A stretch of DNA of 30,099 nt from the IMG/VR virus record IMGVR_UViG_3300037088_001149, positions 1 to 30,099 of that record; one strand, 5' to 3'. Under the pieces are notes generated by a model. That model searched no databases, had not been told where the DNA came from, and worked only from the letters and a program-made list of their open reading frames with translations. Of the stretch, positions 1 to 30,099 are shown piece by piece (positions within the stretch are counted from its first letter, which is position 1; each line of letters begins with the position of its first letter). The translations under genes and the position numbers were made by a program. Origin of the DNA: a virus.

Positions 1-74
1 CGGTAGACTTCTTTTACCTCAGGCAAGGCTTCCCAGTAGAGGGAAACCCTGCCTGAGGTAAAAGAAGTCTACCG
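1..74. repeat. Long inverted repeat (hairpin/cruciform) at window edge
   Basis: Bases 1-25 are the exact reverse complement of bases 50-74. The 24-nt centre folds further: TTCCC at 30-34 pairs with GGGAA at 41-45 around AGTAGA. The repeat starts exactly at base 1, so its outer limit is not visible and the palindrome may continue to the left. The stop codon of the minus-strand 49-aa gene (69-71) lies inside the right arm. Possible readings are a terminator for the minus-strand genes (no clear T-tract is seen), a telomere or resolution site of a linear phage genome, or a fold-back assembly artefact at a contig end. Confidence 0.9.
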
Positions 75-218
75 AATCCCGGCTATGGCGGAATCGATGG
101 TCTTCTGCGGCTGGAACGTAGTCCCGAACTCATAGGAGCAGTTCTTGCAGACGCTCAGGATGATGCCTACGGCGAGGATCATGCTGATGATGGTGCCTAT
201 GGAGGTGAAGTTCTTCAT
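69..218 (-). CDS. Small single-span membrane protein (49 aa)
   Basis: I chose the ATG at 216-218 because AGGAG lies 9 nt upstream of it on the minus strand; a longer reading with an upstream Met lacks this support. The peptide starts MKNFTSIGTIISMILAVGII and carries one hydrophobic segment of about 20 residues. A short polar tail with two cysteines (C-x2-C, residues about 24-27) follows. It lies 39 nt downstream of the 288-aa gene on the same strand, so the two are probably cotranscribed. Its stop codon is inside the terminal inverted repeat. I do not recognise the family. Its size and position would fit a phage small membrane protein, but nothing shows a function. Confidence 0.6.
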   Translation of the reverse strand: MKNFTSIGTIISMILAVGIILSVCKNCSYEFGTTFQPQKTIDSAIAGIR

Positions 219-257
219 GGTATTGGTCTCCTGATGGCCTATATGGGACACGCCGCC

Positions 258-1124
258 CTATACGAAGTCTCCGCAGCCGGCGATCTCTGCCCTGAGCAGG
301 GTGAGGTCGGCCTTCGTGATGATGTCGACCATGATGTAGGTGCTGCCGACGATGCTGCTGATCACGGTGTGGGCAGCGGTGATGTTGCAGGCCTTGGTGA
401 GGATCACGGCTTGCTTGATGGCGCTGGGAGGCATCATCTTGCCCAGGCAAGTATCTATAGTGGTGAGAACACTGAGGATAGCCTTGAATATGGTGTTGAG
501 CACTGCCTTCACGGCGCCGGCGACTGCGCGTATGCACTTCCAGGCCGCACGGCTGATGGTCATGATGCTCTGCGACGTCCAATCCCAGATGGCAATGCTG
601 GTACGCTGTGCCCAGGGAAGGGTAACCGTCTGCACGTAGGTGGCGACTGCCTTGACTTGGGCCGCGCTCCAGTTGAACAGGCTGGTCAGGATAGAGCTGA
701 CCTTGGAGAACGCTGCGCTGAAGGCTTTCGAGATGATGCTGCCGCTCTTGGTGATGATCTGGCCGATCAGGTCGAGACCCTTGGCCAGGTTGCCCGGCGC
801 GGTGGGAGAATCAGAAGCAGATGTATCAGGAGTAACAGCTACCTCTACAGCTTCCAATAAGAGTGCCTGCGTAGCAGCATCCAACCCGTTATAGACGGAC
901 CCGAACACGATGTCCCTGGCCACTTCGATGGTCAGGCCTTCAGCCTCTGCCTTGTACAGCGCACTGATGCTCAGCCCCTGCACGGCCAGCAGCACCTCTT
1001 CAGCAGTCAGCGTAGCCACGCTGCCAGTCGAGTTGGCTTCGAGCTTCGGTGCCACTTCACTCATGAAGCGGTTGAATGCAATCTTCTCTGCTGCCGTCAG
1101 GGTGATGCGTGATGTCGTTGTCAT
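258..1124 (-). CDS. Unknown 288-aa protein with hydrophobic/amphipathic C-terminal half
   Basis: The frame is open as far as base 1523, but the start is placed at 1122-1124 because AAGGAG sits 7 nt upstream. Residues encoded further upstream look like untranslated spacer. The N-terminal ~85 residues (MTTTSRITLTAAEKIAFNRF...) look helical and soluble. A Ser/Thr/Pro-rich linker follows. The remaining ~180 residues are a run of amphipathic and hydrophobic helices with little charge, several tryptophans and some cysteines. This resembles membrane-inserting or virion-internal proteins, but no family motif is visible. With the 49-aa gene it forms the only minus-strand unit of the window. It diverges from the XRE-type regulator across a 327-nt gap. 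Confidence 0.7.
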   Translation of the reverse strand: MTTTSRITLTAAEKIAFNRFMSEVAPKLEANSTGSVATLTAEEVLLAVQGLSISALYKAEAEGLTIEVARDIVFGSVYNGLDAATQALLLEAVEVAVTPDTSASDSPTAPGNLAKGLDLIGQIITKSGSIISKAFSAAFSKVSSILTSLFNWSAAQVKAVATYVQTVTLPWAQRTSIAIWDWTSQSIMTISRAAWKCIRAVAGAVKAVLNTIFKAILSVLTTIDTCLGKMMPPSAIKQAVILTKACNITAAHTVISSIVGSTYIMVDIITKADLTLLRAEIAGCGDFV

Positions 1125-1451
1125 GATGAATCTCCTTGTATGGGTCTTGTCGCTACAGGACCAGGTGGCCTCGAAACGTTTCGATGGGTCCTGGTCCCTG
1201 TGCACTGACCTGGTGCTGAACCACTGCCCAAAATGGCCCTCGTGACCGAGCTTCCCTTTCGGATCGGGTGTGTTGCATTGAACATCGGTCGGCGACATGC
1301 TAAGACTATTAGGGAGTCCGCCTATGTCAGCATCCGATCCCAAGCCCCCAAGGGGTCTTCCTCCCATCCCTGTCCGTCCAGACGAATCGGTCCCAGAAGT
1401 TTTGGAATTCCGGACCTCATGCGCGTAAATTCTGCGCATAATGGAATTGCT
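1125..1451. promoter_or_regulatory. Divergent intergenic region with large imperfect palindrome
   Basis: This 327-nt gap separates the minus-strand unit from the plus-strand XRE-type gene. It contains a composite palindrome at 1156-1200: outer arms CAGGACCAGG (1156-1165) and CCTGGTCCCTG (1190-1200, one extra base), around a perfect 14-bp palindrome TCGAAACGTTTCGA (1171-1184). This would suit a dimeric or tetrameric regulator acting on both directions. I found no convincing -35/-10 pair on either strand. A weak TTGAAC-17-TAAGAC combination near 1280 was not accepted. Frames open through the gap have no ribosome-binding site. Confidence 0.5.
1419..1439. promoter_or_regulatory. Inverted repeat just upstream of XRE gene (operator candidate)
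   Basis: ATGCGC (1419-1424) and GCGCAT (1434-1439) are inverted copies separated by 9 nt. The site ends 12 nt before the chosen ATG of the XRE-like gene and overlaps a CATAAT -10-like hexamer (1437-1442). This spacing would suit autorepression by a small helix-turn-helix dimer. Six-base arms are short, so chance occurrence is possible. Confidence 0.4.
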
Positions 1452-1730
1452 ATGGCCAAGGTAGCCGGGACTGCGTTCCCGCAGGTTCTGGCCGGCTGCC
1501 GTACCGGAGTCGGCCTGTCCCAAGCCTCACTCGCCACACAGCTCGGCATCCCGGTGCCCTCCGTGGTGGCACAGTATGAGGCTGGCACCCATCGGTTTCC
1601 CATTGAGAAGCTGACCCTGCTGGCCGAGGCGACCGGCGCGCCGTCCGTGGAGCTGATCAAGGCCTGGCTCGATACCTATGCCCCGGACGTGTCCAAGGTC
1701 CTCTTCCCACCCGCCTCATCCCTTACCTGA
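1452..1730 (+). CDS. XRE/Cro-family helix-turn-helix regulator
   Basis: This is a 92-aa protein. Residues about 8-62 match the HTH_3/XRE pattern: a helix ending in a GLSQASLATQLG segment, a recognition helix around PVPSVVAQYEAGTHRFP, and a closing helix IEKLTLLAEATG. The first turn LSQ..LA..LG and the [WY]E.G turn are family hallmarks. A C-terminal extension (VELIKAWLDTY...) could mediate dimerisation. Upstream ATG and GTG codons keep the frame open from 1233, but the HTH starts soon after the ATG at 1452, so I use that one. There is no clear Shine-Dalgarno, and translation may be leaderless or nearly so. It is likely the phage repressor or Cro-like switch protein, since operator-bearing promoters follow at once (1771 and 1945). 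Confidence 0.8.
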   Translation: MAKVAGTAFPQVLAGCRTGVGLSQASLATQLGIPVPSVVAQYEAGTHRFPIEKLTLLAEATGAPSVELIKAWLDTYAPDVSKVLFPPASSLT

Positions 1731-1770
1731 CAGTCAAAAAGCAGCTCCCTACCTTTTTCTCTCTTTCCTA

Positions 1771-1799
1771 TTGACTGCTTACTGACAGTCAGGTATGAT
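1771..1799 (+). promoter_or_regulatory. Sigma70-type promoter with embedded palindromic operator
   Basis: The -35 TTGACT (1771-1776), a 17-bp spacer and the -10 TATGAT (1794-1799) are near consensus. The spacer carries CTGACAGTCAG, an 11-bp perfect palindrome with a central A. TGACAGTCA also occurs at about 1728, 43-54 bp upstream, at the stop codon of the XRE gene. A repressor on the spacer site would block RNA polymerase directly; the adjacent XRE-type protein is the obvious candidate. The predicted start is near 1806. Confidence 0.75.
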
Positions 1800-1805
1800 G
1801 AGGTC

Positions 1806-1889
1806 TGAGCCACTCGTTCTGGCTGCTATTCTCCGAACCAACCTTCCAACTCCTGGGGGCCTCGCTTGGCGGCGCGGCCCCTCCTTTTT
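1806..1889 (+). ncRNA. Predicted small RNA (~85 nt) between promoter and terminator
   Basis: Transcription from the promoter at 1771-1799 should start near 1806 and end at the terminator at 1856-1889. The transcript has no start codon with a ribosome-binding site. It contains a pyrimidine-rich, largely unpaired centre (about 1825-1853) followed by the terminator stem, the usual layout of a trans-acting small RNA. A further promoter begins at 1945, so this is a self-contained unit. It could also be an attenuated leader of the 2082 operon, with read-through past the terminator. No target is known. Confidence 0.55.
1856..1889 (+). terminator. Rho-independent terminator
   Basis: GGGGCCTCGC (1856-1865) pairs with GCGCGGCCCC (1872-1881), ten pairs with one mismatch, loop TTGGCG. 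TCCTTTTT (1882-1889) follows directly. Confidence 0.8.
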
Positions 1890-1944
1890 GTAGGACCCAT
1901 CCCCACACCTCCCGATTTTTTGGCAACCTGCAAATAATTAAACC

Positions 1945-1980
1945 GGTACCCTTGCGTACTGACAGTCAGTCAAGTATGCT
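1945..1980 (+). promoter_or_regulatory. Promoter with GGTACCCTTG box and operator; drives the 2082 operon
   Basis: GGTACCCTTG occupies 1945-1954 and supplies the first bases of the -35 TTGCGT (1952-1957). A 17-bp spacer leads to the -10 TATGCT (1975-1980). The spacer contains ACTGACAGTCAGT, the same operator core as in the promoter at 1771. An AT-rich tract (AAATAATTAAA) precedes the box and could act as an UP element. It is the only good promoter before the long run of genes beginning at 2082. Confidence 0.75.
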
Positions 1981-2009
1981 TCTACTAGAGCCGCTCCTCC
2001 CGGCTCCTC

Positions 2010-2046
2010 GCTGACCGGCGCTGCATGGTTCCCGGCGCCGGCCAGC
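2010..2046 (+). promoter_or_regulatory. Leader hairpin upstream of first early gene
   Basis: Bases 2010-2021 pair with 2035-2046, twelve pairs with one A-C mismatch, in the ~95-nt leader between the predicted start of transcription and the ATG at 2082. No T-tract follows, so it is not a terminator. It could stabilise the message or control translation. Confidence 0.5.
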
Positions 2047-2081
2047 CCTAAACGGGAGAGACGGCAGCGAGGATAACCAAA

Positions 2082-2315
2082 ATGGACACGTTCCGACAGA
2101 AGTTCCATATCAGCCGTAAAGACGGCACCCCTCTTCCCGCCGACGCCGAGTTCTTCGTCCTGCGGCTCGACAATGGCGCCGATGACGCCTGCCACGCCCG
2201 CGTGGCCGCCGACTACTACGCCCAGGGCATCCAGGAAGGGGACAGCGTCCTCTCCAAGCAGGTTCTGGACGGTCTGGACCGCCTGGACGCCGGCGAACCC
2301 TTCTATGAGGCCTGA
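2082..2315 (+). CDS. Hypothetical 77-aa protein
   Basis: First gene of the plus-strand early-type run, about 95 nt downstream of the predicted start of the 1945-1980 promoter. GAGG lies 9 nt before the ATG. The protein is acidic (MDTFRQKFHISRKDGTPLPA...) and appears fully soluble, with no Cys-pair or nucleotide-binding motif. The N-terminal third could form a short beta hairpin, and the C-terminal half (ARVAADYYAQGIQEGDSVLS) is helical. I do not recognise a family. Its position next to the repressor-like gene suggests an immediate-early function. Confidence 0.65.
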   Translation: MDTFRQKFHISRKDGTPLPADAEFFVLRLDNGADDACHARVAADYYAQGIQEGDSVLSKQVLDGLDRLDAGEPFYEA

Positions 2316-2317
2316 CC

Positions 2318-2461
2318 ATGGAAGCCCTCGGCGTCTGCATCCTCCTGAGCACTCTGACAGCTTCCCTTACGGCGTACGTCATCGCCCGGATGTGCAAGCA
2401 CTCTTTCGACACCTGGATCCGCACGACGGACAACTGGCCGACCCGGGAGCCCTTGAAATGA
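2318..2461 (+). CDS. Small membrane protein (47 aa)
   Basis: This ORF starts 3 nt after the preceding stop codon and overlaps the next start as ATGA (2458-2461), typical of translational coupling. Residues about 5-24 (GVCILLSTLTASLTAYVIAR) form one hydrophobic membrane segment. A short basic/polar tail with an Arg-Thr-Thr-Asp stretch follows. No family is recognisable. The strict packing between two genes is the main reason to believe it. Confidence 0.55.
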   Translation: MEALGVCILLSTLTASLTAYVIARMCKHSFDTWIRTTDNWPTREPLK

Positions 2462-2871
2462 TCACCCACACCGACCTTACCGGCTCCGGCTGGGCCGTTC
2501 TGGCCACCAAGGCCTGGGCTACCCGCGAACACGCCGTCGCCGTGCGCACCAAGGTCGGCGCGGCGGCCCTGGTCACCAGCGACGACCAACTGCAGCAGAT
2601 CTACGGCGGTTGCAACATCGAGGACCTGTGGAAGGCGTCTTCGATCCACGCCGAGCGCACCGCGATCGCCAATGCCATCGCCCACGGCGCCAAGAAGATC
2701 CAGGCCATCCTGGTTGCCGCCGAGCGGGAGAAGTTCACCCCTTGCGGCAACTGCATGGACTTCATCTTTCAGTTCGGCGGCCCGACCTGCCAGATCGGCT
2801 TCCAAGGCAAGCCCGGCGGCCCGGTCAACGTCTACACAGCCCACGAGCTGATGCCGGAGTACCCATGCTGA
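2458..2871 (+). CDS. Cytidine/deoxycytidylate deaminase-like zinc enzyme
   Basis: A 137-aa protein with both zinc signatures of the cytidine-deaminase superfamily: H64-A65-E66 (the Zn ligand and the catalytic Glu) followed by P-C96-G-N-C99 (the two Cys ligands). The H-A-E form is typical of dCMP and nucleotide deaminases, while PCGNC resembles the PCGxC of free-nucleoside enzymes, so the substrate cannot be assigned. The N-terminal part (TKAWATREHAVAVRTKVGAA) fits the first helix and strand of the fold. A role in nucleotide pools or base modification during infection is the natural inference. The start is the ATG at 2458, overlapping the upstream stop; a longer open frame from 2173 is the shadow of the 2082 gene. 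It overlaps the next gene by 7 nt. Confidence 0.85.
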   Translation: MITHTDLTGSGWAVLATKAWATREHAVAVRTKVGAAALVTSDDQLQQIYGGCNIEDLWKASSIHAERTAIANAIAHGAKKIQAILVAAEREKFTPCGNCMDFIFQFGGPTCQIGFQGKPGGPVNVYTAHELMPEYPC

Positions 2872-3203
2872 GAATCATCGACGGCAAGCGCGGGACAGGC
2901 CGTACCCGCAAACTGGCCTGGGCGTTCCTGGGCCACGCCAACAAGCAGAAGGCCATCCTGATCTCGCACCCCAGCCAGCGGCCGCAGGTGGTGGAGGTCA
3001 TTGCCGAGTTCTACAAAGAGCACCAGTGGCCCTTCACCGCGGCGATGAAGCGGGAGTTCGAATCCAAGATCATCACCGTCTGGGAGCTGCAGCACATCAA
3101 GCAGGGTCTCCCCGCCGAGACCGACCTGTTCATCGACAACACCGAGCGCGTGCTGCAGGAGCTCCTGCGCTTCAACGTCGCCGCCGTGGTGGTGGAGACC
3201 TAA
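2865..3203 (+). CDS. Small protein with degenerate P-loop NTPase-like features (112 aa)
   Basis: The start ATG (2865) lies inside the end of the deaminase gene. Residues 7-14 read GKRGTGRT, a Walker A-like loop after a short strand (LRIID), but with Arg in place of the invariant Lys. A second strand (KAILISHPS) follows. A Walker B-like segment DLFIDN centres on Asp91, and the last strand is NVAAVVVET. The order beta-P-loop-helix-beta...hhhhD resembles a minimal RecA/helicase-like core, but 112 aa is too short for a full domain and the Lys is missing. It may bind nucleotide weakly, be a regulatory relic, or have convergent motifs. Coupling to the deaminase suggests a linked function. Confidence 0.65.
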   Translation: MLRIIDGKRGTGRTRKLAWAFLGHANKQKAILISHPSQRPQVVEVIAEFYKEHQWPFTAAMKREFESKIITVWELQHIKQGLPAETDLFIDNTERVLQELLRFNVAAVVVET

Positions 3204-3205
3204 CC

Positions 3206-3310
3206 ATGCCGCCGCCCCACGTCAATGCCGTCATCTGGCTGATCCTGGCATTCGGTCTGGTAGTCATGCTGTCCAACCTGAAAGGCCCCAAGGGCCCGGG
3301 AGATCTGTGA
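3206..3310 (+). CDS. Small membrane peptide (34 aa)
   Basis: It starts 3 nt after the preceding stop and its TGA overlaps the next ATG (TGATG at 3308-3312). After MPPPHVN it has one hydrophobic span (AVIWLILAFGLVVMLSN) and a short Gly/Lys/Pro tail. It is too short for family recognition. Support comes from the packed position and the clean membrane segment. There is no strong Shine-Dalgarno, so expression probably depends on coupling. Confidence 0.5.
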   Translation: MPPPHVNAVIWLILAFGLVVMLSNLKGPKGPGDL

Positions 3311-3558
3311 TGGCCACCAAACGCTACTCGATCATAAGCTCCGTAGAAGGCGACTGGACGATTGCCGCCAGCAAAGAGGGCAACTGCATTGTTGCCCTCA
3401 GCGGAGGCCACAGCCGCAGCCAGGCTCTCGAAGCCATCCTGAAGGACCTGGGAGTTGAGGTCCACCATGTCGAGCGCGACATGGGCGACGGGGACTACTT
3501 CCCCAAGAAGAACGATTTCAAGAAGAGGGACAAATGCCAACCGAGAACGAAGAAGTAA
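3310..3558 (+). CDS. Hypothetical 82-aa protein with Lys-rich tail
   Basis: The ATG at 3310 overlaps the preceding stop; a GTG at 3307 would add one residue. The N-terminal ~55 residues look like a small alpha/beta domain (strands YSIISSVEGDWTIAA and NCIVALSGG, helix SRSQALEAILKDLG). The last ~20 residues are very basic (PKKNDFKKRDKCQPRTKK), which could bind nucleic acid. Its 3' end overlaps the next gene by 25 nt in a different frame. No family is recognised. Confidence 0.6.
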   Translation: MATKRYSIISSVEGDWTIAASKEGNCIVALSGGHSRSQALEAILKDLGVEVHHVERDMGDGDYFPKKNDFKKRDKCQPRTKK

Positions 3559-3962
3559 AGCCCGAAGTAGAAGTCGACGCCGCGCCGGTACTACCCGCCC
3601 CTCCCATAGAGGTTGCGCCGGTGGTTACGCCTGTGGTTGCTCCCAAGCCGCCGGCGGCTCCGAAAGCCGTCCGTACCCGGCCAACCATGATGACGCCTAT
3701 CATACCGGTGCTGGCCGGCTCCATTCCGCAACCCGCCGCCCCCGGCGCGCCGACTCCCCAGGTCATCGCCATCTCCGGCCCGCAGCGCCTGGTGGTCGAC
3801 GTGACCCGCAAGCCCGCCGAGCAGCTCTTCCACGGCCTGAAGATCGAGGCCAAGTTTATCGATGGCCTGCCGGGCGTCGTGATCAGCAAGGGTGGCGGCC
3901 ACAAGCCGATCACCATACTCGCACCGGAGCGTCCGCAGCACCGGTTCGTGATCGAGTACTAA
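3534..3962 (+). CDS. Hypothetical protein with Pro/Ala/Val-rich N-terminus (142 aa)
   Basis: Residues about 1-75 are low-complexity Pro/Ala/Val with acidic residues at the start (MPTENEEVKPEVEVDAAPV), likely a disordered spacer. Residues about 76-142 form a compact beta-rich region (VIAISGPQRLVVDV, LKIEAKFIDGLPGVVISKGG, PITILAPERP). It resembles neither a known enzyme nor a known virion motif. It is the last protein gene before the tRNA. A weak Shine-Dalgarno (AAGAGG, about 9 nt upstream) lies inside the previous gene. Confidence 0.6.
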   Translation: MPTENEEVKPEVEVDAAPVLPAPPIEVAPVVTPVVAPKPPAAPKAVRTRPTMMTPIIPVLAGSIPQPAAPGAPTPQVIAISGPQRLVVDVTRKPAEQLFHGLKIEAKFIDGLPGVVISKGGGHKPITILAPERPQHRFVIEY

Positions 3963-3970
3963 CGGTTCGC

Positions 3971-4046
3971 GGGGTGGTAGCTCAGTTGGCAGAGCATCGG
4001 CTTGTCAAGCCGGCGGTCGTGGGTTCGAGCCCCATCCGCCCCGCCA
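3971..4046 (+). tRNA. tRNA-Asp (anticodon GTC)
   Basis: A complete 76-nt cloverleaf is visible. Acceptor GGGGTGG (3971-3977) pairs with CCGCCCC (4036-4042) with one G-T wobble, followed by discriminator G and an encoded CCA (4044-4046). The D-arm is AGCTCAGTTGGCAGAGC. The anticodon loop TTGTCAA carries GTC and is closed by CGGC/GCCG. The T-arm reads GTGGG-TTCGAGC-CCCAT. It sits inside the early-type gene run with no promoter of its own, so it is probably processed from the operon transcript. An encoded CCA and intact arms argue that it is functional rather than an attachment-site remnant. Confidence 0.97.
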
Positions 4047-4065
4047 AGTTTCAAGAGGAGGAGTT

Positions 4066-4398
4066 ATGAAGGACAGCTTTATCGAAGTCGAAGAGCAACA
4101 CCCCACGCCTGGCCAGCCCAATCAACCCACGGCCGCGGAGATCAATGGCTGCGAGGCCTTTGCGGACCGGCTGCTGGCCGAGTACGACGCCCAGATGTAT
4201 GAGTGCGTCGCCGAAGCGGCCAACGAGTTTCCCACCGATGTGGTGAGCAAGGATGACATCCGCCGTCTCGGCCCCTTCATCAACAGCATGATGGTGCGCC
4301 TCTTCGCCCTGGGCGTGGGCGCAGGCGTCGCCGACATGGCGAAACAGGCGCGCGCGCGAGCCACTACCGGCGGATCGCCGACGGTGACCCTCCAGTGA
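4066..4398 (+). CDS. Hypothetical 110-aa protein
   Basis: A strong ribosome-binding site (AGAGGAGGAG) lies 2-10 nt before the ATG, 19 nt after the tRNA. The N-terminal ~30 residues are polar and probably flexible (MKDSFIEVEEQHPTPGQPNQ). The rest is helical: CEAFADRLLAEYDAQMYECV, then a segment IRRLGPFINSMMVRLFALGV and a Gly/Ala-rich helix GAGVADMAKQARARA. No motif allows a function. The stop codon overlaps the next start (GTGA). Confidence 0.7.
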   Translation: MKDSFIEVEEQHPTPGQPNQPTAAEINGCEAFADRLLAEYDAQMYECVAEAANEFPTDVVSKDDIRRLGPFINSMMVRLFALGVGAGVADMAKQARARATTGGSPTVTLQ

Positions 4399-4916
4399 GC
4401 ACCCCCTGCGTAACCCCGGGTTGCAACCGCCAGCACTACACCTTCGGCAACCGGTGCTGCGCCGGCTGTGCCAATCCCTCCCGGGACGGCGTGGTCGTGC
4501 ATACCGAGCGGTGCAACTGCGACGAGAGCGAGCGCCGTACCCAGGCGGAAGGCGCCGCGCGGCAGCCGCGCGAGGAATTCAACCCCGGCGCATCCCTGCC
4601 ACAGATGCCTCGGAAACGCCACGAGGCTGCCATCCAGATCTCCCAGGAACAGCTCAAGGCCGTTCTGAACATTCCGCCGGCTTGGAATTTGATCGGCGCC
4701 AAGCACGACCCGTTCCAGGGCAGCACCGTCACCCTGCTCTTCTCCCATCCGGATCTCTATCCGGTCCACGAGGGTTGTGTGGCTCCGGTCATTACCGCCA
4801 CCTACAACCTGCCGGACCCGGGACCGGTTGTGCAGCGTTACCGCCCCTCGGCAGCGCGCGCTCGCTTAGCACGCGCGAACTCGGCGCACGACTACTCCGA
4901 AGGAACTCCAATATGA
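4395..4916 (+). CDS. Cys-rich (zinc-binding-like) hypothetical protein
   Basis: It starts at GTG 4395, overlapping the previous TGA. The first 42 residues contain eight cysteines (C5, C10, C21, C22, C25, C40, C42 and neighbours) with C-x2-C and C-x-C pairs and His14/His36, suggesting a small zinc-binding domain. A charged linker (about 43-75) follows. A C-terminal domain comes next (AAIQISQEQLKAVLNIPPAW..., strands STVTLLFSH and APVITATYN). The first domain resembles zinc ribbons in phage accessory proteins, but no named family fits. It is coupled to the next gene by ATGA. Confidence 0.65.
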   Translation: MSTPCVTPGCNRQHYTFGNRCCAGCANPSRDGVVVHTERCNCDESERRTQAEGAARQPREEFNPGASLPQMPRKRHEAAIQISQEQLKAVLNIPPAWNLIGAKHDPFQGSTVTLLFSHPDLYPVHEGCVAPVITATYNLPDPGPVVQRYRPSAARARLARANSAHDYSEGTPI

Positions 4917-5509
4917 CCCGCATCGACGCCGACAAGATCGCCATGTTCGGTGCCCAGGTGTTCATGCAGTATGGGCACCAGCTCCTCACTATTGCCGGCG
5001 CCGCCTGCAATAAGCAGAACCTGCCTAACGCCGGTCCCATTGCCGCCGCGCTGAACCAGGTGCAGGACGACAGCTTCCGCCTGGGCCTGCTGGCCGGCAT
5101 GCGCCTGGACCAGGACCCGGTGGTGCGCAAGTTCCTGGAAGAGCAGGTCGAGCAGATCGAACACGGCCAGGTCACCATTCCCGGCGCGCTCCTGCGCAAC
5201 TGGCTACCCGCCCTGGCGGACCTGACGATCGTCTCCTGCGTCTGGGACTCAGCCGGCGATCAGTTGAAGCTGGTCATCATGGGCGAGAACGCCCCGCTCG
5301 CCATCCGCTACGGGCTCAACCCGGGGACGCGGATCGAGATCACCGCCGTAGAAGTGCCCGACGAGGGCCTGAGCGAACCCGCGCGCCAGGCCATCACCGA
5401 CCTAGGCCTCAACCCCGATGGGGTCGGCGGCGCCCTGGTGTCGTATGCCAAGGACGTCATGTGCTCCTTGGGTGGGATCGAAGAAGTCGAGGTTTCCAAT
5501 GGGAAGTGA
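4913..5509 (+). CDS. Hypothetical 198-aa protein
   Basis: The ATG at 4913 has AAGGA 8 nt upstream and overlaps the preceding TGA. The frame is open upstream to 4421, but that part is a shadow of the zinc-like gene. The N-terminal half is mostly helical (IAMFGAQVFMQYGHQLLTIA, SFRLGLLAGMRLDQDPVVRK). The C-terminal half alternates strands (LTIVSCVWDSAGDQLKLVIM, RIEITAVEVPDEGLS). There is no membrane segment or catalytic signature. It overlaps the next gene by 11 nt. I do not recognise the family. Confidence 0.7.
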   Translation: MTRIDADKIAMFGAQVFMQYGHQLLTIAGAACNKQNLPNAGPIAAALNQVQDDSFRLGLLAGMRLDQDPVVRKFLEEQVEQIEHGQVTIPGALLRNWLPALADLTIVSCVWDSAGDQLKLVIMGENAPLAIRYGLNPGTRIEITAVEVPDEGLSEPARQAITDLGLNPDGVGGALVSYAKDVMCSLGGIEEVEVSNGK

Positions 5510-5762
5510 ACTGCTACCCACTCCCTTTCACGCCGAGGTCCTGGCTGTCTTCCAGGCGGCCGCCGGCGATGTGCAGAATGTAGCTTTCGAGAAGATCCGG
5601 CAGGTCATGGCCTCCGGCGTCGCCCGTAAGCTGATTGCGCCAGGCTGGACGATCCAGCTCGGCGGACCCGGCAAGGCCGGTATCAAGTGGGTGGACCTCA
5701 CCGGCGTGGATCGCAAGGTGACGATCGAACCCATACCCGCAGAGGACCAACTCCATGTCTAA
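5499..5762 (+). CDS. Hypothetical 87-aa protein
   Basis: GAGG lies 6 nt before the ATG at 5499, within the end of the preceding gene. A helix-rich N-terminus (FHAEVLAVFQAAAGDVQNVA, EKIRQVMASGVARKLI) is followed by beta-like segments (WTIQLGGPGKAGIKWVDLTG, RKVTIEPI). It overlaps the following gene by 8 nt. No family is recognised. The dense overlaps on both sides are the main evidence for expression. Confidence 0.65.
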   Translation: MGSELLPTPFHAEVLAVFQAAAGDVQNVAFEKIRQVMASGVARKLIAPGWTIQLGGPGKAGIKWVDLTGVDRKVTIEPIPAEDQLHV

Positions 5763-6288
5763 GAAGACCGCACCGCAGAAGAAGACCGCCGGCACGGCAA
5801 CGAGTTCGTTCCCCAAACCCCCGGTCGCCGAGCCCGAGCCGCTCATTCCCGACGCCGGCGTTCCCGAGCCGCCGCAGGAACCGGCCGCCGTGGAAGAGAC
5901 CCCTGGCCCGTTGGCCGCCATGCCGCCCTCCGACCAGGAGCTGGCCTACGATGCCATCGCCAGCGAGATCGAATGTCAGCGTCTGGGCTACGAAGTGAGC
6001 GATGAGCCCGACACCCTGGCCGAGTACATCCTGGCCTTCGAGAGCGCCGTGGAAGACCTGCGCGCGTCTTTCAACGAGTCCCGCGCCGGCGCCGGCTTCT
6101 GCGACAACCCGCTCGGAGAAGTCCGCCGCATCGGTGCCCTTGCGGTGCGCTGCATGGAGAAGAACGGCGCGCCCACGGCCGAGATGACCAACGCCATGAA
6201 GTTGAACCTGCTCGAAGAGCTGGCTGGGCAGTGCCCGGAAGGCTGCGGTCTCGATCCGGCCGTCATCGCCGAAATCCTGGACGCATAA
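5755..6288 (+). CDS. Hypothetical protein with disordered N-terminus (177 aa)
   Basis: Residues 1-58 are Lys then Pro/Glu/Ala rich (MSKKTAPQKKTAGTATSS..., repeated PEP/PEPP), likely disordered. Residues about 59-177 form a helical domain (SDQELAYDAIASEIECQRLG, DTLAEYILAFESAVEDLRAS, GEVRRIGALAVRCMEKNG). The pattern suggests a small all-helical accessory protein. Three cysteines near the end do not form a metal site that I can identify. The stop (TAA 6286-6288) overlaps a possible next ATG (TAATG). Confidence 0.65.
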   Translation: MSKKTAPQKKTAGTATSSFPKPPVAEPEPLIPDAGVPEPPQEPAAVEETPGPLAAMPPSDQELAYDAIASEIECQRLGYEVSDEPDTLAEYILAFESAVEDLRASFNESRAGAGFCDNPLGEVRRIGALAVRCMEKNGAPTAEMTNAMKLNLLEELAGQCPEGCGLDPAVIAEILDA

Positions 6289-6482
6289 TGAGTTCCCCAG
6301 CGATAGTATCGCTGGGTGGCGAGGTCTCCGCTGCCAAAAGCACATGCCCAGAAAGGACGGAGAGCACACATAAGACGCCGACCAGATTCTCTTCGGAGAC
6401 TGCGGCGCAACACCACGCCTGGCGGCGGGAGCCGGAAATACATGTTACCCGGTCGCCGCCAGTCGCTTTTCCATCGAGGTAA
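6288..6482 (+). CDS. Possible 64-aa ORF over a structured intergenic segment
   Basis: An ORF starts at the TAATG overlap and runs to 6482. Its composition is irregular (many Ser/Thr/His/Arg, no regular secondary structure), and it has no ribosome-binding site of its own. The same DNA contains a perfect 21-bp palindrome (6296-6316) and a long GC hairpin followed by TTTT (6419-6470). I think this stretch is more likely a regulatory or terminator segment between the early-type genes and the zinc-ribbon gene at 6485. It is listed because the coupling geometry permits translation. Confidence 0.25.
   Translation: MSSPAIVSLGGEVSAAKSTCPERTESTHKTPTRFSSETAAQHHAWRREPEIHVTRSPPVAFPSR
6296..6316. promoter_or_regulatory. 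Perfect 21-bp palindrome
   Basis: The left arm CCCAGCGATA (6296-6305) and right arm TATCGCTGGG (6307-6316) are exact inverted copies around a single G. With a one-base centre it cannot be a good RNA hairpin, so a dimeric DNA-binding protein site is more likely. It sits 8 nt after the stop of the 177-aa gene. Confidence 0.6.
6419..6470 (+). terminator. GC-rich hairpin with TTTT, terminator-like
   Basis: CTGGCGGCG (6419-6427) pairs exactly with CGCCGCCAG (6454-6462). An inner CCGG/CCGG pairing is possible in the 26-nt loop. TCGCTTTT (6463-6470) follows. The long loop and short T-run make termination partial at best. It lies 15 nt before the ATG of the next gene and could instead act on its translation. 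Confidence 0.45.
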
Positions 6483-6484
6483 TT

Positions 6485-6802
6485 ATGGCTTCCTACTATC
6501 AACCCGAATCTCCAGATCTGGTGCCGTTCAAGGACAGCCCGCGCTGTCCGAAGTGCCAGAGCGACAAGCGCATGAAGCCCGTCTATCGGACCTACCGGAC
6601 AGTTGCGGCGCGCGTCAGGCGCCGTTTCTTCAGCGGGTACCGCTTTGGCACCCACATCCTGCAGGAAGAGCATCTGCACATGACCTGCGCCGCCTGCCAG
6701 TTCAGCATGGACATGCAGTGCGCGCCGGTAAAACGGCCGACTCTGCTGCCCCATGAACTGCCTGAGGTCGTCGTCGACTGGGAAAGCCTGGCGCGACCTT
6801 AG
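6485..6802 (+). CDS. Zinc-ribbon-like protein (105 aa)
   Basis: Two Cys pairs, C21-P-K-C24 and C68-A-A-C71, are separated by 43 residues and look like a split zinc ribbon. Between them lies a strongly basic stretch (YRTYRTVAARVRRRFFSGYR) suited to nucleic-acid binding. The C-terminal ~30 residues are acidic. GAGG lies 5 nt before the ATG. Zinc ribbons of this type occur in phage transcription or translation regulators, but I cannot assign one. It is the last gene before the first late-type motif (6816) and the membrane-protein genes. Confidence 0.7.
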   Translation: MASYYQPESPDLVPFKDSPRCPKCQSDKRMKPVYRTYRTVAARVRRRFFSGYRFGTHILQEEHLHMTCAACQFSMDMQCAPVKRPTLLPHELPEVVVDWESLARP

Positions 6803-6815
6803 GGTCCTGATCTCC

Positions 6816-6827
6816 CAATACTACTCA
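6816..6827 (+). promoter_or_regulatory. Late-type motif copy 1 (CAATACTACTCA)
   Basis: This copy lies 14 nt after the stop of the zinc-ribbon gene and 5 nt before the ATG at 6833. It belongs to a family of six YATACTACYCA-like elements in the window. AATACT could serve as a -10 box. No consistent -35 is seen. Confidence 0.5.
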
Positions 6828-6832
6828 AGCAC

Positions 6833-6976
6833 ATGGATGATCCACGCCAGTCCGCCCTACAAGTCGAGATTTGGTTCACCCTGTACCGGCTGCGCTGTAT
6901 TCAGGAACCGGCACAGTATGCCGCGGCCGATGCCCGGCTGGGCCGCCTGCGGACCTACCAGGAGCTGATTAAATGA
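6833..6976 (+). CDS. Hypothetical 47-aa protein, first of a coupled small-gene set
   Basis: The reading MDDPRQSALQVEIWFTLYRL... runs 47 codons to a TGA that overlaps the next ATG (ATGA at 6973-6976). It is an amphipathic, mostly helical peptide with a Trp/Phe/Tyr-rich middle and an Ala/Arg-rich second half. There is no membrane span. Support comes from the coupled geometry with two following membrane proteins and the motif just upstream. No Shine-Dalgarno is obvious. Confidence 0.5.
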   Translation: MDDPRQSALQVEIWFTLYRLRCIQEPAQYAAADARLGRLRTYQELIK

Positions 6977-7128
6977 CGATACCGCCCGACAAGATATTCC
7001 CGACCGTCCTGATCGGCCTCAATGCCGGCGCCGCCGTCATCTGCACCTTCCAGCGCGACTGGAAGATGACTATGTACTGGGCCGGCGCGGCCATGCTGAA
7101 CTATGCCGTCACCTGGATGAAGTCATGA
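6973..7128 (+). CDS. Two-span small membrane protein (51 aa), holin-like candidate
   Basis: It overlaps its neighbours by ATGA on both sides (6973 and 7125). Two hydrophobic segments, FPTVLIGLNAGAAVICTF (about 9-26) and MYWAGAAMLNYAVTWM (about 34-49), are joined by a short charged loop QRDWK. A small two-span protein next to another multi-span protein is a usual form of phage holin or antiholin. No endolysin gene is visible in the window, so this is inference only. Confidence 0.6.
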   Translation: MTIPPDKIFPTVLIGLNAGAAVICTFQRDWKMTMYWAGAAMLNYAVTWMKS

Positions 7129-7442
7129 CGCTCATTGGCCACCTGGATGACCTCCCAATCCATCTGCCCTACAGGCAGCAGCTCAAGGACTTCGTCACCT
7201 TCTTCTGCCTGCAGCTTTTCAATTACTGCATCGTGACCTACAACTACCGCATGATCGCCCTGGGCAAGATCCCCGAGGCGGTGGGCAGCGATCTGCTGAT
7301 TGGTTTCAGCGGGTTCTTCACCATCAAGCTTGTCGCCGACAGCGACAAGAAGTCGCGCTGGGGCCTGGCGGGGTACGTAATTGGCGGCGGCTTTGGCACG
7401 ATCGCCGGCATTGCAATCTCCAAAGTCTTCCACCTGGGTTGA
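7125..7442 (+). CDS. Membrane protein (105 aa), holin-like candidate
   Basis: The N-terminal ~25 residues are polar. Hydrophobic stretches follow at about 22-42 (DFVTFFCLQLFNYCIVTYNY), 57-71 (LLIGFSGFFTIKLVA) and 80-101 (GLAGYVIGGGFGTIAGIAIS), the last with a glycine-zipper look. The short KKSR loop would face the cytoplasm. Coupling to the 51-aa gene suggests a joint role, for instance holin/antiholin, but no family signature proves it. Confidence 0.6.
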   Translation: MTLIGHLDDLPIHLPYRQQLKDFVTFFCLQLFNYCIVTYNYRMIALGKIPEAVGSDLLIGFSGFFTIKLVADSDKKSRWGLAGYVIGGGFGTIAGIAISKVFHLG

Positions 7443-7449
7443 TTTCTCC

Positions 7450-7461
7450 CCATACTAACCA
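7450..7461 (+). promoter_or_regulatory. Late-type motif copy 2 (CCATACTAACCA)
   Basis: This is the most divergent copy (ACTAA for ACTAC). It lies 7 nt after the previous stop and 5 nt before the ATG at 7467. Confidence 0.4.
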
Positions 7462-7466
7462 GGGGC

Positions 7467-8012
7467 ATGAAGAGACTAATTGCAGTTCTTGCCCTTTGCT
7501 TCGTCTCCGCGGCCTTTGCGGCCGACAACGGACCCTTTCCCAAGCCCTCCGAGGCTGTGTATGCAGCCACCGGATCGGTCAACTTCTACTCTCCTGACTT
7601 CGGCGCCGCCGCGACCTTAGGCGTCGGCTACAACACCGCCCTGAACTTCTCCTACTCCGGCGACCGCACGACCATCGGACTCAAGACGTCCGTCCTGACC
7701 GCCAAGATTGGCCAGATCGACGTCACTGGCGCCCTCGAAGGAATCTATTCCAGCGCGGAGCGCCTGGGCGGCCGGGCCATCCTGGGAGCCGGCTACAAGG
7801 ACCTGGTGTACGCCTACGCCGCTCCCGGCAACTTCTGGGACTCTGGGGTACGTGTGAAGGTCGTGGGCATCCTGAGCGCCTATGGCAACTACGGCGGCTG
7901 GGACCGGACCGCGGGTCTGCAGCTCACCAACGGACTGCATTATGTCCAGATAGGGTACAGCAGGGTGCATGGGTTCGTGTTGGGCGCGGGTGCCGCGTTC
8001 AGTTTCAGATAA
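7467..8012 (+). CDS. Secreted outer-membrane beta-barrel-like protein (181 aa)
   Basis: A classical signal peptide is present: KR, a hydrophobic core LIAVLALCFVSAAFA, and an A-x-A cleavage site near residue 18. The mature part is built of short alternating strands rich in Gly, Tyr, Ser and aromatic residues (AAATLGVGYNTALNFSYSGD, GGRAILGAGYKDLVYAYAA, HYVQIGYSRVHGFVLGAGAA). It ends in FSFR, with an aromatic near the end as in outer-membrane proteins. The likely location is the outer membrane or periplasm of a Gram-negative host. Such phage proteins can alter the host surface or block superinfection (lambda Lom is a known example of a phage-encoded outer-membrane protein), but that role is inferred. 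The AGGGG before the ATG is very close (1-2 nt), so translation may be weak. Confidence 0.7.
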   Translation: MKRLIAVLALCFVSAAFAADNGPFPKPSEAVYAATGSVNFYSPDFGAAATLGVGYNTALNFSYSGDRTTIGLKTSVLTAKIGQIDVTGALEGIYSSAERLGGRAILGAGYKDLVYAYAAPGNFWDSGVRVKVVGILSAYGNYGGWDRTAGLQLTNGLHYVQIGYSRVHGFVLGAGAAFSFR

Positions 8013-8023
8013 CCCGAAGTTAG

Positions 8024-8068
8024 TTGCAAAAGGGTACCCTTGCGTGTAGGATGGGTCTGAGGGTACCC
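8024..8068 (+). promoter_or_regulatory. Promoter with two GGGTACCC sites
   Basis: The -35 TTGCAA (8024-8029), a 17-bp spacer and the -10 TAGGAT (8047-8052) form a sigma70-type promoter. The spacer holds the palindrome GGGTACCC (8032-8039) as part of GGTACCCTTG (8033-8042). A second GGGTACCC (8061-8068) follows 29 bp later and overlaps the ribosome-binding site of the next gene. Two sites about three helical turns apart would suit a looping or cooperative repressor. Unlike the other GGTACCCTTG copies, here the box lies in the spacer rather than at the -35. Confidence 0.65.
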
Positions 8069-8070
8069 AT

Positions 8071-8445
8071 CTGGCTAAGGAACAAGATCCATTCGCCGAG
8101 TTCATCGAACGCGCCATCAACATGACCGTCATTGAAGGCGGGTTGCTGGCTCTAACTGCTCTGAAGGATCAGGTACAGGCCAAGATCCACGAGCTGCAGG
8201 CTTCCAAAGGCTACACCGTCGGAGCTGGCTCCGCGGAGGCTGTGGCCGAGCCGCCCAAACGCCGGAAGGCCTCCGGCAAACCATTGTCCGAAGCCCACCG
8301 GGCAGCCATCTCCAAGACCAAGAAAGCCGCCGCGCTCAAGCAGAAGGCGCGCTGGGTAGGAGAGCACCCTCCTACCGCGCCCGACCAGATCGGCGAAGAA
8401 CCGGCCGGCGCGCAGTCCCTTTCCGAACTTACCTCCAAACACTAA
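8071..8445 (+). CDS. Basic NUMOD3-like DNA-binding protein, probably CTG-initiated (124 aa)
   Basis: The first ATG (8122) has no ribosome-binding site, whereas CTG at 8071 is preceded by GAGGG with 7-nt spacing and gives a natural-looking start (M-AKEQDPFAEFIERAIN). I therefore place the start at CTG 8071; 8122 is the alternative. The N-terminal half is helical. Residues about 70-100 (KRRKASGKPLSEAHRAAISK...) are strongly basic and resemble the NUMOD3 motif (G-K-x-x-S-E-x-x-x-x-x-I-S), a DNA-binding element often found near homing endonucleases. No nuclease domain is present. A GGGTACCC site overlaps the translation start, so binding there would also block translation initiation. A terminator follows at once. 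Confidence 0.65.
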   Translation: MAKEQDPFAEFIERAINMTVIEGGLLALTALKDQVQAKIHELQASKGYTVGAGSAEAVAEPPKRRKASGKPLSEAHRAAISKTKKAAALKQKARWVGEHPPTAPDQIGEEPAGAQSLSELTSKH

Positions 8446-8448
8446 TAT

Positions 8449-8484
8449 AAGAGGGGCTTATACAAGCCCTCTTCCCATCTTTTT
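8449..8484 (+). terminator. Rho-independent terminator
   Basis: AAGAGGGGCTT (8449-8459) pairs with AAGCCCTCTT (8464-8473) with one bulged G, loop ATAC. CCCATCTTTTT follows (8474-8484). It ends the CTG-initiated gene and isolates it from the next promoter. Confidence 0.8.
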
Positions 8485-8490
8485 GAAAAG

Positions 8491-8526
8491 GGTACCCTTG
8501 ATTCCTGACTCGTTGTCAGTTACTGT
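8491..8526 (+). promoter_or_regulatory. GGTACCCTTG promoter for structured RNA
   Basis: GGTACCCTTG (8491-8500) leads into the -35 TTGATT (8498-8503), a 17-bp spacer and the -10 TACTGT (8521-8526). The spacer contains CTGAC-N5-GTCAG (8506-8520), a widened form of the CTGACAGTCAG operator. The predicted start is 8532-8534, exactly where a stable 5' hairpin begins (8533). Confidence 0.7.
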
Positions 8527-8532
8527 TGGTCT

Positions 8533-9050
8533 GCGGCTCTAAAGGGCCGCCGGTTGCAGTAGACGGAACCTGGATCTATCGTCATTGAGCCCCCGGATAG
8601 GTGAGCGCGGAAAACACGGCCAACCTGGGAGAGCGGATTTATCAAGGGTTCAGCTTGCCTCAATTCTGGGGGCGGGACTGGTACCTGGTGGCGATGGAAC
8701 AGCTCAGAGGATGCCGATGTCCGGGTATGCACACTCCCGACGGCGAAGCGAAACGCGGAAACTCTAGGCCGACCGTGATCCCCGGATCGATAGGGCCAGC
8801 GCCCCCGTAAGGGAGCTAAGCCAGCGGGGTGACTATCAGGTAGGTTGGCGGGAAACCTAAGCTCGAACCCGCCCAGGATCTGTCCTTACGCGGCTCCGGC
8901 CTCCTGATCGGGATTCAACAAGCGACCTACGGCAGTAGCCGTAGGTGTGCCTGTCGGCACCCCTACCGACAGGAAGCAGTCCCCCGCTCACCAACCTCTT
9001 GATCTTGGAGAGGCCTGGTGGTGGGTAAGCAGAAAATAAAGCCTGAAATA
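8533..9050 (+). ncRNA. Large structured non-coding RNA candidate
   Basis: This ~520-nt stretch between two promoters lacks a convincing gene but is dense in complementary segments. At +1 lies a 7-bp hairpin with loop TAAA (8533-8550). GGTGAGCG (8600-8607) is exactly complementary to CGCTCACC (8985-8992), closing a ~390-nt domain. GGGGGCG (8668-8674) matches CGCCCCC (8800-8806). Local hairpins include CCTACGGC/GCCGTAGG (about 8929-8948) and CCTGTCGG/CCGACAGG (about 8950-8973). The loop of the latter (CACCCC) can pair with GGGGTG at 8826-8831, a kissing or pseudoknot contact. AGGTT-GGCGGG...AACCT...CCCGCC (about 8842-8874) has H-type pseudoknot layout. A GTG-started 69-aa ORF (8601-8810) lacks a good ribosome-binding site. 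No poly-T end is seen, so the 3' end is approximate. The size class recalls phage-borne GOLLD/ROOL RNAs, but I cannot match either. Confidence 0.6.
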
Positions 9051-9057
9051 CTGAAAT

Positions 9058-9093
9058 GGTACCCTTGCTGACGGACAGTAAGTCATATACACT
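9058..9093 (+). promoter_or_regulatory. GGTACCCTTG promoter upstream of 9100 gene
   Basis: GGTACCCTTG (9058-9067), -35 TTGCTG (9065-9070), 17-bp spacer, -10 TACACT (9088-9093). The spacer carries GACGGACAGTAAGT (9070-9083), one of three copies of this 14-mer in the window. The predicted start of transcription is at or within 1-2 nt of the ATG at 9100. Confidence 0.7.
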
Positions 9094-9099
9094 TCAGGT

Positions 9100-9543
9100 A
9101 TGAGCTCAACTCTGTGGGACGAACTAGGCAAGGTGATCGGGGAGAGAGGCATGTGCCCTCCGGCGCGCGAGGCGCACTTCCTGACCGTCTTCGGCCAGTT
9201 GGAGTACCTGCCCGCGGTGATAGAGCAGCTCACCCAGTACATGGCCGCCCAGGCGGAAACCGGCGAGCCATGGTGCGGGTATGTCAGCTACGACCGTCCG
9301 GTGGATGTGGAGCAGATCGCCCTGCCCATCCTGCTGGACAGGCTGAAGGCATTCTCCCAGGACGGAAAGATCGAAGACCTCCTGGCGGTCATGGCCCAGG
9401 TGACGCATCTGGCCACACGAGAGTTCTTGCGCCGGGGACAGCTTCCCGTGATGTACCCCGTTGGTAGGGTGCCCTCTACTCCGGTATTGGATGGGCCGTA
9501 TCCTATCGTCGGGTCATTTGTGGAGTTTTCCGACCGTCACTAG
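9100..9543 (+). CDS. Hypothetical 147-aa protein, possibly leaderless
   Basis: The ATG at 9100 coincides with the predicted transcription start, so translation would be leaderless. An internal ATG at 9151 has GGAG at a good distance and would give a protein of about 130 aa. The product is mainly helical (SSTLWDELGKVIGERGMCPP, EAHFLTVFGQLEYLPAVIEQ, PILLDRLKAFSQDGKIEDLL, VMAQVTHLATREFLRR) with a Pro-rich end. It has no membrane span or catalytic motif. It has its own operator-bearing promoter, like a regulator or immune-type gene. I do not recognise the family. Confidence 0.65.
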   Translation: MSSTLWDELGKVIGERGMCPPAREAHFLTVFGQLEYLPAVIEQLTQYMAAQAETGEPWCGYVSYDRPVDVEQIALPILLDRLKAFSQDGKIEDLLAVMAQVTHLATREFLRRGQLPVMYPVGRVPSTPVLDGPYPIVGSFVEFSDRH

Positions 9544-9818
9544 TACCAATGTCAGTACCCCCACAAACTGATACTACTAAGTTTTAGGGACGACTGGTTA
9601 CTAGTAAGCCGGATGTACTAAGTCGTTTGATTGCAGGCGCATAAAGAATGAAAATAAATCGGATAAATTGATCCGGTACCCTTGAAAAACGCGCCGTGGG
9701 CAATTAGAATTATTTCAAGCCGTCAAATTGGGTGTCTTTTAATTTAATACATCAGATTCTTCCGGACCTTATAGGGGCTCGGCACAGTCCAAGTTTATGA
9801 AAAGGGGAACCTTAACGT
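9544..9818 (+). promoter_or_regulatory. Intergenic region with strong GGTACCCTTG promoter and AT-rich leader
   Basis: The strongest sigma70-like promoter of the window is here: GGTACCCTTG (9675-9684), -35 TTGAAA (9682-9687), 17-bp spacer, -10 TAGAAT (9705-9710). An AT-rich segment (about 9648-9670) precedes it. The leader to the ATG at 9819 is ~100 nt and AT-rich. Upstream of the promoter, 9541-9640 has short repeats (AGTACC twice, ACTAGTA, GATACTACTAAG at 9571, which is like the late motif but not next to a gene) and no ORF. No operator of the GACAGTCAGT type is present, so this promoter may be less tightly repressed. Confidence 0.75.
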
Positions 9819-10946
9819 ATGTCGGATGCAGCCCTGGGCGTGACCGTGATGTGGACCGCCGACCCGGAAGGCCGGCTCACTTTTGCCAGCTCGAATCTTG
9901 AGGAGCTTACCGGCCACCCTCTTAGCCATTTCTCCGGAGCTGGTTGGAACGAGGTGATCCACCCGGAAGACCTGGACCGCTTCCGAACCGAGAAGCAAGC
10001 GATCCTCGACGATCCGCGTCCTTTTCAGGTGAACATCCGGTTTGAAACCCCCGCCGGCACCCTGGACATCGCCGCGGCGGGCAGTCCCATCTACAACGCC
10101 GCCGGCATCGTACTTGGGTACGTGGGCACCTGGACGGACGTGACCCGTTGCCGGAACAAGAGCTCCCGCATGCCCCGCCTGGAAGTTCCGTCCCGTCTGC
10201 AGCCTAAGGTTCGCGCCATACCTGTAGTCAGCTTCGACATGGACGGCACGCTCTGCAACACTTACCAGTGCTGGCTGGACCTGGCGACCGAGCTGGATCC
10301 AACACGCGTCTACGACTGGCATGGCGTCTCCTGCAACCAGAAGTGCGGCGCCTGCCGATCCGCCTTCTGCCTCTCCAAAGAAGACCACAGCGGTCCGCGG
10401 CAGATCCCACGGGCGCGTATGACGCAGATTAAAGAAACGGCCCTGGCCACGCCCGACTACTATACGATGATCGAGCCGTTCGATCCGGAAGACATCGAAC
10501 TGATCAAGTACTGCATTGAAGGGCAGCGCTTCCTCGGCGGGTTCCTGGCTACCCGGCCCTATCCCACCAGCGAGAAGGGCGACTATGCCCTGGACGTGGA
10601 TGCGCAGTCCCTGGCCTGGCTGGAAGGCTCCTGGGCCGGACAGGACACCCGCGATTCCTACGCCATTACCGGCTATCGAGGCACCTGCTTCAGCGCGCGC
10701 GACAAGGTCCGCGAGCTGATTCATCGCGGCGTGCAGTATCACATCGACGACAACGCCGGGACGGTGGAGCATATGCGCGCCGCCGGCATTGAGGCTTTCC
10801 TGATCGACCGTCCCTGGAATCGCCACGAGGAATGCGCCTGGCGGGTGCGTTCCATCCAGCAATTCCTGGACATCGTCGCCCCCGAATGCTCCGAAGTATC
10901 GGAAATGGCCGGTGAGAACGTGTACGCGCAGCTATACTACCCATGA
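9819..10946 (+). CDS. PAS domain fused to HAD-type nucleotidase-like phosphatase (375 aa)
   Basis: Residues about 8-112 are a PAS/PAC domain: MWTADPEGRLTFASSNLEEL, the NEVIHPEDLDRF signature, and strands ending in GYVGTWTDVTR. Residues about 130-360 contain the HAD motifs in order: D140-M-D142-G-T (motif I, nucleophile and acid), T245 in FLATRP (motif II), K296 in SARDK (motif III) and D310-D311 in HIDDN (motif IV). A Cys-rich insert (CNQKCGACRSAFC) in the cap region suggests a metal site. The HAD part resembles phage 5'(3')-deoxyribonucleotidases. PAS domains sense ligands or redox state, so a sensor-controlled nucleotidase is possible, but the joining of the two is unusual and the role is inferred. 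The strong promoter at 9682 drives it. AGGGG lies ~11 nt before the ATG. Confidence 0.85.
   Translation: MSDAALGVTVMWTADPEGRLTFASSNLEELTGHPLSHFSGAGWNEVIHPEDLDRFRTEKQAILDDPRPFQVNIRFETPAGTLDIAAAGSPIYNAAGIVLGYVGTWTDVTRCRNKSSRMPRLEVPSRLQPKVRAIPVVSFDMDGTLCNTYQCWLDLATELDPTRVYDWHGVSCNQKCGACRSAFCLSKEDHSGPRQIPRARMTQIKETALATPDYYTMIEPFDPEDIELIKYCIEGQRFLGGFLATRPYPTSEKGDYALDVDAQSLAWLEGSWAGQDTRDSYAITGYRGTCFSARDKVRELIHRGVQYHIDDNAGTVEHMRAAGIEAFLIDRPWNRHEECAWRVRSIQQFLDIVAPECSEVSEMAGENVYAQLYYP
10932..10943 (+). promoter_or_regulatory. Late-type motif copy 3 (CTATACTACCCA)
   Basis: A perfect consensus copy. It overlaps the last codons of the PAS-HAD gene and ends 12 nt before the ATG at 10956. Confidence 0.55.
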
Positions 10947-10955
10947 AATGAGCCT

Positions 10956-11732
10956 ATGGCGCTGCCTAACAACGAAATGTTCAGCACCGAAGTCAGCGTC
11001 GTCAACAAGGCGCCAGTCCCCGTTCCTGGCGAGAAGCCGTCCGAGATGGACGTATTCCTAGCCGTCCTCGAAAAGAACCAGATCACACTCAGCAGCCTCC
11101 TGCCCATCGCAGCCATCGAGCTGACCCCGGCGCAGCAGGAGCAGGCCCGCAGCTACCAGTTGGCCCAGCTCGTTCTCGGCCCGGCCGCGTCCACGCCCAT
11201 GATGTGCGCCAAGAGCTGCCCCAAGCCCTTCCGCAGCGTCTGCATGCTGGCACAGATCGCCAAGGAGCCAATCGGCCAGCGGTGCCCCTGGGAGCAGCAG
11301 TACGCCATCGACCGCATGCTGGCCTGGATGGGCGAGATGGGCCGTACCCTGAAAGACATCTTGGAAAGTGAACGCAGCATGCTCCAGTCCCTGGTCACGA
11401 TCGACCTTCACGAGCGGCGCTGCAACATGATCCTGAGCGACGCGCAGAACGCCATGCTGACCGCGCGCGCGGTGCGCGACGTAGACGCCAACACCGGCGT
11501 TCCCCTGTGCTGGGAAGACGTGATCCACGCCAACGCTTTGCGCATGGACACACTGATCACCCAGCGCCGCATGATTTTGAAGGACCTCGAGCTCACTCCC
11601 GAGGCCCAGACTCGCCGCAAGAAGTCCCTGGGCTTGACCAAGCAGGGCGGCGGTAAGGACCTGTCCAGCAAACAGTCCGAAGCCAACGACCGGCTCCGCC
11701 GCGCCATGCGGGGCGAGGTCATCGATGTTTAA
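10956..11732 (+). CDS. Cys4 protein of unknown function (258 aa)
   Basis: The central region contains C-x3-C-x7-C-x13-C (CAKSCPKPFRSVCMLAQIAK...RCPWE, about residues 84-110), which looks like a zinc or iron-sulfur site with prolines after two cysteines. Flanking regions are helical, with an HERRCNMIL segment and a basic Lys/Arg/Gly-rich C-terminus (TRRKKSLGLTKQGGGKDLSS). The start ATG is 9 nt after the previous stop and has only a weak GAG upstream. It lies under a perfect late-type motif and before the metallophosphoesterase. A DNA-packaging or DNA-binding role (for example small terminase) is conceivable because no small terminase is otherwise visible, but nothing in the sequence proves it. 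Confidence 0.65.
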   Translation: MALPNNEMFSTEVSVVNKAPVPVPGEKPSEMDVFLAVLEKNQITLSSLLPIAAIELTPAQQEQARSYQLAQLVLGPAASTPMMCAKSCPKPFRSVCMLAQIAKEPIGQRCPWEQQYAIDRMLAWMGEMGRTLKDILESERSMLQSLVTIDLHERRCNMILSDAQNAMLTARAVRDVDANTGVPLCWEDVIHANALRMDTLITQRRMILKDLELTPEAQTRRKKSLGLTKQGGGKDLSSKQSEANDRLRRAMRGEVIDV

Positions 11733-11746
11733 CCAGTCTCCCCACG

Positions 11747-11799
11747 ACGGTGCAGCCACACCGTTACCCCGGCACGCAGACCCGCCAAGGTTTGCGTGC
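11747..11799 (+). promoter_or_regulatory. Two leader hairpins upstream of metallophosphoesterase
   Basis: ACGGTG/CACCGT (11747-11752 with 11759-11764) and GCACGCA/TGCGTGC (11772-11778 with 11793-11799) form two perfect stems in the 92-nt gap. No T-run follows either, so they are more likely RNA stability or translation elements than terminators. Confidence 0.45.
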
Positions 11800-11824
11800 A
11801 GACATCTATAAGAAGAGAGGTCGC

Positions 11825-12937
11825 ATGCAAGTAACGTTCAAACGTAACTCTGGAACGGTTATTGACGGACTGTCCGTCAATACACGCAGACCGCAGGCTA
11901 TTACCCGTCCGATGGACCGCTCCGAAGATCTGCACTGCCCCGAGGAGTTGCGACCGCTCTCTTCCAGCACCCTGGCTAGCGATAGCCAGGACCGCGACTT
12001 TGTGGAACGCAACAACCTGTTCCACCCCGCCATGATGGCGCCAGGCTTCTCCCCGGCAGGCGACTGCGACGAGGCCTTTGAAGTTTTCCGCGAATGGATC
12101 GGCTGGACCGGCGACCCCATCGTGCGTCTTGCCCTACCCGCCGGGGAAACCCGCAAGACCGTGATCATCAACGATCTGCATGTGCCCGATCATGACGAGG
12201 ATTCGATCCGTCAACTGATCGCCAACGAGGCCGCCGATACCGACGAGCTGGTGATCGCCGGCGACTTCGCCACCATGTTCGCCTGGTCGCGTTTCCCCAA
12301 GTTCGCCCAGAGCCACACCGCCAAAGAGGAGATCATCACCGCGGTGAAGGTGCTGCGCCTGCTGAGCGAGGCCTTCCCTTCGATCAAACTGTTCGGCGGC
12401 AACCACGACGCGCGCTTCCTCAAATGGCTGGTGCTCGACAAGGGCATGACGCCGGAGATGCTGTCCGCTCTGGATTACATGAACCCCGGCTTTGCCTCCC
12501 CGTTGGCATTCATGGCTAAGGGCCTGCCCAATGTGGAGATCCTCAAACCCGTGCAGTGCGAGAACGCGGAGTTCAGCTTCTTCTACCAGTTCGGCGACTT
12601 CGTAGCCGGCCACGCCGAGATCTATTCGAAGATCGCCAACCGCGCTTCCACGAACTTCAACCACTGGCTCAAGTCCTTTGCCGAACCCATGGGTCTGGTG
12701 AAGGGTTACCGCTGCGTCGGCCAGGCGCACACCCATCAGGCGGGCACGGTATTCGGGGATTACGGCACCTGGTGCTTTGAAATGGGCTGCCTGTGCAACC
12801 TCGAGTCCTATGTTGGCAACGCCAGGATCATCACGCCGCGACCCTGGTGCAAAGGCTACACCCGCGTGATCCAGGACGCGGTCACGGGGCGCACGGACAT
12901 CAACCTGTCGCGCTTTGTGCACACCGGAAAGTTCTAA
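11825..12937 (+). CDS. Calcineurin-like metallophosphoesterase (370 aa)
   Basis: All metal-binding blocks are present in order: D117-x-H119 (INDLHVPDHD), GD at about 145-146 (IAGDFATMF), G-N193-H194-D195 (GGNHDARF), G-H263 (VAGHAEI) and A-H302-T-H304 (GQAHTHQ). This defines an active binuclear phosphoesterase. The substrate (phosphoester, nucleotide or nucleic acid) cannot be told. The N-terminal ~100 residues are a polar extension without a recognised fold. I chose ATG 11825 because AGAGAGG lies 4 nt upstream; a GTG at 11750 would add 25 residues over the leader hairpins. A 23-bp perfect palindrome lies inside codons 12-20. DNA-repair or nucleotide-processing functions are typical of phage members. 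Confidence 0.9.
   Translation: MQVTFKRNSGTVIDGLSVNTRRPQAITRPMDRSEDLHCPEELRPLSSSTLASDSQDRDFVERNNLFHPAMMAPGFSPAGDCDEAFEVFREWIGWTGDPIVRLALPAGETRKTVIINDLHVPDHDEDSIRQLIANEAADTDELVIAGDFATMFAWSRFPKFAQSHTAKEEIITAVKVLRLLSEAFPSIKLFGGNHDARFLKWLVLDKGMTPEMLSALDYMNPGFASPLAFMAKGLPNVEILKPVQCENAEFSFFYQFGDFVAGHAEIYSKIANRASTNFNHWLKSFAEPMGLVKGYRCVGQAHTHQAGTVFGDYGTWCFEMGCLCNLESYVGNARIITPRPWCKGYTRVIQDAVTGRTDINLSRFVHTGKF
11860..11882. promoter_or_regulatory. Perfect 23-bp palindrome containing TGACGGAC
   Basis: An 11-base left half (11860-11870) and its exact inverse (11872-11882) surround a central T. The half-site TTGACGGAC shares GACGGAC with the 14-mers at 9070, 19462 and 29688. It lies within the first codons of the metallophosphoesterase, so the encoded residues (TVIDGLSVNT) may be incidental. 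A symmetric operator inside the coding region is the simplest reading. Confidence 0.6.
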
Positions 12938-12956
12938 ACGACCCCAGAGGCCTATT

Positions 12957-13116
12957 ATGAAAAGACAAATCGTACTGCTCGCACTGCTTCGTGGTCAACG
13001 AGCCCAACCTGGCTGGTATCAAGGGCGTGATCCGCGTCACGATGCCTGTTAAGGCCCTATCAGGCTTCGTCCTGCGCTTCAACAAGGACATGCAGTTCAT
13101 TCCGGTCCTGCCGTAA
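12957..13116 (+). CDS. Small CxxC protein (~52 aa) with 1-nt frameshift near its start
   Basis: AGAGG lies 6 nt before ATG 12957, but that frame (MKRQIVLLALLRG...) stops after 31 codons with an unlikely composition. Removing one A from the AAAA at 12960-12963 gives MKDKSYCSHCFVVNEPNL... running to TAA 13114-13116, with a zinc-knuckle-like C-x2-C and good beta/alpha pattern (GVIRVTMPVKALSGFVLRFN). The second frame has no start codon of its own until an internal GTG. The likely explanation is a homopolymer length error or a recent frameshift mutation. Programmed +1 slippage on ATG-AAA-A is less likely. Confidence 0.5.
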
Positions 13117-13123
13117 AGGCGTC

Positions 13124-13324
13124 ATGCCCAACTTGCTCATCTCCGTGAATGCAGAACCCGCCATGGATGGATCGCCGCTGATCGCGGTCCTCCTGGCGGA
13201 TCCTTTTGTGATAGAGGACGAAGAGGGTGTGCTGGTGCCCGGTCTGACCGTTTCCCCGGCGACAGCGCGCGCCCTGGCGCAGATCTTCCTGGATATTGCC
13301 GACGAGGCGGAGATGCGCTGTTGA
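13124..13324 (+). CDS. Hypothetical 66-aa protein
   Basis: It starts 7 nt after the preceding stop, with AAAGG 4 nt before the ATG. The sequence alternates strands (NLLISVNAEPAMDGSPLIAV) with an acidic turn (FVIEDEEGV) and ends in a helix (SPATARALAQIFLDIADEAE), a compact alpha/beta arrangement. There are no membrane or metal motifs. No family is recognised. The late-type motif at 13326 follows directly. Confidence 0.6.
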   Translation: MPNLLISVNAEPAMDGSPLIAVLLADPFVIEDEEGVLVPGLTVSPATARALAQIFLDIADEAEMRC

Positions 13325-13325
13325 C

Positions 13326-13337
13326 CAATACTACCCA
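13326..13337 (+). promoter_or_regulatory. Late-type motif copy 4 (CAATACTACCCA)
   Basis: It begins 1 nt after the stop codon of the 66-aa gene and ends 6 nt before the ATG at 13344. Confidence 0.5.
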
Positions 13338-13343
13338 GTTGAT

Positions 13344-13496
13344 ATGGCCAAATCCAATCCACTCGCAGGCCCGCTGTTCCTCGGCCCCCTGATCCTCCGT
13401 CCGATCGGCAACACCGCGCCCCCGCCCGGTCTCAAGCTCAAGCCCTGGAAGTTCCCCAACGGCAAGAAGGTCACGCCGGTCCACAAGGGGAAGTAG
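13344..13496 (+). CDS. Small Pro/Lys-rich protein (50 aa)
   Basis: The ATG at 13344 follows the late-type motif; an ATG at 13296 in the same frame would overlap the previous gene and lacks support. The peptide MAKSNPLAGPLFLGPLILRP has a short hydrophobic Pro/Leu stretch, then a basic tail (LKPWKFPNGKKVTPVHKGK). It is not a clear membrane segment. A small virion or morphogenesis protein is possible because it precedes structural genes, but function is unknown. Confidence 0.5.
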   Translation: MAKSNPLAGPLFLGPLILRPIGNTAPPPGLKLKPWKFPNGKKVTPVHKGK

Positions 13497-13497
13497 G

Positions 13498-13686
13498 ATG
13501 TGGTCCGGCTTCCAATCCAACAAAGCACCACGGCCGACGCTTCCGCGTAGGCTCCCCTCCCTGGCGGAAAGCTCGGCGCGCGCCACCGCCGTGATGCGGT
13601 CCGGTGAGGGCACCAGTACTGCCACCAGCCTTCCCCGCAGAAAATCTTCCCGCCGCGGTTCGAGATCGATGTCCAAGTCCATTTGA
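13498..13686 (+). CDS. Small Arg/Ser-rich basic protein (62 aa)
   Basis: AGGGG lies 7 nt before the ATG, one base after the previous stop. The sequence (MWSGFQSNKAPRPTLPRRLP..., then SLPRRKSSRRGSRSMSKSI) is strongly basic and low in hydrophobic residues, as in a DNA-binding or disordered peptide. It could be a minor nucleic-acid-associated virion protein. The arginine-rich reading also resembles a chance frame in GC-rich DNA, so I hold it loosely. Confidence 0.4.
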   Translation: MWSGFQSNKAPRPTLPRRLPSLAESSARATAVMRSGEGTSTATSLPRRKSSRRGSRSMSKSI

Positions 13687-13689
13687 CTC

Positions 13690-13701
13690 CTATACTACCC
13701 A
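13690..13701 (+). promoter_or_regulatory. Late-type motif copy 5 (CTATACTACCCA)
   Basis: A perfect consensus copy. It lies 3 nt after the stop of the 62-aa gene and 17 nt before the ATG at 13719, ahead of the glycine-rich trio and the fibres. Confidence 0.55.
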
Positions 13702-13718
13702 GCGTATGAGGCACAGAC

Positions 13719-14264
13719 ATGGCTGGTTTCGTGAAGATGGCGGGCAACATTGCAAAGAATGCCATGGGTGGCATGCTCAAGGGCACGGAAGCCGCGATGG
13801 TTCTCGAAAAGTCGGCGGCTACTGCGCTGGCCGGTGGCGAGAAGCTCGGCGCCTGGGGAACCGCCAAGGTCCTGGGCAGGCAGGCGGGTAAGGACATTCT
13901 GCGCGGCGGCCTGACGAGCGACGGCGTCAACGCAGTGCGCGGAGCCTACTCGGACGCCTACAAGGCGAACGGCGGCAGCTTCTTCAAGAGCTTGTGGGCC
14001 GGCGCCAAAGAGATTGGTCCGGAAACGTTTCAGAAGGGCTACGGCGCGCGTCTGGGAGTCGGCGCGGGAGTCGGCGCTGTCGCCGGCGGGGCGAAGTCCT
14101 ACTACGAAGGCGACGGCCCTGGCGGCTACGCCAAGAATATGATCGGTGGCGCCGCGGTAGGCGCAGCCGCCGGGCATGGGTACTCGATGTTCAAGACCCC
14201 GCGCACGATGGCCAGTAATCTTCGGATGTCGACCTTCAAAGACGCCTGGGGTGCGCGCGGTTAA
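13719..14264 (+). CDS. Gly/Ala-rich membrane-active protein 1 (181 aa)
   Basis: GAGG lies 8 nt before the ATG. The N-terminus is amphipathic helical (MAGFVKMAGNIAKNAMGGML). The C-terminal third holds glycine-zipper stretches (GARLGVGAGVGAVAGGAKSY, MIGGAAVGAAAGHGYSMF) that could insert in membranes. It is the first of three genes overlapping by 1-4 nt. Proteins of this composition occur as virion-internal or DNA-ejection components in tailed phages, which fits the position beside spike and fibre genes, but no named family is recognised. Confidence 0.7.
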   Translation: MAGFVKMAGNIAKNAMGGMLKGTEAAMVLEKSAATALAGGEKLGAWGTAKVLGRQAGKDILRGGLTSDGVNAVRGAYSDAYKANGGSFFKSLWAGAKEIGPETFQKGYGARLGVGAGVGAVAGGAKSYYEGDGPGGYAKNMIGGAAVGAAAGHGYSMFKTPRTMASNLRMSTFKDAWGARG

Positions 14265-15037
14265 TGATTCTGACCGACAAGATCTGGCTCGGAGCGGCCG
14301 CCGGCGCGGTCGGCATGGGGGCCTTTGGAGACAAGGACCGGCCCATCGGGGACAGGCTCGCACCGGGAGCCGCCCTGGGGATCGTCGCCGGGATCGGATC
14401 TTCGGCGATCTACTCGGCGGCCAAGAAGACCGGCCGGCTGGGCTTGCACGGCGGGACCTCATATTTCTCGTCGATGAGTTCGAAATACGCGGACCTGACT
14501 AAGGCCGTGAAGAATCCGTACACCGGTCTGACCAAGGCCGGGATGGGGCCTCTGGCGGCGACGTTCCACGCTTACGGAACGCGCGGCGTGTTCACCGGGC
14601 TGGGCGCCGTGATCGGCGCTTCGGTGGCCGGAGAAGACCACCGCATGCAGGGCGCCGCAATCGGTGGGGGCATCGGCATTGCGGCGCGCAGCCTGATCGG
14701 CGGCGCCCACGTGTACAAGGAATGGGGAACGATGCATTACCCCAAGTTCATGCCCAAGACGTTCATGGGCAAGACGCGCAATGCGGGACAGGCTGTGAGC
14801 CGTCCCGGCGGCAAGCTGGCCTTTATCGCCGGCCTGTCAGCGTTGGCCTTCGTAGCCGGCGCGACGCTGTCCAACCACGATCATGTGACCGAGGCTTCCT
14901 ATAACGCCGGGTCCGAAAGCGGCTATGACGCGTACGACCTTGGGTCGGCGCCGGATAGCGGAATTCAGGACCGGGTGAAGAACATCGGAGCGCACGGCGA
15001 TGTTGTGCTGGGCTCTCACGGAGCAAGACACGGATGA
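14264..15037 (+). CDS. Gly/Ala-rich membrane-active protein 2 (257 aa)
   Basis: It overlaps the previous stop by 1 nt (TAATG). Several glycine-zipper hydrophobic segments appear: IWLGAAAGAVGMGAFGD (about 7-23), APGAALGIVAGIGSSAIYSA (about 33-52), GLGAVIGASVAGED and GAAIGGGIGIAARSLIGGAH (about 110-146), and LAFIAGLSALAFVAGATLSN (about 186-205). A polar Tyr/Asp/His-rich tail follows. The layout repeats that of protein 1, and the two may be diverged copies or partners in one membrane-penetrating complex. It ends in an ATGA overlap with the next gene. Confidence 0.7.
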   Translation: MILTDKIWLGAAAGAVGMGAFGDKDRPIGDRLAPGAALGIVAGIGSSAIYSAAKKTGRLGLHGGTSYFSSMSSKYADLTKAVKNPYTGLTKAGMGPLAATFHAYGTRGVFTGLGAVIGASVAGEDHRMQGAAIGGGIGIAARSLIGGAHVYKEWGTMHYPKFMPKTFMGKTRNAGQAVSRPGGKLAFIAGLSALAFVAGATLSNHDHVTEASYNAGSESGYDAYDLGSAPDSGIQDRVKNIGAHGDVVLGSHGARHG

Positions 15038-15552
15038 TGCACGCTTTCGCAGGCTTCGTAGGCAACACCGCGCGCGCCATGGCGAACGACCCCTGGGCAG
15101 CTATGGGCGTTCTGGACGATCTACCCGGCATGCAGCAGAACGCCAAGGTGCTGATGCCCCTGGTGGCTTACTCGGCTGCCAAGCGGCAGCGCGGCGAGAA
15201 GCTCGCGGAACTGACCTCCGGTACGGTGGGCATCGCCACCTTCCCGTGGATGGCCAGCGCGGCCGGCGCGGCCTTGAAGTTGGTGCTGCCCACGGTGGGC
15301 GGCCCGATCGGCTTGCTGGTCGGCACCGTGCTGCTCACTACCGAGCCCAACGAGTGGCTGCGCAAGAGCGTGTTCCGTTCGATGCGGACCCTGCAGGGGT
15401 TCGACCGGCAGACCCGGCGCCTGGAGATGGGCGGAGATTCTGGCGATACCGAAACGTCGCGCGCCTGGCGCATGTCGGCGATTCGGGAGATGGGCTCGAC
15501 GCACCAGGCGGCGCGTTCGTACCTGGGGCGGGAAGCCGCGTTGATGCGGTAG
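15034..15552 (+). CDS. Gly/Ala-rich membrane-active protein 3 (172 aa)
   Basis: It starts in an ATGA overlap. A central hydrophobic hairpin-like region (TVGIATFPWMASAAGAALKL, VGGPIGLLVGTVLLTT, about 66-107) is followed by a basic helical tail (EWLRKSVFRSMRTLQGFDRQ, RAWRMSAIREMGS, ending SYLGREAALMR). With the two preceding genes it makes a coupled three-protein set. An ejection or internal-virion role is inferred from composition and position only. Confidence 0.7.
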   Translation: MMHAFAGFVGNTARAMANDPWAAMGVLDDLPGMQQNAKVLMPLVAYSAAKRQRGEKLAELTSGTVGIATFPWMASAAGAALKLVLPTVGGPIGLLVGTVLLTTEPNEWLRKSVFRSMRTLQGFDRQTRRLEMGGDSGDTETSRAWRMSAIREMGSTHQAARSYLGREAALMR

Positions 15553-15561
15553 GAGACTCGA

Positions 15562-16023
15562 ATGGCGAACGACAACGGATTTGACCAACTCGCAAGAGGC
15601 GCAGTGCTCGGGCTTCCTGCCTATCCCGATGGGTTCTTCCCTCCGGTACCGGACCCCGTGGTTGCCGCGGCCGGCCAGGATACCAGCGGGTTCCCGGTGC
15701 CGCCTCCGGCACACTTTCCCAACACGCACTGCATCTGGGGCATCAACATGTTCAAGCAGTTGCCCGATGTAGTGGAGCGCGGCTACGCCGCCAACTCCGA
15801 TTCGGGGATCTTTGAGATTACGCCCAGCGACACGGATCTGCTGCCCACCTACATCTCGCAGTTCTACATCGGCGGCACGGGCGACGTGAAGTTCGAGACA
15901 GAGGCAGGCGAGATCATCACCATGGTCGGCCTGGCTGAAGGCGTCATCTATCCCTTCACCCTTTCGATCGTGAAGATCTTCGCCACCGGCACCACGGCGC
16001 AGAACATCGTGGGGATCTTCTAA
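15562..16023 (+). CDS. Spike-base-like protein (RCAP_Rcc01079-type C-terminus)
   Basis: AGGAG lies 6 nt before the ATG. The N-terminal ~50 residues are Pro/Gly-rich. The C-terminal ~65 residues match the pattern I know from the spike base protein family named after Rhodobacter GTA RCAP_rcc01079: GDVKFETEAGEIITMVGL, then EGVIYPFTLSIVKIFATGTT and AQNIVGIF, where the ATGTTA-x-x-I-V-x-hydrophobic ending is characteristic. Such proteins attach spikes or fibres to the head or tail. The fibre genes just downstream support the call. It overlaps the next ATG by 1 nt. Confidence 0.7.
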   Translation: MANDNGFDQLARGAVLGLPAYPDGFFPPVPDPVVAAAGQDTSGFPVPPPAHFPNTHCIWGINMFKQLPDVVERGYAANSDSGIFEITPSDTDLLPTYISQFYIGGTGDVKFETEAGEIITMVGLAEGVIYPFTLSIVKIFATGTTAQNIVGIF

Positions 16024-16148
16024 TGCCGACCCTGTTCAATCGCATCAGAATTCTCAGCCGGTATCTGCCGGTGTTCTTCAAATTACTTCTTGAGGATGGA
16101 GGTGACATCCTGCTCGAAGATGGCACAGGCCACCTCATGCAGGAATAG
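16023..16148 (+). CDS. Small LEDG-motif protein (41 aa)
   Basis: TAATG overlap with the spike-base-like gene. After a basic hydrophobic start (MPTLFNRIRILSRYLPVFFK) it contains two similar turns, LLLEDGGD and ILLEDGTG. Short LEDG repeats of this kind are common in small proteins beside phage spike and fibre genes, where they look like beta-turn connectors. The stop is 2 nt before the next ATG. It is likely a minor structural or assembly peptide. Confidence 0.6.
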   Translation: MPTLFNRIRILSRYLPVFFKLLLEDGGDILLEDGTGHLMQE

Positions 16149-16150
16149 CA

Positions 16151-16717
16151 ATGGCCAATAAAAAGATCAGCGAACTTCCTCTGTCAGGACCAGTTCAACC
16201 GACTGACAACTTTGTGCTGGCGCGCGGCGGCAAGAACTACAAAGTCACCGCGGAGGAGATCGGCGCCGTAGCGGGCGGCGGAGTTATCGTACCCAGCCAG
16301 GGCTCGACCCAGGTGACCCGCCGGTTCCAGGTCTACTTCGGGGACATGGCGCTCTATGTGCGCGATGTGACCGCGCGCGTTCTGCTGCTCAACCTGCCGC
16401 CTCTGGCGAAGGTCATCGGCGTGACCATGCAAAACACCACTTCCTGGAGTGGCACCGGTATGGGCTCGCTGCTCTGCTCCATCGGTTCGGTGGAGAACGG
16501 CTGGTTTGTAGACGACTTTTACGCTTCGGGCTTTCAGCTTATTTCGCTGCCCGACCCGAAGAACTTCAGCGATTCGACGCAGTATCAGTCGCCCACGATG
16601 GATGGGCATGGTGTAACGGCGGTATTCAACGCCGATTCGATCTTTGGGGACGGACTTGGATCGTTCCTCAAGCAGGGCTCGGTCATCATCTGGGTCACGT
16701 ATCTCGTTTTGCCGTAG
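16151..16717 (+). CDS. Short fibre/spike protein with shared C-terminal module (188 aa)
   Basis: The N-terminus KKISELPLSGPVQPTDNFVL with ARGGKNYKVTAEEI is typical of phage fibre and spike attachment regions. Residues about 55-188 align by eye with the last ~140 residues of the 905-aa fibre: shared blocks include the LP..(A/S)K(V/I)(I/V)G(V/L)T strand, WSGTGMGSL versus FSGPGFGSI, DDFYASGFQLIS versus EAFYADSMDLMA, and the ending VIIWVTYLVLP versus VIIGYIVLP. The two fibres thus carry paralogous C-terminal, probably receptor-binding or capping, domains. An upstream Shine-Dalgarno (AGGAA) lies 5 nt before the ATG. Confidence 0.8.
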   Translation: MANKKISELPLSGPVQPTDNFVLARGGKNYKVTAEEIGAVAGGGVIVPSQGSTQVTRRFQVYFGDMALYVRDVTARVLLLNLPPLAKVIGVTMQNTTSWSGTGMGSLLCSIGSVENGWFVDDFYASGFQLISLPDPKNFSDSTQYQSPTMDGHGVTAVFNADSIFGDGLGSFLKQGSVIIWVTYLVLP

Positions 16718-16742
16718 ATCTTAGTTTCGAAAGGACAATTGC

Positions 16743-19460
16743 ATGTTCAGTGAAGTGAAAAATAAGGTACTAAACCTGGCAGGTCGGATGGTCAGCAACG
16801 CTGCCCCGGCAGCCGGGCAGATGCTGCGTTGGGACGGTACGTCCTCGCAGTGGAAACCCATGGATCCGACCGTATCCTCGGCCGAAGTCCTGGATTTCCA
16901 GGACGCTACCGCTGCCATTGCGGACGCGAGAATTGCAGTTCAGAAAGGTGCGGCCTCCGGCCTCGCCAGCCTGGGCTCCGACGGTAAACTCACCCGCGAC
17001 CAGATCCCCGAACTGTCCCTGACCGACGTGCACGTGGTCAACAGCCTGGCCGAGATGCTGGCGCTTGCCACCACGACTCAGTCGGGTGACGTGGCACTGC
17101 GGACGGATGTCAGCAAGACCTACATCCACAACGGAGGCAACACCGGCACCGCGACCGACTGGACCGAACTCCTGGTTCCGCCCCAGAGCGTGCTGAGCGT
17201 CAATGGCAAGACGGGCGTGCTCGTTCTGTCCACCGACGACGTGGCCGAAGGCGTCACCAACCAGTATTTCACCACCGCGCGCGTCCAGGCGACGAACGTG
17301 GGTGGCGATTGCACCGGCACGGTGACCAACCAGAAGACGGTCAAGTTGCAGGGTGTGGCCATCTCCGCCGCGTCTCCCAGCGACAAGGCTGTCCTGCGCT
17401 TCAGCTCCAGCAGCAACCAGTACGAGCTGGTAACCCTGGACGTTACCTCGGTCGATGGCCTGCAAGCCGCGCTGACCAGCAAGGCCAGCCAGGCTTCTCT
17501 CGACCTGACCAATGCCGCGGTGGCCACCAAGGCCTCCCAGACTGCCCTCGACGCCACCAATACTGCCGTCGCCCTCAAGGCCCCGCAGACCGCGGTGGAC
17601 ACCCTGAACAGCGAAGTCGCCGCCATCAACACCGCGATCGGAGACCTGACCAACGGTGAAGTCTCCGCCATCGCCGGCCGCGTGACCGCTCTCGAAGGCG
17701 CGCCCGCCAAGGCCCTGCAGTCCGAGTTTGCCGTAGCGCAAGGCAACATCACCGACCTGACCGCCAACAAGGCGGACAAGACCCAGGTGGCGATCGATAT
17801 CGCCGCTGGCATCGCGCCCCTGGCAACGACCGCCGCGATGAACACCGCTCTGGACGCGAAGGCCACCATCGTCTCCATGAATGCGGCCGATAGCGCCCTC
17901 GACGGACGCCTGACCACCGCGGAGACCGACATCGATGCCATCCAGGCGAAGGACGTCACGCAGGACTCGCAGATTTCCAGCTTGGGTTCCACCAAGGCCA
18001 ATCTGACCTATGTGGACGCTCAGGACACGGCTCTCGGCTTGCGCATCGACGGCATTCTCGGCGGCGGCTCGGGCGTGACCCTGAACAGCCTGCATACGGC
18101 CGTAGTCACCCTGCAGGGCGACGACGTGACCAACACCAATGCTATTGCCGATCTCAACAGCAGCAAGATGGACAAGGCGACCTACCTGTCCGACAAGTCT
18201 GCGGAAGACCTGGCGGTCAGCAGCAAGGCCGAGCAGAGTTCGTTGAATTCGACCAACACCAACGTCACTAACCTGACGGCTCGCGTGACCTCCGCTGAAG
18301 GCAACATCGGCACCATCCAGACCACCATGGCCACCAAGGTCTATGTGGACGCGCAGAATGCCGCGCAGGATACCACCATCGCCCTCAAGGCCAATGCCGA
18401 TGACGTTACCAACAGCCTGGCAACCAAGGCCAGCCTGACCTACGTCGACACCCAGCTCTCGCTGAAGGCCGATGCGTCCAGCATGAACACGGCTCTGAAC
18501 CTGAAGGCCGACAAGACCCAGGTCACGACTGACATCGCCACCGCCATTGCCCCGCTGGCCGCCAAGACCTATGTGGATGCGGCTGACAACGCCATGGGCA
18601 CCCGCATGACCACTGCGGAATCCGCCATCTCCGGTGTGCAGTCCAAGAACACCGAGCAGGACGGACGTCTCACCTCCCTGGAATCCACCAAGGCCGACAA
18701 GACCTACGTGGATGGCCAGGACACCGCCATTGCCGCCACGGTGACCGCCGTCGCCGGCCGCGCCACCGCTCTCGAAGGTCGCGCCAGCTCGCTCGAGACC
18801 AACGTCGCCACCCTGGCAACCTCCGATGGCCTGAAGGCCACCCAGGCCGACTTCTCCGCCTATCAGACGACCCAGGCCGCGAAAGATGCCGCCCAGGACG
18901 CCACCTGCGCCACCAAGGCAGTCGCTGCCGATGTGACCACCGCCCTGGCCCTCAAGACCAACCAGACCGACTTCGTGACCTTGCAGGCCACCGTTTCCAC
19001 GATGTCCAGCTCGCTCTCGGTCGACGCCCGCTTCGCCCTTGTGCCCAAGTTCACCAAGGTCACCCTGAACTACACCGACGCCGCCTTCCAGGCCGCATCC
19101 GGTCGCCTCGAAATCCCGGTTCTCGCCCTGCCGGCCCGTAGCAAGATCGTGGGTCTCACGGTGAAACCCGCGCAGTCCTTCTCCGGTCCCGGCTTCGGTT
19201 CCATCTCCGCCTCCCTCGGTCCCCAGATCGGTGGCGCGGTAGTGGCGGCCGACGAGGCCTTCTACGCCGATTCCATGGACCTCATGGCTTCGGTCAGCGA
19301 CGACAACTTCCTCGACAGCTTGGAGTACCTCTCCAAGACCTTCGCGGCGCACAACGCTGCGGTCGTAGTGAAGGCCGACCACAACTTCGGCAGCGGTGGC
19401 GCCACGGTTCTGACCTCGGGCCAGCTCGAAGTCATCATCGGCTACATCGTTCTTCCGTAA
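16743..19460 (+). CDS. Long trimeric tail fibre (905 aa)
   Basis: AAAGGA lies 7 nt before the ATG. Residues 1-~150 form an attachment region (LRWDGTSSQWKPMD, SDGKLTRDQIPELSLTDVHV, TYIHNGGNTGTATDWTEL), a pattern common to phage fibre N-termini. From about 235 to 760 the protein is a continuous Ala/Thr/Lys/Asp heptad region with repeated YVDxQD and ADKTQVxxDIAxxIAPLA units, as in trimeric coiled-coil shafts. The last ~140 residues are the module shared with the 188-aa fibre, most likely the host-binding tip. A minus-strand frame of 870 codons over the same DNA is a shadow caused by codon bias. It is the largest protein of the window and sits just upstream of the terminase. Confidence 0.9.
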   Translation: MFSEVKNKVLNLAGRMVSNAAPAAGQMLRWDGTSSQWKPMDPTVSSAEVLDFQDATAAIADARIAVQKGAASGLASLGSDGKLTRDQIPELSLTDVHVVNSLAEMLALATTTQSGDVALRTDVSKTYIHNGGNTGTATDWTELLVPPQSVLSVNGKTGVLVLSTDDVAEGVTNQYFTTARVQATNVGGDCTGTVTNQKTVKLQGVAISAASPSDKAVLRFSSSSNQYELVTLDVTSVDGLQAALTSKASQASLDLTNAAVATKASQTALDATNTAVALKAPQTAVDTLNSEVAAINTAIGDLTNGEVSAIAGRVTALEGAPAKALQSEFAVAQGNITDLTANKADKTQVAIDIAAGIAPLATTAAMNTALDAKATIVSMNAADSALDGRLTTAETDIDAIQAKDVTQDSQISSLGSTKANLTYVDAQDTALGLRIDGILGGGSGVTLNSLHTAVVTLQGDDVTNTNAIADLNSSKMDKATYLSDKSAEDLAVSSKAEQSSLNSTNTNVTNLTARVTSAEGNIGTIQTTMATKVYVDAQNAAQDTTIALKANADDVTNSLATKASLTYVDTQLSLKADASSMNTALNLKADKTQVTTDIATAIAPLAAKTYVDAADNAMGTRMTTAESAISGVQSKNTEQDGRLTSLESTKADKTYVDGQDTAIAATVTAVAGRATALEGRASSLETNVATLATSDGLKATQADFSAYQTTQAAKDAAQDATCATKAVAADVTTALALKTNQTDFVTLQATVSTMSSSLSVDARFALVPKFTKVTLNYTDAAFQAASGRLEIPVLALPARSKIVGLTVKPAQSFSGPGFGSISASLGPQIGGAVVAADEAFYADSMDLMASVSDDNFLDSLEYLSKTFAAHNAAVVVKADHNFGSGGATVLTSGQLEVIIGYIVLP

Positions 19461-19461
19461 G

Positions 19462-19475
19462 GACGGACAGTTAGT
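19462..19475 (+). promoter_or_regulatory. GACGGACAGTTAGT motif before terminase
   Basis: This 14-mer lies between the fibre stop and the terminase ATG, 5 nt upstream of the latter. The terminase has no well-placed Shine-Dalgarno; the only AGGA is ~17 nt away. The same motif precedes the genes at 9100 and 29713. Confidence 0.5.
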
Positions 19476-19480
19476 TCGCT

Positions 19481-21628
19481 ATGCAAACCGCCGACGCAGT
19501 CCGAGAGACTCTCCAACCACAGGCAGCCCCGCGGCTGCCTGATGGGGAGTTCTTTCGGCTCGTCACGAAACGAAATACGGGTCCAGACGGGCAACCGCTG
19601 GACCCGACCCTTTTTCGCCGCCTGGGCAACGAGATCTGTGTCCGCTGCCAGGAGTCTTACCGGCTGAAGTTTCCCGGCCGGCCCTTCAAGATCACCTGCA
19701 AGGGAATCTATTCCCAACCCGACTTCATCGAGCTGGCCGCCAAGACCAAGCTCACGTTAGAGGAAGTCCGCGACCTGCTCGACGTGCCCTACTGGGCATC
19801 CCGCCACATCAAGATCCCCAATGCCGACGGCGACCTGGAATACTTCATCGCCCGCGACTACCAGTGTGAGTCCCTGCTCTGCACCACTTCCCGCCAGGTG
19901 GACCGCTGGGGCCGCGGTAACGGCAAGACCCTCATCTCCATCATCAAAGAACTGCACGTCGCCACCACCCGGCGGCGCCACAACACCCTGATCGCCTGCC
20001 CGGCCAAAGCCCAGGCGCAGAAGTGGTTCGACGACATCAATCAGATGATCCAGGCCGACGCGGGCCTGGCATCAGCCTTGGTTGGCACCCGGCAGCAGCC
20101 CTATTACACCTTCCGCTTCGCCAACGGCACCACCATCAACATCTTCACCACCGGTTCGCAGTCCGGCCGCGAAGCCGACGTGGTGCGATCGCAGTCGCCG
20201 CGCCGCGTGTGCATTGACGAGCAGGATCTCCTCAACCCGGGAGACTACAAGGCCATCATGCCGCTGCTCCGCCGGTTTCCGGACAGCGAGTTCCATGGCA
20301 TGTCGACGCCGACGGGCAAGCGCGAAACTTTCTGGCAGATGTGCAAGGAGTTTGGCGACTATCGCGAGCTCCACTTCCCCGCCTCCCGGCACCCGGATTG
20401 GAACAAGGAGAAGGAAGAAGCCTGCCGCCGGGAAGCGCGCACCGACATCAATTACCAGCACGAGTTCGAGGCCGAGTTTGGCGAGCAGGAAGGCGGCGTG
20501 TTCAAGAGCATCTACGTGGATGCCGCCAAACAGCCCTACATCTACCGCGACCTGAATCCCAGGGACGAATGCTGGAAAGGCTGGAAGTTCTTTCTCGGCG
20601 TGGACTGGAACGGGCAGGGCACCGGCTCCCGCATGCGCGTGGTGGGCTACAATCCCGAAACCCGCCGGCGCAAGTGCGTGGACCTGGCGGCGGTCTCCAC
20701 CAACACCATGGACACGCTGGACACGCTGCGCGATCTCAATCGGCGGTGGCACTGCATCGGGGTCTATATCGACGCCGGCTTCGGTTATGTGCAGGACGAA
20801 CTGATCAAGCTGATCGGCTATCACTCGAACGATCCGGACGACAAGCGCCTGTTGGACATCAAGGTCGTCGACTTCGGCGCCAACATGAAGACCAACAAGC
20901 TGGTCCCCAACCGCGGCAACGACAAATACCTGCAGAAGCAGGAGCTGGAGCGGCCGACCAAGCCATTCATGGTCGAGGGCGCGCAGATGGTCCTCGAGAT
21001 GGGGGACTTCGAATTCTCCGACGGGGACACGTTGCTCGAAGAACAGCTCCGCGCCTACCGCGTCAAGACCTACAGCCGCCACGGCTGGGCCAACACGTAT
21101 GAATCCCGCGTGGGCGACCACGATCTGGATGCCTTGGTTCTGGCGTTGCTCGGCGTCGAACTGAAGTTCGGCCTTACCAAGATTGCCGACCGGGGACCGC
21201 GCCACTCCTCTGTAGAATACGTCGCTGCCTTCGGCCTGGGCACACCCACACCGAATGCTCCCAAGGATTACATCGGCGGGACGACAATCCAGTCGCCGCG
21301 CGAGGCCATGCAGGAGAAGGCCAACGTGCCCTCCCGCGCCGTGATGCCCTCTGGCAACATGGGCGCGGCCGGTGTGCGCAACGTCATCGGCAAGGGCGCC
21401 ATGGGCGCGCCGGTATCGTACATCGAGTATCCCGGCGGCCCGCCGGCATCCGCCGGACAGCGGCGCAGCGCCAACTTCGGCGCGGCCGGCGCGCAGGGAG
21501 CCACCAACGGCGGCAATATCCCATCCCGCACCAGCATGTTCCGTAACGGCGGCCGCGCGATGGGTATGGGCGCTGCCGGCGGCGGCCGGCGCGGCCCCGC
21601 CAACGGAAAAGGGCTCTATACCCGATGA
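19481..21628 (+). CDS. terL: Terminase large subunit (715 aa)
   Basis: DNA-packaging motor ATPase with C-terminal nuclease. Walker A-like loop WGRGNGKT with K149-T150, Walker B VCID246-E247, and a coupling/STP motif at S275-T-P are visible. The RNase H-like nuclease has acidic residues D375 (GVDWNG), D431 (YIDAGF) and D546/D550 (GDHDLDAL), so both activities look intact. The N-terminal ~130 residues include a C-x2-C pair (CVRCQESY) and form an extension. The last ~125 residues are Gly/Ala/Arg/Asn-rich and low-complexity (RGG-like), which is not standard for terminases. It is coupled by ATGA to the 135-aa gene. An in-frame stop at 19472 fixes the start at 19481. No small subunit is adjacent. 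Confidence 0.95.
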   Translation: MQTADAVRETLQPQAAPRLPDGEFFRLVTKRNTGPDGQPLDPTLFRRLGNEICVRCQESYRLKFPGRPFKITCKGIYSQPDFIELAAKTKLTLEEVRDLLDVPYWASRHIKIPNADGDLEYFIARDYQCESLLCTTSRQVDRWGRGNGKTLISIIKELHVATTRRRHNTLIACPAKAQAQKWFDDINQMIQADAGLASALVGTRQQPYYTFRFANGTTINIFTTGSQSGREADVVRSQSPRRVCIDEQDLLNPGDYKAIMPLLRRFPDSEFHGMSTPTGKRETFWQMCKEFGDYRELHFPASRHPDWNKEKEEACRREARTDINYQHEFEAEFGEQEGGVFKSIYVDAAKQPYIYRDLNPRDECWKGWKFFLGVDWNGQGTGSRMRVVGYNPETRRRKCVDLAAVSTNTMDTLDTLRDLNRRWHCIGVYIDAGFGYVQDELIKLIGYHSNDPDDKRLLDIKVVDFGANMKTNKLVPNRGNDKYLQKQELERPTKPFMVEGAQMVLEMGDFEFSDGDTLLEEQLRAYRVKTYSRHGWANTYESRVGDHDLDALVLALLGVELKFGLTKIADRGPRHSSVEYVAAFGLGTPTPNAPKDYIGGTTIQSPREAMQEKANVPSRAVMPSGNMGAAGVRNVIGKGAMGAPVSYIEYPGGPPASAGQRRSANFGAAGAQGATNGGNIPSRTSMFRNGGRAMGMGAAGGGRRGPANGKGLYTR

Positions 21629-22032
21629 GCAATACCGTCACCGATCAGATGGCTTCGACCGAGCTGGCCAACTTCGACTATCCGGTCGATGTGGTCTTCA
21701 TTTCGCAGGGCCAGGACTGGCTGACCCGCCAGCAGATCGGCTATGCCGCCATCAAGGGCCTGCTCAAGGAAGACTTCCACGGCCTGGAGGATTGGAGCGA
21801 ACAGATCCGCACCTACTCCCAGACCAACGCCATGTACCTGATGCCCGCCTATACGGCGATCCTGCCGCTGGTGGACCGTAACCGCAACATCCTGATGTCG
21901 CTGGCCCGCAATCCGCAGCTCGGCTGGGTAGGGCAGTTCCTCATAAAGGTGTACGGCTTCGCCAAGATTTTCACGGCGCCGACCGAGATCCTGGACAATT
22001 CCGCCAATCTGAACGCACGGCTGGGCCTATGA
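21625..22032 (+). CDS. Hypothetical 135-aa head-block protein
   Basis: It is coupled by ATGA overlaps on both sides, between the terminase and the 588-aa gene. The protein is helical with some aromatic residues (YPVDVVFISQGQDWLTRQQI, FHGLEDWSEQIRTYSQTNAM, LMSLARNPQLGWVGQFLIKV). There is no membrane span or motif. Its position in the packaging/head block suggests a packaging accessory or head-completion protein, but no family is recognised. Confidence 0.7.
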   Translation: MSNTVTDQMASTELANFDYPVDVVFISQGQDWLTRQQIGYAAIKGLLKEDFHGLEDWSEQIRTYSQTNAMYLMPAYTAILPLVDRNRNILMSLARNPQLGWVGQFLIKVYGFAKIFTAPTEILDNSANLNARLGL

Positions 22033-23795
22033 GTTTCAACAAGATCGTCTTCAACTACACGCCGCCGCCGACCGCGCTGCCGCAGGCAATACCTGGCCAG
22101 CCTGGAACTATATTGCCGGTCACTGCCACCTCCAGCAAGAACGATCTGGCGAAGGCTTCCCGCGCGGCCGCGCTGATCGATCGCCTGCGCGCGCTGAAAG
22201 CCACGGCGCAGTACCTGGAATCGCTGATCGCCGCGCGCTGCCAAGGCATGGGCATCAAACCCAACTACAGCGTGGATCCGGAACTGGGCATGGCGCTCGC
22301 CAGGCTGTACTCCGCGCCCACGCCGCCGACCGGCATCGGCCTGGAAATGTACAACAACCTGCTCGCCGCCGAGATCGGCATTACCCGCGCCGAGATGGCG
22401 CTGGCGGGATCGAGCTCTCCCATCAAGGTATCCCCCATGCAGAAGGCGGACCTGATGAAGGTCACCCTGGCCTTCGAAGACGCCATGGCCGAGACCGGCC
22501 AGTTCCGCCACCAGCTCCCGCTGTTGATGCGCGAACTGAAGAACGACGAGCTGATCTTCGATTCCCTGGTGGGTTCCCTGCAGGAGTACCCGGTCCTCAA
22601 TGGCTCCGACTACGCCGCCGCGCCGGCAACCGCGACATCCACGGTGATCGACAACGGGGAGTGGATGACGCCTGAGCAGCAGAGCCTGGCCAGCCTGATC
22701 GATACCTCCAAGCTGCAGGTCAAGAACGCCACTATCGCCACCCACTCGGCGAGCGAAGTGACCAACGCCCTGCCTGATATTCCGATCTTTAGCGCCAGCT
22801 TCAATGCCGGTACCCCCGATCCTATCTTCTCCACCACCGACGCCGTGTTGATCGACGTCAACATGCAGACCGCCGCCGAAGTCGACGCCCGCCTGGACCA
22901 ATACCAGAAGACGATGGGCGCCATGTACAACCTGGCGACCGGCATCGACGATGCCTACAACTACGTGGGCCAGATCGCCAACCAGTACCTGGTCACCGAC
23001 CTGAACAAGCTGATCCTGGTCATGTCCACGCTGAGCGGCCTCATCCTGTTGTTCCACAAGCCTAAGCTGAAGGATATAAAGGGCCTGATTGGCATGATGA
23101 TCATGCCCCGACTGATCGCCGAGGTGGGCCAGTTCAACTGCCTGATGGACCGGGTGGAGCAGCGGCTGTTGGCTCCGGTGACTGAGGTTTTGGGATCCCT
23201 AAATCGCCTGGTAGGCGAAGTCTCCCAGGTCTCCAACGACGTGGCCTACCTGGTCGCCAAGGGCGGGATGACCGGCATGATGCGGTCTTCCATCTCCGGA
23301 TCCAACAAGATGCCCAAGCAGGAACGCATCAAGGCTCTCGACACGCTACCCAAGGAGATGGCTCTGGTGCAGGCGCACCTGGCCTGGGGCCTGATGGAGG
23401 CCAGCCGCAAGCGGCGCACCGTGGAAGACGGCATGTTGAAGGCGATGGACCGCCAACTGGCCGGTTCCGGGGATCGTCTGGACCTCATGAAATCGCTCCG
23501 GTCGATCAACGCCGTGGTCGATATCATCAAGAACCTAATACTAGAAAGGCAGCGAGGGTCACTCCAAAGCGTGGATACGCCCTCCCCGACTCAGAAAGTG
23601 GAAGCGATGAGCAACATCGCCAGCAATCTGAAATCGGAGAGCGGGACCTCATTCTCGGTGCAGGGGAACATGCTGGTAGCCCAGCCGCCGTCCCTGCCGG
23701 CGCCCCCCGCCGCGACCGTGCCAATCCTCGCCGCCGGCGGCGCCAACCGGGTGGACTCCGCCGACCTAATCAAGATTCACATGGATGCCCTATGA
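22029..23795 (+). CDS. Unknown 588-aa structural-block protein
   Basis: It overlaps both neighbours by ATGA. The N-terminal ~60 residues are Pro-rich. Helical regions follow (AALIDRLRALKATAQYLESL, LMKVTLAFEDAMAETGQFRH). A hydrophobic stretch DLNKLILVMSTLSGLILLFH (about 319-338) is the only membrane-like segment. Beyond it lie long amphipathic helices (IEQRLL..., LMEASRKRRTVEDGMLKAMD) and a Pro/Ala-rich end. Size, coiled-coil tendency and placement between terminase and portal suggest a virion or assembly component. I recognise no family. Confidence 0.75.
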   Translation: MSFNKIVFNYTPPPTALPQAIPGQPGTILPVTATSSKNDLAKASRAAALIDRLRALKATAQYLESLIAARCQGMGIKPNYSVDPELGMALARLYSAPTPPTGIGLEMYNNLLAAEIGITRAEMALAGSSSPIKVSPMQKADLMKVTLAFEDAMAETGQFRHQLPLLMRELKNDELIFDSLVGSLQEYPVLNGSDYAAAPATATSTVIDNGEWMTPEQQSLASLIDTSKLQVKNATIATHSASEVTNALPDIPIFSASFNAGTPDPIFSTTDAVLIDVNMQTAAEVDARLDQYQKTMGAMYNLATGIDDAYNYVGQIANQYLVTDLNKLILVMSTLSGLILLFHKPKLKDIKGLIGMMIMPRLIAEVGQFNCLMDRVEQRLLAPVTEVLGSLNRLVGEVSQVSNDVAYLVAKGGMTGMMRSSISGSNKMPKQERIKALDTLPKEMALVQAHLAWGLMEASRKRRTVEDGMLKAMDRQLAGSGDRLDLMKSLRSINAVVDIIKNLILERQRGSLQSVDTPSPTQKVEAMSNIASNLKSESGTSFSVQGNMLVAQPPSLPAPPAATVPILAAGGANRVDSADLIKIHMDAL

Positions 23796-26158
23796 CCCGT
23801 AAAGCCGTGGATGACAACCGCCTGAAGTTCCTGCAAGCCCTGGTCGATCTGCTCACGACCGACGGGCAGATGTCCGCCCGGCAGGCCGCCGACCGGCTGC
23901 AGATCAACCGCACCACCGCGCGCTACAACCTGAAGCTGCTGGTGACGGAAAAGCGAATCCAGGAAGTAGGTGCGGGCATCTATGCGGTTCCACAGCGGGT
24001 AGAGTCCTCGCCCACCACCGATATGCTGGCGGCTGCCTCCGGCAGCGGAACGCTTCCCAAATCCAAAGGCCTGGTTCCCGAGGTACTGCCGTCGCTCGAA
24101 CGGATCGCCGGCCTGCAGGCCCGCTTGAAGCGCGACATCAACCGCCTGGGCATTACCGGACCAGTCACCGGAACCGTAACCCGGTCGCGCATGCACGACG
24201 CCGCCGGCAACCAGATTCATCCCAACCTGGCCGGGATTGGCAAGCGGTCTACCCAGCCGGAAGTCACCTGGCGCACGGTGACCGGGCGCGACGAGAAGCG
24301 CCAGAACGACAAGCTCTCCACTTCCACCATCCCTGCGTCCTTCAAGACCAAGCTGGACAACGAAACCGACATCCTGAACAGCTACTGGGGCTGGGTCGGC
24401 ATTCTCGAGCCCGAGTACGACCTGCTCGAAGGCTACACCCTGATCGACGTGGATTCCTACTACCGGCAGAGCATCAGCCGCAAGCTGGCGCTGGCCTTCC
24501 GCAACGGCGTGGAGACGGTCGGCGACAACCAGGAGTTCGTCAAGTACATCACCCGGCGCGCCGGCCAGGTTGGCTACATGACCGGCACGACTTTCAAGGG
24601 CCTGCTAAAAGAGGTCCTGTTCAACCTGTACGTCTGCAGCAACTGCATCCTGCTCAAGATCCGCGACAAGGACGCCTCCGGCGGCTACGCCAACGAGAAG
24701 AACAACGATCGCGTCCCGGTGGCCGGGTACAAGATCTGCCCGCCGCAGACCATCTTCCCTTTCATGGATGGCAAGGGCCGTATCGACCGCTGGAGGCGGT
24801 TCTTCGGTACCGGCCGCCCCTACAAAGATTACGCCGTGGAAGACATCATCCACTTCAAGTGGGATGTCAAACCAGGCCACCTGTTCGGCACGCCGCGCAC
24901 GGTCTGTGTCCGGGACGACGTCTTTGCCCTGCGCAGGCTCGAGGAAAACATCGAGCTGCTGCTGGTGAACCATCTCTTCCCGTTGTTCCATGTCCAGGTG
25001 GGCACCGAGGAGGCGCCGGCGCAGATGACCGCCGACGGCATCAGCGAGATCGACGTCATCAAGAACCTGATCCAAAACTGCCCGAAAGAGGGGGTTTTGG
25101 TGACCGACGAGCGCGTCAAGGTCGAAGTCCACGGCGCGAGCAAAGAGGGCGTCGACCCGCAGCCCATGCTGGCCCACTACAAGTCCCGCATTTTCACCGG
25201 CTTGGGAGTCAGCGGACTCGACCTGGGCGAGATGGACACGGGCAACCGCGCCACCGCCGAGAACGTGTCGCAGAACCTGAAGGACAACATCAAGGCCGAC
25301 CTCGACACCTTCAGCGACATGGCCACCATGCAGTTCTTCCGAGAATGGTTCCAGGAATCCAATACCCAGCTCAGTGTGCAGAACGCGGTGGCCGACGTCC
25401 GCCTGGAGTTCCACGAGATCGATGTGGACACCCAGATCAAGAAGGAAACCCACGCCGCCAACATGTTCAACAACCACGGCATTGACCAGACCGAGTACCG
25501 CAAGCGCATGAAGATGAAGCCGGTTGAGAACGGCCAGCGCAAGGAAATGCACTTCGAGCGGCACGTCCTGGGCCTGGAAGACGCCAAGACCAAGAACCAG
25601 ATCAAGGTCGTTGACGTTCAGCACGAACACGCCATGGAGCAGCAGGAGTCGGCACAGACGGCGCAGCATGCCACTGCCGTTCACACCGCGGCCTCCACGA
25701 AGTCTGTGAAGGTTACCCACAAGCGCGTCAACGGGTCGAGCAAGACCGTGCACACCACCGAGCCGACCAAGACCGCAGCCAAGGCTGTCAGCAATCTGAT
25801 GCAGCCCACTAACCAGCATGGCAAGAACCTGGATCCCCACAAAGCGCGCAGCTCGCAGGATCCGGAGCTGCTGGTACAGATCCACGACGCTTTCGCCCAG
25901 CTCGAAGAGGAGCTGCGCACCGCGGAGTGCATGACGGTAGACCAGTGGAACCGCGGAGCGTGGCTTCTGATCCAGGATATGCTGCCCGGCGACGAGCTGC
26001 ACGACGCGCGCGCCTGGATGCTGCCATTCGTGGTACGAAACGAGGACACCCTCGATACGGCCGATTTGCTGTACTCCTCGCTCCGCGCATGGGCGGCGGA
26101 CCCGATTCCCGGAGAGTCCGAAGACGTATCCGATGAAAAAGAGGTCGCTGCGGCGTAA
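23792..26158 (+). CDS. Portal protein with N-terminal winged-helix domain (788 aa)
   Basis: Residues about 8-68 read as a winged helix-turn-helix (FLQALVDLLTTDGQMSARQA, ADRLQINRTTARYNLKLLVT, then the wing EKRIQEVGAGIYAVPQR). The portal body starts at about 190: membrane-like helices YRQSISRKLALAFRNG, then YVCSNCILLKIRDKD, ICPPQTIFPFMD, DIIHFKWDV and LFGTPRTVCVRDDVFALRR (portal hallmarks of a clip/stem core), ending in a helical, His/Thr/Lys-rich tail of ~150 residues. It forms the dodecameric DNA channel at the capsid vertex. The DNA-binding-like N-terminus is not usual for portals and is discussed as a finding. It is coupled by ATGA to the 588-aa gene. Confidence 0.85.
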   Translation: MTRKAVDDNRLKFLQALVDLLTTDGQMSARQAADRLQINRTTARYNLKLLVTEKRIQEVGAGIYAVPQRVESSPTTDMLAAASGSGTLPKSKGLVPEVLPSLERIAGLQARLKRDINRLGITGPVTGTVTRSRMHDAAGNQIHPNLAGIGKRSTQPEVTWRTVTGRDEKRQNDKLSTSTIPASFKTKLDNETDILNSYWGWVGILEPEYDLLEGYTLIDVDSYYRQSISRKLALAFRNGVETVGDNQEFVKYITRRAGQVGYMTGTTFKGLLKEVLFNLYVCSNCILLKIRDKDASGGYANEKNNDRVPVAGYKICPPQTIFPFMDGKGRIDRWRRFFGTGRPYKDYAVEDIIHFKWDVKPGHLFGTPRTVCVRDDVFALRRLEENIELLLVNHLFPLFHVQVGTEEAPAQMTADGISEIDVIKNLIQNCPKEGVLVTDERVKVEVHGASKEGVDPQPMLAHYKSRIFTGLGVSGLDLGEMDTGNRATAENVSQNLKDNIKADLDTFSDMATMQFFREWFQESNTQLSVQNAVADVRLEFHEIDVDTQIKKETHAANMFNNHGIDQTEYRKRMKMKPVENGQRKEMHFERHVLGLEDAKTKNQIKVVDVQHEHAMEQQESAQTAQHATAVHTAASTKSVKVTHKRVNGSSKTVHTTEPTKTAAKAVSNLMQPTNQHGKNLDPHKARSSQDPELLVQIHDAFAQLEEELRTAECMTVDQWNRGAWLLIQDMLPGDELHDARAWMLPFVVRNEDTLDTADLLYSSLRAWAADPIPGESEDVSDEKEVAAA

Positions 26159-26184
26159 AAGGGTCTTCAACTTTCCACCACTCC

Positions 26185-26196
26185 CTATACTACTCA
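26185..26196 (+). promoter_or_regulatory. Late-type motif copy 6 (CTATACTACTCA)
   Basis: It lies 26 nt after the portal stop and 11 nt before the ATG at 26208, ahead of the protease/scaffold and capsid genes. TATACT could act as a -10; no clear -35 is seen. Confidence 0.55.
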
Positions 26197-26207
26197 GCCA
26201 ATGAGAT

Positions 26208-26411
26208 ATGGCCTCACGCACAAACAGCCCGGTTCCGCGCACGCAAGGCGGAGTGAGAATGGCCCCGATCGTCCGTGGAATGGGCCTAGAAACGTATATC
26301 AACACCCTCGGACCCAGCACCCAAGGCAAGTCGACCGGCCAGTTGAAGCTTGAGGCGTACACCAAGACTGGGATCAATCCGAAGTCGAGCGGCGGCTGCG
26401 AGACCTACTAA
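26208..26411 (+). CDS. Hypothetical 67-aa protein
   Basis: The ATG at 26208 follows the late-type motif, and the stop overlaps the next ATG (TAATG at 26409-26413). The peptide is Gly/Thr/Pro-rich with basic residues (MASRTNSPVPRTQGGVRMAP, GLETYINTLGPSTQGKSTGQ) and ends in a Cys-Glu-Thr-Tyr. It could be a minor capsid or assembly peptide given its place before the protease. No family is recognised. Confidence 0.6.
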   Translation: MASRTNSPVPRTQGGVRMAPIVRGMGLETYINTLGPSTQGKSTGQLKLEAYTKTGINPKSSGGCETY

Positions 26412-28510
26412 TGAGAGCTCCTGTCACATTCCGGATGCGCGACTACGTGACGTTCTCGATTCGCGCGACCGAGGGCGGCAAGCAGTACCTCCACGAGTGC
26501 AAGGACTCCAAGAGCGACACCGGCTACAGCCTGCTGACCTGGGTGGACGCGACGCACGCGGCGCTGGTCAACGGCAACATGCGCTTCTACCGCCCCGACA
26601 AGATGCAGGACGGCTGCCACACCTGGACCAGCAAGACCCGCTACAACAAGCCAGTCCTGCTCCGCCACGACGAAGACTGCGACCCGGTGGGACGCGTCAT
26701 CGAAGCCAAGTACGTGGACGACTCCTACAAATATGTCAGCCAGCACGCCAACGTGAAGAGCCTGATCTTCTACGACAGCACGTCCAACAAACGCTTTGAC
26801 CTCTTCAAGAGCGTCGACTGGGTGTACGACACCCTGCAGAAGCGCAACCGCGATTTCAGCGGCCTGGGCCATATCGAGCTGGGCCTCAACGTCACCAATC
26901 CGGACGCCATCGCCAAAGTGCAGCGCGGCGAGTATGCGACGGTCAGCGTGGGCTTCAACACCGACGCCGCCATTTGCTCGATCTGCCATCAGAACTGGTC
27001 TACCGACGGGAAGTGCGAACACCGGCTTGGCTCCATTGTGGATGGCCGCCGGTGTTTTGTCATTTCCGGCAACTTCGAATACGACGAGTGCAGTTTCGTA
27101 ACGCACCCAGCGGACCCGTTTGCCGGCGTCAAGAACACCGAAGTTATCAACCGCGCGAAGGACAGTATGGCCATGCGCGTATTCATGCTGGGCCAATCCT
27201 TCGATGAAGAGATGGGCCTGTTTCACTCAACCGATTCTCTTTCGGCGGCCGCCGCCGACATGCTCGAGTCCGACATCGAAATCGTGTCGGACGAAAAGGA
27301 CACCGATATGGAACTGGACGCCATCCGCGCCGAAATCAACAGCAAGACCCTGACCAAAGAGAGAGCCCTGGAGCTGCGCACCGAGCTTGAAGGCAACGCG
27401 GACGCGAAGCGGCTGCTCACGACTCTTAAGGCCAAGATCACCAAGAACGGCTGGAACGAAGACGGAGTCGTCGGCCTGACAAAGGAGATGGTGGAAGCCC
27501 GCATCGCTGCCGCCCCGGAAGTCTTCAAGGCCCTGGCGGTCGACAAGCGCGCCGAGTTCGTAGCCGCGCTCGAAGCCGACGCCGCTGCGTTTGGCCTGGC
27601 GGTTCCCGTCCTGACCGACAAGATCGCCGACCCGGCGCCGGCCGAGACCCCCAACCCGGGCGCGCCCGCCTCCACACCGATCTCAGGCACCGATGCCGCG
27701 GCCTCCGACAAGCCGTGGGCCACGGTCACTCCGCTCCTGAAAGACTCCAAGAACGGCGAGAAGATCGTCAAGCATCTGGACGCGACGCGCGCCTGCTACG
27801 ACGCCATGGCCGATGACAGTGAGAAGAGCATGTTCCGCAGCGCGATGGGCGCCTGTATGGAAGTCCTCTCTGCCGAGAGCTGGCTCTCCTATATGAAGGG
27901 CCGGGTCACCTCCAACGACGAAGTTCTCGTCAACAAGAGCGAGCTCGACAGCCTGCACGAAGGCGTCGAAGCCTACGAAGGCGCGGCCAAGCGGTCCAAG
28001 GATTCCAACACCGCCCTGGTGGCTACCAACAAGATCCTGATGGCGGACTACAAGCGCGCCATCGCCACCCAGATCGTCATGTACAGCGTGCTCACCAATG
28101 AAGCGGGCTTCACTGGTTTGAGCGCGGATCAAGTTCAGGCGGAAATCGACGAACGCGCTGGCCGCCAGCTCGTTAGCCTGCAGGATAGCCTCAAGGACCT
28201 GGCCAAGAAACTGGCCGGCAAGATCCCTGAGGCGCCCTCAACGGAACAGACCCAGGTTGCTACGGATGCGGCGGTAGTCCCGCCAGCCGCAGGCACAGAG
28301 GTCGCTGCCCGTGAGGTGAGTGACAGCGCGACGGTGGCGGACAGCCACGTTGACGAGCCCGGGAAGGAAGCCCCTCCCGCCGACGCCCCCAGAGGCGAAG
28401 GCACCGTCAAACGCCCGCTGGCAAATCTCGATGACCTGCGGTCGATGCGCAGGACGGCCTCGGTGGATATCTACCGTCGCCTGAAAGACCAATCCACCAA
28501 GACGGAGTAA
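26411..28510 (+). CDS. Prohead protease fused to scaffold-like region (699 aa)
   Basis: Residues 1-~245 resemble a phage prohead protease: H86 in PVLLRHDEDCDPVGRVIEAK, S179 in ATVSVGF, and the ending FEYDECSFVTHPADPFAGV, which resembles the S78-type conserved blocks. Inside it is a zinc-finger-like insert C189-x2-C192-x9-C202-x-H204. Residues about 270-699 are long charged helices (MELDAIRAEINSKTLTKERA, LSADQVQAEIDERAGRQLVS) with Ala/Pro/Thr linkers, as expected of an internal scaffold. A single-chain protease-scaffold that self-cleaves during maturation is known in several phage groups. Its position just before the capsid gene supports this. Confidence 0.8.
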   Translation: MRAPVTFRMRDYVTFSIRATEGGKQYLHECKDSKSDTGYSLLTWVDATHAALVNGNMRFYRPDKMQDGCHTWTSKTRYNKPVLLRHDEDCDPVGRVIEAKYVDDSYKYVSQHANVKSLIFYDSTSNKRFDLFKSVDWVYDTLQKRNRDFSGLGHIELGLNVTNPDAIAKVQRGEYATVSVGFNTDAAICSICHQNWSTDGKCEHRLGSIVDGRRCFVISGNFEYDECSFVTHPADPFAGVKNTEVINRAKDSMAMRVFMLGQSFDEEMGLFHSTDSLSAAAADMLESDIEIVSDEKDTDMELDAIRAEINSKTLTKERALELRTELEGNADAKRLLTTLKAKITKNGWNEDGVVGLTKEMVEARIAAAPEVFKALAVDKRAEFVAALEADAAAFGLAVPVLTDKIADPAPAETPNPGAPASTPISGTDAAASDKPWATVTPLLKDSKNGEKIVKHLDATRACYDAMADDSEKSMFRSAMGACMEVLSAESWLSYMKGRVTSNDEVLVNKSELDSLHEGVEAYEGAAKRSKDSNTALVATNKILMADYKRAIATQIVMYSVLTNEAGFTGLSADQVQAEIDERAGRQLVSLQDSLKDLAKKLAGKIPEAPSTEQTQVATDAAVVPPAAGTEVAAREVSDSATVADSHVDEPGKEAPPADAPRGEGTVKRPLANLDDLRSMRRTASVDIYRRLKDQSTKTE

Positions 28511-28515
28511 CGAAT

Positions 28516-29682
28516 ATGTTTGACGTGAACAACAACTATCGCGGGACGCAGTACGGCAAAGATCGTCTGGGCTTTATCACCCCGGACTTGGATGCTTCCG
28601 AGCCGCTGCAACCCTTCCTCCCCGTCGGCTACCCGGCGCCCTGGCTTCCCATGCGGCGTCGTGACGAAGGCCATCCCGTAGCGGCTGGCGTCGTTCTTTC
28701 GACGGGCAACATGGTCGGCGTGGACAAGTCCGGCGGGCTGATCCCGGCTGGCTTCCGCTCCGGCGACACCGGCACCAAGGCCTCCGGCGGCGGCTACTGC
28801 ATCGTGAAGTACGGACAGGACGATGTAGGGTTCGCCTACAATGCCGCAACCGGCAAGAAAGTGCGCAGCGCCGGCGAGTACGTCGTGATGGCCTGCCCGA
28901 CCGATGCGGCTGCCGGCGACGTTGCCGAGGGCGTGTCCGTGACGGCCGATGACATCGTGTTCGCCAAGACCTGCGATCTGATCCCCGGCGCCGTGGCGCG
29001 CGGTCTGGGCTATGCCCTGAAGAACACGTTCCAGTACATCGGTGGTGTGGACATCGTGAGCACCGTGGGTGGCATGCTCTACGTGCACGACGGCATGAAC
29101 CCGACTAAGTTCACCATCCACAACTACATGCACGAGATGGCCACCGCCATCCGCACGGCCTTCGTGCTGCGCATGCCCTGGGTTGGCGAGTCCCCCACGA
29201 CCCTGCAAGGCCTGGCGGACGCCGACGGCCTCTCCGACGCCGGCTACATCCAGGACGACTGGAGCCGCTCGTTCGCTCACTTCACCGGCAAGGCCGGCCG
29301 CAACTATGGCCAGCTCTTCCCCGGCTGCTCCGTCGTGGCCAGCGACAAGTTCGGCTCGCTCGAATGCGGCAACTACGCGCCGTACGACCCCGCCGTGCAC
29401 AAGCCCGACCAGATCGTCGGCCGCGTGCTGGGCGTGGAGAAGTTGTACCCGATCCGCAACTATCTGGACCGCGTCCGCACCCAGTTCGACCGCGCCCAGA
29501 CGCTGGTCGGCCCCTGGCGCGAATCGCACCCGGTGCAGATGATGATGGGCGGCAGCGCGACCCGCGGCCTCGATTATCAACTGAACCTGTCGGGCAACGG
29601 CATCTTCCGGATGGCCAAGGATCTCAACAAGCCGATCCACGACGAGTACGCGACCTACGTATACGTCAAAGTGATGTGTTAA
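28516..29682 (+). CDS. Probable major capsid protein (388 aa)
   Basis: GGAG lies 8 nt before the ATG, 5 nt after the protease-scaffold stop, the usual place of the capsid gene. The protein is Gly/Asp/Ala-rich with many short strands (VAAGVVLSTGNMVGVDKSGG, VDIVSTVGGMLYVHDGMNPT) and a helix-rich centre (HNYMHEMATAIRTAFVLRMP). The end reads DEYATYVYVKVMC. I cannot point to a defining HK97 signature by eye, so the call rests on order, size and composition. Strong codon bias and a good ribosome-binding site fit a highly expressed virion protein. Confidence 0.7.
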   Translation: MFDVNNNYRGTQYGKDRLGFITPDLDASEPLQPFLPVGYPAPWLPMRRRDEGHPVAAGVVLSTGNMVGVDKSGGLIPAGFRSGDTGTKASGGGYCIVKYGQDDVGFAYNAATGKKVRSAGEYVVMACPTDAAAGDVAEGVSVTADDIVFAKTCDLIPGAVARGLGYALKNTFQYIGGVDIVSTVGGMLYVHDGMNPTKFTIHNYMHEMATAIRTAFVLRMPWVGESPTTLQGLADADGLSDAGYIQDDWSRSFAHFTGKAGRNYGQLFPGCSVVASDKFGSLECGNYAPYDPAVHKPDQIVGRVLGVEKLYPIRNYLDRVRTQFDRAQTLVGPWRESHPVQMMMGGSATRGLDYQLNLSGNGIFRMAKDLNKPIHDEYATYVYVKVMC

Positions 29683-29687
29683 GTCGT

Positions 29688-29701
29688 GACGGACAGTCAG
29701 T
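29688..29701 (+). promoter_or_regulatory. GACGGACAGTCAGT motif before Com-like gene
   Basis: The 14-mer lies 5 nt after the capsid stop and 11 nt before the ATG at 29713, which lacks a Shine-Dalgarno. TGAC-ggaca-GTCA can form a small hairpin in RNA or a palindromic site in DNA. Confidence 0.5.
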
Positions 29702-29712
29702 AAACAACGTTT

Positions 29713-30024
29713 ATGAAACTGCTACCGGCAGTCGCGAAAGGTAAGGCGGTGATCGTGGGGGAAGACCTCCGGTGCCAGAAGCCCCGGGAAGACGACCCCA
29801 CGAAACCCTGTAACAAGCTCATCGCCAAGATCAACCGGTACCGCCAAATCGCCGGTTGCTTCCTTTGCGAGCGTTGCAAAGAACCCATTGAGGTCCGGCT
29901 GGTACGTGTGCCGACCGGACCCAAACAGGCTCCCGATTCCAAGAGGGGCGCAGTTCAACAGCAGTATCCATTGAGGTTCGGAGAAACCCAGGAAATATCA
30001 CCGAAAGAGGTTTCTCCAAAATGA
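29713..30024 (+). CDS. Com-like zinc-ribbon regulator (103 aa)
   Basis: The segment L19-R-C21...C33-N-K-L-I-A-K...C52-E-R-C55-K-x-P-I-E resembles the phage Mu Com family (C-x2-C, CNKLL, then CPRCK), a zinc-binding translational activator of mom. Here the first knuckle is stretched to C-x11-C by an Asp/Pro/Lys insert, and an extra C49 precedes the second pair. The C-terminal ~45 residues are a polar extension absent in Mu Com. A conserved 14-mer lies upstream of its start, so it may control itself. No mom-like gene is visible in the window. It overlaps the next ATG by 4 nt (ATGA). Confidence 0.6.
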   Translation: MKLLPAVAKGKAVIVGEDLRCQKPREDDPTKPCNKLIAKINRYRQIAGCFLCERCKEPIEVRLVRVPTGPKQAPDSKRGAVQQQYPLRFGETQEISPKEVSPK

Positions 30025-30099
30025 AGACCGTTGACAAGTTGACGAAAGACGAGCTGGTATCGCTCGCACGTTTTGATTCGATCGTCCGGAACAACGGCA
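30021..30099 (+). CDS. Truncated ORF at window end
   Basis: The ATG at 30021 overlaps the Com-like stop as ATGA, with AGAGG ~10 nt upstream. The visible 26 residues begin MKTVDKLTKDELVSLARFDS and look helical. The gene runs off the window, so nothing can be said about its function. Confidence 0.6.
   Translation, partial: MKTVDKLTKDELVSLARFDSIVRNNG

Follow-up and report, generated by a model that had tools for sequence, protein, structure and literature searches.

The 654 nucleotides at 8446-9099 of the window (the whole virus record analysed here, 30,099 bases long) probably give rise to a free-standing non-coding RNA, of which only the last third looks folded beyond chance. This reading follows from the lack of a gene in the region, together with a repeated, phage-specific type of promoter in front of it. 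Its direct support consists of the non-coding composition, the promoter's family membership and a local fold better than that of shuffled sequences; the transcription of the RNA, its strand, ends and partner, and its action in trans are what we infer. In its fuller form, a regulated, self-contained cassette for an orphan non-coding RNA of ~500 nt, acting in trans and with its 3′ domain as a stable core, the reading has in our judgement about an even chance of being right.

The window is probably a fragment of a ~200-kb phage. This is suggested by its terminase (19481-21628) and its portal (23792-26158), which have 25-32% identity to their counterparts in large phages such as Acinetobacter phage ME3, Moorella phage MTATph1 and Bacillus phage KLEB27-3, and 44-50% identity to the pair from a 204-kb contig. 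Some features of these and other genes are separate from the candidate RNA. The portal has an N-terminal helix-turn-helix domain, and at the start of the terminase gene 180 nt (19481-19660) form very stable consecutive hairpins (z -7.05), unusual in coding sequence and possibly a packaging or regulatory site. Intein-like inserts are found in the Walker A motif of the ME3 large terminase (149-2431) and, with ~350 aa, between GEMD and TGNRAT in the portal gene of the closest small relative (1981-5187). The product of 9819-10946, an unusual phage protein, has a PAS domain fused to a 5′-nucleotidase/polynucleotide-kinase-like domain. At the window's own start (1-75), a 25-bp perfect inverted repeat surrounds a 25-nt spacer holding a smaller hairpin, and may be an artefact of fold-back during assembly; a hairpin telomere is a less likely alternative.

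The sigma70-type promoter TTGATT-17-TACTGT described in the earlier note is present, and although its hexamers are weak by the sigma-70 consensus and the promoter scan made no call there, it belongs to a family with the pattern GGTACCC-TTGnnn-17-TAnnnT that also heads neighbouring genes. The window has five copies of the motif GGTACCCTTG (at 1945, 8033, 8491, 9058 and 9675), each on the + strand and in intergenic sequence, and at four of the five sites a TAnnnT (TATGCT, TACTGT, TACACT or TAGAAT) lies exactly 17 nt past TTGnnn. The looser pattern GGGTACCCTT, with one mismatch allowed, has 12 matches against 1.03 expected. At 8033 the promoter is TTGCAA-17-TAGGAT and the palindrome lies inside its spacer; another copy follows at 8062, an operator-like arrangement. 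The palindrome AAGGGTACCCTT at the -35 box of the candidate RNA's promoter has an identical copy at 8030-8041 and near matches at 1944, 8059, 9055 and 9674, and the one in the promoter spacer (CTGACTCGTTGTCAG) is related to TGACAGTCA at 1728, 1783 and 1960, with a partial match at 9068-9085. These palindromes and their related copies make an operator-bearing promoter credible at 8498-8526 despite the weak hexamers, in line with the earlier proposal of one. Intervals of 458, 567 and 617 nt separate the sites at 8033, 8491, 9058 and 9675, which bound a gene, the non-coding region and a gene, so that the candidate RNA region occupies the place of a gene cassette. Elsewhere, at 1771-1893, a promoter TTGACT-17-TATGAT with a TGACAGTCA operator and, ~85 nt further on, a strong GC hairpin accompanied by TCCTTTTT may mark either a ~30-aa ORF or the gene of a small RNA; the fold z of the 150-nt step at 1701 is -6.5.

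Features in and around the candidate RNA region (positions of the window)
Feature	Position	Strand	Basis
Terminator-like hairpin and T-rich tail closing gene 8122-8445	8453-8484	+	sequence GAGGGGCTTATACAAGCCCTC...TCTTTTTG
Perfect 12-bp palindrome AAGGGTACCCTT, candidate operator overlapping the -35 box	8488-8499	either	sequence
Promoter TTGATT (8498-8503)-17-TACTGT (8521-8526)	8498-8526	+	GGTACCC-TTG family
Second palindrome CTGAC-TCGTT-GTCAG (CTGACTCGTTGTCAG), candidate operator in promoter spacer	8505-8519	either	sequence
Candidate non-coding transcript, no intrinsic terminator found	8530-9056	+	no coding-like ORF, family promoter
Hairpin at predicted RNA 5′ end, 6 Watson-Crick pairs and 1 G-U	8533-8550	+	pairing probability 0.70
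69-aa GTG ORF, judged non-coding	8601-8810	+	codon score -0.19; 1.1% of gene segments that low
Structured 3′ domain	8823-8988	+	fold z -3.76 (+), -5.44 (-)
H-type pseudoknot layout AGGTT-GGCGGG-A-AACCT-loop-CCCGCC, alternative to the MFE arm	8842-8873	+	sequence
9-bp perfect hairpin, loop AGTA	8925-8946	+	pairing probability 0.98-0.99
8-bp perfect hairpin, loop CACCCCTA	8950-8973	+	pairing probability 0.74 at full length, 0.98 in domain
Next family promoter GGTACCC-TTGCTG-17-TACACT, for gene 9100-9543	9058-9093	+	pattern match

The candidate RNA region, 8446-9099, is the window's longest stretch lacking a coding-like reading frame. Log-odds codon scores separate real genes well (+0.1 to +0.6), and short ORFs of 41-105 aa that are judged genuine (12991-13116, 6973-7128, 7125-7442 and 3307-3558) reach +0.38 to +0.57; the best frame within 8446-9099, ORF 8601-8810, scores about -0.2. 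The codon scores thus bear out the earlier statement that no convincing gene follows the promoter, and, with the promoter's family membership, they speak for the proposed non-coding unit of ~500 nt.

Predicted folding is uneven along this unit. The full 503-nt transcript is only slightly more stable than its shuffles (z -1.6, with 4 of 100 as stable), and in 150-nt steps the first 300 nt stay between z -1.1 and +1.4, the stable part lying at 8840-8990 (z -3.3 to -4.1 on the + strand), where the step at 8901 ranks fourth among the ~300 + strand steps of the window. For 8815-9000 on the + strand the fold has -80.3 kcal/mol (z -3.76; none of 200 shuffles as stable), a z-score that is optimistic, as others for this domain are, because the boundaries were picked after the fold was inspected. 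The reading as a large ornate RNA is supported for the last ~165 nt only; over its first ~300 nt the transcript folds no better than shuffled sequence. In the predicted fold the 3′ domain is closed by 11 bp between AGCGGGG-U-GACU (8823-8834) and AGUC-CCCCGCU (8978-8988), that is, 8823-8829/8982-8988, one bulge, then 8831-8834/8978-8981; inside are an arm (8835-8908) and two adjacent perfect hairpins. The excess over shuffles comes mainly from these two hairpins and the bulged stem that closes them. They are the local hairpins previously given as 8 bp each, both exact and beyond chance, one of them really having 9 bp (8925-8933/8938-8946) and the other 8 (8950-8957/8966-8973).

The remaining contacts proposed for the RNA fared less evenly. 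Exact helices of at least 6, 7 and 8 bp in 8528-9030 number 32, 10 and 4, against 31.2±5.0, 7.7±2.8 and 1.8±1.2 in dinucleotide shuffles, and local hairpins of at least 8 bp with loops of up to 12 number 2 against 0.13 expected (~3% of shuffles reach 2); only the local hairpins are beyond chance. The long-range helices 8600-8607/8985-8992 and 8668-8674/8800-8806 are exact as described, but helix counts are at about the level of chance and their pairing probability in the full-length ensemble is ~0, energy predictions for 500 nt being unreliable either way. The complementarity of a CACCCC loop to GGGGTG (8826-8831) is likewise exact, but it needs bases of the stem 8823-8829/8982-8988, with which helix 8600-8607/8985-8992 also competes, so that several of these contacts are mutually exclusive. 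The H-type pseudoknot layout noted near 8842-8874 was recovered from the sequence, and the hairpin placed at the predicted start is present, with one G-U among its supposed 7 bp.

One possibility is that the region is a spacer or a decayed cassette, with a real promoter and a functionless RNA, its hairpins being incidental or acting on DNA. The chance level of the overall fold, of the long-helix count and of the first 300 nt is consistent with this, as is the fact that no conservation was detected in the relatives searched. These comprised 35 records found through portal alignment and then a closer set that included the 204-kb contig (about 38-40 records overall); the candidate RNA sequence is absent from all of them, and a covariance model built from the single 3′-domain sequence found no match over 0.73 Mb (window and related sequence). 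No DNA similar to the region was found in phage and plasmid records. Genes 9100 and 9819 and the terminase, each looked up as a protein in viral contigs, likewise had no match. Synteny with the 204-kb contig extends over genes downstream of the RNA (10956 and 15034, terminase, portal), everything upstream being different, which places the candidate RNA in a part of the genome that changes fast. The contig's own 1.2-kb gap at 31755-32961 contains small minus-strand ORFs and no evident RNA. Known RNAs in seven relatives are tRNAs only. Among exact-pattern scans, those with TTGGCGGGAAACCTAAGC and GCGGAAAACACGGCCAA gave chance matches within coding genes, that with GCGAAACGCGGAAACTC gave 22 isolated matches, and that with GATTCAACAAGCGACCT had no match. 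Against a spacer stand the two adjacent perfect hairpins within an 11-bp stem; phage genomes, moreover, rarely keep 650 nt unused behind an intact promoter. On balance a spacer is unlikely, while keeping some weight.

Another possibility, also raised in the earlier note, is that the region serves gene 9100-9543 as a very long 5′ leader and controls it by attenuation or structure. The candidate RNA and this gene are on the same strand, stable hairpins lie 130-180 nt upstream of the gene, and the terminator scan found no intrinsic terminator between 8973 and 9100, before the next promoter, so that read-through would be possible. A leader is less likely, however, because the gene has a promoter of the same family (9058-9093, predicted start ~9100), which would make the upstream region unnecessary; an in-frame ATG at 9151, after the Shine-Dalgarno-like GGGGAGAG, would provide the gene with a separate leader. 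A leader function for the whole region is accordingly rated as quite improbable. At the 3′ end of the candidate RNA, 18 of the 21 positions in 8997-9017 can pair with 8303-8323 in the mRNA of gene 8122-8445, possibly by chance.

The + strand might instead code for a small divergent protein of 69 aa, from the GTG at 8601 to 8810, in an open frame reading VSAENTANLGERIYQGFSLPQFWGRDWYLVAMEQL... whose first 30 codons score +0.09, in the lower range of real genes. The score of the whole ORF (-0.19) is as low in just 1.1% of real gene segments, there is no clear ribosome-binding site, and Pfam, PHROGs, PDB and tblastn against phages and plasmids gave no family or sequence match; such a protein would also leave 8811-9056 and the hairpins unexplained, and it is very unlikely. 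A 21-nt match to two terminase genes in this frame (AENTANL), at first sight a hint of coding, was set aside because the search pattern itself favours the frame and the resemblance does not extend. Least probable is that the functional RNA is a ~190-nt antisense transcript of 8815-9000. The minus strand does have the better fold there (-95.2 kcal/mol, z -5.44, no shuffle as stable), so that folding does not settle the strand, and the terminator scan called a terminator-like hairpin in minus orientation at 8454-8469. Near 9000-9060, however, that strand has neither a family promoter nor a sigma-70-like call, and all promoters identified in the area point to +.

If the region does encode a free-standing RNA, its closest counterparts may be sought among the long RNAs of other phages. 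The lnc001 and lnc002 RNAs of phage K (a Staphylococcus Kayvirus) are intergenic RNAs of a large virulent phage, 635 and 1154 nt long by Table 1 coordinates and of unknown function; they were shown by RNA-seq, beside tRNA genes, and one has its own early promoter (PMC9241854). The candidate RNA is likewise intergenic, non-coding and several hundred nt long, and has its own promoter, in this case recognised by sequence as a member of a family with fixed 17-nt spacing; it differs in being known from sequence and in lying 4.5 kb from the only tRNA of the window (tRNA-Asp, 3971-4046). The search of phage records found no sequence match to the candidate. By analogy, the candidate would most likely work like the phage K long non-coding RNAs.

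ROOL, like GOLLD, is phage-borne; it is several hundred nt long, with pseudoknots and loop contacts of the kind proposed for the candidate RNA, and its hallmarks are an extensively covarying secondary structure and a homo-oligomeric cage. Both are usually near tRNA genes, and many GOLLD members exceed 800 nt (PMC12286853), in contrast to a candidate of ~500 nt with no tRNA neighbour, not beside a tRNA island and folding at chance in its 5′ part. An Rfam search, which the earlier note had suggested as a check, was run with cmscan on the window and the region at the gathering threshold and at E up to 10; it returned chance matches only, and no family. At E up to 10, neither the curated GOLLD model (its universally conserved 3′ region foremost) nor that of ROOL matched in the window or region; since these models do not match and those RNAs are usually near tRNA genes, the candidate is, by Rfam, not a member of either class. 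Group I and II introns, RNase P RNA, tmRNA and 6S RNA were likewise not found by Rfam or ARAGORN.

Under the reading as an RNA cassette of a large tailed phage, transcription would start at ~8532, from a promoter with the palindromic GGTACC operator at its -35 box and the second, TGAC-N5-GTCA palindrome in its spacer, both operators being common to this promoter and to neighbouring gene cassettes. The product would be an untranslated RNA of ~450-520 nt. Its 3′ domain (8823-8988), predicted to form a closed, multi-branched fold that includes two strong hairpins, may protect the RNA or bind its partner. Such an RNA would most likely act in trans during infection, under a repressor or activator shared with its neighbours. 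More speculatively, and with low confidence, it might represent a new class of ~500-nt phage RNA, marked by the closed multi-branched 3′ domain, the two-operator phage promoter and a kissing-loop switch in which the CACCCC loop and GGGGTG would pair in competition with the closing stem.

To our knowledge, the function of the long non-coding RNAs of large phages described so far (GOLLD, ROOL and the phage K lnc RNAs) is unsettled. A further long phage RNA, unrelated to these and with recognisable operators, would help to explain when and why phages make such RNAs; it would also point to RNA genes among the intergenic cassettes of large phages.
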